DNA from: Stigmatella ashevillena
GTDB taxonomy: Bacteria > Myxococcota > Myxococcia > Myxococcales > Myxococcaceae
Assembly (NCBI RefSeq): GCF_028368975.1
Contig: NZ_JAQNDM010000001.1
Location: 1-64,000 of the forward strand
Reading direction: 5' to 3'
Length of the DNA stretch: 64,000 nt
This document shows, one piece after another, positions 1-64,000 of this stretch; the stretch's first letter is position 1, and every line of letters begins with the position of its first letter. A program made the position numbers and the translations under genes. The notes under the pieces are model-generated. The model worked only from the letters and a program-made list of their open reading frames with translations, did no database searches and was not told the DNA's origin.

Positions 1-355
1 GGAGCGGGAAGGCGACGTTCTCGTAGACGTTCATCGAGTCGAAGAGCGCCGCCGCCTGGAACACCATGCCGAACTTGCGCCGCACCACCTCCAGCCGCTC
101 CTCGCCCAGGGGGACGATGTCCTCCCCGTCGATGACGACCTGGCCGTGGTCCGGCTTGAGCAGGCCGATCATGTGCTTCATCAGCACCGTCTTGCCGGAG
201 CCGGAACCACCGAGGATGACGCAGGTGCTGCCCTCCGGCACGGTGACGTTGATGCCGGTGAGCACCTTGTACTCACCGAAGGTCTTGTGCAGGTCGACGA
301 CCTGAATCATGGACCGCGTGGAGGTGACGCGGGGGGGACGGGAGGCGGCGGTCAT
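1..355 (-). CDS. mlaF: Mla-type ABC transporter ATP-binding protein (partial)
   Basis: This is the N-terminal part of an ABC ATPase; the C-terminus lies beyond the left window edge. The Walker A motif GGSGSGKT is visible about 45 residues in, followed by the typical 'GLLKPDHG' and 'FGMVFQAAALFDSMNVYENVAFP' region, a pattern (Q-loop then LFDSMTV) characteristic of MlaF/Ttg2A. Such proteins power retrograde or anterograde phospholipid transport between the inner and outer membrane together with MlaE. The ATG at 355 overlaps the TGA of the permease gene as ATGA, so the pair is translationally coupled; an in-frame ATG at 310 is a less likely start. Confidence 0.9.
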   Translation of the reverse strand, partial: MTAASRPPRVTSTRSMIQVVDLHKTFGEYKVLTGINVTVPEGSTCVILGGSGSGKTVLMKHMIGLLKPDHGQVVIDGEDIVPLGEERLEVVRRKFGMVFQAAALFDSMNVYENVAFPL

Positions 356-1170
356 GTGCGGATGAGCACCCCGATGATGAAATCGAGGATGAAGATGGAG
401 AGCGCGCTGGAGACCATGGCCTCGGTGGTCGCCTGGCCCACGCCCTTGGCGCCGCCGGAGGCGTTGTAGCCCTTGTAGCAACAGATGAGCGTGACGGTGA
501 GGCCGAAGATGGCGCCCTTGAGGGTGCCCTCGTACAAGTCCAGCGGCTCCATCCACTGCTGGGTGCGCGACAAGAACGTCCCGGCGGAGGTGCCCTGGAC
601 GAAGACGGAAATCATGTAGGCGCCACTCATGCCCGAGGTGAAGAAGAGCATGGTGAGCACCGGCCCCATGATGAGGCCCGAGAGCACGCGGGGCACCAGC
701 AGGTACTGCACGGGGTTGACGGCCATGGTCTCCAGGGCGTCCACCTGCTCGGTGACGCGCATGGTGCCCAGCTCCGTGCACATGGAAGAGCCGGCGCGCA
801 TGGTCACCATGAGCGCGGAGAACACCGGCGCCAGCTCGCGGCTCAGGGTGAGCGCCACGGTGGGGCCCACCAGGCTCTCGGCGTCAAAGAGGGCAAAGGC
901 GGTGGAGACCTGCTGGGCGAACACCATGCCGGTGAACAGGCCCGTGAGCGCCACGATGAAGATGGAGCCCACCCCCACGAAATCCAGCTGCGAGAAGAAG
1001 ATCTGCGGCCGGAAGGGGCGCTTGAAGGCCCAGCGGAGGACCTGGAAGCCCAGGTAGGCCACGCCCCCCACGTCGCTGACCACGGAAATGGTCCCTTTGC
1101 CGAAGTTCTCGACCGCCTGGGTCAGGAAGTGGGGCTCCTTGGGCGCCTTGTCCGCGTTCTCGGTGGCCAT
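352..1170 (-). CDS. mlaE: MlaE-family phospholipid transport permease
   Basis: The product is a 272-residue integral membrane protein of the MlaE/YrbE family, the permease of Mla-type lipid transporters. It contains about five hydrophobic segments and the family's conserved 'ELAPVFSALMVTMRAGSSMCTELGTMRV' region followed by 'EQVDALETMAVNP', which is diagnostic. Length fits the family (about 260). I chose ATG 1170 because the open frame further upstream has no family similarity and runs into the divergent promoter region. It is followed by the overlapping ATPase gene. The substrate-binding MlaD partner would be expected beyond the left edge. Confidence 0.93.
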   Translation of the reverse strand: MATENADKAPKEPHFLTQAVENFGKGTISVVSDVGGVAYLGFQVLRWAFKRPFRPQIFFSQLDFVGVGSIFIVALTGLFTGMVFAQQVSTAFALFDAESLVGPTVALTLSRELAPVFSALMVTMRAGSSMCTELGTMRVTEQVDALETMAVNPVQYLLVPRVLSGLIMGPVLTMLFFTSGMSGAYMISVFVQGTSAGTFLSRTQQWMEPLDLYEGTLKGAIFGLTVTLICCYKGYNASGGAKGVGQATTEAMVSSALSIFILDFIIGVLIRT

Positions 1171-1314
1171 GATAGGTCCGCCTACTCTACGTGTCCGAGA
1201 CCGGGGCACAAGTGCCGTGCTGCGTACTGGTTGTACCTCTCGGGGCGGATCGTTATGTTGCGCGCCCCCTTTTTCATGACGCGGGCCCCAAGGCCCGAAG
1301 CAGGGCTCCACAAG

Positions 1315-1893
1315 ATGGCAACTCATAAGGTCGGCGGCGAGGTTGATGCTCCTTGTACTCGCTGCAAGCTCACCCTGGCGCACACCATTCTCGCGATGGT
1401 GGGCCCGAAGATCGCCCGGGTGCGCTGCAACACCTGCGGCGGAGATCACGTCTACCGCAGCGCACCGGGCACCACGGATCGTCCCACCGCGGCGGCGCGC
1501 AGCGCCTCGTCCGCTTCACGCTCCTCGACCTCTTCCCGGGCCGAGAAGCCCGAAAAGGTCGTCATCTCCTTCGAGGAGCAACTCTCCGGCAAGGACATCG
1601 CCAACGCGCCCAAGTACAGCCCCAAGGACACATACCGGGTGGATCAGGTGATTCAGCACCCCACCTTCGGGCTGGGGCTGGTGACCATCGTCCGCGGCGA
1701 CAAGGTGGACATCGTCTTCAAGTCCGAGACGAAGACGCTGGTGCACGGCCGCGGCGGAGGCCCCACCCAGGAACGCCCCGCGTTCAGCCCTCCCAGCGCC
1801 CGGCTGGCAGGCCCCGCGGACAAGCCCCAGCCGCTCTCGGCGGCGGAGGACGTGCCCGCGACGCAACCCGCGTCCGCTCCTTCCGAAGATTGA
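1315..1893 (+). CDS. Zinc-ribbon protein with CarD/UvrD-tail-like C-terminal domain
   Basis: The 192-residue product begins with a probable zinc ribbon (CTRC near residue 13 and CNTC near residue 42). After a Ser/Ala/Arg-rich linker comes a small beta domain with 'YRVDQVIQHPTFGLGLV', resembling the Tudor-like fold of CarD/TRCF and of UvrD-type helicase tails (HPxFGxGxV). Such domains contact RNA polymerase or nucleic acid, so a transcription-related role is an inference. The tail is Pro/Ala-rich and probably disordered. ATG 1315 is preferred; a start further upstream is possible. It is divergent from mlaE, with about 145 bases between them. The precise function is unknown. Confidence 0.75.
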   Translation: MATHKVGGEVDAPCTRCKLTLAHTILAMVGPKIARVRCNTCGGDHVYRSAPGTTDRPTAAARSASSASRSSTSSRAEKPEKVVISFEEQLSGKDIANAPKYSPKDTYRVDQVIQHPTFGLGLVTIVRGDKVDIVFKSETKTLVHGRGGGPTQERPAFSPPSARLAGPADKPQPLSAAEDVPATQPASAPSED

Positions 1894-1940
1894 CCCGGGG
1901 TCCCCAAGGGCAGTGACCTGCCCTTGCGCCCCTCGGAGAC

Positions 1941-3317
1941 ATGCGCCCGGTGCTCCTCCTCTTCGCCCTGATGCTCCCCCTGGCCGCCACTGCGGCGGCG
2001 CCAGAGGTGAGTTTTTCTCCCACCCAGGTGGTGCTGGGCGAGGATCGCCTCGTGGAAGTGGAGGTCCGGGTCCCTTCGGGCGCGGGGCCCGTGCACGCGG
2101 CCGCGTCCTCGGGCACGTTCGCCGAGCCCGTGGTGGAGGGCGGCACGAGGCGGATGTTCCGGTGGACGCCCCCGGAGGTCCGCTACCCGCTTGCCGCCTT
2201 CCTCGTCTTCTGGGTGGACACGCCCCAGGGCCCCCCAGAGGCCACCGTCGTTCGCATTCCCCTGTTGGGACAGACCCGCCTGCCCATCACCACGGACCGC
2301 GGCGCCTCGGTGGAGATCGAGATCGCCGGCCAGCTCTTCGGCCCCGTGCAGGCCGACGCCCGGGGCAGGGCCTGGATCCCCGTCCAGGTGCCTCCGGGGG
2401 AGAACGCGGCGCGCGTGTTGGCCACGCGGGGAGCCCTGAAGACCACCCGGACCGTGCCCCTGGAGGTTCCCCCCCACCGACCCCTCGTGGCGTGGCTGTC
2501 ACCCCAGCCCATGCCCCCCAAGGGAGGGTGGATGGGCGTGGCCGGAGCGGACAGCGAGGACGCCTCCGCACTGGAGCTCCAGCCCGTGGGAGCGACGGTG
2601 GAGCCCGTTTCCAACGGATCGGCGCGGGTCTACCGGGTGACGCCGCTGCCGGGGGCGGAGACCGTGTCCGTGGACATCCGGCGCCGCCACGCCAAGGACG
2701 AGACCCGGGCCGAGGTCCGGGTCAGACAGCCGGCGGGTTCGCCCGAGCCCCCGCCCGCTCCACCCGAAGCCCCACCTGTTCCGCCCGAGGCCCCTCCAGC
2801 GCCCAGCGGCGACGAACGGGGGGTGGCCCTGCACCTGCTGGCGGGGGGTTTCTTCGCCGAGGGCTCGAATCAGGGCCCCTTGGCGGCCGTGGGCCTCTCA
2901 TACCCCCTGCCCTTCTGGGGGCAGCGGCTCTCCCTGGAGGCGGAAGCCGGGGTGCGCCGCGCCGCGCTGACAGTCACCCTGGAAGGCCGGGGGGAGTTGC
3001 GCTCCCAGATACTCGCGGCCCCCTTGCTGGCTTCCGCTCGGCTGAGGCTGCTCGAAGGCGGGGCCTTCGCCCTGCACGTGCGCGCGGGCGGGGGGCTCCT
3101 GCCCTTCCAGCATGACGTTTCGAGCAGCGGCCAGGAGGAATTCAAGGAAGGAAAGCTCGCCTCGATGGCCTTCGTGTCCCTTCAGGCGGCATACCGGTTC
3201 GGACACTGGAGCGCCCTGCTGGAGCCCCGGTGGGAGCACGGCCCTGTGCACACCCCTCGCCTGGATGCCAAGCTGGGAGGAATCGCCTTCACCTTGGGCG
3301 TGAGGTACGAACCATGA
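1941..3317 (+). CDS. Exported beta-barrel-type envelope protein
   Basis: The 458-residue product has a clear signal peptide (about 20 residues ending ATAAA). An N-terminal half of beta-sandwich character lies before a Pro/Glu/Ala-rich linker near residues 262-290. A C-terminal segment of about 165 residues shows alternating amphipathic strands and ends 'FTLGVRYEP', as in small outer-membrane barrels. No named family is recognised. The stop codon overlaps the start of the following lipoprotein gene (ATGA), which suggests the two act together at the outer membrane. The barrel is inferred from strand pattern only. Confidence 0.75.
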   Translation: MRPVLLLFALMLPLAATAAAPEVSFSPTQVVLGEDRLVEVEVRVPSGAGPVHAAASSGTFAEPVVEGGTRRMFRWTPPEVRYPLAAFLVFWVDTPQGPPEATVVRIPLLGQTRLPITTDRGASVEIEIAGQLFGPVQADARGRAWIPVQVPPGENAARVLATRGALKTTRTVPLEVPPHRPLVAWLSPQPMPPKGGWMGVAGADSEDASALELQPVGATVEPVSNGSARVYRVTPLPGAETVSVDIRRRHAKDETRAEVRVRQPAGSPEPPPAPPEAPPVPPEAPPAPSGDERGVALHLLAGGFFAEGSNQGPLAAVGLSYPLPFWGQRLSLEAEAGVRRAALTVTLEGRGELRSQILAAPLLASARLRLLEGGAFALHVRAGGGLLPFQHDVSSSGQEEFKEGKLASMAFVSLQAAYRFGHWSALLEPRWEHGPVHTPRLDAKLGGIAFTLGVRYEP

Positions 3318-4015
3318 GAGCCGGTGAATGCCGCGAGCGGGGGGGCCTGGCGGGGAGCGGGTGGAGGCTCTGCCTGCTTCCGCTGCTCTGGGCGTGCAGC
3401 AACTCGGGGACGGAAGGCACGCCGATCACCCTCACCTCCGTCACGCCCGCCACCATGTCGTCGAGCGAGTGCATCGACGTGGAGGTAGGGCTCACCGGAG
3501 ATCCGCCGTTCACGCTGGACTACGGCACCTCCACCGCCCAAACGGTCACGGTGACGCAGGTCTCCATCGGGCAGCAGGGCTTCCCGGTCTCGTCCTTGCG
3601 AAGGACCGCGGGGGGGTTCACCCTGCCGCTCCCCTCGGAGATGCCCGAGGGCAAGCAGGATGTCCGTGTCCTGCTCTCGGATAAGCGAGAGCTGGTGCTC
3701 CCGGGAGGGTTCGAAGTCACCGCGCCACTGCGGATCAACGGCTTCACCATCGATTACGTCCTGGACCAGTACCCCGGCGAGCCCTTCTCCCTGGTGATCC
3801 GGGCCGCGGGTGAGGACGCTGTGAACTTCCGGGGAAAGGGGCGGCTGAGCGCCGGCGGGGCGGTCTTGCAACCCGAGCAGAGCGCCGCCTTCGACGCCGG
3901 GGTGCTCAAGCAACAAGTCACCCTGCTAGGCGCCCCCGGAACCGTCTTCATCCAGATGGAGGACTGCACGGGTCTCCAGACCCAGTCCAACGACTTCCGG
4001 CTGCTCCCCCGCTGA
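3314..4015 (+). CDS. Lipoprotein of unknown function
   Basis: The 233-residue product carries a type II signal sequence with lipobox LLWAC at about residues 27-31, then a low-charge secreted part rich in Thr, Ser and Val, suggesting beta structure. Two later cysteines could form a disulfide. ATG 3314 overlaps the TGA of the preceding barrel-like gene, so the two are probably translated together. The last 90 bases overlap the end of the convergent pseudouridine synthase gene, which is unusual but both reading frames look genuine. No family is recognised. Confidence 0.75.
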   Translation: MRAGECRERGGLAGSGWRLCLLPLLWACSNSGTEGTPITLTSVTPATMSSSECIDVEVGLTGDPPFTLDYGTSTAQTVTVTQVSIGQQGFPVSSLRRTAGGFTLPLPSEMPEGKQDVRVLLSDKRELVLPGGFEVTAPLRINGFTIDYVLDQYPGEPFSLVIRAAGEDAVNFRGKGRLSAGGAVLQPEQSAAFDAGVLKQQVTLLGAPGTVFIQMEDCTGLQTQSNDFRLLPR

Positions 4016-4699
4016 ACGCAGAAGCGCCAGGGCCTGAGCCATGTCCCCGGGAAGAGGAGCCTCCACGGCTCCCGCCTCCACGCCTGGGAGCGCGGGCCAC
4101 TCAATCCTTGCCGCGTGCAGGGGGGTGCGCGACAGCACCACCGCGTCCCCCTCCCCGCCCAGCTCCCGCCGGGTCAGCGGCTCGGCCCGGCCATACTGGT
4201 GGTCCACCAACAGCGGGTGTCCCTGGCCCAGCAGGTGGACACGAATCTGGTGCGTCCGGCCCGTGAGCGGCTCGGCCTCCACCAGCGAGGTCTTCGCGAA
4301 CGTCTCCACGGGGCGAATCCGCGTCCGCGAGGGCTTGCCCGCCTCGCCGGGCCGCGCGAGCCGCATGCGGCCCTTGCGCGCGGGCACCAGCGCTTCATCC
4401 ACCAACCGGGGCGCCTCCACCCGGCCCTCCACCAGCGCCAGGTACCGCTTGCGCACCTGGCCTGCCTCGAAGGCCACGGACAGGGCCCGGTGCCGCTCCG
4501 CATCCAGCGCGAACACCAACACCCCGGAGGTGTCACGATCCAACCGGTGCACCACGAAGACCTTGCGGCGCAGCTGCGCTTCCAACTGCTCGCGCAGGGA
4601 GACCTCCCCCTCGCCCCGCCCCGGAATGACGAGCGTGCCAGGAGGTTTGGCCACCACGAGCAGGCCCGCGCCCTCGTGGAGCACTCGGACTTCGCTCAC
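3926..4699 (-). CDS. RluA-family pseudouridine synthase
   Basis: The 257-residue protein belongs to the RluA family, which isomerises specific uridines in rRNA or tRNA. The catalytic motif HRLDRDTSG is at residues 51-59 with the nucleophilic Asp54, and the family motif GRTHQIRVHL lies further on. There is no N-terminal S4 domain, as in RluA/RluC-short forms. ATG 4699 overlaps the TGA of the upstream M16 peptidase gene (ATGA). The C-terminal extension past about residue 225 overlaps the convergent lipoprotein gene. The RNA target cannot be told from sequence. Confidence 0.9.
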   Translation of the reverse strand: MSEVRVLHEGAGLLVVAKPPGTLVIPGRGEGEVSLREQLEAQLRRKVFVVHRLDRDTSGVLVFALDAERHRALSVAFEAGQVRKRYLALVEGRVEAPRLVDEALVPARKGRMRLARPGEAGKPSRTRIRPVETFAKTSLVEAEPLTGRTHQIRVHLLGQGHPLLVDHQYGRAEPLTRRELGGEGDAVVLSRTPLHAARIEWPALPGVEAGAVEAPLPGDMAQALALLRSAGEQPEVVGLGLETRAVLHLDEDGSGGA

Positions 4700-6066
4700 G
4701 CGTACTCCGACACCGGCACCACGCTGATGGGGCCCAGCCCCTTGAGGAGCTTCTTCGCCTCGGCGGCCCGCCCCAGCACCACGATGACGGGGGGCTCGGG
4801 GAACAGGTACTTGGCGGCGGCCTCCTTCACCTGCTTCGCCGTCACCGCGTGCAGCCGCTCGCGGAACTTCTCTACCCAGTCCTCCCCCAAGCCGTACACG
4901 CGGATGTCGGCGATGACGGATGCCACGGACTCATTGGTCTCGGTGCGCAGCGGGTAGAGCCCGGCCAGGTACGTCTGCGCCGTCTTCAGCTCACGGGGGG
5001 TGATGCCTCCGGTGCGCACCTTGGCCACCTCCGCCAGGGCCACGTCGATGATCTCCCGCGTGGAGGCCGTCTTGGTGAAGGTGGAGATGGCGAAGGACCC
5101 CGCGGCGCTCATCGCGTCGAAGTAACTGCCCACCCCATACGAGAGGCCCCGCTCCACGCGGATCTCGTTCACGAGCCGGGAAGTGAATCCGCCCCCGAGC
5201 GAGATGTTCATCGCGGTCGCCGCGAAGTAGTCCGGATGGCCGAGCCGGTACCCAGGGCCGCCAATGCGCACCTGGGACTGCGTCTGATCCGGCTTGTCCA
5301 CGAGGAGGACCTTGCCCGCCTGGGCCATGCGCGCCACGGCCGGAACCGCCAGGGGCGTTCCCTGCTCCGCGGGCGCCCAACCGGCGAAGGCCTTCTCCGC
5401 CTCGGCGGCCACCACCTCGGGCTTCACCGCGCCCACCACCACCAGCAGGGCCGTCTGGGGGCCGATGCGCTCCCGGTGGAAGCGCACCAGATCCTCGCGC
5501 GTGAAGGTGCGCACGTGCGCGGCCTTGCCCCCCACGTCATGCCCATAAGGGTGCTGGCCCCACAGCGCGCGGTTGAAGGCCCGGCTCGTGATGGTGTCGG
5601 GATCGTCCAGATCATTGGCGAACTGAGCCAGGGCGCGCTCCCGGGCCAGATCCACCTCCTTCTCGGGGAAGGAGGGCTCCCGGACGATCTGGCCGAGCAC
5701 GGCGAGCATCGAGGAGAAGTGCTCAGCGGGGGTGGTGACGTAGAGCGACATCAGATCCTCGCTCACGCCCACCGAGAGACTGGCGCCCACGAACTCGATC
5801 GCCTCATCGAGCGCATCCGCGCTGAGGGTGTCCGTGCCCCGGCGCAGCAACCGGACGGTGAAGTCGGCCAGACCTTCCTTGTCCTTGGGGTCCGTGATGC
5901 TGCCGGCGTGGAGCACCAGGCGAATGGAGACGAGAGGCAGCGGCCCCCGCTCGGCGGCGAGCACCTTCAAGCCGCTGGAAGTCGTGGTCTCGGTGGTGGG
6001 GGGAAGACGGATGGGGCGAGGCGGCGGCGGCGCCTTCTTGGCGGTGGCTTGGGAACGCAAGGCCAT
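4696..6066 (-). CDS. M16-family peptidase, non-catalytic partner subunit
   Basis: The 456-residue protein has the two-lobed M16 (pitrilysin/processing peptidase) fold but lacks the HxxEH zinc motif: the matching stretch reads GLADFTVRLLRRGT. The C-terminal half keeps the family's 'GGGFTSRLVNEIRVERGLSYGV' type region including the Arg/Tyr pair used by the non-catalytic subunit to bind substrate. Together with the gene 17 bases upstream, which has the zinc site, it forms the usual heterodimer. A role in processing or clearing peptides at the envelope is inferred. No signal peptide is obvious; the N-terminus is Pro/Lys-rich. Confidence 0.9.
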   Translation of the reverse strand: MALRSQATAKKAPPPPRPIRLPPTTETTTSSGLKVLAAERGPLPLVSIRLVLHAGSITDPKDKEGLADFTVRLLRRGTDTLSADALDEAIEFVGASLSVGVSEDLMSLYVTTPAEHFSSMLAVLGQIVREPSFPEKEVDLARERALAQFANDLDDPDTITSRAFNRALWGQHPYGHDVGGKAAHVRTFTREDLVRFHRERIGPQTALLVVVGAVKPEVVAAEAEKAFAGWAPAEQGTPLAVPAVARMAQAGKVLLVDKPDQTQSQVRIGGPGYRLGHPDYFAATAMNISLGGGFTSRLVNEIRVERGLSYGVGSYFDAMSAAGSFAISTFTKTASTREIIDVALAEVAKVRTGGITPRELKTAQTYLAGLYPLRTETNESVASVIADIRVYGLGEDWVEKFRERLHAVTAKQVKEAAAKYLFPEPPVIVVLGRAAEAKKLLKGLGPISVVPVSEYA

Positions 6067-6083
6067 GGGGAAATCCTTTCGAC

Positions 6084-7412
6084 TCAGGCGGCGAAGGGCT
6101 CGGGCAGCAGGGTCACCACCGAGCGGCGCTCAGGGGCAAAGAACTTCGTCGCGACGGCCTTCACCTGCTCGTTCGAGATGGCGGCATAGCGCGACGGCAG
6201 CATCAACAGCTCCTGCCACGAGCCCAGCAACGTTTCGTAGTGGCCGAGCGCATGCGCGCGCCCGGTGTTGGTGGCCAGCTCCCGGAGCTGATCGGCGCGC
6301 AGGTTGTTCTTCGCCTTCTGCAACTCGCGCTCGGTGAGCCCCTCCTTCGCCACGCGCTCCAGCTCGGCGTACAGCGCCGTCTCGGCCTTCTGGGGGTCCG
6401 AATCCGGCTTGAGCTCCAGGTAGAAGACGATGGTGCCCGGGTCGATGCGCCAGCCCCAGTCGAACATCACCGACACGGCGGCCTGCTGCTCGTAGATGAG
6501 GGACTTCACCAGCCGGCTCCCCTCCCCCTTGTTCATGGCGTACTGGATGACGTCCAGCACCAGCGTGTCCTCCTCGGAGGCCCGCGGGCCGCGGTAGCCG
6601 ATCATCAGCGAGGGCGACTGCGCCGGGTGGCGCACCTGGGCGCGCCGCTCGCCCTTCTGCGCGGGCTCGGCATCCAGGACGGTGGCGGGCGTGGGCCCCT
6701 TGGGGATGTCCCCGTAGTAGCGGCGCACCAGCGCCAGGGTCTTCTTCGGGTCGATGTCGCCAGAGATGTAGAGCACCGCGTTGTTCGGCGCGTAGTACGT
6801 GCGGAAGTACTCCTCGCAGTCGCGGCGGGAGATGTTTTCGATGTCCGCCATCCACCCGATGACGGGCCAGCGGTACGGGTGCGCCTTGTAGATGAGCGTG
6901 CCCAGCTCCTCGTCGAGCATGCCGGTGATTTCGTTGTCCACGCGGACCCGGCGCTCCTCCTTCACCACCTCGCGCTCGCTGGCCAGCGAACCATCGGAGA
7001 TGCGCAGCGAGCGCATCCGGTCCGACTCCAAATCCAACACCGTATCCAGCGCATCCACGGAGAAGTCGTCGTAGTACACCGTCATGTCATTGGAGGTGTA
7101 CGCGTTGGAGCGGCCGCCATTGGACTCCAGCGTCCGGTCGAACTGCTTGGGGCCGTACTTCTTCGCCCCGTTGAACATCATGTGCTCGAACAGGTGGCTG
7201 ATGCCGGTGATGCCGGGGCGCTCGTTGCGCGAACCCACCTGGAAGAAGGTGTAGAGGCTCACCACGGGCGTCTGCGCGTTGGGCAGCAGCCGGACGCGCA
7301 GGCCATTGGACAGGGTGGCCTCGTGAACAGTGAGCAGGGACTGCAGGGCGGCGTCCGCCTTGCGGGGAGCGGTCCGTGGAGAAGCCTTGGGCATACGGGG
7401 CACCGTATACAT
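6084..7412 (-). CDS. M16-family zinc metallopeptidase, catalytic subunit
   Basis: The 442-residue protein carries the inverted zinc motif HLFEH at about residues 73-77, followed about 75 residues later by the third ligand region REVVKEERR. It is the catalytic member of the M16 pair, the partner being the zinc-less gene just downstream. Such enzymes cleave short peptides enclosed between the two subunits. ATG 7412 is used; an in-frame ATG at 7394 is also plausible. The start lies only 7 bases after the stop of the response regulator gene, so cotranscription with the signalling genes is likely. Confidence 0.92.
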   Translation of the reverse strand: MYTVPRMPKASPRTAPRKADAALQSLLTVHEATLSNGLRVRLLPNAQTPVVSLYTFFQVGSRNERPGITGISHLFEHMMFNGAKKYGPKQFDRTLESNGGRSNAYTSNDMTVYYDDFSVDALDTVLDLESDRMRSLRISDGSLASEREVVKEERRVRVDNEITGMLDEELGTLIYKAHPYRWPVIGWMADIENISRRDCEEYFRTYYAPNNAVLYISGDIDPKKTLALVRRYYGDIPKGPTPATVLDAEPAQKGERRAQVRHPAQSPSLMIGYRGPRASEEDTLVLDVIQYAMNKGEGSRLVKSLIYEQQAAVSVMFDWGWRIDPGTIVFYLELKPDSDPQKAETALYAELERVAKEGLTERELQKAKNNLRADQLRELATNTGRAHALGHYETLLGSWQELLMLPSRYAAISNEQVKAVATKFFAPERRSVVTLLPEPFAA

Positions 7413-7419
7413 GCCCGCG

Positions 7420-8076
7420 TTACAGATCCACCACGCCCGCTTTCAAGGCGAGCACGACCGCCTCCACGTGGGAGTTGACGCCCATCTTCCGGTAGATGTG
7501 AGACAGATGGGTGCGCACGGTGCGCCGCTCCAGCGTCATCACCTCCCCCACCTCGGCGTTGGACAGCCCCTTGGCCACGAAGCGCAACACCTCGAACTCC
7601 GCCGGGGTGAGCCCCCAGGGATTCTCCGGCTTCGTGGCGGGCTTGGCCTGAAGCGAGTGGAAATAGTTCCAGAAGCGCTTGGCGATGATGGGCTCCAGGA
7701 CAGTGCCGCCCTCCATCACCTCGCGGATGCTGGAGCGGATCTTCTCCGGCCCCACCCGCTTCACCAGGTAGCCCGAGGCGCCTGCCTGGATGGCCTCGTA
7801 GACTTTTTGCTCGTCCTCGAAGGACGTGAGGATGAGGATCTCCACGCTGGCGGCCCGGCGCTTGACGCGCTGGGTCACCTGGATGCCGTTGAGGCCCGGC
7901 AGCTCGAGATCCAACAGGACGATCTGCGGCTGGACCTGAACGATGTCCTCCACGGCCAGCTCACCGTCCTGGCAGGTGCCCACCACCTCGAGCTCTTCGA
8001 ACGTCCTCAGCACCTTCACCAGGTTCCTGAGGAGGGTGGGCTGATCCTCGACGACATAGACGCGGGTGCGGTCCAT
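7420..8076 (-). CDS. NarL/FixJ-type response regulator
   Basis: The 218-residue protein has an N-terminal receiver domain with the acidic pair near residue 10, the phosphoacceptor Asp56 in LLDLELPG, and the conserved Thr/Lys switch residues (LTSFED, YLVKRVG). A LuxR-type helix-turn-helix at about residues 155-212 contains GLSNAEVGEVM and RTVRTHLSHIYRKMGV. It therefore binds DNA when phosphorylated. The first ATG (8076) lies just after the TGA of the upstream kinase-like gene; a TTG at 8082 is an alternative. The cognate partner may be the adjacent pseudokinase unit or an unlinked histidine kinase, as no histidine kinase is encoded here. Confidence 0.93.
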   Translation of the reverse strand: MDRTRVYVVEDQPTLLRNLVKVLRTFEELEVVGTCQDGELAVEDIVQVQPQIVLLDLELPGLNGIQVTQRVKRRAASVEILILTSFEDEQKVYEAIQAGASGYLVKRVGPEKIRSSIREVMEGGTVLEPIIAKRFWNYFHSLQAKPATKPENPWGLTPAEFEVLRFVAKGLSNAEVGEVMTLERRTVRTHLSHIYRKMGVNSHVEAVVLALKAGVVDL

Positions 8077-8078
8077 GC

Positions 8079-10082
8079 TCAACGCCTCGGGGCGGGTTTG
8101 AACTTCTGCTCGATGGCCCGCGTCTTGCCTCGCTCGAAGCGCAGGCGGAACTCGGCCCGCTCCCCGGTGGCCAGGGACTCCAGGGCGATGAGCCGGTTGC
8201 CGGGCTTCACCGGGTAGCGGATAAGCGGCGTGCGCCGCTTCACCGGGACACCATCGATGAAGACCCGCGCGGGAGTATCGGAGCGCAGGGTCAAGAAGGC
8301 GGGATGGGCGGGCACGGGCGCCGACCCCTCCTCGTCCACGGCTGGTTCACGGGCCGCTGGAGGAGGAGACGCAGGGAGGGCCTGCACAGGGGATGGCTCG
8401 TGGAACGGGGACACGGTGACACCGGCAGGAACTGCCTGAGGCACCTCCACGGGGGGCGGCGGCGCCGACGGCTCACCGGGGGGGGAGCGCTCCCAGGTGG
8501 CGAGCACGAAGGCGAACATGCCCACCAGCACGAGGGCCCCCACGAAGCCCAGGGCGCGGTGCTGACGGCGCGCGATCTTCAGGAGGTTGAGTTCCTCGGT
8601 GAGAAGCCTCCGCCGCCCCACCGCGGGGACTGCCTCTTGGGTGGGCGGCGGCATCGGAATCTCAGGCCGCTCCTTCACGGGAGACGGATGCGAGGGTGTG
8701 GTGGCCGGGACGTCACGGACGGCGAGCCGTCGCCTGACGGACGTCGAAGGCTCGTCTGGCGCCTCCTCCGCGGAGGCCCCGTCCGAGCCGCCCTCGATCC
8801 ACTTGAGCCGGGGGTTGCGGCCGACGCGCGTGCCCTCCTTGGACCCCGTGATGCCCCCCAGGGGGACGAGCTGCTTGCGAGGCGGCGTGGCCACGGCGCC
8901 GGCGGGCGCATCCCAGTGCGCCTCCTCGGGCGCCTGGGGCGTGGGCGACGTGGTCTCGTTCTCGGACACGGGCTCGGACACGCCTGCGCGCAGGGGATCC
9001 AGGGCACCGGGGCCTTCCGGCGTGTATTCCTCGAAGGCAGGGGCGGACTCCTGGGTCTTCGCGAAGGTCTCCTCCTCGCTCAGCGCCGGGCTGAACGGCG
9101 TGCGCACCACCACCGAGACGTCCAAGGGCTCGGCCCGCAGGTGGGAGATCTCCGCCCCGGAGACGGGGGTGAGCGTGAAGGGCTCGGAGAAAGGCACGGG
9201 CCCGAGCGTGGTGAAATTCACCTCGTTGGGAACCAGTTCCCGGATGAACCGGCGCAGATCCTCCACGCCCGGCATGCCCCCGTGCGAGGCCAGGAAGTTG
9301 CGCAGCCCGCCAGCGAACTCCCCGGCCGAGCGGAAGCGCCGCTGGGGGAGCGGATCCAACGCGCGCAGGATGACCGGATCCAACCGGGAGTTGATGCGGC
9401 GATCCAGACGGCTCGGAGGAGGCAGCCCATCCCGGCGGGTGCTGAGGCCACTGCCCACGACGAGGGCCTCGCGCAGGGTGAGCAGCTCGTAGGCGATGGC
9501 GCCCAAGGAATAGATGTCCGACAGCTCGCTGGGCTCCTCTCCCCGGCCCACCTCGGGGGCGCGGTAGGCGCTGCGACCGCGGGTGGCGAAGGCGCGCTTG
9601 AGTTCGGGCACCGCCATCAGGGCCTTCAGCGCCCCGAAGTCGCAGATCCCAGGGACGCCCTCGCGGGACAGCAGCAGGTTGCCCGGGGTGATGGCGCCAT
9701 GGATGACCCCCACCTCGTGCGCTCGCTGCACGGCATCCAGCAATTGGATGACGAGGTGCAAGGCCAGGGCGGAGGGAAGGAGGACCTCCTTCGTGTTGAG
9801 CCGCTGGAGCGCCGTCCCCAGGGTGAAGCCGTCCACATGCTCTCGCACCACCGCGAGCCGCTGCTTCACGAAGCCCATGTCCACCACGGGGACGATGCCC
9901 GTAGGACGCAGGGGGTTGAGCACCCGCGACGTGTCGGCCAGGACCCGGGCGTAGGCGGGATCCGAGGTCTTCGCATGGAAGAGCTTCACCACCACGCTGC
10001 CCCCCGCCTCCTGGGTGGCCTGGTAGAGCTCGGCGAGATCTCCTGACTCGACCCGGCCTGTGAGCCGGTAGGAAGCGCTCAT
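8079..10082 (-). CDS. Membrane-anchored Ser/Thr pseudokinase with PEGA domain
   Basis: The 667-residue protein has a eukaryotic-type kinase fold at about residues 5-285: Lys33 in VVVK, DFG at 148-150, APE at 175-177 and the F-helix Asp189. The catalytic loop, however, reads HGAITPGN (128-135), so the HRD aspartate is Ala130, and the glycine loop is degenerate. It is therefore probably a pseudokinase. A Pro/Ser/Glu-rich linker leads to one transmembrane helix (about 510-530), a second Pro-rich linker and a PEGA-like domain (about 595-662). It is coupled upstream (ATGA) to a zinc-ribbon coiled-coil gene and sits directly before the response regulator. A binding or scaffold role is inferred. Confidence 0.9.
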   Translation of the reverse strand: MSASYRLTGRVESGDLAELYQATQEAGGSVVVKLFHAKTSDPAYARVLADTSRVLNPLRPTGIVPVVDMGFVKQRLAVVREHVDGFTLGTALQRLNTKEVLLPSALALHLVIQLLDAVQRAHEVGVIHGAITPGNLLLSREGVPGICDFGALKALMAVPELKRAFATRGRSAYRAPEVGRGEEPSELSDIYSLGAIAYELLTLREALVVGSGLSTRRDGLPPPSRLDRRINSRLDPVILRALDPLPQRRFRSAGEFAGGLRNFLASHGGMPGVEDLRRFIRELVPNEVNFTTLGPVPFSEPFTLTPVSGAEISHLRAEPLDVSVVVRTPFSPALSEEETFAKTQESAPAFEEYTPEGPGALDPLRAGVSEPVSENETTSPTPQAPEEAHWDAPAGAVATPPRKQLVPLGGITGSKEGTRVGRNPRLKWIEGGSDGASAEEAPDEPSTSVRRRLAVRDVPATTPSHPSPVKERPEIPMPPPTQEAVPAVGRRRLLTEELNLLKIARRQHRALGFVGALVLVGMFAFVLATWERSPPGEPSAPPPPVEVPQAVPAGVTVSPFHEPSPVQALPASPPPAAREPAVDEEGSAPVPAHPAFLTLRSDTPARVFIDGVPVKRRTPLIRYPVKPGNRLIALESLATGERAEFRLRFERGKTRAIEQKFKPAPRR

Positions 10083-10375
10083 TCCTTCCCCGCGCGGCGC
10101 CGGACGGCGGCGAAGTGGAAGCCGCACCAGACGCACGCATCGCCCCGGCGGCCCTTTGGCAGCTCCAGGGTGCACCCCGGGCATCGGGGGCGGGGCTTGC
10201 CCGGCGCCTCGCGCTTGGCCGATGAGGATGCGCCAGAACGGGCACGCACGGCGGTGGCGGCGCGCCGCACATGCAGCTCCAGCTGCCGGACCCGGTCCTC
10301 CAGGGCTTCGATTCGAGCGGACAGCCGCGCATGGATCTCGGCGTCCGCGGACTGACGTCTGGCAGGAGACCGCAT
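10079..10375 (-). CDS. Small coiled-coil protein with C-terminal zinc ribbon
   Basis: The 98-residue product has an N-terminal Arg/Glu/Leu heptad region (about residues 8-40, IEALEDRVRQLELHV) predicted to form a coiled coil, a basic linker, and a compact zinc ribbon built from CPGC and CVWC. Such proteins can dimerise and bind nucleic acid or another protein. It heads a run of six minus-strand genes, and its TGA overlaps the ATG of the pseudokinase gene, so the two are translationally coupled. No function is established; the pairing suggests it is a partner of the pseudokinase. Confidence 0.75.
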   Translation of the reverse strand: MRSPARRQSADAEIHARLSARIEALEDRVRQLELHVRRAATAVRARSGASSSAKREAPGKPRPRCPGCTLELPKGRRGDACVWCGFHFAAVRRRAGKE

Positions 10376-10456
10376 CGGGTCCCGAAGCGTGCCACGCCCC
10401 CTCGGATACCCGCAAGGAAGACCCACGTTGAAGTGCTTGGTGAGGGGGGGCGTGTT

Positions 10457-12163
<1,707 letters not shown>

Positions 12164-12254
12164 GACGGGCCAGAGGAAATATTCCATCCTTGTCTATAGG
12201 AACGCACGCTTCGCAAAGGCACACACAGTATAATTATACCTCGCCTCAGCGATA

Positions 12255-12284
12255 ACCCTGCTCCTCTACAAGCTTGAGCAGGGT
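12255..12284. terminator. Putative bidirectional terminator hairpin
   Basis: A perfect 9-base inverted repeat, ACCCTGCTC (12255-12263) and GAGCAGGGT (12276-12284), is separated by a 12-base loop. It lies between the convergent 5'-nucleotidase and collagen-like genes. There is no strong T tract, so intrinsic termination is only inferred. Nothing else is apparent in the 222-base gap. Confidence 0.5.
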
Positions 12285-12385
12285 ATCCGCGCTATTGTTG
12301 CATCCCCGTGCGCAGGACTAGAGAGATAGCCTCCTTCTCCTTGCTGTCGGGCAGTCTCAGATTATGCCCCCAGTAGATGCTTCTC

Positions 12386-13720
12386 TTATTGCATCAAGCA
12401 ACAGATAGCATGTGCTTGCACCGTATTACTACCCTCCCGCACAGCACAGGAATATGTGTTTCCTGATACCCACGACGAAATCCCGAAATACTGGGACCCT
12501 CCCTGTTGGCAAGCTCCACCTGAAAGCCACCAAGGAGCTCCGCATGAAGCCGAGGAAGTTTTAGCGAAGCCCCCTGCTACTGGCGTACATGCAAAGCTCT
12601 TCGGAGCTCCTGGGATACCAGGGACTCCCTGAGCCCCTGGATCTCCTCTGGGTCCTTGTGAACCGGGCATTCCTTGGTTTCCTTGCGGTCCCTGATTCCC
12701 ATTACAAATATAGCGTGTCATCGTCGCATCCACCTCTGATGCGTCAAGTAGCGCATTGCGGTTGCTGTCCAGTCCGGTCTCCAGCTTTACTCCACCTGCA
12801 ACACAATTTGCTCCCCCTGCAACCGCAGTGGTTTTCGTCAATGCAGCAAAGCCCGCGTCTCCCTTGAGGCCCTGTGATCCCTGCGTTCCGTTACAAATGT
12901 AACGCGTCATCGTTGCATCTACTTCTGTTGTGTCGAGCAGCGCATTTCGGTTGCTGTCGACTCCTGTCTCCACCTTCAACCCACCCGCTGCGCAATTTGA
13001 GCCCGCTGCGACCGCAGTCGTTTTCGTCAGTGCAGACAAGCCCATATCTCCCTTGAGCCCCTGTGTCCCTTGATGTCCCACATCCCCTTTGGGCCCCTGC
13101 GGCCCTTGAAGCCCCGTATCCCCCTTGAGCCCCTGGGGCCCCTGAATCCCATCGCAGACGTAGCGCGTCATCGCGGCACTCACTTCCCAGGCTTCGAGCA
13201 GCGCATTGCGGTTACTGTCCAATCCTGTCTCCACCTTCACTCCTCCCGCTGAGCAGTTCGCGCCTGCTGCCACCACGGAGGTTTTCGTCAGCGAAGCCAG
13301 GCCGGTAGAGCCCGCTGGGCCTACTGCTCCAGGCGCTCCATCTTCGCCCTTCGGCCCCTGGGGGCCCACCGCCCCCAGAGTCAAAGCGAAGACATCCCTT
13401 TGTGAAGCCGTGCTCCCTGTCGACACCGTCAACAGGTACGAGCCGACGTAAGTGGAGAAGGTTGAGGGCAGTGAAACTGTCAGCTCCTTTCCATCGCTGG
13501 ACACCTCCGTCACGGGAACCTCCGTTCCGGCCAGCGTTACCACCGGCGCAGACCCATTGTTAAAATGGGCTCCGCTGATGGAGAGGTTCGCATTGGAATA
13601 GTCAATATCGACTCCTTCCACGAACAGCTGCGGGTCCGCCTGCGAAAATGCGGGGCCGGTGGCTAGCAGCAGTCCCATCAACAGACAACTCAACGTCACA
13701 GAAGTTCGCATCCTTGGCAT
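12386..13720 (-). CDS. Secreted collagen-like protein with three DUF7151-type repeats
   Basis: The 444-residue protein has a signal peptide (from MPRMRTSVTL to about AFSQA) and a short beta domain (about residues 28-115) of IPT/TIG type. It then alternates collagen-like Gly-X-Y stretches with three copies of a module of about 50 residues. Each copy contains LTKT, a Cys, the motif GxDSNRNALLxxxEV, and ends TRYxCxG. The D-x-N-x-N-x-L-L-D/E spacing resembles a calcium-binding loop, matching what I recognise as DUF7151. The C-terminus is a Cys-rich cap. Gly-X-Y regions may form trimeric stalks; the role is inferred to be surface or matrix. ATG 13720 is chosen; ATG 13711 is an alternative. GC content is lower than in neighbouring core genes. 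Confidence 0.85.
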   Translation of the reverse strand: MPRMRTSVTLSCLLMGLLLATGPAFSQADPQLFVEGVDIDYSNANLSISGAHFNNGSAPVVTLAGTEVPVTEVSSDGKELTVSLPSTFSTYVGSYLLTVSTGSTASQRDVFALTLGAVGPQGPKGEDGAPGAVGPAGSTGLASLTKTSVVAAGANCSAGGVKVETGLDSNRNALLEAWEVSAAMTRYVCDGIQGPQGLKGDTGLQGPQGPKGDVGHQGTQGLKGDMGLSALTKTTAVAAGSNCAAGGLKVETGVDSNRNALLDTTEVDATMTRYICNGTQGSQGLKGDAGFAALTKTTAVAGGANCVAGGVKLETGLDSNRNALLDASEVDATMTRYICNGNQGPQGNQGMPGSQGPRGDPGAQGVPGIPGAPKSFACTPVAGGFAKTSSASCGAPWWLSGGACQQGGSQYFGISSWVSGNTYSCAVREGSNTVQAHAICCLMQ

Positions 13721-13724
13721 GAAA
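13566..13724 (-). repeat. 159-bp exact direct repeat, copy 1
   Basis: These bases, covering the signal peptide and first domain start of the collagen-like gene, recur identically at 15351-15509 in the same orientation (offset 1785). The identity ends abruptly at both sides. Confidence 0.93.
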
Positions 13725-13866
13725 AACCCCGCAGCACAACAAGCACACGGCACGTTGTACTTAACTAAACCATCCCCCCATTGAGGGACAAAAACTCCGT
13801 GACTTTACTGGACTGGACTCCTTACGGCGGAAGTTTCTGTTTGGAGCGCTCTCCAAGGGAGTATTA

Positions 13867-13945
13867 GAGCGCCTAACAAAAGTAAGGTTTGAGGGGTCTC
13901 TTCCCTCGGGGCGGTGGCTCCAGTTCTTACTTTTGTTAGGCGCTC
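13867..13945. mobile_element. MITE-like element with 20-bp perfect terminal inverted repeats
   Basis: The 79-base unit begins GAGCGCCTAACAAAAGTAAG and ends with its exact reverse complement, separated by 39 bases with no coding capacity. It is flanked by TTA on both sides (13864-13866 and 13946-13948), consistent with a 3-base target duplication. Such short elements are mobilised by a transposase supplied in trans; the TNA target type is known for some IS5-family groups. It lies in the 274-base gap between the two collagen-like genes and would also fold as a strong hairpin in RNA. Confidence 0.65.
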
Positions 13946-13994
13946 TTAGTGACCAATGCCTACGCGATGGGAGCTGACCGTTAGCCTTCTCCCA

Positions 13995-15110
13995 TCACTG
14001 AGCAGCGCAACACTTTCCTAAAGCATGCACAGAACCAGCTCCTGATGAAGGACCTGTGAGAACGCATGCATAAGAGTTTCCAGTAATGAGTGAGCCAGTT
14101 CCAACCACAGTGCCAGCACTGTGACGGCAAGCCCCCCCCGTTAGCAACCAACCCGCTGGGCACGTAGCATATGAACCCGAAGCGAATGCACGAGACGTTA
14201 CCTCAGGACCTTCTACGGTGTGACAGACCAAGCTAAAGGGCTTACCGGAGGGGCCCATAGGGCCTTGAGGCCCCACAGGGCCTGTCCACCCTTGGGCCCC
14301 TGTGTCCCCCTTAGGCCCCTGCGGTCCCGTGAGGCCCTGTAGTCCTCTGTCTCCCGTATTTCCCTTGTCTCCCTTGAGCCCCTGTGGACCCATAGGTCCT
14401 GTATCTCCTTTATCCCCCTTGAGCCCCTGGGGCCCAACAAGCCCTGTATCTCCCTTGAGCCCCTGTGGACCCATAGGTCCTGTATCTCCTTTATCCCCCT
14501 TGAGCCCCTGGGGCCCAACAGGCCCTGTATCCCCCTTGAGCCCCTGCGGTCCCTGAACCCCATCACAAACGTAACGCGTCATCGCAGCGTTCACTTCCCA
14601 GGCTTCGAGCAGCGCATTACGGTTACCGTCGATCCCTGTTTCCACCTTCACTCCTCCGGCGGCACAGTTTGAACCCGCTGCCACGGGCGTAGTCTTCGTT
14701 AGCGAGGCCAAGCCCGTTGCCCCTGCCGCTCCGTCTTCGCCCTTCGGTCCTTGCGGCCCCGCAGCACCCAAGGTCAGCGCAAAAACATCCTTCTGTGTGG
14801 CCGCAGCACCTGTTGACACCGTCAACAGGTATGAGCCAACAAAGTTGGCGAAGGATGATGAGAGCGTAACCGTGAGCCCTTTCCCATCGCTGGACACCGC
14901 CGTCACGGGAATCTCCGTTCCCGCCAGCGTCACCACCGGCGCGGAACCATTATTAAAATGGGCTCCGCTGATGAAAAGGTTCGCATTGGAATAGTCAATA
15001 TCGACTCCCTCCACGAACAACTGCGAGCCATCCTGCGCAAAAACCGGACCTGAAAGCAAAAGCCCCGCCCAAAGACAACCAAACTTCACGAAAAATCGAT
15101 TCTTTGACAT
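13995..15110 (-). CDS. Secreted collagen-like protein with one DUF7151-type repeat
   Basis: The 371-residue protein is a paralogue of the collagen-like protein at 12386-13720. It has a signal peptide (MSKNRFF to about FAQDG), the same short beta domain (QLFVEGVDIDYSNANL), one DUF7151-type module with DGNRNALLEAWEV, then an uninterrupted run of about 40 Gly-X-Y triplets (about residues 190-305) of the type GPQGLKGDKGDT. It ends in a Cys-rich cap with four or more cysteines, including a terminal CC. The Gly-X-Y run is encoded partly by an 81-base tandem repeat, so its length is likely variable. A surface stalk or matrix role is inferred. ATG 15110 precedes the signal peptide directly. Confidence 0.85.
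   Translation of the reverse strand: MSKNRFFVKFGCLWAGLLLSGPVFAQDGSQLFVEGVDIDYSNANLFISGAHFNNGSAPVVTLAGTEIPVTAVSSDGKGLTVTLSSSFANFVGSYLLTVSTGAAATQKDVFALTLGAAGPQGPKGEDGAAGATGLASLTKTTPVAAGSNCAAGGVKVETGIDGNRNALLEAWEVNAAMTRYVCDGVQGPQGLKGDTGPVGPQGLKGDKGDTGPMGPQGLKGDTGLVGPQGLKGDKGDTGPMGPQGLKGDKGNTGDRGLQGLTGPQGPKGDTGAQGWTGPVGPQGPMGPSGKPFSLVCHTVEGPEVTSRAFASGSYATCPAGWLLTGGACRHSAGTVVGTGSLITGNSYACVLTGPSSGAGSVHALGKCCAAQ
14371..14532 (-). repeat. 81-bp tandem repeat (two copies) in collagen-like coding region
   Basis: Two near-identical 81-base units (about 14371-14451 and 14452-14532) each encode 27 residues of Gly-X-Y sequence. The period is a multiple of nine, so copy-number change keeps both the reading frame and the triplet register. 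Confidence 0.85.
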
Positions 15111-15184
15111 GATCCACCTCTGATTCAGTAAAGATTTACGCCATACTGCCCATCGTTCAAGGCATATAGAACTCAGCAGATCCT

Positions 15185-15315
15185 TAAGATGGCTCCATCG
15201 AAACCATTCCTCGCTGACCAAGATTTTCCCGGAAGGCAATAGAGTGGCCCTGCGCTGAAATCGAAGCACTGTCGTGCCTATTTGCCCCTGGCCAAATCCT
15301 AGATTTCCGTTCTTA
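15185..15315 (-). pseudogene. Remnant of the 3' end of a kelch-repeat gene
   Basis: On the minus strand this stretch encodes [10 protein letters not shown] followed by unrelated residues. Its bases align with the end of the kelch gene at about 15620-15740 (for example 'ttgcccctggccaaa' against 'ttgcccgtggcaaag', then the segment encoding LPSGKILVS). There are several substitutions and small indels, so it is an old paralogous copy. It directly follows the truncated collagen-like fragment. The remaining bases up to 15110 carry no recognisable gene. Confidence 0.6.
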
Positions 15316-15505
15316 TCAAGATCACCACCGACACAGAACCATTGTTGAACTGGGCTCCGCTGATGGAGAGGTTCGCATTGGAATAGTCAATATCGACTCC
15401 TTCCACGAACAGCTGCGGGTCCGCCTGCGAAAATGCGGGGCCGGTGGCTAGCAGCAGTCCCATCAACAGACAACTCAACGTCACAGAAGTTCGCATCCTT
15501 GGCAT
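15299..15505 (-). pseudogene. Truncated collagen-like protein gene (5' fragment)
   Basis: The open frame of 68 codons starts with the same MPRMRTSVTL signal peptide and the QLFVEGVDIDYSNANL segment as the gene at 12386-13720. It then diverges (VSVVILIRTEI) and stops, where the sequence passes into a kelch-gene remnant. It lacks every collagen-like and DUF7151 module, so a functional product is unlikely, although a short secreted peptide could still be made. The coding part is a recent copy because it is identical at DNA level to copy 1 over 159 bases. Confidence 0.8.
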
Positions 15506-15509
15506 GAAA
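15351..15509 (-). repeat. 159-bp exact direct repeat, copy 2
   Basis: This copy is identical to 13566-13724 in the same orientation, covering the 5' end of the truncated collagen-like fragment. It could support homologous recombination deleting the 1.8 kb between the copies. Confidence 0.93.
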
Positions 15510-16510
15510 TATTCCACATCAAAAGGATTCTCATCATGTACCCGGCTGAGGTGCCCAAAAATTGGGACTGCATTCCCTTTAAGGGGTGTAGAACTCCACA
15601 GTTCCTGTGAAGGCACCATCGAGATTCATCCCCCCACTGACTAAGATTTTTCCAGAAGGCAATAGATTGGCTACGTGTTGATACCGGGGCGTTCCCATGC
15701 TGCTGCTGGACGCCCACTTGCCCGTGGCAAAGTCATAGGTTTCCGTGCTGGAAAGAACTGCGATGCCGTCGAACCCTCCCATGACCAGGACCTTGGTCGG
15801 CAGCACGCTGGCGGTATGCAGATAGCGTGCTGAAACCATGCTGCCTCTAGGACTCCAGGCGCCCGTGACCGGAGCACGAATTTCCGTGCTAGCAACGGCA
15901 TCCAACCCATTGGCGCTTCCTCCGACAACCAACACATCGCCAAACACGGAAAGACTTGCAGTGTGCATATATCTGGCAGAAGCCATGGCACCAGCGGAGG
16001 TCCAGACACCTATCGAGGGGTCGTACACTTCGGCGGTGCTCATGGGAACATCAACACCTACCCCTCCCATCACAAGAGCTTGGCCCGAAGGCAACACTGT
16101 CGTCGTATGCTGATAGCGTCTGTGACTCATCGAGCCAGCCGACGTCCAAGTGCCGCTCGTGGGATCGTAGAGCTCTGCACTGGCAAGCGAATCCGCGCCA
16201 TTATACCCACCCACCACTAGGACTTTTCCGGAGGGCAGCAGACTCACGGTATGCAGTGCTCGAGGCGAGGCCATGCGCCCCGTCAAGGTCCATGTCCCCG
16301 TGGCTGGATCATAGATCTCCGCGCTGGCCAGAGGATTGTAGTTTCCGTCGTATCCTCCCACGACCAGCACCTTGCCTGACGAAAGCACTGTGATGGTGTG
16401 ATAAGAGCGGTGAGACTTCATATTGCCAGTGGAATTCCACTGACCTGTGGCTGGGTCATACACCTCCGCACTGGACAAAGGCCCCACTTCGCTCAACCCA
16501 CCAGCGGCTA

Positions 16511-17716
16511 GTGGAGTGTCTTACAAGTTCGTGGACATAGTCGCGGGGGATGAATAGCTCTGGTGGATGAGGAGACGTCCCCCGCGACTCATCCACCTGT
16601 CGCCCGAAGAGACCGAGTATCTTGAGGACTTGGTGCGAGATGGGCGCACCAAGCAGCGTGTCGCTCGTCGTGCGCGTATCCTACTGGCGATGGCCGACCC
16701 GGACACCATCGTCTCGGAGTTGGCCGACCACCTCGAGCAAAATCGCAGGACCCTCTGGACCCTGTGTCGTCGCTTCGAGGCCCAAGGGGTGGAGGCTGTA
16801 GAAGATGCTCCCCGTTCCGGTCGTCCGCGGGAGCTTTCCCCCCCTGCAACGAGTGGAAGTGGAGCGCCTGGCATGCTGCGAACCGGCCGGCGTCGGGCTG
16901 CACATGACCCACTGGTCCACTCGTAGTCTGGCGCGTGCTGCCCAGTTCCGGGGGATTGCCTCCACCATCTCCCACTCCACCGTCGCGCTCATCCTTCGCG
17001 ATGCCGAACTGCAACCCCACCGCTGGCGCTACTGGAAGACACCGACTCCAGACGACACCTTTCGCGCCAAGGCCGCCAAGGTCCTCTGGTGCTACGAGAA
17101 TGCTCACTCCCTCGCAGAGCGAGGCGAGGTGGTGTTGTGCGTGGACGAAAAGCCCAACATCCAAGCTCTGGAGCGGCGCTGCCCCTCGCGCTCGATGAAG
17201 CCGGGCCTCATCCAGCACCAAGAGTTCGAGTATGTGCGCCACGGCACGGTGAACTTCTTGGCCAAGCTGGTGGTGCATACCGGCAAGATGCGCGGCTGGT
17301 GTCTGGAGCACAACGACAGCGCCAGCCTGCGGGCGGTCCTGCCCCAACTGTTGTGGGAGCATCGCCAAGCCCGTCGCATTCACCTCATCTGGGATGCGGG
17401 CTCTAGCCACATGGCCCACCCGACGCGTTCGTTCCTCAGCAGCTACTACCCTCAGGTTCGAGTGCTCTTCACTCCGGCCCATGCCTCCTGGCTCGACCAA
17501 GCCGAGTTGCTGCTGCGCGCCTTCGGGGCGCGCTACCTTCAGCGGGGCGACTGGGCCAGCCGCTCCGAACTCATCGAGCACCTCAACGCAAGCTGGCCCG
17601 AGTACAACCGTCTCTATGCCCACCCGTTCACTTGGTCCTGGACTCGGACCCAGATGCACCGGTGGGTGGACCGTTACCGGTCCTGACTATGTCCAAAAAC
17701 TTGTAAGACACTCCAC
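16511..17716 (+). mobile_element. IS630-family insertion sequence, 1206 bp
   Basis: The element is bounded by imperfect inverted repeats of about 32 bases beginning GTGGAGTGTCTTACAAGTT at the left and its complement at the right, with two mismatches. TA occurs at both junctions (16509-16510 and 17717-17718) in a CTAG context, the classic IS630/Tc1 target duplication. It carries one transposase in two overlapping frames and no passenger genes. Its orientation is opposite to the kelch gene it interrupts. The near-perfect ends suggest a recent insertion. Confidence 0.94.
16567..17686 (+). CDS. IS630-family DDE transposase, two frames
   Basis: The first frame (16567-16926) encodes an N-terminal helix-turn-helix region ending in EDAPRSGRPRELSP. 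The second frame (16805-17686) encodes the catalytic domain: CVDEKP for the first Asp, IWDAGSSH for the second, and HASWLDQAE for the Glu. Family alignment joins them at LSP/LQRVEVERL, at a TTTCCCCCCC run (C7 at 16838-16844). The second frame is +1 relative to the first, so either programmed slippage or a one-base indel is involved. The joined protein would be about 372 residues, normal for the family. Confidence 0.9.
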
Positions 17717-19302
17717 TAGCACCTTCCCAGACAGGAGGACTTCCGCCGCATGCGAACTCCGGGGAGAACTCATGCTCCCCGTCGGCGTCCATTTGTCAGA
17801 GCAGGAGGACCCACTCGAGACGGAGAAGGAGGTCTCCACGGACAGGCCCAGCGCGTTCGTGACGTTAACCACGATCTTGGGAACCACATTCGTCGGGTCG
17901 CAGGCAGGCGCGGTCCACACCACCTGGCTGGTCTGCGCGGTATGGGAAGGCGTCGAGAGAACGCCTCCAGAGGCTGTCCACGAGAACGAGAGCGCACTGC
18001 CTTGCGGATCTTCCGCCTTCACCCGGATGGAGACCGTTCCACCCGCTGCCACCGTGGTGGCCGACTGGAATGTCTCGACAATTTCCGGCGGGAAGCGCGC
18101 TGTCGGCTTGTTGCCCACACAAATGGCGAGCGTCCCCGTGGTGTGCCCACCTCGCCCGTCTTCCACCTTCACCGTCAGCGCGCAATTTGCGCACGTATCC
18201 CCAGGGGGCTGGGCAGAGGGCGTAAACGAGGCATCCGCCCCGTTGGCGTTCTGCCAGGTCCCGGCACAGCTCGCGGTCCACAGATAGCTGAGCCCGTCCC
18301 CATCACTGTCCCCCGCCGAGGCGTGCACGACCGTGGAGGAACCCACTTCCACGGCCGTTGGAGAAGCCGTCACCCCAGAGACCTGCGGCCAGGAGTTGAG
18401 CGACACATTGACCGCCGCGCTGCCTCGTCCCGCCCGCACAGTAATGGTCAAGCTAACCGTTGCCGATGCTCCCTTGGAATCTGTGACCGTGAGGGTCAGG
18501 GTCACGGGGCCCGTGCTTTGTGGCGCCGTCCACGTGGTCGAGAGACTCGTGGCGGAACCGAAGGTGCCGACCCCCGCTGTCCACGAAAATGTGAGGACGT
18601 CCCCCGCGTTCACGTCCTTGGCAGTGGCCTGCAGCGTCACCACCCCCCCCGGTTCGATTGAACTCGGGTTGGCCACCAATGAAGTGATACAGGGCGCCGC
18701 ATTGTCGAAGGGAGGCGGCGGATTGATCTCCTGGAGCGTCAGAGACACGACCGTGGTCTGACCGGCCGTGATGGTGACGCCGGTGACTTCCCCTCCATAC
18801 AAGGCCGTGCCGTCTGCCTTGAAAGCTTGGACCGAAAAAGTGCGATCCGTTCCAGCGGGCAACTGGCCCAGCACACCACCCCACTGACCGCCTGTCTTAG
18901 CCAGTTCCACACTGCGTGAAACCATATCGGGCGCACTGACCGTCACCTGCACCCGGGTCACATCACTTGTAGAGAGTGACTGCTGGAGTGAAGTCACCAC
19001 CTGGGCGGCCCCTGTGGGAACTTCAGGGCTGCACGCCATCAGAACGAACAGCGCGGAACTGAGAAGAGGTACTACCCAGCTTGTGATGCGGCCCATCGCT
19101 CCTCCAAGGGACGGAGACGCCTGGCACGACGCTCGGTCTCCCTGGAAAGAGTCAGGAAGTGGACACTCTATGCAGAAGTATTTGCTCGGAATCCGGTTTA
19201 GACGCAGCGTGTCTGACTGGCTCTATGCACATGGGAAGAAAGCTATTCTCCTAGTGCGCGCTCATTCCACTATCCGAGAAGCAGCCTGCGCTCCTCTTGG
19301 AG

Positions 19303-19581
19303 ATGACCATGCCTGCACACCGAAGCATGCGCTGGACGTTCGCGTACCTGTTGCTGGCCAGTCTCCTGCTCTCAGCCTGCGCCAGTACCCCCAACGCGCT
19401 GTAGGCAAAGACTTACGCCGCCCCCCATGCCCAGTTTCTTGAAACAGTCAGCAAAGAGGAGGAGACACGCCTTATCGCTCAATGCTGCACCCGCGAACTC
19501 TGGCGCATCATCAAGCCAGACATCGTGTTTCATGGCGATCACAACCCGCGGCGGGCCGCGCTCCCTCTGGACTATGACTCG
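19303..19581 (+). pseudogene. Remnant of a lipoprotein toxin gene with in-frame amber stop
   Basis: An ATG at 19303 or 19309 opens a lipoprotein signal (LLLASLLLSACAST) that meets TAG at 19402-19404. The same frame then continues open for about 60 codons (RLIAQCCTRELWRIIKPDIVFHG) straight into the DUF3396 gene. The RELWRxIKPDIV pattern resembles the C-terminal restriction-endonuclease-like domains I recall from myxobacterial polymorphic toxins. Signal plus toxin tail without the middle suggests an internal deletion plus a stop. It stands where the cognate toxin of the following immunity gene would be expected. The toxin assignment is inference from a short match. Confidence 0.55.
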
Positions 19582-20502
19582 ATGAGGGAGAACATTCCCA
19601 TCATCCGGCTTCGGTCACACAGCGGCAGGCTGGTGGCTCGAGATGGCGTCGTTCTCTGCTTCTTCATGCGCTGCTCTCACAAGGAAGTGGCCCCCGCCGT
19701 ATGGCGGGCTCTGCAGACCTACCTGCATGCCATCCCCTCCCAATCGCTGAACTGGTACGGCTCGGACGATGGAGACACCCTTCCGCTCGATGATAAGGGT
19801 TGGGAACACATCCGCTGGCAAATCCTTGAACGCACCTGGGGAGCCGAATGGCTCGTCGATCTGGAGGAGGATGCTAGCGCAGTGGGCGGGTATCACTTTG
19901 AGTACGCTGGTAGAAAGCTTGATGATCCAGGTTTCTCTCATGCCGAGAACTCCACCTGCGGGGTGTCCTTCTCCTTTCCCACTGAATACCTCTTGGAGCA
20001 CGGACCCTCCCGTCTGCGCGACTTGGCTCTCGAACTCGCTGGCGAACTGCCCTTCAGCTTTGGCTACGCCAGCTTGGCCTTCGTCTCTCCACACGGCCTT
20101 TGGTATGCGGCGCGAAAAGAACTTCGTGGACTCCTTTCTCGCTACCTGGGATTGGATCTCTATCATTTGGACGAGACCAGCCGAGTCATCGGCACCCGCG
20201 CCCGAGGCGCCTACTGGCTCACCTTCCTGGGCCAACCTCTGCTCGTTCAACTCGGCGACATAGAGGCCCTGCGCAACACGCTCCCTTTCCCGGAAGTTTC
20301 CTTCCATCCCCTGAAGGATGAGCGCCTGCTGCTCACGCTGGGCGAATGGCCAGATGCCATCGACACAGCAAAGAAGGTCTACCTTCCTCAATACCGAGCG
20401 CTGGCACACCTGCTGGAGCCCTTCCTCTATGAGGAACGTACCGGTTGGATCTCTCTCGACAAAGACAACATACGCCGCTGGCTGCGGCGGCTCTGTCAGT
20501 AA
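19582..20502 (+). CDS. DUF3396 / type VI immunity-like protein
   Basis: The 306-residue cytoplasmic-type protein matches the DUF3396 family, found widely in myxobacteria and other proteobacteria as an immunity protein next to secreted toxins. Typical family features are the opening IRLRSHSGRLVARDGVV, the GWEHIR and STCGVSFSFPTEYL segments, and GARGAYWLTFLGQPL further on (variant here with TRARGAYW). ATG 19582 fits the family's usual start; the open frame extends upstream into the degraded toxin remnant. Because the linked toxin is broken, this looks like an orphan immunity gene retained for protection against kin or neighbours. Confidence 0.82.
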   Translation: MRENIPIIRLRSHSGRLVARDGVVLCFFMRCSHKEVAPAVWRALQTYLHAIPSQSLNWYGSDDGDTLPLDDKGWEHIRWQILERTWGAEWLVDLEEDASAVGGYHFEYAGRKLDDPGFSHAENSTCGVSFSFPTEYLLEHGPSRLRDLALELAGELPFSFGYASLAFVSPHGLWYAARKELRGLLSRYLGLDLYHLDETSRVIGTRARGAYWLTFLGQPLLVQLGDIEALRNTLPFPEVSFHPLKDERLLLTLGEWPDAIDTAKKVYLPQYRALAHLLEPFLYEERTGWISLDKDNIRRWLRRLCQ

Positions 20503-20583
20503 TCAGAGATTCAATAGGACAGCGCGGAACTGGAAGCCGTCTTTCACCGGCATCATCAGGTCCAGGAGAATGACATCGCGAAA
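20503..20583 (-). pseudogene. Fragment of a response-regulator receiver domain
   Basis: The minus strand encodes DVILLDLMMPVKDGFQFRA, the classic phosphoacceptor loop of a receiver domain, followed shortly by a stop at 20503-20505. About 27 codons are recognisable; nothing before or after continues the domain. It is wedged between the ends of two convergent immunity genes. The plus strand of the same gap (20629-20660) matches 28 of 32 bases of the DUF3396 gene at 19843-19874, so the gap is a patchwork of gene debris. Confidence 0.5.
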
Positions 20584-20666
20584 CGGCTTCGGTGGCTTCT
20601 GGCCGACGACCGGAAAATGGTCAAGCTGGCCAAATGGCTCGTCGACTTGGAGAAGGATGCGACGAA

Positions 20667-21233
20667 CTACACCTCTTTGAACTTCGTCCCCGTAGCCCCA
20701 ATGCGCTCTAGAGCGTCCTTGATTTCCTCGGAGACAATGAGCGCTACCGTCCATCCCCAGGGGCGGAATACCTTGGCATCACCCACTTTCGAAGAGTCGA
20801 TGCGCATGCCGTACACTGCGCGGTACTGCCCCGTCTTCTCTGGCCTTCCATCATCCGCCTTCCAGTACCGAATCTCCTCTGAAGCCTGATCGTCGATGCA
20901 TCTCACCACGCGGGTGACATTAAGAACAAGGTACTGCTCGGGATGACCTTCAATGGTCACCGGGATGAATTGCACATCCTCCGCTGCCAGCTCCATGAAG
21001 ATGGATGCAGCTCTGGCAAATACAACTGGAATACCCATGGCTGCATGGGAGAAATCGAGTGGTCTCCCCGCCGTCTTTACGGGAGCCACGATGCGCCCCT
21101 CGATGTGGGCAGGCTCTCCCCGCATGAGCAGCGCGGGCCATACCTCTTCTCCCCGCTGATCGCTGAGCTTGCCCAACTCCCATCGACCAGAACGGTAAAC
21201 ATCGTCAGACAGTTTGAAATAGCGCGTCGCCAT
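20667..21233 (-). CDS. Imm11-type immunity protein
   Basis: The 188-residue protein resembles the Imm11 family (DUF1629, type member MXAN_0049), small cytoplasmic proteins that neutralise nuclease toxins. Supporting features are the N-terminal YFKLSDDVYRSGRWELG, the central VQFIPVTIEG, and the C-terminal VSEEIKDALERIGATGTKF, an IKxALExxGxTGxxF pattern common in this family. ATG 21233 lies 11 bases after the stop of the toxin gene, so toxin and immunity are made from one message. The specificity toward the adjacent AHH toxin is inferred from the pairing. Confidence 0.85.
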   Translation of the reverse strand: MATRYFKLSDDVYRSGRWELGKLSDQRGEEVWPALLMRGEPAHIEGRIVAPVKTAGRPLDFSHAAMGIPVVFARAASIFMELAAEDVQFIPVTIEGHPEQYLVLNVTRVVRCIDDQASEEIRYWKADDGRPEKTGQYRAVYGMRIDSSKVGDAKVFRPWGWTVALIVSEEIKDALERIGATGTKFKEV

Positions 21234-21244
21234 GAAGGTTCCTA

Positions 21245-22603
21245 TCACTTCGCTCTCTTGGTGATGAGCCTGTTGAGCTTCGTGGTCTCCGTGACAAGTT
21301 CCTCGGCCAACGCACGAAGCTCGGCCACCAATGCTTCCCGGCACTGCTGCATGCTCCGACAGTCGAGCGTCGCCGCAGTCAACCGGTCGTGCACCTCCTC
21401 GTGATACTCCTGCGGGTGAGGTCCGGAATGGCCCTTGACGCGCACCTTGTTGGCCGAATCGTTCAGCGACATGCCAGCCCGGTCGAAAATCTCCTGGAAA
21501 CGAGGCGTCCATGGCCCCCCACTATGGGTGGCGTCGATCCACTTGTCCGTGGCGATGTGATGCTCGGGGCCCTCTGTATCCACCGGATTGGAAGCCATCC
21601 CGGCCACGCTCTGGGCTGTCACAGAGACCGCATCGGGAGCCAAGGCGATGGTGACCACATCGGCATTCACGGCCACGGCTTCCACCTGCGCCACCTCGGC
21701 CAGTTGGATTCCCATCCGCTTCGCGCCCCCCACTGACGCCTGGGACGAGCCGGGCAATGTGGGCACTTTGGCCGAGAAGCTGGCAGCTGTCTGGCCGATG
21801 GCAGCCGCGAGCAACAGGGCGAAAGCTCGCGCCGCATTCTTTCCCATTACCTTTCCATACTTCTCACCAGCCTCGCGGATCTGCGAGAACGAGGTGGCGT
21901 GATCCAGTTCCTCCACCAGCCGTCTCCAGCCCGTGATCAGCGTCCAGAACGTATCCACCCCGATGTAGCAAACGAAGGTGGCTGTGATGACCGTCGCCAA
22001 CCCCTTGGAGAATACCGGCTCAGGCGCCAGCCACATCGCCGCGTATATCGTCATCGTCCAATAGAGCGAAGCCTTGATCACTTCCGGGTCGACCATGTCC
22101 TTGAAGGACTGTCTCATCTCAGGAACGATCCCTTCGATAGCGAATGACATACCCAAGGCGTAGCGGCCATCCTCGGTGAGAACGGGGCTGTTCATCAGAA
22201 CCTTGCGACAATCCCCTGGCTTTCCGAGGGCCTCGCAGAACCGCAGGTACGCCTGGGTCACGCGCTTATCCACCTCTCCCCGCTGCAGACCAGGAGGCTG
22301 CCCGTCCAGAGGAACGACCCCTTGGCGCTGGGTATACCCATACCAACCACTGCGTGGGGCAATCTCAAGCAAATCTCGTGCGGCTTCCTCAGGGTTGAAA
22401 GAGAGTCTCTTCTGCCGGATCTCCTTCGCGAGGGCCTTCGTGAACTCCTTCTCTCCCAATTCCACCGGCTTGGCTTCGTCCACATGGGTCATATGGATGA
22501 AGGGGTGGCTCTGACCTGTGTCGAGGCGCACTGCGCGTGCAGTGCTACATGCAGTCGACAGGGCCAAGAGTAGGACGACAGCACTCGGGCAACGAGGAGC
22601 CAT
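21245..22603 (-). CDS. sitA: SitA-like lipoprotein toxin with C-terminal AHH nuclease domain
   Basis: The 452-residue protein has a lipoprotein signal with Cys19 (ALSTAC), a conserved central region (about 175-330, with WLAPEPVFSKGL and hydrophobic segments) and a C-terminal AHH-type HNH nuclease domain (about 340-452; HH at 348-349, His396, His401). This matches SitA-family polymorphic toxins, which in Myxococcus are transferred between cells by outer-membrane exchange and kill non-immune recipients. A strong GGAGGG site lies six bases before ATG 22603, favouring it over ATG 22624. The immunity gene follows at once. No SitB-like gene is adjacent. Nuclease activity is predicted, not shown. 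Confidence 0.87.
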   Translation of the reverse strand: MAPRCPSAVVLLLALSTACSTARAVRLDTGQSHPFIHMTHVDEAKPVELGEKEFTKALAKEIRQKRLSFNPEEAARDLLEIAPRSGWYGYTQRQGVVPLDGQPPGLQRGEVDKRVTQAYLRFCEALGKPGDCRKVLMNSPVLTEDGRYALGMSFAIEGIVPEMRQSFKDMVDPEVIKASLYWTMTIYAAMWLAPEPVFSKGLATVITATFVCYIGVDTFWTLITGWRRLVEELDHATSFSQIREAGEKYGKVMGKNAARAFALLLAAAIGQTAASFSAKVPTLPGSSQASVGGAKRMGIQLAEVAQVEAVAVNADVVTIALAPDAVSVTAQSVAGMASNPVDTEGPEHHIATDKWIDATHSGGPWTPRFQEIFDRAGMSLNDSANKVRVKGHSGPHPQEYHEEVHDRLTAATLDCRSMQQCREALVAELRALAEELVTETTKLNRLITKRAK

Positions 22604-22672
22604 GAAGAGCCCTCCAGATCGCATATCGATGAAGGGTCCAGCCTAGTTCAGCGAACGGTCCGAAGGCCCTTG

Positions 22673-23464
22673 CTACCCGCCGCCCACGCCCCTGCGCGCC
22701 CAGACGACGTCGGTATGCCGGGAACCCGGCTCCGCGGACAAACCAAGCTTCTTCAAGTCGTCGGAGTACTTCGCGCCTTTGACCACCACCCACCGCCGGG
22801 CCACGCGCCCTGCCTCTTCCAACATGTCCGGGGTGAGCGGGGCGTAGTCCGCGAAGCGGCGGAGCACGTCGAAGCCGGGCTGCGCCTTCCGGGGACGGGA
22901 GAACATGGGATCAAAGAAGACGATGTCAAAGGAGCGCGAAGGCAGCGTGCGCAAGTACGCGCTCGCGTCCGCGTGCACCGCCTCAACGTGGCACGAGTCC
23001 GGGCCCAGCCCGTAGGTCTTCAACCCTTCGGACACAATGGCGTAGAGGGCCAGGCGCTTCTCCAGCCCCACCACCCTGCCCTGCGGCCCCACCGCCAACG
23101 CCGCCACGATGGCGTCCTGCCCCAATCCCAAGGTGCAGTCGAGCACCGCATCCCCAGGGCGCAGGTCCGCCATGCGGACAAAGGTATCTGGCTCTCCTTC
23201 GGCCAGCCGAAGCCGACGCAGGTGCGCCATCCCTCCGTGAAAGGCGTGCTGGCCCTCCGCGTCCCTGAGTGTCACACCGTCCCGTCCGAAGACGATGAGC
23301 GCCTCGGTCCGGGAGCCCAACCAATCCGCGACGCCTTCACCGGGCCTGCGAGGAAAAAAAGGAACCGCCCATGCGCTCGCGGCCGCGCGGGCCTGAGCGA
23401 TGAGCGGTGGGTCCGGATTGGCACTGGTGGTCACCGCGAGGGGCGCCGGAGCCTCGGCATTCAC
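22673..23464 (-). CDS. RsmJ-like class I SAM-dependent methyltransferase
   Basis: The 263-residue protein shows a SAM-binding motif LDCTLGLGQDAIVAA (compare RsmJ's DATAGLGRDA) and the catalytic-region motif FDPMFSRPRKAQ (compare DPMFPHRxKSA). RsmJ methylates G1516 of 16S rRNA in E. coli; the same substrate here is an inference. The start is GTG 23464 with an AAGGGGGG site just upstream, 15 bases after the RND pump gene, so it is probably the last gene of the efflux operon. Co-expression of an rRNA methyltransferase with an efflux pump is uncommon and could be incidental. Confidence 0.82.
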   Translation of the reverse strand: MNAEAPAPLAVTTSANPDPPLIAQARAAASAWAVPFFPRRPGEGVADWLGSRTEALIVFGRDGVTLRDAEGQHAFHGGMAHLRRLRLAEGEPDTFVRMADLRPGDAVLDCTLGLGQDAIVAALAVGPQGRVVGLEKRLALYAIVSEGLKTYGLGPDSCHVEAVHADASAYLRTLPSRSFDIVFFDPMFSRPRKAQPGFDVLRRFADYAPLTPDMLEEAGRVARRWVVVKGAKYSDDLKKLGLSAEPGSRHTDVVWARRGVGGG

Positions 23465-23479
23465 AGCGCCCCCCTTACC

Positions 23480-26400
23480 TCAGTGCGACGGCGCTGGGGA
23501 GATCTCCGCCTCTTCCTCCGTGGTCCGCTTCGCCTCTCCCCTCAGCCGCTGCATCAGCACGTAGAGGCCAGGGATGAAGATGAAGTTGACCACGGTGGAC
23601 ACCAGCATTCCGCCGAAGACCGCCGTGCCCAGGGAGTTACGCGAGGCAGCGCCCGCGCCCGACGCCGTCATCAGTGGCACCACGCCCAGGAGGAAGGCGA
23701 TGGAGGTCATCAGGATGGGCCGCAGGCGCACGCTCGCCGCCTCCACCACCGCGTCCACCGCGGACTTGCCCTGCTCGCGAAGCTGCTCGGCGAACTCCAC
23801 GATGAGGATGGCGTTCTTGCTGGCAAGGCCCACCAGCATCACCAGTCCCACCTGGCAGAAGACGTCGTTGGCGAAGCCTCGCGCCATCTGCAAACCCAGC
23901 GCTCCCGTGACCGCCAAGGGAACCGAGAGGATGATGACGAACGGCAGGGTGAAGCTCTCGTACTGCGCCGCCAGCACCAGGAACACGAACAAGAGGCCCA
24001 GCGCGAAGATGATCGCCGTCTGCCCGCCGCTCTGCTTCTGCTCCAAGCTGATGCCCGTCCACTCGGTGCTCATGCCCTGCGGCAGGTTCGCCGTGGCGAT
24101 CTCATCCATCACGTCCAGCGCCTGGCCGGATGACACGCCGGGCGTCGGCTGGCCGTTGATCTCCGCCGAGCGGAACAGGTTGTAGTGCCGGATGACCTGG
24201 GCGGACACGGTGGGCTCCACCTTCACCAGCGACTCCAGCGGAATCATCGCCCCACTGTCCGCGCGAACGTAGAAGCCACCGATGTCCTGCGCGCTGTCGC
24301 GGAACTGCTGCTCGGCTTGCAGGTACACGCGGTAGGTCCGGTTCGCGTAGTTGAAGTCGTTCACGTACTGGCTGCCCATGTAGACCTGCATCGTGCCGAA
24401 GATCTGCTCGATCGGAACCCCGAGCGCCTTGGCCTTCTGACGATCCACCTCGACATCCAGGAGCGGCGTGTCCGCGTTGAAGGAGGTGAAGACACCGCGC
24501 AACTGGCCATCCTCGTTGCCCTTGGCCACCAGTTCCTGGGTGGTCGCGGCCAGTTCGTCCAGCGTGCGCCCGCCCGCCGTGTCCTCGACGATGAACTGGA
24601 AACCACCCACGTTGCCCACGCCACGGATGGCCGGGGGCTGGAACGGCAACACCCTCGCCCCGCCGATGGCGCTCAGCGGCCCACGCAGCTTCTCCACCAG
24701 CGCGGGCACGGACTGCCCTGGCTTCGTCCGCTGCTCCCAGGGATGCAGGGGAACGAAGACGGTGGCGAAGTTGGGGCCATTGCCCTGGAAGGAGAATCCG
24801 CCGATGGAGAAGACGGTCTTCACCTCAGGCAGGCCCTTCAGGATGTTTTCCACCTCGATCAGGACCTTCTCGGTCTGCGCCAGCGACATGCCCTCGGGCC
24901 CCTGGATGGTGATCATCATGTAGCCCTGATCCTCGTCGGGGATGAAGCCCGTGGGCGCCGCGCGGAAGAGTGCCACCGTGCCGACGATGCTCAGCAGGAA
25001 CGCGATGAGAATGAGCACGGGGTGCTTCAGCATCCGGTGCAGCGACCGGCTGTAGACATCCCGCGTCCAATCCAGCGCCTGATCCACCTTGCGGAAGAAG
25101 ATCCACTTCTGCCCGTGGTGGTGCCTGAGCAGCCGCGCGCTCAGGGCGGGCGTCAGCGTGAGGGCGCAGAAGGTGGACAGACCCACCGACACAGCAATCG
25201 TCAGCGCGAACTGGCGGTAGATGGAGCCGGTGGTGCCAGGAAACAGCGCCACGGGGATGAACACCGCCACCAGCACGATGGAGATGGCCACCACGGCGCC
25301 CGACACTTCCTTCATGCCCTCTCTGGCCGCCTTCATGGGCGACAGCCGCTTCTCGGCCATCAACCGCTCGATGTTCTCGATGACCACGATGGCGTCATCC
25401 ACGACGAGGCCCGTGGCCAGTGTCAGGCCAAAGAGGGTCAGCGTGTTGATGGAGAAGCCCATCAGGTACACGAAGGCGAAGGTGCCCACCAAGGACACCG
25501 GCAGGGTGAGCGCGGTGATGAGCACGCTGCGCCACCCGTGAAGGAACAGGAAGATGACGAGGATCACCAGCGCGATGGCTTCAATCAGGGTGTGAACCAC
25601 CTCGTTGACGGAGGCCCGCACCGCCAGCGTGGTGTCATTGCCCGTCTGGTACTCGAGCCCGGGGGGAAACTGCTGGGCAAGCCGGTCCATCTCCTTGACG
25701 ACGCCATCGCGCACATCGAGCGCGTTGGCGGTGGGCAACTGGAAGATGGCGATGCCGATGCCCGTCTTCCCGTTGAAGCGCATGATCGTCCCGTAGTTCT
25801 CCGCTCCCAGCTCCACCCGGCCCACGTCCTTCACCCGCACGAGGCGCCCGTCGGCGCTGCGCTGGAGGACGATCTCCCCGAACTCCTCGGGCTCGATGAG
25901 CCGGCCGTGCGCGCGCACCGCCATTTGATAGGGCTGCTCCTCGCTCGACGGAGGCTGTCCCACCTGCCCGGCGGCCACCTGGAGGTTCTGCTCCTGGAGG
26001 GCCCGCACCACGTCCTGGGGAGTGAGGCCCCGGCTGGCCATGGAGGTGGGATCCAGCCACAGGCGCATCGAGAACTTGCGCTCGCCGAAGATGCGCACCT
26101 CGCCCACGCCCCGGACGCGCTTGATGGCGTCCTTCAGGTTCACGTCGGCGTAGTTGCTGAGGAACTTCGCGTCATAGCGGTTGTCGGGGCTCGACAGGCC
26201 CAGCGTCAGCAGCATCTGGCTGGAGGCCTTGTTGACGACGATGCCCGTCTGGTTCACCTGGGAGGGCACGCGCGCCGAGGCACGGCTCACCCGGTTCTGC
26301 ACATCGACGGCGGCCACCTCGATGTCGCGCGTGGGCTCGAAGGTGATGGTGATCTGGCTCGTGCCGTCGTTGGCGCTGGTGGAGCTGATGTAGCGCATGC

Positions 26401-26623
26401 CCTCCACGCCGTTGAGCTCCTGCTCGAGCGGGATGGTGACGGCGCTCTCCACCACCTCGGCGCTCGCGCCCACGTAGGTGCTGGTGACGGTGACCTGGGG
26501 CGGCGCGAGGTCCGGATACTGGGAGATGGGCAGCGTGGGGATGGCAATGAGCCCCACCAGCGTCAGCACGATGGAGCAGACGGCGGCGAAGACGGGTCTA
26601 CGAATGAAGAAGTCGACGAACAC
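23480..26623 (-). CDS. RND multidrug efflux transporter, HAE1 family
   Basis: The 1047-residue inner-membrane pump is of AcrB/MexB type. It starts MFVDFFIRRPVFAAV, keeps the TM4 motif GLVVDDAIVVIENIERL with the proton-relay Asp pair, and has the usual two periplasmic loops and twelve membrane helices. It exports hydrophobic or amphiphilic compounds by proton antiport in a tripartite complex with the adaptor and TolC-type channel encoded just upstream. The start codon is GTG 26623, preceded by a GAGGA site. Length is normal for the family. Confidence 0.96.
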   Translation of the reverse strand: MFVDFFIRRPVFAAVCSIVLTLVGLIAIPTLPISQYPDLAPPQVTVTSTYVGASAEVVESAVTIPLEQELNGVEGMRYISSTSANDGTSQITITFEPTRDIEVAAVDVQNRVSRASARVPSQVNQTGIVVNKASSQMLLTLGLSSPDNRYDAKFLSNYADVNLKDAIKRVRGVGEVRIFGERKFSMRLWLDPTSMASRGLTPQDVVRALQEQNLQVAAGQVGQPPSSEEQPYQMAVRAHGRLIEPEEFGEIVLQRSADGRLVRVKDVGRVELGAENYGTIMRFNGKTGIGIAIFQLPTANALDVRDGVVKEMDRLAQQFPPGLEYQTGNDTTLAVRASVNEVVHTLIEAIALVILVIFLFLHGWRSVLITALTLPVSLVGTFAFVYLMGFSINTLTLFGLTLATGLVVDDAIVVIENIERLMAEKRLSPMKAAREGMKEVSGAVVAISIVLVAVFIPVALFPGTTGSIYRQFALTIAVSVGLSTFCALTLTPALSARLLRHHHGQKWIFFRKVDQALDWTRDVYSRSLHRMLKHPVLILIAFLLSIVGTVALFRAAPTGFIPDEDQGYMMITIQGPEGMSLAQTEKVLIEVENILKGLPEVKTVFSIGGFSFQGNGPNFATVFVPLHPWEQRTKPGQSVPALVEKLRGPLSAIGGARVLPFQPPAIRGVGNVGGFQFIVEDTAGGRTLDELAATTQELVAKGNEDGQLRGVFTSFNADTPLLDVEVDRQKAKALGVPIEQIFGTMQVYMGSQYVNDFNYANRTYRVYLQAEQQFRDSAQDIGGFYVRADSGAMIPLESLVKVEPTVSAQVIRHYNLFRSAEINGQPTPGVSSGQALDVMDEIATANLPQGMSTEWTGISLEQKQSGGQTAIIFALGLLFVFLVLAAQYESFTLPFVIILSVPLAVTGALGLQMARGFANDVFCQVGLVMLVGLASKNAILIVEFAEQLREQGKSAVDAVVEAASVRLRPILMTSIAFLLGVVPLMTASGAGAASRNSLGTAVFGGMLVSTVVNFIFIPGLYVLMQRLRGEAKRTTEEEAEISPAPSH

Positions 26624-26698
26624 GGCGGTGGTGTCCTCAGGTTGCGTTGCTGTGGCCGGGCCCCGCGCCCCTCCGCGCGGCGCCCAGTGTTGCTGTCC

Positions 26699-27862
26699 CT
26701 AGCGGCTGCCCCCAACCGCGCCGCCGCCACCCACGCTGGCTTCTTTGCCCATCTGGATGGGAGCGGCCGGCTTCACCTTCACCAGCGCCCCATCCCGCAG
26801 GGCCTGCAACGAGGTGACCGCCACCTGCTCCCCCTCCTTCAACCCACTCTCCACCACGTAGGCCATCTCTCCGAGGGTCCCGAGTTGGATGGGCCGACGC
26901 TCCACCACCGTCTTGCCTTCCTTCTCACGCACCACGAGCGCGAAGGGCTGGCCACTCTGGCGCACCACCGCGAGCACCGGCAGCTGCAAGGCGTGGCGCG
27001 TGGAGTAGACGATGCGCGCGCGCACCAGTTCGCTGGGACGCAGGCCCTCGGTGTTGCGGAAGGCGGCCCGGACCTCCACGAGCTGCGTGCGAGGGTCCGC
27101 CTGCGGCGCGACGAAGAAGACGGTGCTGGAGAGCAGCACCTTGCCCCGGGAGTCGAGGATCTCCAGCGGCGTGTCGGTCCGCAGCGCGCGGGCCCGCTCG
27201 GAGGGCACCGCGACGCTCACCTCGAGCACATCCGCCTGGGCCACGCTGGTCAGGACCGTCGAGAGTCCGACCGAGTCCCCCACACGGACCACGATGTCGC
27301 CCACGGTTCCCGCGAAGGGGGCGCGCACCACGTGGAACTGGAGCTGCACCTCGCGCTGGGTCAGCTGGGCGCTGGCGGCCCGCGAGGCGGCCTCGGCGGC
27401 GTCGACCTGGGCCTGGACGCGCTCCAGTTCCTGGACGCTCGTCAGTCCCTCCTTGTGGAGGGCCTCGGTGCGGGCCAGCGTGCGGCGCGCCAGCTCAAGA
27501 TCCACTTCCCGGGAGCTGCGCTGGGCACGGGCGTTCTCGACCGCGGCCGACTCGCCGCGCGCATCCACATCAATGAGGGGTGCGCCTGCCTCCACCTTCT
27601 GGCCCGGCTTCACATGGATCGACCGCACGTAGCCGGCGACCTGGGGCAACAGGGTGACGCTCTGCCGCGACTGGAGCGTCCCGAGGTACTCGCCGGTGTC
27701 ACGCACCTCGCTGGGCGCCAGGTTCACGACTTCGATCTCACGCGGAGGCGGAGGTGCCTTGGCCGGCGGCTTGGCACACCCCACGGCACCCGCGACCAAC
27801 GCTGCCCCGTAAACGCCTACAGCCAACACCCTCAGGGGGCGCATCCTTTTCACCAGTCGCAT
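26699..27862 (-). CDS. RND efflux periplasmic adaptor (membrane fusion protein)
   Basis: The 387-residue lipoprotein (signal ending VAGAVGC, then AKPP) is an AcrA/MexA-type adaptor: barrel-sandwich hybrid halves (VAGYVRSIHVKPGQKVEAGAPL and VRAPFAGTVGDIVVRVGDSV) flank a coiled-coil hairpin of about 90 residues. ATG 27862 has a GGAGG site five bases upstream and lies 13 bases inside the end of the TolC-type gene. It links the RND pump to the outer-membrane channel. The C-terminal Gly-rich tail is unremarkable. Confidence 0.95.
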   Translation of the reverse strand: MRLVKRMRPLRVLAVGVYGAALVAGAVGCAKPPAKAPPPPREIEVVNLAPSEVRDTGEYLGTLQSRQSVTLLPQVAGYVRSIHVKPGQKVEAGAPLIDVDARGESAAVENARAQRSSREVDLELARRTLARTEALHKEGLTSVQELERVQAQVDAAEAASRAASAQLTQREVQLQFHVVRAPFAGTVGDIVVRVGDSVGLSTVLTSVAQADVLEVSVAVPSERARALRTDTPLEILDSRGKVLLSSTVFFVAPQADPRTQLVEVRAAFRNTEGLRPSELVRARIVYSTRHALQLPVLAVVRQSGQPFALVVREKEGKTVVERRPIQLGTLGEMAYVVESGLKEGEQVAVTSLQALRDGALVKVKPAAPIQMGKEASVGGGGAVGGSR

Positions 27863-29253
27863 CGGGCCTCCGTCAAAAATGCACTCAGTCTCGCTTGCAC
27901 GAGCTCAAACTCTCTCAGGGCCAGGGCCAATTGCGCCTGGCGCAAGGCCGCCCCGCTCTGCACCAACTCGAGGCTGCTGCCACGGCCGACCTCGAAAGCG
28001 CGGCGGGTCAATTGATCCGTCCGCTCCGCCAGCTCCTGCGCGCTGGTCGCCGTCTTCACCAATGTTTCGGACACCTCCACGCTCCGCCGGGCACGCGCCA
28101 CCTCCACCTCGACCTCACGGCCCGTGCGCAGCAGCGTCTCGGACGCCTGCGCCTCGAGCGCCGCGCGCTCCCTCACGAGCCCCTCCCGCAGGCCGCCTTC
28201 CCAGATGGGCACCGAGAGAATGGCGGAGATGCTCCAAGTGGGCACGGTCCCGAACCCTGGATCGGTGGTGTAGGCCAACAGGTTGCTGGAGAGCCCCAGG
28301 GTGGGCAGATAGCCCGCGGAGGCCTGACGCTTGCTGTCCCGCGCCGCCGCCACCTGCGCACGCGCGGCCACCAGATCCGGCCGCTCGCTCAAGGCCTTCA
28401 GCGGCGCGCACTCGGCGCGGGTCTGCTCCACCAACCCCTGGAGCTGAAAGGACGTCTTCACCCCCACCGCCTCGGGCAAGCCCAGCGTCAACCCCAAGGC
28501 CTCACGGGCACGGCGCAGTTGCTCGTCTCCCGAGATGAGCGAGGCGCGTGCCACTTCCACGTCCTGGCGCACCCGCACCACATCGAGCTGGGTGCCTGCC
28601 CCCAGCTCAAACGAGCGCTGGGTCAGCGCGGAGCGCTCGAGGGCCTGCCGCAAACCCACGCGGTTCAGCTCCGCGGTCCGCTCGGCGGCCACGGTGGCCA
28701 CCAGCGCCTGGGCCAACCCCAGCGTGAGGCGGCGCTGCACATCTTGAAGGTTCGACTGGGCCCCTTCTTCGCTCGCATCGGCGGCCGACAACGCGCGCCA
28801 GGCGCTGACATTCACCAGGGACTGCGTCAGCGACGCGGTGCCACTCACGAGCGGCACGCTCGGTGCCTTCTCTCCCGTGCCCTGCTGTCCCACCACGGGG
28901 CTTCCCGAGGACGCCAGCACGGGGACGTCGGGGTTGAGCAGATCGTGTCCAATGCCCCCCGTCAGGCGCGCGTTGGGCAGGAGCGCCGACAGGGCCTGGC
29001 GCCACAGCGCGCCGGCGCGCTGGACGTTCGTCTGGGCAATCCGCAAGTCCGAGGAGCGCTCGCGCAGCATTCCGAGCGCTTCCTCCCAGCTGCTGACCTG
29101 CCGCGCCGCCGAGGGCGCAGGGACGAGCATGGGATCATCGATCTGCGGCTGGAAGGGAGCGGGGACCGCTGGAGGCTCAGCCGGGTCCGCAAGGACCACA
29201 CCTGGCACACCCACACCGAGGCACCAAAAGAACGGAAAGAAGCGAAAATACAT
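27850..29253 (-). CDS. TolC-family outer membrane efflux channel
   Basis: The 467-residue protein has a hydrophobic signal sequence (MYFRFFPFFWCLGVGVPGVVLA) and two homologous halves of long alpha-helical hairpins, typical of TolC/OprM proteins; GAGTQLDVVRVRQDV and GRGSSLELVQSG mark the equivalent helices of the repeats. It is the first gene of the efflux operon, an order (channel, adaptor, pump) less common than adaptor first. ATG 29253 is chosen because it opens the signal peptide; the frame extends upstream through the operator. No lipidation Cys is convincing at the signal end. Confidence 0.93.
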   Translation of the reverse strand: MYFRFFPFFWCLGVGVPGVVLADPAEPPAVPAPFQPQIDDPMLVPAPSAARQVSSWEEALGMLRERSSDLRIAQTNVQRAGALWRQALSALLPNARLTGGIGHDLLNPDVPVLASSGSPVVGQQGTGEKAPSVPLVSGTASLTQSLVNVSAWRALSAADASEEGAQSNLQDVQRRLTLGLAQALVATVAAERTAELNRVGLRQALERSALTQRSFELGAGTQLDVVRVRQDVEVARASLISGDEQLRRAREALGLTLGLPEAVGVKTSFQLQGLVEQTRAECAPLKALSERPDLVAARAQVAAARDSKRQASAGYLPTLGLSSNLLAYTTDPGFGTVPTWSISAILSVPIWEGGLREGLVRERAALEAQASETLLRTGREVEVEVARARRSVEVSETLVKTATSAQELAERTDQLTRRAFEVGRGSSLELVQSGAALRQAQLALALREFELVQARLSAFLTEARCDW

Positions 29254-29333
29254 ACCGGGAAGCGCCAAGTCAGAAGATAAAAGCCTCGCCAGCTGCCCGG
29301 TTGCCGACTCTCTTGGCAGCCCGTTCAGTGTCA

Positions 29334-29350
29334 TTGACAATGGTTGTCAA
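29334..29350. promoter_or_regulatory. Palindromic MarR-type operator
   Basis: TTGACAATGGTTGTCAA is a perfect 7-3-7 inverted repeat between the divergent TolC-type and MarR-type genes, 80 bases from the former start. Position and symmetry fit a dimeric MarR repressor controlling both directions. TTGACA could also serve as a -35 element, so binding would block RNA polymerase. Confidence 0.78.
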
Positions 29351-29372
29351 CAACAAGCATCTTCATACGCGG

Positions 29373-29834
29373 ATGACTCTCGCCGAGCAAGTGGCATCTC
29401 TGCGTCGCACTTTGCACCGGTTCATCACCCGCCGGCTGAGCAAGCGAACACGGAGGCCGTTTCAACATCTACTGGCCTTGAAATACATCGCCTTACAGGA
29501 GGCGCGCACCCAGGCGTCCCTGGCGGAGCGCCTGATGGTGGACGCGCCCGCGGCAAGCCGATTGGTGGATCGGTTGGAGGACGATGGCCTTGTGAAGCGC
29601 TGCGCGGGCGTGGATCGGCGCTGTGTGCGCCTGGAAGTCACACCTGCGTCCCAGGAGCATCTGGAAGTGCTGAGCGAGGCGGCCCACTGGGTGGAGAGCG
29701 AGGCGAGCCGACACCTGTCCGTGCCGGAGCTGAACGAGCTGAAACGCCTGCTGGAGAAGGTGCAGACCGGGATGGGCCAGAGCCTCGAAGACCCGTGCGC
29801 CTCCGACTCCGAGCCCTTGGCAAAAGAGGCCTGA
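29373..29834 (+). CDS. MarR-family transcriptional regulator
   Basis: The 153-residue protein has the MarR winged helix: recognition helix region LAERLMVDAPAASRLVDRLEDDGLVKR and the wing RRCVRLEVT, flanked by dimerisation helices. Such regulators release DNA when they bind phenolic or lipophilic ligands. It is divergent from the efflux operon with a perfect palindrome between them, so autoregulation and repression of the pump are likely. ATG 29373 is used because it leaves the operator outside the gene; an in-frame ATG at 29340 lies within the operator. Neither has a convincing ribosome binding site. Confidence 0.9.
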   Translation: MTLAEQVASLRRTLHRFITRRLSKRTRRPFQHLLALKYIALQEARTQASLAERLMVDAPAASRLVDRLEDDGLVKRCAGVDRRCVRLEVTPASQEHLEVLSEAAHWVESEASRHLSVPELNELKRLLEKVQTGMGQSLEDPCASDSEPLAKEA

Positions 29835-29836
29835 GC

Positions 29837-30754
29837 TCAGCCCCGGCTCCAGGTATCGACGATCTGGAGAATGGGTTCGATGAACAGCGGTGAGCTGCCC
29901 CCCAGCAGGCTCACCGTCCAGAGATGGGCCAGCGGCGCTGGCCATCGTCTCACCGCCAGGACACGCTCCAGCCACAGCCAGGGAAGTTGGATCAGAAAGA
30001 AAGCGCCCATCATCCCGGCATAGAACGGACCCACGGCCGGCAGCATGAAGAAGGCATGGCCGAGGCCACTCACCGCAAACACCGCGGCCGTCCCTCCCCA
30101 GGCGTTGCTCCGCCGGGCCATGGGGACAAAGACGTACTGCCTCAGAAAGCGGTGGACGATCTGGTTCCAGCGCTGGTTCCAGAACTCCGAGATCGTCCGC
30201 GAGAGGAGTGGATCCTCGTGGAGGGGACGCGGATCCCATCCCAGCCGCCCATAGACGAGGAGCACGAGGGCCACGCAGACCTCGACCGCCATGTACAGGA
30301 AGACGAGGCCCGCCCCCCAACGCACGGCGAGGCGAAAGCCTCCTGGGAGCAGGGGGCTCCCGTACGCCAGAAGCCCCCAGGCGAGCACCACGAGGGGAGC
30401 CGCCACCAACAGACGCGTCAACGCGGCCCCATCAAGCCGGGGAGAGATCTTCCGGGCCTTGCGGACATCGATGAGGGCAACGGCATGCCACATCCGTTGC
30501 TGCGGAGAGAGGCTCCGGGAGGACTTCACCAGTTCCACGACGCGGGCCATGAACCAGATGCCACCGAGCCCCAGGAAGGCGCGGAAGGTCGGGTACTCAT
30601 AGGGAACCAAGAAGGGAAGCGCGAGCGCCGCGCACGAGACGAGCACGGCCAGGCCACGGCGCCAGGGTGGGCCCGCCGCGAGCAGCCCCGCCCCCAGCGC
30701 GGCTCCATACAACCCTCCCGCGAAGAGGCCGAGGAGCCACACATCCCGCAGCAT
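29837..30754 (-). CDS. MBOAT-family acyltransferase (wax synthase-like)
   Basis: The 305-residue protein has seven or eight hydrophobic helices and the membrane-bound O-acyltransferase signature: SEFWNQRWN (about residues 188-196) and the catalytic His in SGLGHAFF (about 231). These features match the wax-synthase-like MBOAT subgroup, which transfers acyl chains to alcohols or polysaccharides. ATG 30754 is preceded by GGGGTGAG. It converges on the marR gene with only two bases between stops. The substrate is unknown; lipid-body wax esters are a plausible but unproven product. Confidence 0.82.
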   Translation of the reverse strand: MLRDVWLLGLFAGGLYGAALGAGLLAAGPPWRRGLAVLVSCAALALPFLVPYEYPTFRAFLGLGGIWFMARVVELVKSSRSLSPQQRMWHAVALIDVRKARKISPRLDGAALTRLLVAAPLVVLAWGLLAYGSPLLPGGFRLAVRWGAGLVFLYMAVEVCVALVLLVYGRLGWDPRPLHEDPLLSRTISEFWNQRWNQIVHRFLRQYVFVPMARRSNAWGGTAAVFAVSGLGHAFFMLPAVGPFYAGMMGAFFLIQLPWLWLERVLAVRRWPAPLAHLWTVSLLGGSSPLFIEPILQIVDTWSRG

Positions 30755-30811
30755 GTCTCACCCCTGCCTCGCAGATGCCCGAACCCCTGCCCTTATTGAC
30801 CGCAGGCAGGA

Positions 30812-32974
30812 CTACCCCGCTTCCGCCACCTGGAGCTTCCGGCCGCCTTGCATCTGGGCCACCGTCACCGACTGGTTCCGGCCATTCCGCTTCGCGTGGT
30901 ACAGGCACTGGTCCGACAGATCGATGAGGTGCTGCTTGTCGTAGCCGTGGTCCGGCCCCGTCGAGATGCCCAAGGACAGCGTCACCTTCAGCGGCCCCAT
31001 CTCCGTCTGGAAGACCTCGGCCTTCACGGCCTCGCGAATGCGCTCGGCGATGACCAGCGCGCCCTTGGCGTCCGTCTCCGGCATGATGATGGCGAACTCC
31101 TCGCCGCCGTAGCGGGCCACGATGTCCGTGTCGCGCGCCTTGTCGCGGAGGATCTTCGCCACGCCCCGAAGCACGGCATCCCCCGTGGGGTGACCGTAGG
31201 TGTCGTTGACGCTCTTGAAGTGATCGATGTCCGTGAGGATGAGCGACAGCTTGCGCTGGTAGCGCCGCGCCTGCGCCAGATGCTCATCCGCCTTGCTCTG
31301 GAAGGTGCGGTGGTTGAGCAGCCCGGTGAGGCCATCCGTGGTGGCCATGCGCTCCATCTGCTCGAAGAGCTGGGCGCGAAGCACCGCCTGCGCGGCCTGG
31401 ATGGCCATCACCTCCAGCATCCGCAGCACGTCCGCGTCCAGCACCTTCTTGCGCGAGCCCACCACCAGCGTGCCGAGGATCCGGTCGCCCGCGGTGAGCG
31501 GGAAGATCTTCAGCGCGCCCAGGCCTTTGATCTGCGTCTCCTCGTCGAAGACGATCTGCCGCTCCATCGCCTTGATGTCCCGGCCCGGCAGCGGCGCGCC
31601 ATAGCGCACCACGTTGGCCACCAACCCGTTGTTGTCCGGGAAGGCTTGGCCCTCCAGCGCCTTGCCCCCGGCCGTGACGCCCGTCATCCGCGCCACCCGG
31701 TGCATGCGCTTGCCGTCCACTTCACTCACCAGCGTCACGGCGCAGAAGTCCAGGCTGGCCACCTGCCGCGCGCTCTCCAGCACCGCGATGAAGACCTGCT
31801 CCGGATTGCCCGCGCGGTTGAGCTCCTCGATGGCGCGGAAGAACCGGTCCTTCTCATCCCGGCTCTTGCGGATGTACGTCATCACCCGCTCCACCTCGAT
31901 GGCGCGCAGCACCTCGCCCGCCAGGGTGGTCAGCAGCCGCTCATCCTGATCGGTGAACGGATCATTCGTGATGCGGTCCGCCACCAGCACCCCGCGCACC
32001 AGCCCCCCGGTCTCGATGATGGGCACGGCCAGCACGGCCTGCACCTCGGGAGCACTCTCGTAATAGGTGATGCCCTTGAGCCCGTTCAGCGAGTTCATGC
32101 GCACCGGAGCCCGGCGCTTGAGCACCCCACCGATGATGCCCTCGCCCGAGTGGAAACGCTCTCGCTGGACGCGGTCCGAGGCAGAGCGGCAATCGTGCAG
32201 CTTCAGGCCCCGGTCATCCGAGTCGAGCAGGAAGGAGGCACACGTATGGGTGCGCAAGGCCGTTTCGGCCACCTCCAGCGCCGCGCCCACCGCGCCCTCG
32301 ACTTCCTTCACGGAGGCCACCAGCCACTTCTCGTCCTGGTTCATCCCGCTGAAGCTGTCTTGGGTGCCCGAGCTGATGAGGCGGAAGGTGCGCGCACGCT
32401 CCTCCACCTCCTTGATGCGCTTCTGCACCGCGCCGCTCTCCGCGTGGCGGGCGGCGGCGATCCGAGCCGAGAGCACCACGTGGTACATGCCCGCGAAGAG
32501 TGACAGGAAGATCGCGTGCGTGACGAAGGCGGCGCCGTTGCTCGCCCCCGGTCCGCCCAAGGTCACCAGCCCATCGAAGGCCAGCGCCACGCCCAGCAGC
32601 GTCATCCCCGCCCTGGGCAGCAGAAAGGCCACCAGGAACGCCATCAACAGATAGATGAGGGGAAACAGCGCCGCGCCCCCGATGGCCACGACGATGAAGG
32701 CCGCGGCGATGAGGCCACCGCCCAGTTCCAGATCGTCCCGCAGCTCGATCACCGAGCCCAGGGCATTGCGCCGGAGGCGGCGCAAGGCCGACCCGCCCAG
32801 TCCCACCAGCAGGAACATGACGAGGCACGCCTCCGTCCACCCGAGCGTGTGCAGCCCCCGGAACCCCCCTCGGGCCAGGTGAATGAAGACCAGCAGCACG
32901 GCCACCAGGGAAACCGACCGGACCGCATGGCGGACGATCTTGGGCATCAAGGGGACTGCCGAGAACGCGTTCAT
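30812..32974 (-). CDS. dmxA: Diguanylate cyclase with membrane domain and two GAF domains (DmxA-like)
   Basis: The 720-residue protein has an N-terminal membrane domain of about six helices (15-175), two GAF domains (about 205-375 and 385-540) and a C-terminal GGDEF domain with the intact active motif RYGGEEF. The product-inhibition I-site RDTD lies exactly five residues before GGEEF. It should make cyclic di-GMP. The architecture matches M. xanthus DmxA, a cyclase linked to cytokinesis and polarity. Its ATG overlaps the TGA of an ftsB-like gene, which fits a cell-division context. The DmxA orthology is inferred from architecture. Confidence 0.85.
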   Translation of the reverse strand: MNAFSAVPLMPKIVRHAVRSVSLVAVLLVFIHLARGGFRGLHTLGWTEACLVMFLLVGLGGSALRRLRRNALGSVIELRDDLELGGGLIAAAFIVVAIGGAALFPLIYLLMAFLVAFLLPRAGMTLLGVALAFDGLVTLGGPGASNGAAFVTHAIFLSLFAGMYHVVLSARIAAARHAESGAVQKRIKEVEERARTFRLISSGTQDSFSGMNQDEKWLVASVKEVEGAVGAALEVAETALRTHTCASFLLDSDDRGLKLHDCRSASDRVQRERFHSGEGIIGGVLKRRAPVRMNSLNGLKGITYYESAPEVQAVLAVPIIETGGLVRGVLVADRITNDPFTDQDERLLTTLAGEVLRAIEVERVMTYIRKSRDEKDRFFRAIEELNRAGNPEQVFIAVLESARQVASLDFCAVTLVSEVDGKRMHRVARMTGVTAGGKALEGQAFPDNNGLVANVVRYGAPLPGRDIKAMERQIVFDEETQIKGLGALKIFPLTAGDRILGTLVVGSRKKVLDADVLRMLEVMAIQAAQAVLRAQLFEQMERMATTDGLTGLLNHRTFQSKADEHLAQARRYQRKLSLILTDIDHFKSVNDTYGHPTGDAVLRGVAKILRDKARDTDIVARYGGEEFAIIMPETDAKGALVIAERIREAVKAEVFQTEMGPLKVTLSLGISTGPDHGYDKQHLIDLSDQCLYHAKRNGRNQSVTVAQMQGGRKLQVAEAG

Positions 32975-33249
32975 GGCGCCTCCAGGTGGAAGACGATCTC
33001 GCCCGGCTTCACATAGCCGAGCTCCTCGCGCGCGGCGCGCTCGAGGGCGGCGGGCTCCTTGCGCAGCGCTTGAATCTCGCGGCGAAGGGCCTCGTTCTGC
33101 TCAGCCAGCGTGCGGTTGCGCTCCTGGAGCGTCTCCACATCCCGCCGCAGCGTGAGGTAGCGGCGGAAGCCTCGGGCATCGGCCACGGAGGCCAAGGACA
33201 GGGCCCCCGCCACCACCCCCACCACCAGGAACTTTCCGCGCGCCGTCAT
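32971..33249 (-). CDS. ftsB: FtsB-like septum formation initiator
   Basis: The 92-residue protein has one membrane helix near the N-terminus (about residues 6-24) followed by a leucine/arginine coiled coil (about 30-65) and the C-terminal REELGYVKPGEIVFHL, a DivIC/FtsB family signature. FtsB joins FtsL and FtsQ in the divisome. ATG 33249 is preferred to GTG 33276; neither has a strong ribosome site. Its stop overlaps the start of the DmxA-like gene, so the two are translationally coupled. Confidence 0.88.
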   Translation of the reverse strand: MTARGKFLVVGVVAGALSLASVADARGFRRYLTLRRDVETLQERNRTLAEQNEALRREIQALRKEPAALERAAREELGYVKPGEIVFHLEAP

Positions 33250-33319
33250 GAGCGGCCGGAAGGTACCAGTGGCCACCTGCCGGGCAAGAAAACCGCTCCA
33301 GGCCTGTAGCGACCCTGGC

Positions 33320-33835
33320 CTAGCGGGCCAGCGCCTTCTTCACCGTCTTCTCCAGTTCCCCGCGCTCGGACATACCCTGCCAGGCGGCCACCGCCCTGCC
33401 CTCCCGATCGAGGATGACCGTCATGGGCAGCGCGCCGATCCGTCCGAAGGCCGTCCGCCCGGCGCGAAGGTACTCATCCGCCAGCAACATCGGGTAGTTG
33501 AGCGCCGCATGCTCGGCGTAAGGCGCCAGCACCCGGGCCCCTTCCAGATCCATCCCCACGGCGACGACCTGGAACCCCTCGGGACCCTGATCGCGCTGAA
33601 GCGCCTGCAATGTGGGCACTTCCGCGACACAGGGGAAACACCATGTCGCGAAGAAACTGACCAGCACCACCTTTCCAGACAGGCTCCTGGGGCGGTACGG
33701 CACGGGCCCCACCGACGGCAGCCTCAAAGCGCCGAGGAAGCCCTCTCCGGGCGCCTCCACGGCATCGGGGGTACTCCGACACGCGGCCCCCGCCAGCAAC
33801 AGCGCGCACACCCAGGCCCGGCTCGGACGGCTCAT
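33320..33835 (-). CDS. TlpA-like thioredoxin-fold lipoprotein
   Basis: The 171-residue protein has a lipoprotein signal (LLLAGAAC), then a redoxin/TlpA domain with the active site WCFPC in SFFATWCFPC and the cis-proline region GALPMTVILD. It probably acts in the periplasm as a thiol-disulfide reductase, for example in cytochrome c maturation or protein repair. ATG 33835 overlaps the TGA of the Fur-family gene (ATGA), so it is cotranslated with that regulator. Confidence 0.9.
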   Translation of the reverse strand: MSRPSRAWVCALLLAGAACRSTPDAVEAPGEGFLGALRLPSVGPVPYRPRSLSGKVVLVSFFATWCFPCVAEVPTLQALQRDQGPEGFQVVAVGMDLEGARVLAPYAEHAALNYPMLLADEYLRAGRTAFGRIGALPMTVILDREGRAVAAWQGMSERGELEKTVKKALAR

Positions 33836-34332
33836 GCCTCGGTCTTGGGCACGGGCGGCTGGCGCTGACAGTCACGGCACAGGCCGTACAGCTCCATCTT
33901 GTGGGATGTCACCGTGAAGCCGTGCTTGCGCGCCACGGCCTCTTGCATGGCCTCGATGCGATCGTTCTCGAACTCCACGATGCGGCCACAGCGGGTACAG
34001 ATGAGGTGATCATGGTGCTCTCGCCCCGCCGCTGCCTCGTAACGGGTCTGCCCGTCCCCGAAGTTGCGCGCATGGGCCAGGCCGCAGTCGTTGAGCAGCT
34101 TCATCGTCCGGTACACGGTGGCCACCGACACCTTGGCATCCTGCTCACGCACCTTGCTCCACAACTCCTCCACCGACAGGTGACCGCCAATGGCGAAGAA
34201 CGTGTCGATGATGAGGCTGCGCTGGCGCGTGCTCTTCAGGCCATGCTGCTCCATGTAGCGGTTGAGGACTTCTTCCTTCTTCTCCTGCTCGTTCACGGGC
34301 AGCGCACCTCCCACCAACCGGACTTCTTCCAT
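33832..34332 (-). CDS. Fur-family metal- or peroxide-responsive regulator
   Basis: The 166-residue protein has the Fur winged helix (SVATVYRTMKLLNDCGLA) and the metal-binding region HHDHLICTRCGRIVEF plus a second CxxC (LCRDC), giving a structural zinc site. The family includes Fur, PerR, Zur and Mur; sequence alone does not settle which. ATG 34332 follows an AGGAG/AGGAA stretch; ATG 34356 is an alternative. It is coupled to a downstream TlpA-like gene, hinting at redox or metal stress. Confidence 0.92.
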   Translation of the reverse strand: MEEVRLVGGALPVNEQEKKEEVLNRYMEQHGLKSTRQRSLIIDTFFAIGGHLSVEELWSKVREQDAKVSVATVYRTMKLLNDCGLAHARNFGDGQTRYEAAAGREHHDHLICTRCGRIVEFENDRIEAMQEAVARKHGFTVTSHKMELYGLCRDCQRQPPVPKTEA

Positions 34333-34541
34333 TTCCTGGCGACTCCTGAGCCCCATCGCTTCACCCGCTTTGACGGAAGTTGACCTGGAGGGCAAGCCAT
34401 CGACTGCTGAATCATGTCCACCCGCTTGCGTTGCTTGCAGGCTGTTTACATTGAAGTTCGACGGGCTCATTGACACCCATCCAGTGCGAAAGATAGAGGC
34501 AACCGCCTTCGTAAACGAGCATTTTTCCGTGGCTTTCCCCC

Positions 34542-35762
34542 ATGACCAGCTTGTGGCACAGAAGACGGCAGCCTGACGACGTCCCAACCCCGGTGGCGGT
34601 AGCCGTCTCCGATTTCTGCCGACGAGCCAAGGCGGCCGCAACCCCCACGGAGGTTCGCGAGGCCCTGGCCCTGCTGGCCGACGAGGATGATTTCCGCGTC
34701 CGCTCGCTGACCGACACGGAGCCCGAGCGCTCCCCGCTGGGGCCCTTCGCGGTGGTGGACATCCTCCGGGGAACCGCCCCGGAACTCGCCTCCCAACGCC
34801 AAGGATGTGGGTATTACGAGGTCGTCCGGGAACTGGCACGGGTACGGGAGGAGAAAGCGCCCCCTGCCCCTGCTCCCACAGGGCTCACCTTCGCCGCCCC
34901 GCCTGCCGCTCCTTCCCCTTCCTCCGAGACGCCCCCGGAAGGCAGCACGGCGAGGGCAGGCAAGTCGGCCCGACAAGCCGCCGAAACCCTTCAATCGCGC
35001 ATCGCGCCGCGCAGGCGCGAGCCCCTTGCCGAGACCGAACCTTACGAGGCTGAAGAATCCGTCTCCTTCAAGCGGGCCCTGCCCAAACCCCGGGGCCGCT
35101 TCACCCAGGTGGCCGCGCCCAAGGCCAGCTACCAGACGTTGCTGCACGTGGAGGGCAAGGGGATCCTCGAGTCGGCGCTCGCGCAGAACGAGCACCGCTT
35201 CGCCCTGCTCAAATCGCTGTCCGAGCAATACAACGGCGCGAAGGGCGAGCTGGGGCTGCCAGATCTGGAAGGGGCGCTGCAGCGCCACGAGCTCATGGAT
35301 CGGCTCACCTCCCGCGAGCGGCAGGGCCTCCTCGCCGCCTACACCGAGCAGCGCGGCGCGGCGGGCCGGGTGGCCTGGTCCCTGGGGCTCAGCCCCTCCG
35401 AGCTCCAGCGCCTCGTCTCCATGCTCCAGCTCCAAGCGGAAGTGGAAGGAGTGCGCGAGCGGTTCCAGCGCGAGGCGCTCGGGACGCGGCACCTCACCCA
35501 GCGCCTGGATCTGCTCGGCCGCGACAAGTACCTGGCCGACCTGGGGATCAAGAAGCGCTTCACGGAGATGCTCCGCAAGGAGATGGAGGATCTCGCGCGC
35601 GGCGAACTGCCGGACGCGGTGGATCTGCCGGGCCTCTGCCTGGCCATCGCGCGCAAGCACGGTGCTCCCCAAGAACTCGTGTTGCGCGCTCTCGAGCGCC
35701 TGGGCCTGTCCGAAGGGTTGCGCAAGCAGCTCCTGGCCCACTCGAATCACTCTTCGCCCTGA
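34542..35762 (+). CDS. Conserved protein of unknown function with helix-turn-helix-like segment
   Basis: The 406-residue protein is soluble, with a helical N-terminal domain (about 1-105), a Pro/Ala-rich linker (about 105-180) and a helical C-terminal domain. Within the latter, residues about 268-290 (AAGRVAWSLGLSPSELQRLV) look like a Fis-type helix-turn-helix. No family is recognised. It is divergent from the Fur-family gene over about 210 bases and is followed after 12 bases by the FmdB-type gene. A DNA-binding role is a guess from the one motif. Confidence 0.7.
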   Translation: MTSLWHRRRQPDDVPTPVAVAVSDFCRRAKAAATPTEVREALALLADEDDFRVRSLTDTEPERSPLGPFAVVDILRGTAPELASQRQGCGYYEVVRELARVREEKAPPAPAPTGLTFAAPPAAPSPSSETPPEGSTARAGKSARQAAETLQSRIAPRRREPLAETEPYEAEESVSFKRALPKPRGRFTQVAAPKASYQTLLHVEGKGILESALAQNEHRFALLKSLSEQYNGAKGELGLPDLEGALQRHELMDRLTSRERQGLLAAYTEQRGAAGRVAWSLGLSPSELQRLVSMLQLQAEVEGVRERFQREALGTRHLTQRLDLLGRDKYLADLGIKKRFTEMLRKEMEDLARGELPDAVDLPGLCLAIARKHGAPQELVLRALERLGLSEGLRKQLLAHSNHSSP

Positions 35763-35774
35763 CGAGAAACCACC

Positions 35775-36119
35775 ATGCCCATCTACGAATACGCGTGTCA
35801 GAGCTGTGGGAAGATCATCGACGTGCTCCAGAAGATCAGTGATCCGGCGCCCGCCGCCTGCGCGGAGTGCGGCGCCGAGAACACCCTGACCAAGGTCGTC
35901 AGCCGTTCGAGCTTCGTGCTCAAGGGAGGCGGCTGGTACTCGGATCTCTACAGCTCCACCAAGAAGGACGGTTCCTCCAGCTCCAGTTCGAGCACGGGTT
36001 CCAACTCCAGTTCGGGAGCAAGCGCGTCCAGCAGCACCACCACCGCGCCCTCTTCGACGAGCACGTCCTCCAGCCCCGCTCCGGCCCCCTCCACGCCGGC
36101 GCCGAGCACCAAGAGCTAG
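35775..36119 (+). CDS. FmdB-family zinc-ribbon protein with low-complexity tail
   Basis: The first 55 residues form an FmdB/CxxC_CXXC_SSSS zinc ribbon: MPIYEYACQSCG and CAECG, followed by SRSSFVLKGGGWYSDLY, exactly as in the family. The rest (about 60 residues) is almost only Ser, Thr, Ala and Pro, longer than usual and probably disordered. Family members are linked to gene regulation or metal handling, but the role is not settled. The gene begins 12 bases after the preceding one, so they are likely cotranscribed. Confidence 0.88.
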   Translation: MPIYEYACQSCGKIIDVLQKISDPAPAACAECGAENTLTKVVSRSSFVLKGGGWYSDLYSSTKKDGSSSSSSSTGSNSSSGASASSSTTTAPSSTSTSSSPAPAPSTPAPSTKS

Positions 36120-36167
36120 CGGACCGGAAACTGGCGAGGGCTCCAGGAGCGGCGCACACTGCCGCCC

Positions 36168-36362
36168 GTGCCCTTTCCACCTTCCAAGCGGCCTCCCCGC
36201 CGTTGTGTCCTGTGCGGTCATCCCGAGTTGACGGATGCCCGAGGACTGGGACGTTTCCTCCTCGTCCCAGATCCCGATGGCCGGGGTCCCGTATGCCCCT
36301 CCCAGCGAGGGTGCCACGCGCTGGTCCGCACCACCGAGGCGCTGACGCAAGCCACCCGCTGA
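36168..36362 (+). CDS. Small zinc-ribbon-like protein
   Basis: The 64-residue frame starts at GTG 36168 and contains CVLCG and a later C-x6-C pair (CPSQRGC), enough for one zinc ribbon. Arg/Pro-rich N-terminus and short length suggest a nucleic-acid-binding small protein. It follows the FmdB-type gene by 48 bases in the same direction. Support is codon use and cysteine spacing only. Confidence 0.5.
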   Translation: MPFPPSKRPPRRCVLCGHPELTDARGLGRFLLVPDPDGRGPVCPSQRGCHALVRTTEALTQATR

Positions 36363-36403
36363 GCTAAGCAGGGGCCTCACGCGTTCACGCCTGGGGAGGC
36401 CCC

Positions 36404-37135
36404 GTGAAGAGATGGCTCGCCGTTCTGCTCGTCCTGTTGGGAGGTTGCAGTTCCCATACGCTGCTCGCACCGGAAGACCGGGCCACGCTGGAGGAGACGC
36501 TCACGCGCCCGGAGCCCCAGCGCTACCTGCGCCTGTCCATGCACGTCACCCCGTTCTTCGGGGATGCCTCCAAACGGCTGCTCACCCCCTACCCGCCGGA
36601 GGAGGTGCTGGTGCTGAATGATCTCCGGGGCAGAACCGTCTCCCCAGGCCCCATCCAGGCCACGCTCCCCGCGGGAGCCCGCGCACGCATTCTCAAGGTG
36701 GAGTTCCCCACCTCCTGGGTGGTGGCGGAGCGCGTCCTCTACACGCCGCGCACCTGGCCCTGGGCCTACGTGGAAGTGGAAGGCACTCCCGCGGGCCCGC
36801 CCCTCGTTCTCCTCCTGCCCCCTCACCACAAGACCCGGGAGGACTTCCTCGCGGAGGTGGATCGCTTCCTGTCCCTCCAGCCCCTCCAGCCACGCCTCTC
36901 GGAATTCAGTGCCGAGATCCGGGAGGCCATCGGCCAGAAGAAGGCCGTGACGGGCATGCCTGCCGAAGCCCTGGAGATGTCCTGGGGCTACCCCGAGAAG
37001 ATCCTGCGCTCCCTGGAGGGGACCTCCCGCCTGGAGACCTGGACCTACCCGGGAGGCCGGCGCCGCGCCTACCTCACCGATGGGCGATTGACGCGCGTGG
37101 AAGAGACTCCCGCCCCCGCCCCCGCCCGTCCGTAG
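36404..37135 (+). CDS. Lipoprotein of unknown function
   Basis: The 243-residue protein has a lipoprotein signal (LLVLLGGC at about residues 8-15; GTG start 36404). The mature part begins with helix-rich sequence, then a beta-rich part with PGPIQATLPAGARARILKVEFPT, and ends in a small domain GYPEKILRSLEGTSRLETWTYPGG that resembles the SmpA/BamE-type repeat found in many lipoproteins. The tail is Pro/Ala-rich. A hairpin lies across its stop codon. Function unknown. Confidence 0.75.
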   Translation: MKRWLAVLLVLLGGCSSHTLLAPEDRATLEETLTRPEPQRYLRLSMHVTPFFGDASKRLLTPYPPEEVLVLNDLRGRTVSPGPIQATLPAGARARILKVEFPTSWVVAERVLYTPRTWPWAYVEVEGTPAGPPLVLLLPPHHKTREDFLAEVDRFLSLQPLQPRLSEFSAEIREAIGQKKAVTGMPAEALEMSWGYPEKILRSLEGTSRLETWTYPGGRRRAYLTDGRLTRVEETPAPAPARP

Positions 37136-37145
37136 ACCGGACGGG
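37125..37145. terminator. Putative bidirectional terminator hairpin
   Basis: CCCGTCCG (37125-37132) pairs with CGGACGGG (37138-37145) over a five-base loop, between the convergent lipoprotein and catalase genes. No T tract follows, so termination is inferred from position and stability. Confidence 0.55.
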
Positions 37146-37160
37146 GGCCTCCTGACCGCC

Positions 37161-39260
37161 TCAGGCCGGGGTGCTCTCCGTGTCCTTGCGGTCCCAGTGA
37201 CGGTGCTTCTTGATGGCGTCGATGAACGCGGTGGCGAAAGCATCCGCCCCTCCCGTGTCCGTGGCGATGCCCGGCGCGGCGGCGTCGATGCCACAGGACT
37301 TCAGCAGATCGACGCCCTCTTTCGACACACCGATGGCCTTGTAGTGGCGGTACGCCTCCAGGATGAAGTGCCGCGCGTCCCCATCTCGCTTCAGTGTCTC
37401 CACGCTCACGGCGCCCCCGGGAACGAAGACCGCGTCGTACTCAATGGACGCGGTCGTCATGGCGCTCTTGTCGACCTGCACGGGCTGTCCGCCCGCGGCG
37501 GTCACTGTTCCCAAGTGCTTGGCGATGATCTTCAGCTGCGCGCCTTGGCGCTTCAGCTCCGCCTGGAGCGCCTGAAGCGCCGCCGCGTCGACCCCATCGG
37601 CCACGAGCGCCGCGATGCGCCGCGTCTTGATGGAGTCCTTCTTCGTGTTCTCCATGCTGAGCGCGGGAGACGTCTCGGCCACGGACTTCGGTGGGGCCAC
37701 CGCCTTGGGCGCCGGGACTCCCACGCCCAGGGCGACCTGCGCGGCGAGCGTCCCATCGATCTTCGCCAGGATCTCGTCGACGACGCGCTTGCGGATCCCC
37801 AGGGTCTCCACCTTGCCAAGCTCAAAGCGGAGCGCGTTGATGAGGTGCTCCTGCTCGGGGGCCGAGAGGCTGCGGAAGAACATCGCCGCCTGGCTGAAAT
37901 GGTCCGCGAAGCTCTGGCTGCGCACGCGCGTCTTCTCCCCGGAGACCTTCTCCGGGAAGTGGGCGAATCCCCCCTGGCGGGTGGCGGCGAGCATCGGGCA
38001 ACCCCCGCCCAGGGAGTTCGGGTGGTAGTTGGCGCGGCTGGTGTTGATCGTCTGCCGGTGGAAACCGTCCTGCTGGTGGTTGTGCACGGGCGCAACGGGG
38101 CGGTTGATGGGGATCTCCGCGAAGTTCGGCCCCCCCAGCCGGGTAATCTGAGTGTCCAGGTACGAGAAGAGGCGTGCCTGCATCAGCGGATCATCGGTGA
38201 AGTCGATGCCCGGCACGATGTTCGCCGTACAGTAGGCAACCTGCTCGGTCTCGGAGAAGTAGTTCGCCGGGTTGCGGTTGAGCGTGAGCTTGCCGATGCG
38301 TTGCACGGGCACCAGCTCCTCCGGGACGAGCTTCGTCGCATCCAGCAGCTCGACGCCGAGCTTGGCCGCGTCCGCCTCCTCGATGATCTGCACGCCCAGC
38401 TCGTACTCGGGGAAATCTCCCTGCTCGATGGCCTCCCAGAGATCCCTCCGGTGGTAATCCGGATCCTTGCCGGCCAGCTTCTGGGATTCGTCCCAGACGA
38501 GCGAGTGGACGCCCAACAAGGGCTTCCAGTGGAACTTGACGAAGCGCGACACGCCCTGGTCGTTCACGAAGCGGAAGGTGTGAACCCCGAAGCCCTCCAT
38601 CATGCGGTAGCTGCGTGGAATGGCCCGGTCGGACATGACCCACATGACCATGTGCGCCGTCTCGGGCACGAGCGAGACGAAGTCCCAGAAGGAATCATGG
38701 GCCGAAGCGGCCTGGGGCATCTCGTGGTGCGGCTCCGGCTTCACGGCGTGAACGACATCCGGGAACTTGATGCCGTCCTGGATGAAGAAGACGGGGATGT
38801 TGTTGCCGACGAGATCGAAGTTGCCCTCCTGCGTGTAGAACTTGACCGCGAAGCCCCGCACGTCGCGCGCCGTGTCCGCGGAGCCCCGCGAACCAGCAAC
38901 CGTGGAGAAGCGCACGAACACCGGGGTCTTCTGCGAAGGGTCCTGGAGGAACGCGGCCTTCGTGTACTTCGACTGGGGCGCATACACCTGGAAGTAGCCA
39001 TGGGCGGCGGCACCTCGGGCATGGACCACGCGCTCGGGAATGCGCTCATGGTCGAAGCGCATCATCTTCTCGCGGAAGTGGAAGTCCTCCAGCAGCGTCG
39101 GCCCCCGCGTCCCCGCCCGGAGGGAATCATCGGTATGCTCGACACGGATGCCCTGGTCCGTCGTCAGATACTGGCCCGTGGCGTCCGACTGGTCCCTCGC
39201 CAGGTCCTGGTCCTTGCTCCGCTCGTTGATCGATACCGTCTTCGTCTCAGTCTTGCTCAA
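37161..39260 (-). CDS. katE: Large-subunit catalase (HPII type) with DJ-1-like C-terminal domain
   Basis: The 699-residue protein is a clade 2 monofunctional catalase, removing hydrogen peroxide. The catalytic His80 is in [14 protein letters not shown], the active-site Asn in [11 protein letters not shown], and the heme-binding Tyr in RLFSYLDTQ. The C-terminal segment from about residue 535 ([13 protein letters not shown]... AVFVPGGA) is the flavodoxin/DJ-1-like domain typical of HPII-size enzymes. The gene is divergent from msrB, so both oxidative defence genes share a 217-base upstream region. The N-terminal 45 residues are charged and probably flexible. Confidence 0.96.
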
Positions 39261-39477
39261 GGGGCTCCCTCGGTTTGGGGTGCCGCAAGCTAGTCAGGGG
39301 GTGGTGCGGCGCCCGATCTACCGGCCCCGGAAGCCATCCCATCTGAGCGGTGGAGAACGCCGGCGCGCGGAATCCGCTGCGAACCGTCCGCCATCCGAAC
39401 ATTCATTGTTTTCCAAACGGACAGTGTGGAGGTTGACTCCACGCACACGCAGTGGCGCAAACGAGGAGCAGGCAGTC

Positions 39478-39900
39478 ATGGCGGACAAGCTGATCCTGAG
39501 CGATGAAGAGTGGCGCAAACGCTTGAAGCCCGAGGAGTACGACGTGCTGCGCAAGCACGGCACGGAGTACCCCGGGTCAGGATGTTTCTTGGGCACGAAG
39601 GAGCCCGGCACGTATGTTTGCGCCGGCTGCGGCAATCCGCTCTTCCAGGCCAACGTGAAGTTCGAATCCGGAACGGGTTGGCCTTCCTTTACCCAGCCCC
39701 TCCGCCCGGAAGCGGTGACGGAGTACCACGACCGCTCTCACGGCATGGTGCGCGTCGAGGTGCGCTGTGGCCGGTGTGACGGCCACCTGGGGCACGTCTT
39801 CCCGGACGGCCCTCCGCCCACGGGGCTGCGCTACTGCATGAACTCCGTGGCCATGAAGCACGTGCCCGAGGGCCAACCCCACGAGCTGGTCAAGGCCTAG
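39478..39900 (+). CDS. msrB: Peptide-methionine (R)-S-oxide reductase
   Basis: The 140-residue protein is MsrB: zinc-binding CxxC pairs (CAGC, CGRC), the [10 protein letters not shown] motif, and the catalytic Cys in [11 protein letters not shown]. It repairs methionine-R-sulfoxide in oxidised proteins using thioredoxin. ATG 39478 has an AGGAG site nine bases upstream. It is divergent from the large catalase gene, consistent with oxidative stress control. There is no signal peptide, so it acts in the cytoplasm. Confidence 0.96.
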
Positions 39901-39911
39901 GAAGAAGCGCC

Positions 39912-40649
39912 TCAGCGGCGGCGGCGGCGGCGGTTGGCGGCGGCAGCACCGCCTCCGCCCCCCTTGCCACGGCCCCCGGCCTGAGCCTCTCCGGGCCGCG
40001 TCAGCCGGGGCAACTCTCCGGCCATCACCGGCCAGAACTCTCCCTTGAGCAGCTCCGCCACGAGCTGCTCCTGGGTGGCGATGGCCCGCTTGAAGAAGGT
40101 GGCGCCCCGGCCCACCTCATCCAAGGAGCCCCGCGCATCGCTCCCACCGGTGCAGGGCAGCTTCAGCGCCTCGGCGGCTTCCACGGCCAGGTCATTGGCC
40201 GTCTGCTTCACCTTGGCGTTGTAGCCCTCCACCGCGCTCAGCAGGTTGAGCGAGCGGATGCCATCCATGGGCGGATTGGGAAAGTCCCGGTCATAAGGCC
40301 GCGCCGCGACGATGACCGCCCCCAGCGCCTTCACCTTGGGCAGACACTCGGCCGCGCTCCACGGCTTCTCCCGGTTGCTGCCCCACATCTGCACGGGCTC
40401 GGGCGCCAGTTCCGGCTTCGGGAAGAAGCACAGGTACTGGCCCTTGTCCGTGACGAGCTCCAACCCCACGAAGACCTTCAGCTTGGACTTCGCGCCAATG
40501 TCGAACAGCTCATCGCAACCGTCCTGGGTGTTCGTCTCGGTGAAGGCAACCCCGTCCAGACCAAAGAGCGCCGCCCGCTCGAGCACGGCGCGAGGATCCA
40601 GATCGCAGCCTTTGGACAGGTGAGAGTGAGCGTGCAAATCAATCAGCAT
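39912..40649 (-). CDS. PHP-domain metal-dependent phosphoesterase
   Basis: The 245-residue protein opens with MLIDLHAHSHLSKG, the first PHP metal motif, and later has FTETN and GSDARG, the remaining metal-binding positions. PHP proteins hydrolyse phosphoesters, for instance as 5'-3' exonucleases or nucleotide phosphatases. The C-terminal 35 residues are a Gly/Ala-rich linker ending in an Arg-rich stretch, likely binding nucleic acid. A nested hairpin abuts its start codon. It converges on msrB with an 11-base gap. Confidence 0.85.
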   Translation of the reverse strand: MLIDLHAHSHLSKGCDLDPRAVLERAALFGLDGVAFTETNTQDGCDELFDIGAKSKLKVFVGLELVTDKGQYLCFFPKPELAPEPVQMWGSNREKPWSAAECLPKVKALGAVIVAARPYDRDFPNPPMDGIRSLNLLSAVEGYNAKVKQTANDLAVEAAEALKLPCTGGSDARGSLDEVGRGATFFKRAIATQEQLVAELLKGEFWPVMAGELPRLTRPGEAQAGGRGKGGGGGAAAANRRRRRR

Positions 40650-40699
40650 GGGCGCCGCTCCCTAACAGGCTCGCTGGAGCCTGTCGAGTCTCGGCGCCC
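40650..40699 (-). terminator. Nested stem-loop directly before the PHP gene start
   Basis: An outer stem GGGCGCCG/CGGCGCCC (40650-40657 with 40692-40699) encloses an inner stem ACAGGCTC/GAGCCTGT with loop GCTG (40665-40684). It ends the upstream small gene and touches the PHP start codon; the GGGAG ribosome site falls in the internal loop. It may be a terminator or a translational control structure. Confidence 0.6.
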
Positions 40700-40713
40700 C
40701 GCTGATGGAAGGC

Positions 40714-40989
40714 TTACGCGTACGCGTAGGACTGGAAAAGACCCTTGGCGGCCTGGCCGTTCTTCTCCTCGTAGGTCCGGATGAGGTAGCCCATCAGCAT
40801 GAGCGACGAGGTGTTCTCCAGCACCCGCGAGGGGTCCTTGGAAATGAGGTTGGCGCTGTAATTGAGGAAGAACTGGGCCAGATCCTCGCCCGCTTCCTTG
40901 ACGATCAACGCGTTGAGCGCGGCCGGATCCATGGTCCGGATCGCATTGATGAAATCCACCGCCAGGTCCTTCTTCGTCTTGACGTCCAT
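40714..40989 (-). CDS. Small conserved helical protein of unknown function
   Basis: The 91-residue product is all-helical by appearance, acidic-neutral and without membrane segments or cysteines (DFINAIRTMDPAALNALIV). It carries no recognised motif. ATG 40989 is used; an in-frame ATG at 41004 is equally possible and has a GGGTGG stretch upstream. Codon use matches core genes. A stem-loop follows its stop. Function unknown. Confidence 0.65.
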   Translation of the reverse strand: MDVKTKKDLAVDFINAIRTMDPAALNALIVKEAGEDLAQFFLNYSANLISKDPSRVLENTSSLMLMGYLIRTYEEKNGQAAKGLFQSYAYA

Positions 40990-41188
40990 TTGCCCATCCC
41001 CCATTCGCCGCCACCCTTCCCCAGGACCCTTCCCGGAGCGCAGACCCCCGGTGCGACCTGAGAAATCTAGGCACGGTGTCCCACCTGCAAACCCCCAGCA
41101 CCCAAGCCGCCGGGTTTTTGACACCCTGGAAGGGCATGTGCGATAACCACTGAACGCCACGGCGTGCGATTTCAAGGAGGGGAAGGCG

Positions 41189-41383
41189 ATGTTCACGGGC
41201 GTGAAGGTGTTCTCGGCGACCAAGGCCAAGGAGCGCGAGGAACTCGGCGAAAACGTGACCCGCTGGCTCAGGAGCAACTCGGACCTGGAAATCGTGGACC
41301 GGGTCGTCTGCCAGTCGAGTGACAACGAGTTCCACTGTTACACCCTGGTGCTGTTTTACAAGCACACCAAACCGCAGCCATAG
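41189..41383 (+). CDS. Small conserved protein of unknown function
   Basis: The 64-residue product (MFTGVKVFSATKAKEREELG...) has a helix followed by two strands and looks like a small alpha/beta domain. It is preceded by a very strong ribosome site (AAGGAGGGG, 9 bases before ATG), which supports real translation. No family is recognised. It is divergent from the small gene at 40714-40989 and 45 bases before the MFS gene. Confidence 0.72.
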   Translation: MFTGVKVFSATKAKEREELGENVTRWLRSNSDLEIVDRVVCQSSDNEFHCYTLVLFYKHTKPQP

Positions 41384-41428
41384 CCTTCGCCGGACGGACG
41401 CGCATCCAGGACGCGCCGTCGAGCGGCC

Positions 41429-42670
41429 ATGAGCGCCCTGCCCTCCACTGACGCCGTGCCCAGCGCGGCGCCCCCGCGACGGATGCTGCTGGTGCTCGCG
41501 TACCTGGCCTTCGTCAGCCTGGGGCTTCCGGATGCCGTGCTGGGAATCGCCTGGCCGTCCATCCGCGAGACGTTCGCCCTGCCCCAGGCCGTGATGGGTG
41601 CCCTGCTCGCAGCGAGCGCCTCGGCCTATTTCCTCTCGGGATTGCTCGCCGGACGGTTTGTCAGCGCCCTCGGCATTGGCGGCCTGCTCGCCGCCAGCAC
41701 GGGGCTGGTGACCCTGGGCGTCACGGGCTACACCCTGGCGCCCGCCTTTGTCCTGATGGTGGGGGCCGCCTGCATCATCGGCTTCGGGTCCGGCGCGGTC
41801 GACGCGGGGCTCAACACCTATGCCGCCCAGAACTTCGGGCCGCGCCACATGTCCTGGCTGCACGCCGCTTACAGCGTCGGAGCCGCGCTCGGCCCCATGC
41901 TGATGACGACGGTGCTCACGGCGGGCGCGCACTGGCAAGTGGGCTATGCCGTCATCGCCGCGACGCTCGGGCTGCTCGCGGTGGCCTTCATCACGAGCCG
42001 TCGGCAATGGGGCGGGCCGCCCGCGCTGGCTTCTTCCGAGGCGCCGGTGAGCCCGGCCCCAGGTGCTGGGCTCACCGCCCGGGCCGTGCTTCGCCGCCCC
42101 CGCGTCTGGCTGCAGATAGGCCTGTTCTTCGTCTATGGGGGCATCGAAGTCACCGCGGGGCAATGGAGCTACACCGTCCTCACCGAGTCGCGGGCCGTGA
42201 GCACGGCGACGGCTGGCGCGTGGGTCGTCCTTTATTGGGGGAGCCTGCTGGCAGGACGCATCCTCCTCGGCTTCGTCGTCGAGCGGATCGGCACGGCCCG
42301 GCTGCTGAGGCTCAGCAGCGTGGCGGCGATGCTGGGCGCGCTTCTCTTCGCCCTCCCCGGCCTGCCAGGCGTCTTCAGCGCTCTGGGGTTGGCCATTCTG
42401 GGCTTCGCGCTCGCGCCCATCTTTCCCGGGCTCATGAGCGAAACACCCCGGCGCGTGGGGGGGGAGGCCGCCGCGCACTCGGTGGGGTTTCAAGTCAGCG
42501 CGGCCACGGCCGGCATCGCGATCCTCCCAAGCTCCGCGGGCCTTCTGGGCGAGAAGATGGGCCTGTCGGCCGTCCCGGTCTTCCTCGCCCTGATCGCGGC
42601 GCTGTTTCTCGTGCTCCACGAGCTGCTCGTGGCCCACGCGGACCGCCCTGCCTCTGGGAATGCCTCCTGA
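41429..42670 (+). CDS. MFS transporter, FucP/BypA-like
   Basis: The 413-residue protein has twelve hydrophobic helices in two halves separated by a polar loop (about residues 190-215). Features such as the LGLPDAVLGIAWPSIRETF start and GFGSGAVDAGLNTYAAQNF are typical of the FucP-related group of major facilitator transporters for sugars or small solutes. ATG 41429 is used. The stop overlaps the frame of the next small gene. Substrate unknown. Confidence 0.88.
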   Translation: MSALPSTDAVPSAAPPRRMLLVLAYLAFVSLGLPDAVLGIAWPSIRETFALPQAVMGALLAASASAYFLSGLLAGRFVSALGIGGLLAASTGLVTLGVTGYTLAPAFVLMVGAACIIGFGSGAVDAGLNTYAAQNFGPRHMSWLHAAYSVGAALGPMLMTTVLTAGAHWQVGYAVIAATLGLLAVAFITSRRQWGGPPALASSEAPVSPAPGAGLTARAVLRRPRVWLQIGLFFVYGGIEVTAGQWSYTVLTESRAVSTATAGAWVVLYWGSLLAGRILLGFVVERIGTARLLRLSSVAAMLGALLFALPGLPGVFSALGLAILGFALAPIFPGLMSETPRRVGGEAAAHSVGFQVSAATAGIAILPSSAGLLGEKMGLSAVPVFLALIAALFLVLHELLVAHADRPASGNAS

Positions 42671-43017
42671 GCGAGACCGCGTCGTGGCAACCCTTCCTGG
42701 GGGCAAGCACCTTGGGCCTTCCTGGCGCCCAGGGAGGCCTCATCACCCGGGATGAGGCTTACGCAGGCCGGGTGCGCCTGACGCTGGAGCAGGACGAGGA
42801 CCGGTCCTTTTATGCCCTCACCTGCGGCATCCCGGAATGGCTCTCCCACAGCCGATTCTTCGGCAGCGCCGACGAGGCCACGGCCGCGTTCGAGGCCATG
42901 CGGCCCGCCCTGGTGGAACTGTGGTCACGGCTCCCCGCGGGAGGGCCTCGGAGCAGTCCGGACGCGGCCCGCCTGGCCGGTCCCCTGCTCGCAGCCTTCG
43001 TCGCGCGTTTCTCCTGA
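42667..43017 (+). CDS. Conserved small protein of unknown function
   Basis: The frame ending at 43017 encodes about 116 residues with convincing codon use (LTLEQDEDRSFYALTCGIPEWL, then EATAAFEAMRPALVELW). The start is unclear: there is no ATG or GTG, and the candidates are CTG 42667, which would overlap the MFS stop as CTGA, or a TTG at about 42712. No motif is recognised. Cotranscription with the MFS gene is likely. Confidence 0.6.
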   Translation: MSETASWQPFLGASTLGLPGAQGGLITRDEAYAGRVRLTLEQDEDRSFYALTCGIPEWLSHSRFFGSADEATAAFEAMRPALVELWSRLPAGGPRSSPDAARLAGPLLAAFVARFS

Positions 43018-43036
43018 CATCGGCGTCCGCTCCCGC

Positions 43037-43963
43037 TCAATAGACGACGAGCGGATGCGGCATGTAGTAGCTGACGATGCTCAGCACAGGGATGCTCGGG
43101 CCTTCGTCCTCCTCGTCCGAAGCGCCGGAGGTGGTCCGCATCCCATCGAAGCGCGCGAGGATGATGAAGTCCCGGCCCGGCGCCAGGAACGGATCCTGGC
43201 TCGCCAGCCGCCCGAGCGCCTCCCGTCCCGTCTCGCTAGAGATGTTGTCGTACGTGGGAAGAGTGACCGTGTCGCGGCTCAGCTCGGTCTGCACCAGCGA
43301 GCCACCGACGTTGCCACTGCCGAGCGTCGTTTGCCCGCCCAGATCCCCCGTGGTGGAGAACGCGCTCTCCCGGAGCCGGGCCGTCCCGATCTGCTGATCC
43401 TTGGCGACCGAGCCCAACCCCTGTTCGACGAGCCACAGCGTGGACTTGTCGCCCTCGCTGCGCATGTCCCCGACCTGGGCCCGGACGAGGATGTAGCGAC
43501 CCTTGTACGTGTCCGGCTGTGCGATGGCGGAAGAGAGCGAGAAGATGGGCAGCTTGCGCTCGTGGAGCAGCCGGAGGTCCCCCTCCACACTGCCGCCTCG
43601 CTGCGCCACCACCTTGGCCAGAAGGGCCGCGCCCTCAGGGCGGGTGCGCAGCTCGGGCGTCCACGTGCGATCGATCAAGGCCTGGAGCTGCGTGAAGGGA
43701 GTGCCCTCCACGCAGGCCTTCAGCGCCGACCAGGCACTCTCCCGGGAGACAGGCAGATACCGGCGTGCCTGCCGCTCGCAGACAGCGGGGTTGGGAAACT
43801 GGGCCGCGAACGCCTTGGCGTCAAAAGGCTGCGGGGAAGCGCCGACGTTCGAGGAGGTGCTCGGAGAGGACCGTTCTTCGTCCTCGAGCGCCTCGGCGGA
43901 CCGCGTGCTCGCGCATCCCCCGCTGATCGCCCCCAGCAAGAGCCATCCCCAGGCGCGCTTCAT
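43037..43963 (-). CDS. Lipoprotein of unknown function
   Basis: The 308-residue protein has a lipoprotein signal (LLGAISGGC at about residues 9-17). The mature part is acidic near the N-terminus, then a domain containing DTYKGRYILVRAQVGDM and later a beta-rich part with FLAPGRDFIILARFDGMR, a pattern seen in nucleic-acid-binding OB-like or tRNA-anticodon-like lipoprotein domains, though not conclusive. Its ATG overlaps the TGA of the preceding exported-protein gene. Function unknown. Confidence 0.75.
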   Translation of the reverse strand: MKRAWGWLLLGAISGGCASTRSAEALEDEERSSPSTSSNVGASPQPFDAKAFAAQFPNPAVCERQARRYLPVSRESAWSALKACVEGTPFTQLQALIDRTWTPELRTRPEGAALLAKVVAQRGGSVEGDLRLLHERKLPIFSLSSAIAQPDTYKGRYILVRAQVGDMRSEGDKSTLWLVEQGLGSVAKDQQIGTARLRESAFSTTGDLGGQTTLGSGNVGGSLVQTELSRDTVTLPTYDNISSETGREALGRLASQDPFLAPGRDFIILARFDGMRTTSGASDEEDEGPSIPVLSIVSYYMPHPLVVY

Positions 43964-44454
43964 GGCGTCCCCTTTTCGTAAGCCTTGGCCACCGTGGACC
44001 GCATCTGGGCCTCCTGAAGCACCCCGGCCAGCGCGCGGTAGCAGGCCCGTGCGGCGGGGGCGAAGCGCCCCTCGGCGTCCACCAGCACGCTCTCCTCCAG
44101 CCCGCAGCGCTCTTCCGCGACGGCGAGGGTCCTCCGCTCACAGAAAGCCGCGATGTTGCGGTCCCCCTGGCCTTCTTGCGAGGGAGACTTGGAGGCCTCG
44201 GCGCACAGCTTCCGGGCCACCTCTTGAACGAGCCGGATGTTGGCGGAGGCCTGCTCCCGGCTGGGCGCAGCGGACGTCAACTCCGCTTCGAAGACACACT
44301 CCCGGCCGGCGCGCAGGGTATCCACCGTGCAGGACCAGGCCGTGGGGGATTCATCCACCAAGGGCGGCGCATCCAGGGCTTGAGGGGACACGGACGAAGC
44401 GCCGTCACCCGGCGCCGCGCCCAGCAAGAGCGAGAGGAACATGACGGTCAACAT
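43960..44454 (-). CDS. Exported Cys-rich protein of unknown function
   Basis: The 164-residue product has a short signal peptide (MLTVMFLSLLLGAAPG) and six cysteines in the mature part, probably disulfide-bonded in the periplasm. It is helical in the second half (RSTVAKAYEKG near the end). Its TGA overlaps the ATG of the downstream lipoprotein gene (ATGA), so the two are likely a functional pair. No family recognised. Confidence 0.72.
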   Translation of the reverse strand: MLTVMFLSLLLGAAPGDGASSVSPQALDAPPLVDESPTAWSCTVDTLRAGRECVFEAELTSAAPSREQASANIRLVQEVARKLCAEASKSPSQEGQGDRNIAAFCERRTLAVAEERCGLEESVLVDAEGRFAPAARACYRALAGVLQEAQMRSTVAKAYEKGTP

Positions 44455-44577
44455 GAGTCGCTAGCGTAGGCCCGCTTCGCGCCAGGCTCAATCGAGGGCA
44501 CGGCGGACTGTCGTGCGCGCTGCACCTGCGAGGGAGTTCCTTTCCCTACCCCTTGGCCTTGGACTAAACCCCTGGGG

Positions 44578-45450
44578 ATGTGGCGCCACCCTGTCCTCCT
44601 CGCGTTTCTCGCGTTCCTGATGCTCTTGCCGGGGTGCAAACGTTCCGATCCCCCCGCGGCAGGCACGTCCCCTCTGGCCCCCGAAGGCCGCAACCTCACG
44701 GTGAAAGGCTCGGACACGATGGTCCTCCTGGGCCAACGCTGGGCCGAGGAGTTCATGAAGCAGAACGCCCAGGTGTCCATCCAGGTGACAGGCGGTGGCT
44801 CCGGCACGGGCATCGCCGCCCTGGTCAACGGCACCACGGACATCGCCATGTCCAGCCGGGCCATCAAGCCGGCCGAGGCGCAAAAGGTCCAGGCGCAGCA
44901 CAAGACCGAGGCACGGGAAATCCCGGTCGCCCGCGATGGGGTGACGTTCTACGTCCACGAATCCAACCCCGTCAGCGCGCTCTCGGTGGCGCAGCTCAAG
45001 AGCATCTATCTGGGGGACATCACCCGCTGGAAGGAGGTGGGCGGATTGGACGAGCCCATCGTCCTCCACTCCCGCGAAAACTCCTCTGGGACTTACGTCT
45101 TCGTGAAAGAGCGCGTCCTGGGAGACGAGGACTTCTCTGCCTCCACCCTGTCACTGCCAGGCACCGCGGCGGTGGTGAACGCCGTGTCCAAGGAGAAGAA
45201 CGGCATCGGCTACGGCGGGGCGGCCTACGCCAAGGGCATCAAGCCGCTGAACATCCAGGAAGGCTCGGAACCCATCGCGCCATCCGCCGAGAACATCCAG
45301 AGCGGCCACTACCCCCTCTCGAGGGATCTCTTCTTCTACGTCCGAGGCGCCCCCCGCGCGAATGCCCAGGCCTTCATCGACTTCGTGCTCTCCCCGCAAG
45401 GACAGCAACTCGTTGCCCACGTGGGCTACTACCCCCTGAAACAGCGCTAA
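44578..45450 (+). CDS. PstS-like phosphate-binding lipoprotein
   Basis: The 290-residue protein has a lipoprotein signal (LMLLPGC) and the PBP-like phosphate-binding fold: KGSDTM near the start of the mature part, GGGSGTGIAALVNGTTDIAMSSR for the ligand loop, and HSRENSSGTYVF. It most resembles PstS of the ABC phosphate importer. No pstCAB genes are adjacent, so it may serve a distant transporter or act in sensing. It appears monocistronic. Confidence 0.87.
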   Translation: MWRHPVLLAFLAFLMLLPGCKRSDPPAAGTSPLAPEGRNLTVKGSDTMVLLGQRWAEEFMKQNAQVSIQVTGGGSGTGIAALVNGTTDIAMSSRAIKPAEAQKVQAQHKTEAREIPVARDGVTFYVHESNPVSALSVAQLKSIYLGDITRWKEVGGLDEPIVLHSRENSSGTYVFVKERVLGDEDFSASTLSLPGTAAVVNAVSKEKNGIGYGGAAYAKGIKPLNIQEGSEPIAPSAENIQSGHYPLSRDLFFYVRGAPRANAQAFIDFVLSPQGQQLVAHVGYYPLKQR

Positions 45451-45581
45451 CATACCTCGCGCGCTCGCCCACCCTGGGGGACAAGGTAGACCCAGCACAG
45501 GAGTGAAACTCGCAGGCCTCCTCATGATGGATCCACTCCTCCCACCCGGGGCGGGTATAGTTCTACCGCTCCGGAGGAGAA

Positions 45582-46739
45582 ATGCGTCCGTCTCGAATGA
45601 TGCGCGTAGTGGGGTTCAACGTCGATCGCGTGGTCTCGGAGGCCACCACGGATCCCGAGGTTCTCCGGCTGGAAAATTTCGCGACGGATCTGCCCCCTCC
45701 GCCGGACGCCATCGCCGCCACGCGCGAGGCGGTCGGCGCCAGTGAGGCCAACAGCTACGTGCCCTTCACGGGCACCGCGGGCCTCCGTCAGGCAGTGGCC
45801 TCGCGCCTCAAACGCCAGAGCAACCTCTCGTATGATCCGGACCGGCAGATCGTCATCACGGCCGGAGGCACCCAGGGCCTCATCTCCGCGCTGCTGGCCG
45901 TCATCGAGCCGGGCGACGAGGTGCTGCTGACGGATCCGACGTACGCGGGGATGATTCATCGCGTCACCTTCGCGGGCGGCGTGCCCATGTTCGTGCCGAT
46001 GAAGGTGGTGGACAAGCGGTGGCGGCTGGACCTGGACATGCTCCGGGCCATGGTGACGAGCCGCACCCGGGCCATGGTGCTGTCCAACCCGGGCATGCCT
46101 TCGGGCCACGTGCTGTCGGAGGCGGAGTGGCTGGCCATCCGCGAGCTGTGCGTCACGCGCAACCTGTGGCTCCTGTACGACGCCGCGCTCGAGGGCGTGC
46201 TCTATGACGGGCTGCCCCTGCGCCACCCGGCCTCGCTGACGGGCATGCCGGAGCGCACGCTCATCATCGGCTCCATCTCCAAGGAGTACCGGATGATCGG
46301 CTGGCGCATCGGCTGGATCGCCGGCCCACCCAAGGTGATGGCGGACGTCTTCTACACGCACAGCTACCTGGTCATCGCGCCGCCTGGCATCTCCCAGAAG
46401 GGCGCGGAGGTCGCGCTGCGCACCGAGAACTCCGGCGTCCAGGAGGCCATCTCCGAGTGGAAGGCCCGGCGGGACTTGATGCTCGAGCAGCTCGAGGGGC
46501 TGCCGGTCGTCATCCCCGATGGCGGCTGGAGCATGCTGCTGGACGCGCACGCGCTGGGCTACAGCGCCACGGATGCCGCCTCCATCTTGCTGACGCAGGC
46601 GAAGGTCGCCGCCACGCCCATGACGAACTGGGGCTCCTCGGTGGCCGAGCGCTACATCCGCCTCGTCTTCAGCTTCGAGACCCGGGAGCGGCTCAAGCTC
46701 CTTCGCGATCGCCTGCGCCGCACCTCCTTGTTGCCCTAA
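45582..46739 (+). CDS. Class I/II aminotransferase
   Basis: The 385-residue PLP-dependent enzyme has AGGTQGLISALLAV (cofactor loop), LSNPGMPSGHVLS, YDAALEG, and the Schiff-base Lys in SISKEYRMIGWRIGW, all typical of fold type I aminotransferases of the AspC group. It probably transaminates an amino acid with 2-oxoglutarate; the substrate cannot be read from sequence. ATG 45582 has a GGAGGAG site just upstream. Its end overlaps that of the convergent sigma factor gene by four bases. Confidence 0.9.
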   Translation: MRPSRMMRVVGFNVDRVVSEATTDPEVLRLENFATDLPPPPDAIAATREAVGASEANSYVPFTGTAGLRQAVASRLKRQSNLSYDPDRQIVITAGGTQGLISALLAVIEPGDEVLLTDPTYAGMIHRVTFAGGVPMFVPMKVVDKRWRLDLDMLRAMVTSRTRAMVLSNPGMPSGHVLSEAEWLAIRELCVTRNLWLLYDAALEGVLYDGLPLRHPASLTGMPERTLIIGSISKEYRMIGWRIGWIAGPPKVMADVFYTHSYLVIAPPGISQKGAEVALRTENSGVQEAISEWKARRDLMLEQLEGLPVVIPDGGWSMLLDAHALGYSATDAASILLTQAKVAATPMTNWGSSVAERYIRLVFSFETRERLKLLRDRLRRTSLLP

Positions 46740-47368
46740 TCCCCCCAGAGAGGCTCTTCCAGCAGCCCGGAGAGCTTCTCCAGCGCCAGCCGGACCCGTG
46801 TCTTCACCGTGCCCAGGGGCTCTCCGGTACGCTCGGAGATCTCCCGCTGGGACAGCCCCTCGAAGTAGGCCATCTCCACCATCGTCCGCTGCTCGCGGGG
46901 CAACTCCCGCAGCGCCGCGGCCACGCGCTTGCGGTCCTGCCACTGCTCGGTCACCTCGGAAGGCGCGGGCGCCACCGGGTTGACGAGCGGCGGGTGCGAG
47001 GCCACATCGGCGATGACGCGGGCCACGGTGCTCAGAGATCGCCGCCGGTCGATGGCGCGGGTCCGGGCAATCGTCACCACCCACGTCTCCAGACCGCCGC
47101 GTCGGGAGTCGTACTGACGGGCGCGGCGCCAGACCTCCAGGAAGGTCTCCTGGAGCACCTCCTCCGCGTCGGCCCGTGAGCCCAGGATGCGCAGCACCAC
47201 GGACCATGCGCGTCCCGAACAGCGCGTGTAGAGCACGCGCATCATCTCGCTGTTGCCTAAGGCAACCTGCTGGAGAAGCGCCTGGTCGGCCGCCGTCTCG
47301 CTCGCTTGCATAGCAGGGGAATCGGAAAGCACCGTCTGACTCCCGGATACCGCAACCTCGGGTGGCAT
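46736..47368 (-). CDS. ECF-type RNA polymerase sigma factor
   Basis: The 210-residue protein has sigma region 2 (RILGSRADAEEVLQETFLEVW, DSRRGGLETWV) and region 4 with the helix-turn-helix (LSQREISERTGEPLGTVKTRVRLALEKL). It directs RNA polymerase to a specific stress or envelope regulon. ATG 47368 is chosen; ATG 47313 is an alternative. No anti-sigma gene is adjacent, which suggests a fused, distant or absent partner. It is divergent from glgE across about 180 bases, so it might influence that promoter. Confidence 0.9.
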   Translation of the reverse strand: MPPEVAVSGSQTVLSDSPAMQASETAADQALLQQVALGNSEMMRVLYTRCSGRAWSVVLRILGSRADAEEVLQETFLEVWRRARQYDSRRGGLETWVVTIARTRAIDRRRSLSTVARVIADVASHPPLVNPVAPAPSEVTEQWQDRKRVAAALRELPREQRTMVEMAYFEGLSQREISERTGEPLGTVKTRVRLALEKLSGLLEEPLWGD

Positions 47369-47545
47369 CTCACATTTTTGCTGACAGATGCCGTTCCTGG
47401 ATCCCCCTGGGCACTGCCCCCAGGGCGCCCTCGAACGTTCACTTTTCACCAACTCCGCGTGCGGAGCCGTTCAACATCAACGTCCCTCGCATTGTGAAGC
47501 CCTGAAGAAGGGGAACCCAGCCCTATAAGCCCCGGCTGTCCTTAT

Positions 47546-49543
47546 ATGAACTCACGAATCGGAAGTGTGGTCATCGAGAGCGTCCGCCCAGAGTTGGATG
47601 GCGGCCGGTTTGCCGTGAAACGCGTCGAGGGGGACACATTCACCGTCGAGGCAGACCTGTTCAAGGAAGGACATGACGTCCTCGTCGCCATCGTCCGTTG
47701 GCGGCAAATTCTCCCCACCTCGCAAGAAACGTCCTGGAGCGAAGTGCCCATGCGCTCGCGAGGGAACGACTTGTGGACCGCCGAGTTCCCGCTCGCGCGC
47801 AATGGCCGCTACCAGTACACCGTGGAAGCATGGCCGGACCTGGTCGCCACCTGGGCTTCCGAACTCAAGCGCAAGGTGGATGCTGGGCGTGAGGTGCGCA
47901 GCGAGCTGCTGGAAGGCGCGGCGCTGCTGGAGGGCGCCGCCGGCCGGGCCCAGGCCGCGGGCTTCGCCGAGGACCACCGCTTGCTCACCGAGTCCTCCCG
48001 GAAGCTGAAGCAGCCCCCCTCGCCGGAGCACATCGCGGTCGCGCTGGCGCCCGAGTTGGCGCTGGCGGCGGCACGCCACGCGGATCGCTCGCTGGCCACC
48101 CGCTATGACCGGGTCCTGGAGGTCTTCGCGGACCGGGAGCGGGCGCGGACAGGGGCCTGGTACGAGTTCTTCCCGCGCTCGGCCCTGCGCGATGGCCGCA
48201 CGCACGGCACCTTCAAGGATGCCGAGGCGTGGTTGCCCTACGTCCAGTCCCTCGGCTTCGACACCATCTATCTGCCCCCCATCCACCCCATTGGCCGCAC
48301 GGCGCGCAAGGGCAAGAACAACAGCCTGAAGGCAGAGCCCGGAGACGTGGGCAGCCCCTGGGCCATCGGCTCCGCCGAGGGAGGCCACAAGGCGGTGCAT
48401 CCGGACCTGGGCACGCTGGAGGACTTCCGCCACTTCCTGAAGGCCGCGGAGGCCCACGGCATCGAGGTGGCCCTGGACATTGCCTACCAGTGCTCGCCGG
48501 ACCACCCCTACGTGAAGGAGCATCCGGAGTGGTTCCTCCACCGGCCGGACGGCACCATCAAGACGGCGGAGAACCCTCCCAAGCGCTACGAGGACATCGT
48601 CAACTTTGACTGGATGGGCCCCGCGCGCGAGGCGCTCTGGGCGGAGCTGGCCTCCGTGGTGCTGCACTGGGTGGAACAGGGCGTGCGCGTCTTCCGCGTG
48701 GACAACCCGCACACCAAGCCCCTCCAGTTCTGGGCCTGGCTCATCCGCAAGGTGCAGGATGCCCACCCGGGGGTGGTCTTCCTCTCGGAGGCCTTCACGC
48801 GCCCCAAGGTGATGAAGGCCCTGGCCAAGGTGGGCTTCAGCCAGTCCTACACGTACTTCACCTGGCGCAACTTCAAGCAGGAGCTCCAGGAGTACCTGGA
48901 GGAGATCACCTCGCCGCCTGTGTCCGAGTACTTCCGTGGCAACCTCTGGCCCAACACGCCTGACATCCTTCCAGAGATGCTCCAGCGCGCCGGCCCGGGC
49001 GGCTTCCGCCTGCGCGTGGCGCTGGCGGCCACCCTCTCCTCCTCTTACGGCATGTACTGTGGCTACGAGCTCTGCGAGGACCGCGGCCTGCACGGCAAGG
49101 AGGAGTATCTCGACTCGGAGAAGTACCAGCTCGTGGCGTGGGAGCTCGACCGGCCCGGCAACATCCGCGGTTGGATTGCCAAGCTGAACGCGGCCCGAAA
49201 GCAGCACCGCGCGCTCCAGCTCTACGGGAACCTCGAGTTCCACGTGGCCGAGAACGAGCACATCCTCTTCTACAGCAAGCGCACGAAGGATGGCTCCAGC
49301 CAGGTGCTCGTCGCGGTGAGCCTGGATCCGCACTCCTCCCAGGAGGCCCTCCTCCACGTGCCCCTGGAGGCGTTGGGCATCCAACCCGACGAGACCTACC
49401 AGGTGCATGAACTGCTGACGGATGAGCGTCGGCTGTGGCAAGGACCTCACGCCCAGGTGATGCTGACCCCCGAGCAGCCTGCGGCCATCTGGGCTGTGTA
49501 CCGCTTCCGTCGCTCCGAGCAGGCGTTCGACTACTACGAGTGA
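47546..49543 (+). CDS. glgE: Alpha-1,4-glucan:maltose-1-phosphate maltosyltransferase
   Basis: The 665-residue GH13 enzyme extends alpha-1,4-glucan using maltose-1-phosphate. An N-terminal beta domain (about 10-115) and a helical segment precede the catalytic barrel, with GRTARKGKNN, the nucleophile Asp in VFRVDNPHTKP, and the acid/base Glu in FLSEAFTRP; a C-terminal beta domain follows. These are GlgE signatures. Start ATG 47546 has no clear ribosome site. It heads an operon with treS, mak and glgB, 15 bases before treS. Confidence 0.96.
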   Translation: MNSRIGSVVIESVRPELDGGRFAVKRVEGDTFTVEADLFKEGHDVLVAIVRWRQILPTSQETSWSEVPMRSRGNDLWTAEFPLARNGRYQYTVEAWPDLVATWASELKRKVDAGREVRSELLEGAALLEGAAGRAQAAGFAEDHRLLTESSRKLKQPPSPEHIAVALAPELALAAARHADRSLATRYDRVLEVFADRERARTGAWYEFFPRSALRDGRTHGTFKDAEAWLPYVQSLGFDTIYLPPIHPIGRTARKGKNNSLKAEPGDVGSPWAIGSAEGGHKAVHPDLGTLEDFRHFLKAAEAHGIEVALDIAYQCSPDHPYVKEHPEWFLHRPDGTIKTAENPPKRYEDIVNFDWMGPAREALWAELASVVLHWVEQGVRVFRVDNPHTKPLQFWAWLIRKVQDAHPGVVFLSEAFTRPKVMKALAKVGFSQSYTYFTWRNFKQELQEYLEEITSPPVSEYFRGNLWPNTPDILPEMLQRAGPGGFRLRVALAATLSSSYGMYCGYELCEDRGLHGKEEYLDSEKYQLVAWELDRPGNIRGWIAKLNAARKQHRALQLYGNLEFHVAENEHILFYSKRTKDGSSQVLVAVSLDPHSSQEALLHVPLEALGIQPDETYQVHELLTDERRLWQGPHAQVMLTPEQPAAIWAVYRFRRSEQAFDYYE

Positions 49544-49558
49544 TTCTCCGAGAGGTGT

Positions 49559-51210
<1,652 letters not shown>

Positions 51211-51214
<4 letters not shown>

Positions 51215-52542
51215 CCCCCGTGGACCTGACCAAGCTGCCCGAATACCTGAAGCATCAGCGCTGGTTTGCTGGCAAGGCCTGGCCCATCAAGTCCGTGTCC
51301 GTGGTGGACCACGTGACCTTGGACTCCGGCCCGTGTGCCTTCAGCCTGGCCGTCGTGGAAGTCGCCTACGAGCTGGGCCATCCTGAGCGCTACCTGCTGC
51401 CCGTCAAGCCTTCCGCGGAGGGCATCCAGGACGCGCTCGAAGAGGTGGACTGCCTGCGTTCCCTCTTCCAGCTCATCCGCGAGCAGCGCTCGATGCCCTC
51501 CTCGTCCGGACGTGTCCAGGGCGAGTGGCTCAGCACGCAGGATGGGCTCATCGCACTGCCCGACCCGTTGCCGGTGCGCCGCCTCATGGTGGAGCAGAGC
51601 AATACCTCCGTCGTCTTCGGCGAGAAGGTCATCCTGAAGATCATCCGCAGGCTGGAGGCGGGGGTGAACCCGGAACATGAGATGGGGCGGTTTCTCGCCA
51701 CCCGCACCTCGTTCCGCTCCACGCCCATGCTGCTGGGCGCGCTGACCCTGGAGGGCAACGCAGGGGCCACCCTGGCGCTGGTGCACCGCTTCGTGCCCAA
51801 CGCCGTGGACGGCTGGAAGTACACGCTGGAGCAGTTCCGCCGCGCCGGAGAACTCACCGGCCCCTTCCTGGAAGAGATGCGGGAGTTGGGGCGCCGCATT
51901 GGCCAACTGCACCATGCGCTGGCCTCGGTGTCCGATGATCCCGCCTTCGCCCCGGAGCCGCTCCTCCAGGAAGATCTCCAGCGCTGGAGCGCCTCCATTC
52001 TGGGCGAGATGGGCAAGACGCTGGCGGACGCCAGCCGGGTGCACGTGGACATCGACAACCAACGCGAGCGGCTGATGGATCACGCGCGTCGGCTGGCGCA
52101 CGTGACGCCCTCCGGGCAGAAGATCCGCATCCATGGGGATCTCCACCTGGGCCAGGTGCTCCGCTCGGAGGGCCAGTGGCTCATCTTCGACTTCGAGGGA
52201 GAGCCCGCCCGCAACTTCACCCAGCGCCGGGAGAAGTACTCGCCCATGCGGGACGTCGCGGGGATGTTGCGCTCGTTCGACTACGCCGAGGCCACGGTGA
52301 TGTTGGAGGGCAACTCGCCCGGTCCGCGGCTGGCCCCCTGCCGGGAGGCCTTCCTCGAAGGCTACCGAGAGGTCACCCGGGGCGCGGCCTTCCTGCCCGC
52401 CGACGAGGCCTCGTTCGGCACGATGCTCCGCGCCTTCGAGTTGGAGAAGCTGCTTTACGAAGTCCGTTATGAACTGCAGAACCGCCCGGACTGGGTGCGT
52501 ATCCCCGTCCAGGCCCTCTTGAGGATGGAGGAGCCGACGTGA
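51211..52542 (+). CDS. mak: Maltokinase
   Basis: The 443-residue protein is a Pep2/Mak-type maltokinase, phosphorylating maltose to maltose-1-phosphate with ATP. It has an N-terminal cap ([15 protein letters not shown]), a kinase-like N-lobe with [18 protein letters not shown], the catalytic loop [12 protein letters not shown] and the metal-binding [12 protein letters not shown]. It links treS and glgE functions. Its start overlaps the treS stop and its stop overlaps the GTG of glgB, so translation of the three is coupled. Confidence 0.96.
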
Positions 52543-54740
52543 AGAAGCCCGCCGAGCGACAGCCGATCGACACGGAGATTCAGCAGCTCCTCGAGCTGCG
52601 CCATTCCGAGCCCCACCACCTGCTCGGCATCCACCCAGACGGGGATGGCGTGGTGGTCCGCGCCTACCGTCCGGATGCCACCGCCATCCACGTCGTCCCA
52701 GACTTTGGGGGCCGCGTCCCCATGACGCACCGCAAGGGGGGCATCTTCGAGGCGCGCCTCAACGGGCGGGACCAGGTGTTCAACTACCTGCTGGAGGTGG
52801 AGTACCCGGGCAACAAGACCTTCACCCTGAGAGACCCCTACAGCTTCCTGCCCACGCTGGGAGAGCTGGACCTGTACTACGCGGGCCAGGGCCGTCACGA
52901 GCGGCTGTGGGAGCGGATGGGGGCGCACCTCATCCACCACAACGGCGTGGCGGGTGTGTCCTTCGCGGCGTGGGCCCCCACGGCGGCGGGCGTCTCCGTG
53001 GTGGGAGACTTCAACGGCTGGGATGGCCGCCTGCACCCCATGCGGCGCATGGGCGCGTCCGGCATCTGGGAGCTGTTCATCCCCGAGGTGGGCGAGGGCA
53101 CGCGGTACAAGTTCGAGATCCGCCCCAACCACGGGGGCGCGCCGCTGCTCAAGGCCGACCCGTTCGCCTTCCGCACGGAAGTCCCACCGGCCACCGCCTC
53201 GGTGGTGCATGCCCTGAACCACTTCTCGTGGACGGACACGCAGTGGCTGTCCACCCGGAGCCAGGGAGAGCCCACGCACAAGCCCTGGAGCGTGTACGAA
53301 GTCCACATCGGCTCCTGGCGGCGCATCGTGCAGGACGGGGACAGGCCCCTGACCTACCGGGAGCTGGCCCACGAGCTGGGCGACTACGTCAAACGCATGG
53401 GCTTCACGCACGTGGAGCTGCTGCCGGTATCGGAGCACCCCTATGGCCCGTCCTGGGGCTACCAGGTGGGCAATTACTACGCACCCACCGCGCGCTACGG
53501 GCACCCGGACGACCTGCGCTACCTCATCAACCACCTGCACGAGCAGGGCATCGGCATCCTCATCGACTGGGTGCCCGGCCACTTCCCCCGGGATGCGCAC
53601 GCGCTGGGGAACTTCGATGGCACGGCGCTCTACGAGCACGCGGATCCCCGGCAGGGCTCACAGCCGGACTGGGGCACGCTGGTCTTCAACTTCGGGCGCA
53701 ACGAGGTCCGCAACTTCCTCATCGCCAACGCGCTCTTCTGGATCGAGGAGTACCACGTGGACGGGCTGCGCGTGGACGCGGTGGCCTCCATGCTCTACCT
53801 GGACTACAGCCGCAAGCACGGCGAGTGGGTCCCCAACCGATGGGGAGGCCGGGAGAACGAAGAGGCCATCACCTTCCTGCGCGAGCTGAACGACTCCGTG
53901 CGCAGCAAGCACCCGGGCGTGGTCGTCATCGCCGAGGAATCCACCGCCTGGCCCAAGGTGAGCCAGCCCACCACCGAGGGCGGCCTGGGGTTCCACTTCA
54001 AGTGGAACATGGGGTGGATGCACGACACGCTGCTGTACTTCTCGAAGGACCCCATCTACCGGCAACACCACCACAACAACCTCACCTTCGGCCTGCTCTA
54101 CGCGTTCAGCGAGAACTTCATGCTGCCGCTGAGCCATGACGAGGTGGTGCACGGCAAGGGCTCCCTGTACGGCCGGATGCCCGGGGATGCCTGGCAGAAA
54201 CAGGCCAACCTCCGGGCCTTGCTGGCCTGGATGTGGGCCCACCCGGGCAAGAAGCTGCTCTTCATGGGAGGCGAGTTCGGCCAGCCCTCGGAGTGGAGCA
54301 GTGACCGGAGCCTGGACTGGCACTTGCTGGAGGATCCGGGACACCGGGGCATCCAGTCCCTGGTGATGGACCTGAACCGGCTGTACCGGGACATTCCCGC
54401 GCTGTACGACGCGGACAGCGAGCCCCGGGGCTTCCAGTGGGTGCAGCCGGATGCGGCGGCGTCGAACGTGTTCTCCTTCATCCGGCGCTCGCGCACCCCG
54501 GGACGGCACGTGGTGTGTGTGGCCAACCTGTCCCCGGTTCCGCGCGAGAACTACCGCGTTGGCTTCCCGCTCCAGGGCTCCTACCAGGAGCTGGTGAACA
54601 CGGACGCCCGGGAGTACGGGGGCTCGGGCATAGGCAACGGCGGGCAGATCCACACGGAGGATCAACCGTGGGATGGGCAGGCAGCGTCCGCGCTGCTGAC
54701 GCTCCCTCCCCTCTCGGTGGTCTGGTTCAGCCCAGGCTGA
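52539..54740 (+). CDS. glgB: 1,4-alpha-glucan branching enzyme
   Basis: The 733-residue GH13 enzyme introduces alpha-1,6 branches. Two N-terminal carbohydrate-binding/beta domains (about 20-110 and 120-220) precede the barrel with GLRVDAVASMLYLDYSR (nucleophile), VVIAEESTAWP (acid/base) and LPLSHDEVVHGK. The start is GTG 52539, overlapping the mak stop (GTGA), with GGAGG upstream. It completes the GlgE pathway: trehalose to maltose to maltose-1-phosphate to linear and then branched glucan. Confidence 0.97.
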   Translation: MKKPAERQPIDTEIQQLLELRHSEPHHLLGIHPDGDGVVVRAYRPDATAIHVVPDFGGRVPMTHRKGGIFEARLNGRDQVFNYLLEVEYPGNKTFTLRDPYSFLPTLGELDLYYAGQGRHERLWERMGAHLIHHNGVAGVSFAAWAPTAAGVSVVGDFNGWDGRLHPMRRMGASGIWELFIPEVGEGTRYKFEIRPNHGGAPLLKADPFAFRTEVPPATASVVHALNHFSWTDTQWLSTRSQGEPTHKPWSVYEVHIGSWRRIVQDGDRPLTYRELAHELGDYVKRMGFTHVELLPVSEHPYGPSWGYQVGNYYAPTARYGHPDDLRYLINHLHEQGIGILIDWVPGHFPRDAHALGNFDGTALYEHADPRQGSQPDWGTLVFNFGRNEVRNFLIANALFWIEEYHVDGLRVDAVASMLYLDYSRKHGEWVPNRWGGRENEEAITFLRELNDSVRSKHPGVVVIAEESTAWPKVSQPTTEGGLGFHFKWNMGWMHDTLLYFSKDPIYRQHHHNNLTFGLLYAFSENFMLPLSHDEVVHGKGSLYGRMPGDAWQKQANLRALLAWMWAHPGKKLLFMGGEFGQPSEWSSDRSLDWHLLEDPGHRGIQSLVMDLNRLYRDIPALYDADSEPRGFQWVQPDAAASNVFSFIRRSRTPGRHVVCVANLSPVPRENYRVGFPLQGSYQELVNTDAREYGGSGIGNGGQIHTEDQPWDGQAASALLTLPPLSVVWFSPG

Positions 54741-54756
54741 GCCGTCTGGCCTCACT

Positions 54757-54787
54757 GGCGGAGGGGGGGAGAGAACCCCTCCCCGCC
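54757..54787. terminator. Putative terminator after the glgE operon
   Basis: A G-rich run (GGCGGAGGGGGGG from 54757) pairs imperfectly with CCCCTCCCCGCC (54776-54787) over a short AGAGAA loop, between the convergent glgB and nucleotidase genes. No T tract is present; the call rests on position and strength. Confidence 0.5.
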
Positions 54788-54800
54788 TCCGGGCACGGGA

Positions 54801-56648
54801 TTACGGCGACGGGCACTTCGCGGGGCCGAGGGTGGCCTCGTAGTAGTACTTGTACAGATCGGGCGAGAGCGTGAAGTTGCACGTGTTCACGCTGGCCGGA
54901 TCGAGATTCGGGTGGGACTCGATGTAACGGGCGATGTAGTCGCGCACCCCATCGGCGGAGGTCCAGAGGATCCTGCCCTCCCGGAACATGGAGAAGCCAC
55001 CTCCGCCCCCCGCCCGGTAGTTGTTGATGGCGACGCGGAAGATCTGGTCATCGGTGACGTCCTGCCCCTTGAACCGCAGGTGGGTGAGGCGCGAGCCCGC
55101 GGGCTTGGTGAGATCAAAACCGTATTCGATGACCGAATAGAGGTCCCAGTTGTAGAGGCGTGCGTTGGGCTGCCTCGCCAGGTCCGGCTTGGAGACATCC
55201 GGCGGTGCGCTGGGGTTCCACGGGTTGAAGAACTGGGCGTTGACCTCCAGGGCCCGGCGCAGGATGGAGCCGTCGATCTCCATCACGTACAGCGTGTTGT
55301 CGTAGATGTAGATGCTGTAGGCATCACGCAGGGTGACGTCTCCCGAGGGAAGCGCGCCGGTATCGGTGAAGAGGGCGGCGAGCGAGAAGTCCACGGGATA
55401 GCCTTCCGCGGTAGCGGCCTCTTCCTGCACCTTGTTGATGAGGTCTGCCAGGGCGCTGTCCCCATACCGGGCGGCATGGCCTCCCGGAAAAGCGGCCTGG
55501 GTGGAGCCAATGCGGGCATTCACGTAGGCCTGCGTGGTCTCGTGGTGGCTCCGGGTGAGCTGGACTACCTGGGCATCTTCCTCCACGGAAGCGTCCACCG
55601 CGGCCAGGCGCGAGTCCTTGGCATCGACCATCCAGCGGCCGTCTTTATGGACGAGGGAGAGATCCACCTGCCCCAGGTGACTGCCCCAGCGGTTGGGCTG
55701 GATGAGCAGCACTTCCTGCCCCTGGGTGTTCTTCAGCAGCATCTTCGGAATGGGCTGGTGGGTGTGGCCCGTGAGCATCACGTCGATGCCGTCGACCTGC
55801 TGGGCGATCTGCACCGCCTCGTTCTCACCGGGGATGTTGCCCCGGTCCGCCCACTTCGTGGGATCGGCGTAGTCGGCCAGCCAGGACGCCGGATCGGTCG
55901 CCGAACCGGTGGGCTGCTTGTCCGGGCCGCTGTGGATGGCCACCACCACGACGTCGGCCCCCTCCTTCCGGATCTTCTGCACGTACGTCCGGGCCGTCTC
56001 CAGGGGATCGTCGAAGCGCAGGCCGAAGATGTTCTCCGGGCGCTCCCACGTCGTCACCCCGGGCGTCACCAGCCCGAGCAGGCCCACCTTCACCCCACAC
56101 ACCTCCTTGATGAGGTAGGGGGTGAAGGCCTCGCCGCCATCGGCCGCATTGCGCACATTGGCCCCGAGCAGGGGAAAGCTCACCTCGCTCTTGAACTTGT
56201 TGAGGACCCCGAGGCCGTAGTTGAACTCGTGGTTCCCGAGCGCCATGGCGTCATAGCGCAGCTCGTTCATCGCCAGCGCCATGGGGTGCTGGGGGGTGTT
56301 GTTCACCAGGGAGTAGTAGGTGCCCAGCGGCGTTCCCTGGATGGTGTCGCCGGTGTCGACGAGCAGGTTGCAGTCCGGATTCTCCGCCCGCGCCTTCCGG
56401 ACGAGCGTGGCCACCTTGGCAAGGCCGCGCTGGGCGTCCGGGGTGCCCGTGAAGTAGTCCCAGGGGAAGATGTTGGTGTGCAGGTCGCTGGTCTGGAGCA
56501 GCCGCAGCGTGCGCGGAGAGGTATCCACGGGAGGAGGAGGCGGCGGCTCTGGATCGTCACCACAGGCGGAGAGTTGAAAGAGGGCAGTGGCGCTCAGGGA
56601 AGCAAAGAGGGCCGCCCGGCGAGCACGCGCGGAAGAACGCGGAAACAT
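54801..56648 (-). CDS. UshA-like 5'-nucleotidase/cyclic phosphodiesterase lipoprotein
   Basis: The 615-residue protein has a lipoprotein signal (LFQLSAC) and a Pro-rich linker. A metallophosphoesterase domain follows (TSDLHTN, VDTGDTIQG, ALGNHEFNYG, LTGHTHQP), then the 5'-nucleotidase C-terminal domain with YNWDLYSVIEYGFDLTKP and INNYRAGGGGGF. It hydrolyses nucleotides or cyclic nucleotides outside the inner membrane, for phosphate or nucleoside salvage. Length matches UshA/YfkN-type enzymes. It appears monocistronic. Confidence 0.92.
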   Translation of the reverse strand: MFPRSSARARRAALFASLSATALFQLSACGDDPEPPPPPPVDTSPRTLRLLQTSDLHTNIFPWDYFTGTPDAQRGLAKVATLVRKARAENPDCNLLVDTGDTIQGTPLGTYYSLVNNTPQHPMALAMNELRYDAMALGNHEFNYGLGVLNKFKSEVSFPLLGANVRNAADGGEAFTPYLIKEVCGVKVGLLGLVTPGVTTWERPENIFGLRFDDPLETARTYVQKIRKEGADVVVVAIHSGPDKQPTGSATDPASWLADYADPTKWADRGNIPGENEAVQIAQQVDGIDVMLTGHTHQPIPKMLLKNTQGQEVLLIQPNRWGSHLGQVDLSLVHKDGRWMVDAKDSRLAAVDASVEEDAQVVQLTRSHHETTQAYVNARIGSTQAAFPGGHAARYGDSALADLINKVQEEAATAEGYPVDFSLAALFTDTGALPSGDVTLRDAYSIYIYDNTLYVMEIDGSILRRALEVNAQFFNPWNPSAPPDVSKPDLARQPNARLYNWDLYSVIEYGFDLTKPAGSRLTHLRFKGQDVTDDQIFRVAINNYRAGGGGGFSMFREGRILWTSADGVRDYIARYIESHPNLDPASVNTCNFTLSPDLYKYYYEATLGPAKCPSP

Positions 56649-56743
56649 GAGAGATGACCTCGTCAGGGAGAGACCGGGCGATCCAGCCCCGGCGGATCCA
56701 CCCTACTACCGGAAGTCCTCCCCGAGGAGCCCGCGGGGACGTC

Positions 56744-57271
56744 TCAGCCCTGCTCGCCCCGCCGCAACCGCTCGATGTAGCCCGCGGGCAGTCCCGCGCT
56801 CTCGGCCCCTCGCACCAGCGCCTCGACGAAGCGCGGGCTGATGGCCCCCTCGGTGGAGGCCCTCCGGGGCGCCGTGGTGAAGGCGGTAGCCTCCAGCACC
56901 TGGCCCTCCACGCGGACGCGCACGGGACGCTCGATGCACATCCCCGTCACGAAGCCTTCCTTGTGCTGGATGATGGGCCAGTCCTGGCCGCGAATCTCGA
57001 AGAGGCGTCCGAACAGGCTCCCGCCTGGATGGTCCTTGAGCCCCGCCACCCGCCCTCCCCACCACCGGGAGGGAAAGTCGTAGACGAGATCCACGTCCAG
57101 CGCCTCGGCCAGCCGACCCTCGGGCAACTGGAAGAAATCGTACGAATGCTGCGAGCGCCATTCCTCGAAGGCGGCGCGGTCGAGGATCGTCGAGTAGGCG
57201 AAGTACAGCCGGGAGACGGAGGAATCCGCGGCATTCCGCGCCTTCATGACCTGATCGTAGTGAGAGTCCAT
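56744..57271 (-). CDS. Gamma-glutamylcyclotransferase-fold protein
   Basis: The 175-residue protein starts the fold with RLYFAYSTILDRAAFEEW, close to the YG/AYSNL motif of the GGCT/AIG2 family, and continues with DLVYDFPSRWWGGRVAGLKDHPG and GRLFEIRGQDWPIIQHKEG. The normal glycine in the YGS motif is Ala here, and the catalytic Glu may be Glu in HKEGF, so enzymatic activity is uncertain. The gene stands alone between the nucleotidase and GbsR-type genes. Confidence 0.72.
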   Translation of the reverse strand: MDSHYDQVMKARNAADSSVSRLYFAYSTILDRAAFEEWRSQHSYDFFQLPEGRLAEALDVDLVYDFPSRWWGGRVAGLKDHPGGSLFGRLFEIRGQDWPIIQHKEGFVTGMCIERPVRVRVEGQVLEATAFTTAPRRASTEGAISPRFVEALVRGAESAGLPAGYIERLRRGEQG

Positions 57272-57310
57272 TCCGCGTCCCTTACGACAAAAGACCGAGG
57301 GGCGGGAAGG

Positions 57311-57907
57311 CTATCGGCGCTTCTCTCGGCCCCCGCCCGGCTCATCCCGGAACGCCGCCAGCACGCCCCCCACGTCCAGCCGCGCCGTCTTGATGAACAA
57401 GCGGATGGCCTTTTCCACGTGCGCCGCGAGCGTGGCCATCTTCTCCAGGCGCTGGAGGCGCTCGGCCGGCACCCCCCCGACGTTCTGCGCCAGCCGCCGT
57501 GCCTCCGCCAGATCCGCGCGAATGCGCGAGACGAAGCCCACTTCACGCTCGGCGATGACGTGCGTCACCATGCGCACCAGATCCGTTTCCGCCTCGTAGC
57601 GCCAGACGGTGTCACTGGGGGGCCTGACGCGCATGACCACGCCCCAGCGCTCCAGATCCCTCAGGAGCATGGAGACGCCTCCCTTGGACAGATCCAGCTC
57701 GCGTTCGATCTCGCCGGCCGTAAGCGGCTCGCCCCGCAGGTAGAGCAGCGCCCACATCCGCCCCTGGTTGCGCTTGAACCCCCAGAACTCGATGACGTTG
57801 CCCACGGCCTCAATTGCCAGGGCCTCCCATGGGGCCAACGCACTGGGGCCTGAGACAGCAACGGGAACGGCCCCTGGACTCCCCCCAGTCCACAGATACC
57901 CCTTCAT
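57311..57907 (-). CDS. GbsR/MarR-type transcriptional regulator
   Basis: The 198-residue protein has a winged helix of the GbsR type: GRMWALLYLRGEPLTAGEIERELDLSKGGVSMLLRDLERWGVV, followed by a long helical C-terminal half (AHVEKAIRLFIKTARL). GbsR-type proteins regulate osmolyte or membrane-related genes. ATG 57907 overlaps the TGA of the polyprenyl synthetase gene (ATGA), so it is translated with an isoprenoid enzyme and may regulate it. Confidence 0.85.
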   Translation of the reverse strand: MKGYLWTGGSPGAVPVAVSGPSALAPWEALAIEAVGNVIEFWGFKRNQGRMWALLYLRGEPLTAGEIERELDLSKGGVSMLLRDLERWGVVMRVRPPSDTVWRYEAETDLVRMVTHVIAEREVGFVSRIRADLAEARRLAQNVGGVPAERLQRLEKMATLAAHVEKAIRLFIKTARLDVGGVLAAFRDEPGGGREKRR

Positions 57908-58902
57908 GCAACCTTGCTCCGAACTTGGTCTGTGATGCCACTGGACAGCTTGCGCGCCCAGCTCGCCAGCTCCGCACCGCCGGCCGAGTCCACGAAGGAC
58001 CCCAGGTAGCCGAGCGCCGCGTCGATCTCGACGTTCATCTGGGCCAGCGACTGCTCCACGGCACCACACGCGATGATGGAGGCGCCGATCTCCTTGATGC
58101 GATCCGGAGTGATGGACGAGAAGGCCCATGCCTCCTTGAGCTTGCGCCGCAGGCTGTCGTCCTTCTCCACCGCCAGGAGGATGGGCATGGAGGGCGTGCG
58201 CGACTGCAAGTCCGCGTACTGTGGCTTGCCCACGTCGGTCCCGAGGACATCCCGGATGTCGTCGGCGATCTGGAAGGCCACGCCCAGGTGGCGGCCAAAC
58301 CCATCGAAGCGCTTCGCGGCTTCCGACTGATTCGCCAGCGTGGCGACGGCACGGCCACACCACCCAAAGAGCGAGCCCGTCTTGCCCTCGGCGATGTAGC
58401 GCAGCCGCGGCAGGGGCAGCTCCATCCCCCCGCGGGCTTCCACCTCGGTGATGGCCGCGCGGGTCATCTCGGAGACCACCGACAGGGCGCTCCGGGAGAG
58501 GCGCTCGTCCAGCTGCGCCAGCCGCAGCAGCGTGGTGGAGAGGATGAGGTCTCCGCTCATCACCGCGACGATGTTGCCCCAGCGGGCGTTCACCGTGGGG
58601 CGGCCTCGGCGGAACATGCCGGCGTCCACCACGTCATCATGCAGGAGGCTGGCGGAGTGGATGAGCTCGGCCGAGACGGCCACGTCCACGAGCACCTCGG
58701 AGGACATCGCCACCGCGTCACCAAAGAGGCTCACCAGCATGGGGCGCGCCCGCTTGCTGCCACTGCCCAGGCACAGGTGACGCGCGGCTTCCATCAGCGT
58801 GTCGCCCATGACCCCCGGTCCCGCGTCCCCATCCACCAGCACGGCGCCCAGTTTCTGCTCCACGATTCCGAGAAAATCAGACAGCTTGCCAGCCGTATCC
58901 AT
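57904..58902 (-). CDS. Trans-polyprenyl (octaprenyl-type) diphosphate synthase
   Basis: The 332-residue protein has both Asp-rich motifs of the family: LLHDDVVD (first, at about 88-93) and QIADDIRD (second, about 215-221), plus GSKRARPML. It builds long-chain polyprenyl diphosphates for quinone or carotenoid side chains. ATG 58902 has a GAGGAG site ten bases upstream and is preferred to ATGs at 58929 and 58938. Coupled to a GbsR-type regulator downstream. Confidence 0.92.
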   Translation of the reverse strand: MDTAGKLSDFLGIVEQKLGAVLVDGDAGPGVMGDTLMEAARHLCLGSGSKRARPMLVSLFGDAVAMSSEVLVDVAVSAELIHSASLLHDDVVDAGMFRRGRPTVNARWGNIVAVMSGDLILSTTLLRLAQLDERLSRSALSVVSEMTRAAITEVEARGGMELPLPRLRYIAEGKTGSLFGWCGRAVATLANQSEAAKRFDGFGRHLGVAFQIADDIRDVLGTDVGKPQYADLQSRTPSMPILLAVEKDDSLRRKLKEAWAFSSITPDRIKEIGASIIACGAVEQSLAQMNVEIDAALGYLGSFVDSAGGAELASWARKLSSGITDQVRSKVA

Positions 58903-59119
58903 GGGGCGACATCTCCTCGGGCACTTCATATAGTTCAAGACTGTGTGAACTGCACCCGAATCCGTGGTTTTTACCTGCTTTGGCAGGGGGGCTGGTCGGG
59001 AGAAAACGGCGGGTTGGTTACCCGGCTGGCGGACAACCCCCCTCCCCCGGGCCGGGTTGAGTCCTCGCGGAGCCCATGAGACAGAAGAAAGGGTTCCTCT
59101 CTTCCGCCCCCTGAGCCGC

Positions 59120-60601
59120 GTGCTTTCCGTCGCCTTCCGCCGTCACGTTCTGCGCAGCTTCGCCGCGCTGGCCTCCGCCGTTCCGCTGTTCCGCCCGGGC
59201 AGCTCCTTGCCGGGCTCTTCCGCCCCGTTGCTCGGAGCCCCGCCTCCAGAGGCGCACGCGGTCTCCGCCCCTCCCCGCAGGGTGCTTCGCCAGACCCTGA
59301 AGGCCTCGGTGGCCGAAGGCATGGTCACGGAGGTGTTCACCGCGTGCGCGGGCGCCACGGCGCTCACCGCCTGGGCCATCGCGCTGAAGCTGGGGCCGTT
59401 CCTCGTCGGGGTGATGACGGCACTTCCCTTCTTCGCCCAGTTCATCCAGTTCCCCGCAGCGTGGCTCACCTCCACCTTCGGCCATCGACGGGTGGCGCTC
59501 ACCGCCGTGTTCATGTCTCGCGTGGTGATGTTGCCCCTGTGCGCGGTGCCCTGGTTGCCGCTGGAACTGGCGGGGCAGCAACGGCTGCTCATCGGGATTG
59601 CCGCCGCCTCGACCGTTCTGGGCGTGGTGGGCAACAACGCCTGGGTGGCGTGGATGGGGGAGCTCGTTCCCAGCAGCATCCGAGGCCGCTACTTCGGCCA
59701 GCGCACCGCGCTGTGCACCCTCTCCGGAACGCTGGCCTCGCTCACCGCGGGCTTGCTGCTGGATCGCCTGCGCGGCGCGGAAGGACCCGGCATCGCGCTC
59801 CCCCTGCTCGCGGGGTTTGCGTGCATCGTGGGGTTCATCACCACCTACATCATGTCCCGCCAGCATGATCCTTCCCCGGGAGGCACCCCCTTCCGGCTGG
59901 ACCTCCGGGCCACGCTGATGCCCTGGAAGGATGCGCGGGCTCGCCGCGTGCTCCTCTATCAGGTGACTTGGAACGCGGCGGTCGGGCTGGCGGCGCCCTA
60001 CTTCGCATTCCACATGATCCAGAACCTCCAGATGACCTTCGTCATCATGGCGCTGCACGCCGCGGCGGTGGCGGGAGTGCGCGTGTTGACGGCCCCGCTG
60101 TGGGGAAAGCTCATCGACCGGGTGGGGGCGCAGCCGGTGGTGATGGCCTGCTCCCTGGGCATCTCCGCCATTCCCCTGCTGTGGCTGTTTCCCGCGGCGG
60201 GCACCCTGTGGCCGCTGGCCTTCGACGCCTTGCTGGCGGGAGGCCTCTGGAGCGGCCATGGATTGGCGGTGTTCGCCCTTCCGCTGGCGGTAGCGCCCCG
60301 GAAGGGGCGGCCTTTCTATCTGGCGGCCTTCGCCACCACGGGAGGCCTGGCTTACGCGGCGGCCTCCACGATGGGAGGCGCCCTGGCCAGTGCCTTGCCC
60401 ACCACCTTCACGCTGGGGAGCCACGCCTGGGTAAACTTCCATGTCCTCTTCGTGCTCTCGGCACTGGCCCGGTTTGGCGCGGTCTTCTTCGCGGCACGCA
60501 TCATCGAACCAGATGCACGGTCCGTGAACTCGCTGGGAGCCCTCTTTGGGATGCTGAAGCTCCGCCCTCGGACGCTCCCGTCCCTGTCTGGAAGGCTGTG
60601 A
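59120..60601 (+). CDS. MFS transporter
   Basis: The product of about 493 residues has twelve hydrophobic helices and major-facilitator features such as SIRGRYFGQRTALC and GKLIDRVGAQPVV between helices. An N-terminal region of about 65 residues before the first helix (RQTLKASVAEGMVTEVF) is polar. The start is uncertain: GTG 59120 is chosen, with GTG 58964 also in frame. The roughly 215 bases between the polyprenyl synthase start and this gene hold the shared promoter region. Substrate unknown. Confidence 0.82.
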   Translation: MLSVAFRRHVLRSFAALASAVPLFRPGSSLPGSSAPLLGAPPPEAHAVSAPPRRVLRQTLKASVAEGMVTEVFTACAGATALTAWAIALKLGPFLVGVMTALPFFAQFIQFPAAWLTSTFGHRRVALTAVFMSRVVMLPLCAVPWLPLELAGQQRLLIGIAAASTVLGVVGNNAWVAWMGELVPSSIRGRYFGQRTALCTLSGTLASLTAGLLLDRLRGAEGPGIALPLLAGFACIVGFITTYIMSRQHDPSPGGTPFRLDLRATLMPWKDARARRVLLYQVTWNAAVGLAAPYFAFHMIQNLQMTFVIMALHAAAVAGVRVLTAPLWGKLIDRVGAQPVVMACSLGISAIPLLWLFPAAGTLWPLAFDALLAGGLWSGHGLAVFALPLAVAPRKGRPFYLAAFATTGGLAYAAASTMGGALASALPTTFTLGSHAWVNFHVLFVLSALARFGAVFFAARIIEPDARSVNSLGALFGMLKLRPRTLPSLSGRL

Positions 60602-60701
60602 ACCTGCCTGCCAGGCAAGCAGTGCACTTGCCAGGCCCCAGCCCCAGATTGGACCTCAGGGACGTCTCACCTTCGAGCGCGTCCGCCTGAGAGGGGGTGG
60701 C

Positions 60702-62831
60702 GTGCTTCGGATGCGAGCCTTTCGTCTCTCCCATGGGTGGGATTGCTTCGTCACGTCGGACCCAGACCTCAGCCGGCTGAAGATGGGACTGCGCGCCCTG
60801 CTGGGGATGGGACTGACCCTGGGGGCGCTCACCGTGCTGGGCCCACTCGTCCATCAACCCACTTCCCTGGGGATGGTGGGAATGATGGTGGGGATGATGA
60901 CGTCGGTCTCCGTGCAGGATCCCCTCCCCCGGCAGGAACGGATCACCCTGCTGTGCGTGCCGGGAATCGCGGCGGCGGCCGTGTGCCTGGGAGCGATCTC
61001 CGCATCGAACCTGGTGGTGAGCTCCCTCCTCTTTCTGGGGGTGACCTTTCTGGCCGTCTCGGCCCGCCGCTTTGGACCGCGTGGGACGGCGCTCGGAACG
61101 ATCGCCTTCATGACCTTCTTCTTCGCCCTCTTCGTGCATGCCAGCGCGGCACAGCTCCCCTGGATGCTCGCCAGCGTCGGCGTCGGCAGCGCGGTGGCTT
61201 ACGGCATTCGCACCTGGCTCGTTCCTGAACGGTCCCTCGCCTCGCTTCGCCGGACGCTCCATGTCTACCGGCGCAGCATCAGCCTCTTGCTGGCCGAGCT
61301 CGCTCAGGTGCTCGCGTCACCCGAAGGACGCCGCCGGGAAAAGCGGATCCGCCGGGCATTCCGCCGCGTGAACGAAGGGGCCATGGAGGTCGAGCAACAC
61401 CTCGAACGCGTGCCCCCAGAGCACCTCGCTCCAGGCCTCTCGAAGGAAGAGATTCGCGAGCACCTGCTTGCATTGGAACTCGCCGCGGAACGGCTCGCCT
61501 CCACGGTGTACCAGGGGCTCTCCCAGAATGGACTGACGCCCTCGGAGCGCCAGACGCTTCAAGCCCACGTGGTGCGCCTTGGGCGCGAGAGCCGCGGCCT
61601 TCACAGCCCTCCTCAGGGAAGCCCCCTCCCCTCCGTTGCCCACCAGGACCCATCCACCACCGCGGTGAAGATCGAAGGCGCCCTGAACAAGCTCCGCGAG
61701 GTGATGGCCCGCCCCTTCATGCAGCATTCCGGGACACCGCGTTCACTCGCCACCGATGTCGCGGTGCCCTCACAGGAGGAGGCAGCGCCAGAACCCAAGA
61801 GGCTTCATGCCTCCACCCGCCAGGCCATCCAAGCAACCGTCGCGGGAGGGCTCGCCATGGTGGCGGGCCACGCCCTGTCGAGCACCCGGTGGTACTGGGC
61901 GGTGGTGGCCTCCTTCGTGGTCTTCAATCGCGCCTCGACCCGGGGGGACATCCTCCTGCGGGCCTGGCACCGGGCCCTCGGGACCGTGGTGGGGGTGATG
62001 GCCGGGCTGATTCTCGCCACCGTGGTGAGTGGTCACCGGGACATCGAGATTGCGCTGCTCTTCGTCTGTGCCTTCCTCGGCTTCTACTTGCTGCGCGTCT
62101 CATATGCGTGGATGGTCTTCTGGTTCACCACGCTCCTGGTGGTGCTCTACAGCCTGACCGGGCGTTACTCACCGGACCTGCTGTACCTGCGGCTTTGGGA
62201 GACGCTGGCCGGGGCTGGCATCGGGGCCTTGGTGGCCGTCGTGCTCCTCCCCTCGCGCACCCGGGTCCGGGTCTGGCAGACCTCCGCGGACGTCCTGCGC
62301 AGCGTCGCCTCATCGCTCGATGGGGTGGCGGCCCCTCCCAGCCCCACGAACAGCCGGCTCATCGTGGAGCGTGTGAGGAAGATCGACACGCAACTGCGAG
62401 AGGTTCGCGAGTCCGCGCGCCCCCTCATCGACCGGATGTTCTTCGTGGGACAGGACACACGCCGCCTCGTGCATGCGCTCGCTTCGATTGCCTTCTTCGT
62501 CCGGCACCTGGAACCACTCGGCGCATCCTCTCCCGCGGAAGAAGATGCACTTCGCTCGACAGCGGCCGACCTCGCGGAGAAAGCACGCCTGCTCGCATCG
62601 ATGCTGGAAGAAGGAGATTCTGCGCTCTCCCCTGAACCAGGCGGCGCACCGCTGCGAAGACTCGAGGACAAGCCTCCCGCTCACAGCGGCCACGCCAGGA
62701 TCCAGCCGCCCTTGAGTCTCTGGCTGGAGCGCATCGATGCCGCGCTGATGGAACTCCACGACCTGGTGCGGGGGCTCCACGGCCAGCGCGGGAGCCCCAC
62801 CGCTCAAGCCACCTCGCTGCCATCGCGCTGA
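60702..62831 (+). CDS. FUSC-family membrane protein
   Basis: The 709-residue protein has two sets of about six membrane helices (about 30-165 and 385-525) separated and followed by soluble helical regions, the FUSC/YccS/aromatic-acid exporter layout. The first set starts KMGLRALLGMGLTLGALTVLG, the second ASTRQAIQATVAGGLAMVAG. Members export organic acids or affect envelope stress, but substrates are mostly unknown. GTG 60702 is preceded by GAGGGGG at good spacing; ATG 60711 is an alternative. Confidence 0.87.
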   Translation: MLRMRAFRLSHGWDCFVTSDPDLSRLKMGLRALLGMGLTLGALTVLGPLVHQPTSLGMVGMMVGMMTSVSVQDPLPRQERITLLCVPGIAAAAVCLGAISASNLVVSSLLFLGVTFLAVSARRFGPRGTALGTIAFMTFFFALFVHASAAQLPWMLASVGVGSAVAYGIRTWLVPERSLASLRRTLHVYRRSISLLLAELAQVLASPEGRRREKRIRRAFRRVNEGAMEVEQHLERVPPEHLAPGLSKEEIREHLLALELAAERLASTVYQGLSQNGLTPSERQTLQAHVVRLGRESRGLHSPPQGSPLPSVAHQDPSTTAVKIEGALNKLREVMARPFMQHSGTPRSLATDVAVPSQEEAAPEPKRLHASTRQAIQATVAGGLAMVAGHALSSTRWYWAVVASFVVFNRASTRGDILLRAWHRALGTVVGVMAGLILATVVSGHRDIEIALLFVCAFLGFYLLRVSYAWMVFWFTTLLVVLYSLTGRYSPDLLYLRLWETLAGAGIGALVAVVLLPSRTRVRVWQTSADVLRSVASSLDGVAAPPSPTNSRLIVERVRKIDTQLREVRESARPLIDRMFFVGQDTRRLVHALASIAFFVRHLEPLGASSPAEEDALRSTAADLAEKARLLASMLEEGDSALSPEPGGAPLRRLEDKPPAHSGHARIQPPLSLWLERIDAALMELHDLVRGLHGQRGSPTAQATSLPSR

Positions 62832-62843
62832 CCTGCTTGACGG

Positions 62844-64000
62844 TCAGTACCGGTATCCGAGTTCCTTCTTCACGCCGTCGACGGCCGCGGTGAACTCCTC
62901 CACCGAAAGCGGCGCATCCTTCGGCCCGCGCAGCCGCATGGTGTCCCGCACCCGGTGCGCGACGGCCAGCTTGACGGCGCTGAACTGCGCGATGTCGAGC
63001 GGTTCCTCCGAGCCGGACTCATCCCGGAGTTCCGGTGGACGCCGATGCCGGGTCCACGACTCATACGCCCGGGCAATCCCAAGCAAGGTTGCCTCGTCCC
63101 ACTGCCGTCCCAGGAACGAAAGGCCCACGGGCAACTGCGCCCCCGTGCCGGGATTGAGGAAGGTCCCCGCCGGTACCGTGAGCTGCGGGGCTTGTGTCAC
63201 GGTCGACAGCGTGCTGTGCGGTGGGAGGGAGAGGAACACCAGCGCATCGAGCCCTTGCTGATCCATCTCACGGGCCAGGGCCTGCTGGTTTTCACGAATG
63301 ATGCGGCGGTACCACGAGGCAAAGACATCCGGCAGGCGCACGTTGGGCCAGAGTGCCGCGACCGGGGCTCGGCCGATGTCGCGAAGGGCGCCCGGTGCGA
63401 GCAGGCCCAGCTTGAACAGCTCACGCATGGAGTTAGGCGGGGCGCTGCGCGCCTTCAGATGCAGCACCATCGCGTTGTGATAGGCGATCGGTGAGAGCCG
63501 AAGCATGCGCACCCCCTTCAGGTGGACGCCCGGAACGACCGTCGCCCCCAGGGCCTCGAGATCGCGAAGGGCTTGCTCGAAGGGAGCGCGCATGCCTTCC
63601 GGGACCTTGAAGTCCTCGTTGCCAGCGCGCACGAGCACCCCGACCTTCCTTCCCGGAACGCGGCCGGAAACGCTCTCGCGTCCAGAACCCGGCACGGCCA
63701 TGACCTCCAGCACCCGGCCCAGATCCTCGATCGTCCGGGTGATGGGCCCAGGGGACGTGTCCACGGTCGCGAGGACGACGCCCTCACGGGGAACCAGGCC
63801 CACACTGGGCCGAAGCCCCACGGCCCCGTTGAGGGCCGCCGGCATGATGATGGAACAACAATCATCGACGCCAACGGCCACCATGCCAAAGTTCGCCGAG
63901 ATGGCGATGGCCGGGCCATTGCTCGACCCTCCTGGGTCTTCCCGCGTGTCATACACATTGCCGGCCCGCCCAAACCGGCTGCCCCAACCGTCGGTCCCCA
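62844..64000 (-). CDS. Amidase-signature family protein (5' end outside window)
   Basis: About 385 residues of the C-terminal part are present; the N-terminus, with the catalytic Lys, lies beyond the right edge. The amidase signature PGGSSNGPAIAISANFGMVAVG is followed by VDDCCSIIMPAALNGAVGLRP, equivalent to GTDxGGSIRxPA in typical members. The Ser nucleophile is kept but the two glycines before it are Cys-Cys and the Arg after it is Ile. These changes could alter activity or specificity. It converges on the FUSC gene with 12 bases between. Confidence 0.85.
   Translation of the reverse strand, partial: GTDGWGSRFGRAGNVYDTREDPGGSSNGPAIAISANFGMVAVGVDDCCSIIMPAALNGAVGLRPSVGLVPREGVVLATVDTSPGPITRTIEDLGRVLEVMAVPGSGRESVSGRVPGRKVGVLVRAGNEDFKVPEGMRAPFEQALRDLEALGATVVPGVHLKGVRMLRLSPIAYHNAMVLHLKARSAPPNSMRELFKLGLLAPGALRDIGRAPVAALWPNVRLPDVFASWYRRIIRENQQALAREMDQQGLDALVFLSLPPHSTLSTVTQAPQLTVPAGTFLNPGTGAQLPVGLSFLGRQWDEATLLGIARAYESWTRHRRPPELRDESGSEEPLDIAQFSAVKLAVAHRVRDTMRLRGPKDAPLSVEEFTAAVDGVKKELGYRY

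Follow-up and report, generated by a model that had tools for sequence, protein, structure and literature searches.

A conserved pseudokinase, predicted to be membrane-anchored, and its likely partner, a co-encoded NarL-type response regulator, in Stigmatella ashevillena and its relatives

The locus lies in a window of 64,000 nucleotides, the whole stretch of Stigmatella ashevillena DNA that was analysed (contig NZ_JAQNDM010000001.1, positions 1 to 64,000). Six genes follow one another here: a small zinc-ribbon gene (ZR), the gene of a Hanks-type kinase homologue (PSK), a NarL-type response regulator (hereafter NarL), a pair of M16 peptidases (M16a and M16b) and an RluA-type pseudouridine synthase (Table 1). 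They are tightly packed, as the ZR TGA (10081-10079) shares ATGA with the PSK ATG (10082-10080), the NarL ATG at 8076 is 2 nt past the PSK stop and the gap between NarL and M16a is 7 nt; co-transcription is therefore likely. On re-reading of the sequence, the coordinates and motifs of a preliminary description of this DNA hold, including the overlap of ZR with PSK and the NarL regulator next door. It had placed the M16 pair at the end of the run, but the pseudouridine synthase stands last, after the pair. It had also noted no histidine kinase nearby, and indeed a scan of 14 neighbouring proteins, with PSK, ZR and NarL among them, found none, nor did any of the 150 scored matches of a HATPase_c search of the genome (222 candidates, 72 unscored) fall inside the window.

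Table 1. Position of the genes and features discussed in the text.
Feature	Coordinates	Strand	Remark
PSK, 667 aa: pseudokinase, disordered linker, TM helix, PEGA-like domain	8079..10082	-	
ZR, 98 aa: short coiled coil and zinc ribbon, CPGC...CVWC	10079..10375	-	
NarL-type response regulator, receiver and LuxR HTH	7420..8076	-	phospho-acceptor pocket intact
Pseudokinase domain of PSK, residues 1-290	9213..10082	-	
HGA replacing HRD in PSK, residues 128-130	9693..9701	-	
TM helix of PSK, residues 510-528	8499..8555	-	
Predicted periplasmic PEGA-like beta domain of PSK, residues 591-667	8082..8312	-	
RluA-type pseudouridine synthase, end of six-gene run	4699-3926		after M16 pair
Divergent intergenic region between ZR and the 5'-nucleotidase gene, 81 bp	10376..10456		nucleotidase start taken at 10457

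PSK has the bilobal fold of Hanks-type kinases, both by Pfam (Pkinase, 1.1e-20) and by Foldseek, where the AlphaFold2 model of the domain (confidence mostly high, low at 214-226) finds PknA 4ow8 as its best match (E 8.2e-16, TM by target 0.76). The PknA and PknB proteins of M. tuberculosis, which the modelled fold resembles, are also the best sequence matches. In the active site, K33 (in VVVK), N135, D148 (in CDFG) and the APE motif are kept and the Gly loop is weak. In place of HRD stands H128-G129-A130, within HGAITPGN, so that Ala130 replaces the catalytic Asp while Lys33, Asn135 and DFG are retained, as first described. The alignment with active kinases proposed at that time bears out the missing Asp, which is found in 0/73 orthologous PSK sequences, and adds that, at the aligned position, the αC Glu occurs in none of the 73 (one has a gap), versus 11/11 comparison kinases, which were picked for having the HRD (in one case HCD) Asp and so serve as a control only at the remaining positions. 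A Glu or Asp lies one position before that site in 57/73. These 73 sequences represent 72 genomes, L009 and L077 being from the same one (G120). Left out are L055, which is another HRD kinase of G139 and no orthologue, and L089, which the choice of start had truncated. A scan of the genome contigs with the single PSK protein gave no match and an alignment-based scan gave 66 loci, 19 of which are not orthologues (L138, L139, L141-L157); several of these 19 bear HGALTP-type loops, the pattern for which the scan selected.

The dead domain is under purifying selection. Against three close congeners its identity is 97% with dN/dS of 0.04-0.08, against two more distant ones 78-79% with 0.19-0.29, and in 5/5 comparisons its dN/dS is the lowest among five segments. 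PSK is thus a conserved pseudokinase. Since K33 (70/73), N135 (68/73) and the DFG Asp (67/73) are conserved in most orthologues, nucleotide binding may matter there, and one could imagine that PSK binds ATP and, through another base, transfers phosphate or a different group, such as AMP in the case of SelO. SelO indeed AMPylates with a catalytic stretch Hgvmntdn and a DYG motif, according to the available portion of PMC12599244. We consider such residual or altered catalysis unlikely. The aligned αC Glu is gone throughout, even if the acidic residue one position earlier is frequent, and no SelO family profile is among the Pfam and NCBIfam matches listed for PSK. Furthermore, K33 is lost in three orthologues (L171, L179, L180) and the DFG Asp in six (L042, L056-L058, L166, L171), L171 (genome G093) lacking K33, the DFG Asp and N135 all together, yet gene and linkage remain; catalysis is therefore unlikely to be the common function.

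The remainder of PSK is predicted to span the inner membrane. A segment of 19 residues has a hydropathy of 2.54, it lies within a continuous helix (489-531) of the AlphaFold2 model, and its positive flank is N-terminal, for which reason the kinase domain is predicted to be cytoplasmic and the PEGA-like domain periplasmic. Of the transmembrane and PEGA domains originally proposed, the former stands, and the latter is better called PEGA-like: the window's own C-terminal domain falls below the PF08308 threshold, but 19/26 orthologous C-terminal domains match with an E of at most 0.1 (lowest 6e-8), and 4/36 full-length PSK proteins do so at 0.01. Foldseek with the model of this domain gave no match with an E of 0.001 or below, 9k1u RtkS coming closest (E 2.8e-3), and the best VIA-align Z of 8.5 has unrelated rows close behind. 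The disordered linker carries a W-x-A-P motif whose Trp is present in 68/73 sequences. As a docking motif it was rejected, since it does not follow ZR, being kept in ZR-less L037 and L038 and lost in ZR-bearing L166 and L171.

NarL has the features of a NarL/FixJ response regulator, with Pfam matches to Response_reg (2.6e-25) and GerE (2.5e-16) and a pocket of E10, D11, D56, T84 and K106 found in 69/69 sequences. It adjoins PSK on the same strand in 58/59 orthologous loci, the remaining one being cut by a contig end, and the two are also linked in L166, which belongs to another order of the class. A lack of conserved linkage in related genomes had been named as what would overturn the preliminary description; the linkage is conserved. 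PSK without NarL was not seen in the orthologous loci compared, and NarL stands at the locus without PSK in G042, G091, G125 and G126. These results make NarL the likely partner of PSK. A PSK-binding face on NarL was sought in K91 of α4, conserved in PSK-bearing genomes; this residue is altered in three of the four PSK-less lineages, twice only to Arg, which is too weak, and the candidate was dropped.

The rate of NarL evolution points in the same direction. We compared NarL/nucleotidase branch-length ratios on a fixed topology (26 taxa, 40 branches), a test chosen after the PSK losses had been seen. NarL evolution is faster on most PSK-less branches: four of the five hold ranks 1-4 of 40, with ratios of 1.66, 1.38, 1.01 and 0.94, when the highest PSK-bearing branch reaches 0.88 and the median is 0.55. 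The fifth, the L177 tip, is slow (0.35). When the analysis was repeated with 55 taxa the four fast branches ranked 1, 2, 3 and 5 of 52, and with M16a as the yardstick (45 taxa) the three testable PSK-less branches ranked 1-3 of 29, the L177 tip being 51 of 52 and 28 of 29, respectively. The losses amount to three in-family events, four counting the distant family f2, and the two g23 genomes are reduced; the tree tests exclude f2, contig-edge loci and most repeats. In a simpler regression the NarL of f2 (G006, G007, G009), a family in which PSK may never have been present, is also fast, but PSK-bearing L166 deviates too (z 4.1; L052 2.6, L054 2.4), and for this reason the tree test was preferred. 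Among the controls of that regression the M16b of L183 stands out (z 7.1), and the three in-family genomes without NarL have a mildly fast M16a (z 2.3, the top PSK-bearing value being 2.8). Only 1 (G042) and 2 (G091) of 81 near-invariant NarL positions are changed, so the speed-up sits in already variable positions. Faster drift of NarL after PSK loss suggests control by contact, not by chemistry. Moreover, L171, which retains an eroded PSK, shows no clear acceleration of its NarL (rank 22 of 52 by the nucleotidase yardstick, 11 of 29 by M16a); therefore the presence of PSK, not its nucleotide motifs, seems to matter, a further argument against residual catalysis.

What of the other members of the run? 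The four cysteines of ZR are present in 60/60 aligned sequences, and ZR adjoins NarL in G042 and G091, whence the idea that it is an obligate partner of NarL or PSK. This idea was rejected, and the preliminary claim that ZR is the specific partner of the kinase is not supported either: ZR occurs with the M16 pair in genomes devoid of PSK and NarL (G086, G122, G123, G018), it is missing from some genomes that retain PSK (L037 and L038, for example), and its rate does not respond, the PSK-less branches giving 1.09 (L169) and 1.86 (L170), and also 1.97 (L172), 1.60 (L175) and 1.10 (L176), within an ordinary range of 0.22-2.81 in PSK-bearing tips. Likewise, it had been proposed that a sensory unit including the zinc-ribbon protein governs the M16 pair and with it envelope peptide processing. 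The packing of the six genes in the window, with its probable co-transcription, is in keeping with this, but we give the proposal very little credence, because ZR and the M16 pair are still present in genomes without PSK and NarL. Conversely, 12 loci that extend far enough to show an M16a orthologue have none next to PSK-NarL (L035, L036, L037, L038, L047, L052, L056, L058, L061, L062, L068, counted as such with a 24% match only, and L081), and other genes intervene in L040, L048 and L070. NarL and the M16 pair also occur without PSK and ZR (G125, G126), and in PSK-less genomes the M16a rate stays within the PSK-bearing range.

This independent absence of members, in a block that is old as a whole, could mean that the stretch from the nucleotidase to RluA is conserved as such and that PSK has no functional tie to NarL. 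Mere synteny seems improbable to us. PSK and NarL stay together in L037, L038, L062, L052, L056 and L058 though these loci lack an adjacent nucleotidase or M16 pair, and the NarL rate goes with PSK when those of ZR and M16a do not. The divergent intergenic region upstream of ZR contains GCGTGGCACGCT at 10386-10397 (minus strand); TGGCACGCT is conserved across an alignment of 50 such regions (10 others skipped) and the extended pattern has a single match in the genome. GCGTGGCACGCT was discarded as a NarL operator, with 4 exact genome sites versus 3 for the reversed control and a core that NarL-bearing L166, L177, L178 and L182 lack and NarL-less G086 has.

We hold with moderate confidence that PSK is a membrane-tethered, catalytically dead protein dedicated to NarL, which it would regulate by non-catalytic contact. 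The PEGA-like domain in the periplasm would be the likely input, and the cytoplasmic pseudokinase domain would hold, release or present NarL with no transfer of phosphate, NarL itself presumably receiving its phosphate from a histidine kinase encoded elsewhere or from a small phosphodonor. We infer the direct contact, the periplasmic signal and the direction of control. The preliminary interpretation is thereby retained in part: pseudokinase, transmembrane and PEGA-like domains and NarL linkage stand and a non-catalytic role is the likeliest, physical scaffolding itself being conjectural, whereas ZR as partner and control of the M16 pair are not supported. A bolder version, which we think less likely than not, is that of a two-component system with a dead kinase: in this class of myxobacteria a PEGA-sensing pseudokinase would have replaced the histidine kinase and become the sensor dedicated to NarL, acting without catalysis. 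The arrangement would be old enough for two orders to share it, and loss of the pseudokinase would release the constraint on NarL.

Alternatively, NarL could be phosphorylated by an active Ser/Thr kinase whose gene lies elsewhere, with PSK as the allosteric partner of that kinase, either presenting NarL or switching the kinase. All three genomes of genus g44 have a kinase gene directly upstream of PSK; by our reading of the sequences those of L056 and L058 have HRDLKPEN and an N-terminal zinc ribbon, and the upstream gene of L057 is 68% identical. L052 also has an upstream kinase, with HRDVKPAN. In addition, Hanks kinases are known to act on response regulators in the Stk1-VraR and PknH-DosR pairs, VraR being listed in the NarL family, in the available part of PMC4601284. 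However, searches of the loci with two of these kinases as queries (E 1e-15) gave no such gene as a direct neighbour of PSK in the Myxococcaceae loci, and we regard this arrangement as rather unlikely. The two known pairs resemble PSK-NarL in joining a Hanks-type kinase or homologue to a response regulator, but Stk1 and PknH are active and phosphorylate Thr (same source), whereas PSK is dead and co-encoded with its regulator. NarL has the receiver, LuxR HTH and intact phospho-acceptor pocket of NarL-family two-component systems; unlike in these, its neighbour is a dead Ser/Thr kinase homologue, and a histidine kinase was not found nearby.

In PknB a single TM helix joins the cytoplasmic kinase domain to an outer sensor domain of PASTA type. 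The predicted architecture of PSK is similar, but PSK differs from PknA/PknB by the missing HRD Asp, the missing Glu at the aligned αC position and the weak Gly loop, and, with respect to PknB, by the PEGA-like domain in the PASTA position. Among bacterial pseudokinases, as covered in the accessible text of PMC12599244, MviN and EssB/YukC are likewise dead, membrane-linked kinase domains with non-catalytic roles (a role that for PSK is presumed), but they lack all three catalytic motifs, where PSK mostly keeps the lysine, Asn and DFG, and their partners belong to peptidoglycan synthesis and type VII secretion, where the candidate partner of PSK is NarL. PSK belongs to none of several groups described there: GLW pseudokinases have GLW for HRD and Leu/Trp for the β3 Lys, where PSK has HGA and K33; K33, DFG and APE set PSK apart from ActPs2, in which Lys has become Arg, Asp has become Asn and DFG is deleted, and from ActPs3 (all motifs degraded, activation-loop deletion); DLHK, with the HRD Asp kept, degraded ATP and metal motifs and no TM, shows the opposite pattern; and CP1 has a linked COG3899 domain and no TM, when PSK has a TM and no further domain among its Pfam matches.

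Our literature searches found no description of PSK or of its tie to the NarL regulator, and PMC7694542 makes no mention of pseudokinase, NarL, orphan or PEGA. M. xanthus has 99 Ser/Thr kinases, 11 of them reported as pseudokinases in the available part of PMC6791715; as M. xanthus AM003 carries a PSK orthologue (L098), these 11 may include it. The many bacterial pseudokinases are largely unexplored by experiment, as stated in the portion of PMC12599244 at hand, and here comparative genomics assigns one of them a specific candidate partner. PSK-NarL is a small testable unit of two soluble domains, for which G042, G091, G125 and G126 offer natural knock-outs of PSK and the orthologues a natural series from an intact to a strongly eroded ATP site. 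The pairing of PSK and NarL is retained across a large group of social soil bacteria, in which, if our reading is true, a Hanks-type fold would steer a response regulator without phosphotransfer.

The gene for the kinase homologue lacking the HRD Asp (PSK) is flanked by those for a short coiled-coil zinc-ribbon protein (ZR) and a receiver-LuxR regulator (NarL), with a pair of M16 peptidase genes (M16a and M16b) further downstream. Its ATGA overlap with the ZR gene, already pointed out in the preliminary description, was confirmed; the M16 pair, taken there as the end of the six-gene run, is not its end, as the last gene encodes a RluA-type pseudouridine synthase. We also noticed a TGGCACG core that is strongly conserved between the nucleotidase and ZR genes (window 10386-10397 and homologous intergenic regions) and that, together with its upstream CTTGC, has a single match in the genome.

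Genes of the PSK region in the window
Product	Coordinates	Strand	Length	Remark
ZR	10375-10079	minus	98 aa	
PSK	10082-8079	minus	667 aa	
NarL	8076-7420	minus	218 aa	
M16a	7412-6084	minus		
M16b	6066-4696	minus		
RluA-type pseudouridine synthase	4699-3926	minus		
5'-nucleotidase	start ~10457			divergent from ZR
DUF7151-domain collagen-repeat protein	12386-13753	minus		adjoins nucleotidase gene

By alignment, loss of the catalytic Asp is common to all PSK orthologues. Indeed, in our motif table (73 orthologous sequences from 72 genomes) the HRD Asp position is occupied by Ala (67), Ser (3), Gly (2) or Arg (1). The aligned alphaC position is devoid of Glu in all 73 (one gap), whereas all 11 comparison kinases carry it; these were picked for an HRD-type Asp and thus control just the remaining positions. 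As an acidic residue (Glu/Asp type) is found one position earlier in 57/73 orthologues, the alphaC salt bridge may be shifted. The beta3 lysine K33 (70/73), the loop Asn N135 (68/73) and the DFG-Asp (67/73) are mostly kept. The exceptions are scattered: VVVE, HGRLEP and SGFG in L171, absence of the Lys in L179 and L180 (family f6), HGSLGPSD and CAG in L166 (another order), GLG or GMG at the DFG site in genus g44, and EFG in L042. Further erosion, as read from the motifs, thus came later and more than once, with the gene retained.

The kinase domain has the lowest dN/dS among five PSK segments in all five congener comparisons: 0.04-0.08 against three close congeners (97% identity), 0.29 and 0.19 against two more distant ones (78-79% identity). 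Across the same comparisons, the linker gives 0.19-0.72 and the PEGA domain 0.23-0.62. The order-wide genome comparison identifies G082 as a congener. In the AlphaFold2 model (alignment of 47 orthologues), the kinase domain (residues 1-290), which Foldseek places with PknA and PknB, has largely good confidence, residues 214-226 being low. The linker is disordered, and a helix (489-531) contains the most hydrophobic stretch, residues 510-528, which has a mean hydropathy of 2.54 and KIARRQHR on its N-terminal side. The C-terminal beta domain (595-660), confidently modelled, is PEGA-like by profile comparison: with an E cut-off of 0.1, PF08308 is recognised in 19 of 26 orthologous domains, the strongest reaching 6e-8, and is not recognised in the window's own. 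The genome is rich in PEGA domains, with 42 matches at E 0.01. Within the poorly alignable disordered linker we observed a nearly invariant W-x-A-P motif (residues 390-393), its Trp present in 68/73 orthologues.

PSK has matches in 85 of the 145 genomes of the order (E 1e-30), and its kinase domain has matches in 87 of the 195 genomes of the phylum (E 1e-35). The two added matches are a syntenic orthologue (G163, L166), which retains the order nucleotidase/ZR/PSK/NarL, and a kinase with HRD (G148, L167). A pattern scan also found kinase homologues from other phyla with HGALTP-type loops (L149-L156), perhaps independent pseudokinases.

Among loci L032-L091 (n=60), 59 contain PSK (L055 does not), and NarL lies directly downstream in 58 of them, the remaining one (L053) stopping at a contig edge. 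ZR is matched in 50 of these PSK loci, displaced by ~3.5 kb in L070; there, in G052, it is separated from PSK by two open frames (L070 9314-12762) that are rich in repeats and look secreted. No M16a orthologue was seen in 12 PSK loci with enough room; L068, counted among the 12, shows a 24% match. Order-wide, NarL is matched at 1e-60 in 84/85 of the genomes with PSK; in the exception, G140, NarL adjoins PSK at 54% (L058). NarL occurs in 18 genomes with no PSK match at the tally threshold. One of these is cut by a contig end (G124, L185), three look so from their coordinates (G062, G067, G072), and seven have a partial or diverged PSK (G090, G121, G129, G093, G039-G041), which leaves G042, G091, G125, G126 and three genomes of family f2. 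At the syntenic place, only PSK is missing in G042 and G091, ZR and NarL being adjacent (L169, L170); PSK and ZR are both missing in G125 and G126, and PSK and NarL in G086, G122, G123 and G018, which retain ZR and M16.

On most branches without PSK, NarL evolves fast. On a fixed 26-taxon tree (topology from nucleotidase and M16a), the four highest NarL/nucleotidase branch-length ratios among 40 scored branches (nucleotidase length at least 0.05) all belong to PSK-less branches: L170 (G091, 1.66), L169 (G042, 1.38), L178 (G125, 1.01) and the stem of genus g23 (0.94), for a PSK-bearing maximum of 0.88 and a median of 0.55. At 0.35, L177 (G126), the remaining branch without PSK, has a low ratio. 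With 55 taxa, the four rank 1, 2, 3 and 5 of 52, and L177 ranks 51; when M16a replaces the nucleotidase as reference (45 taxa, L170 having no M16a), L169, L178 and the g23 stem rank 1-3 of 29 and L177 ranks 28. The excess sits in the receiver (1.70), not the DNA-binding domain (0.78), in G042, and in both in G091. L171, where PSK is eroded yet present, is mid-range (22/52; 11/29 with M16a). We found no ZR speed-up in PSK-less branches, and M16a of PSK-less genomes, with z from -1.6 to 2.3, stays inside the range of PSK-bearing ones (top 2.8); L183 stands out by its M16b (z 7.1). As the test was conceived once the losses had been seen and in-family loss events number three, it is suggestive of a link between NarL rate and PSK loss and no proof of it.

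Dead Hanks kinases known in bacteria include MviN and EssB/YukC, according to PMC12599244, and 11 of 99 M. xanthus kinases are reported to be of this type (PMC6791715). Compared by definition, PSK falls outside five pseudokinase families named in the former (GLW, ActPs2, ActPs3, DLHK and CP1). Response regulators are targets of active Hanks kinases, as PMC4601284 reports. We found no description of a PSK-NarL pairing in the literature searched, where most subscription journals were missing.

How could PSK act on NarL? The acceptor pocket (E10, D11, D56, T84 and K106) is intact in 69/69 NarL sequences and also readable in the PSK-less sequences inspected, so the phosphate donor is probably something other than PSK. 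Two outgroup lineages have a kinase gene directly upstream of PSK, in the usual place of ZR. Its HRD motif reads HRDVKPAN in L052 (family f7) and HRDLKPEN in L056 and L058 (genus g44), the genes of the latter two also encoding an N-terminal zinc ribbon; a 68% identical gene stands in L057 (g44). An active kinase may therefore belong to the wider PSK-NarL system. The predicted periplasmic PEGA-like domain, the long linker and the dead kinase domain under constraint suggest that PSK itself would serve as a NarL-binding tether, switched from outside and either inhibiting the regulator by sequestration or activating it by presentation.
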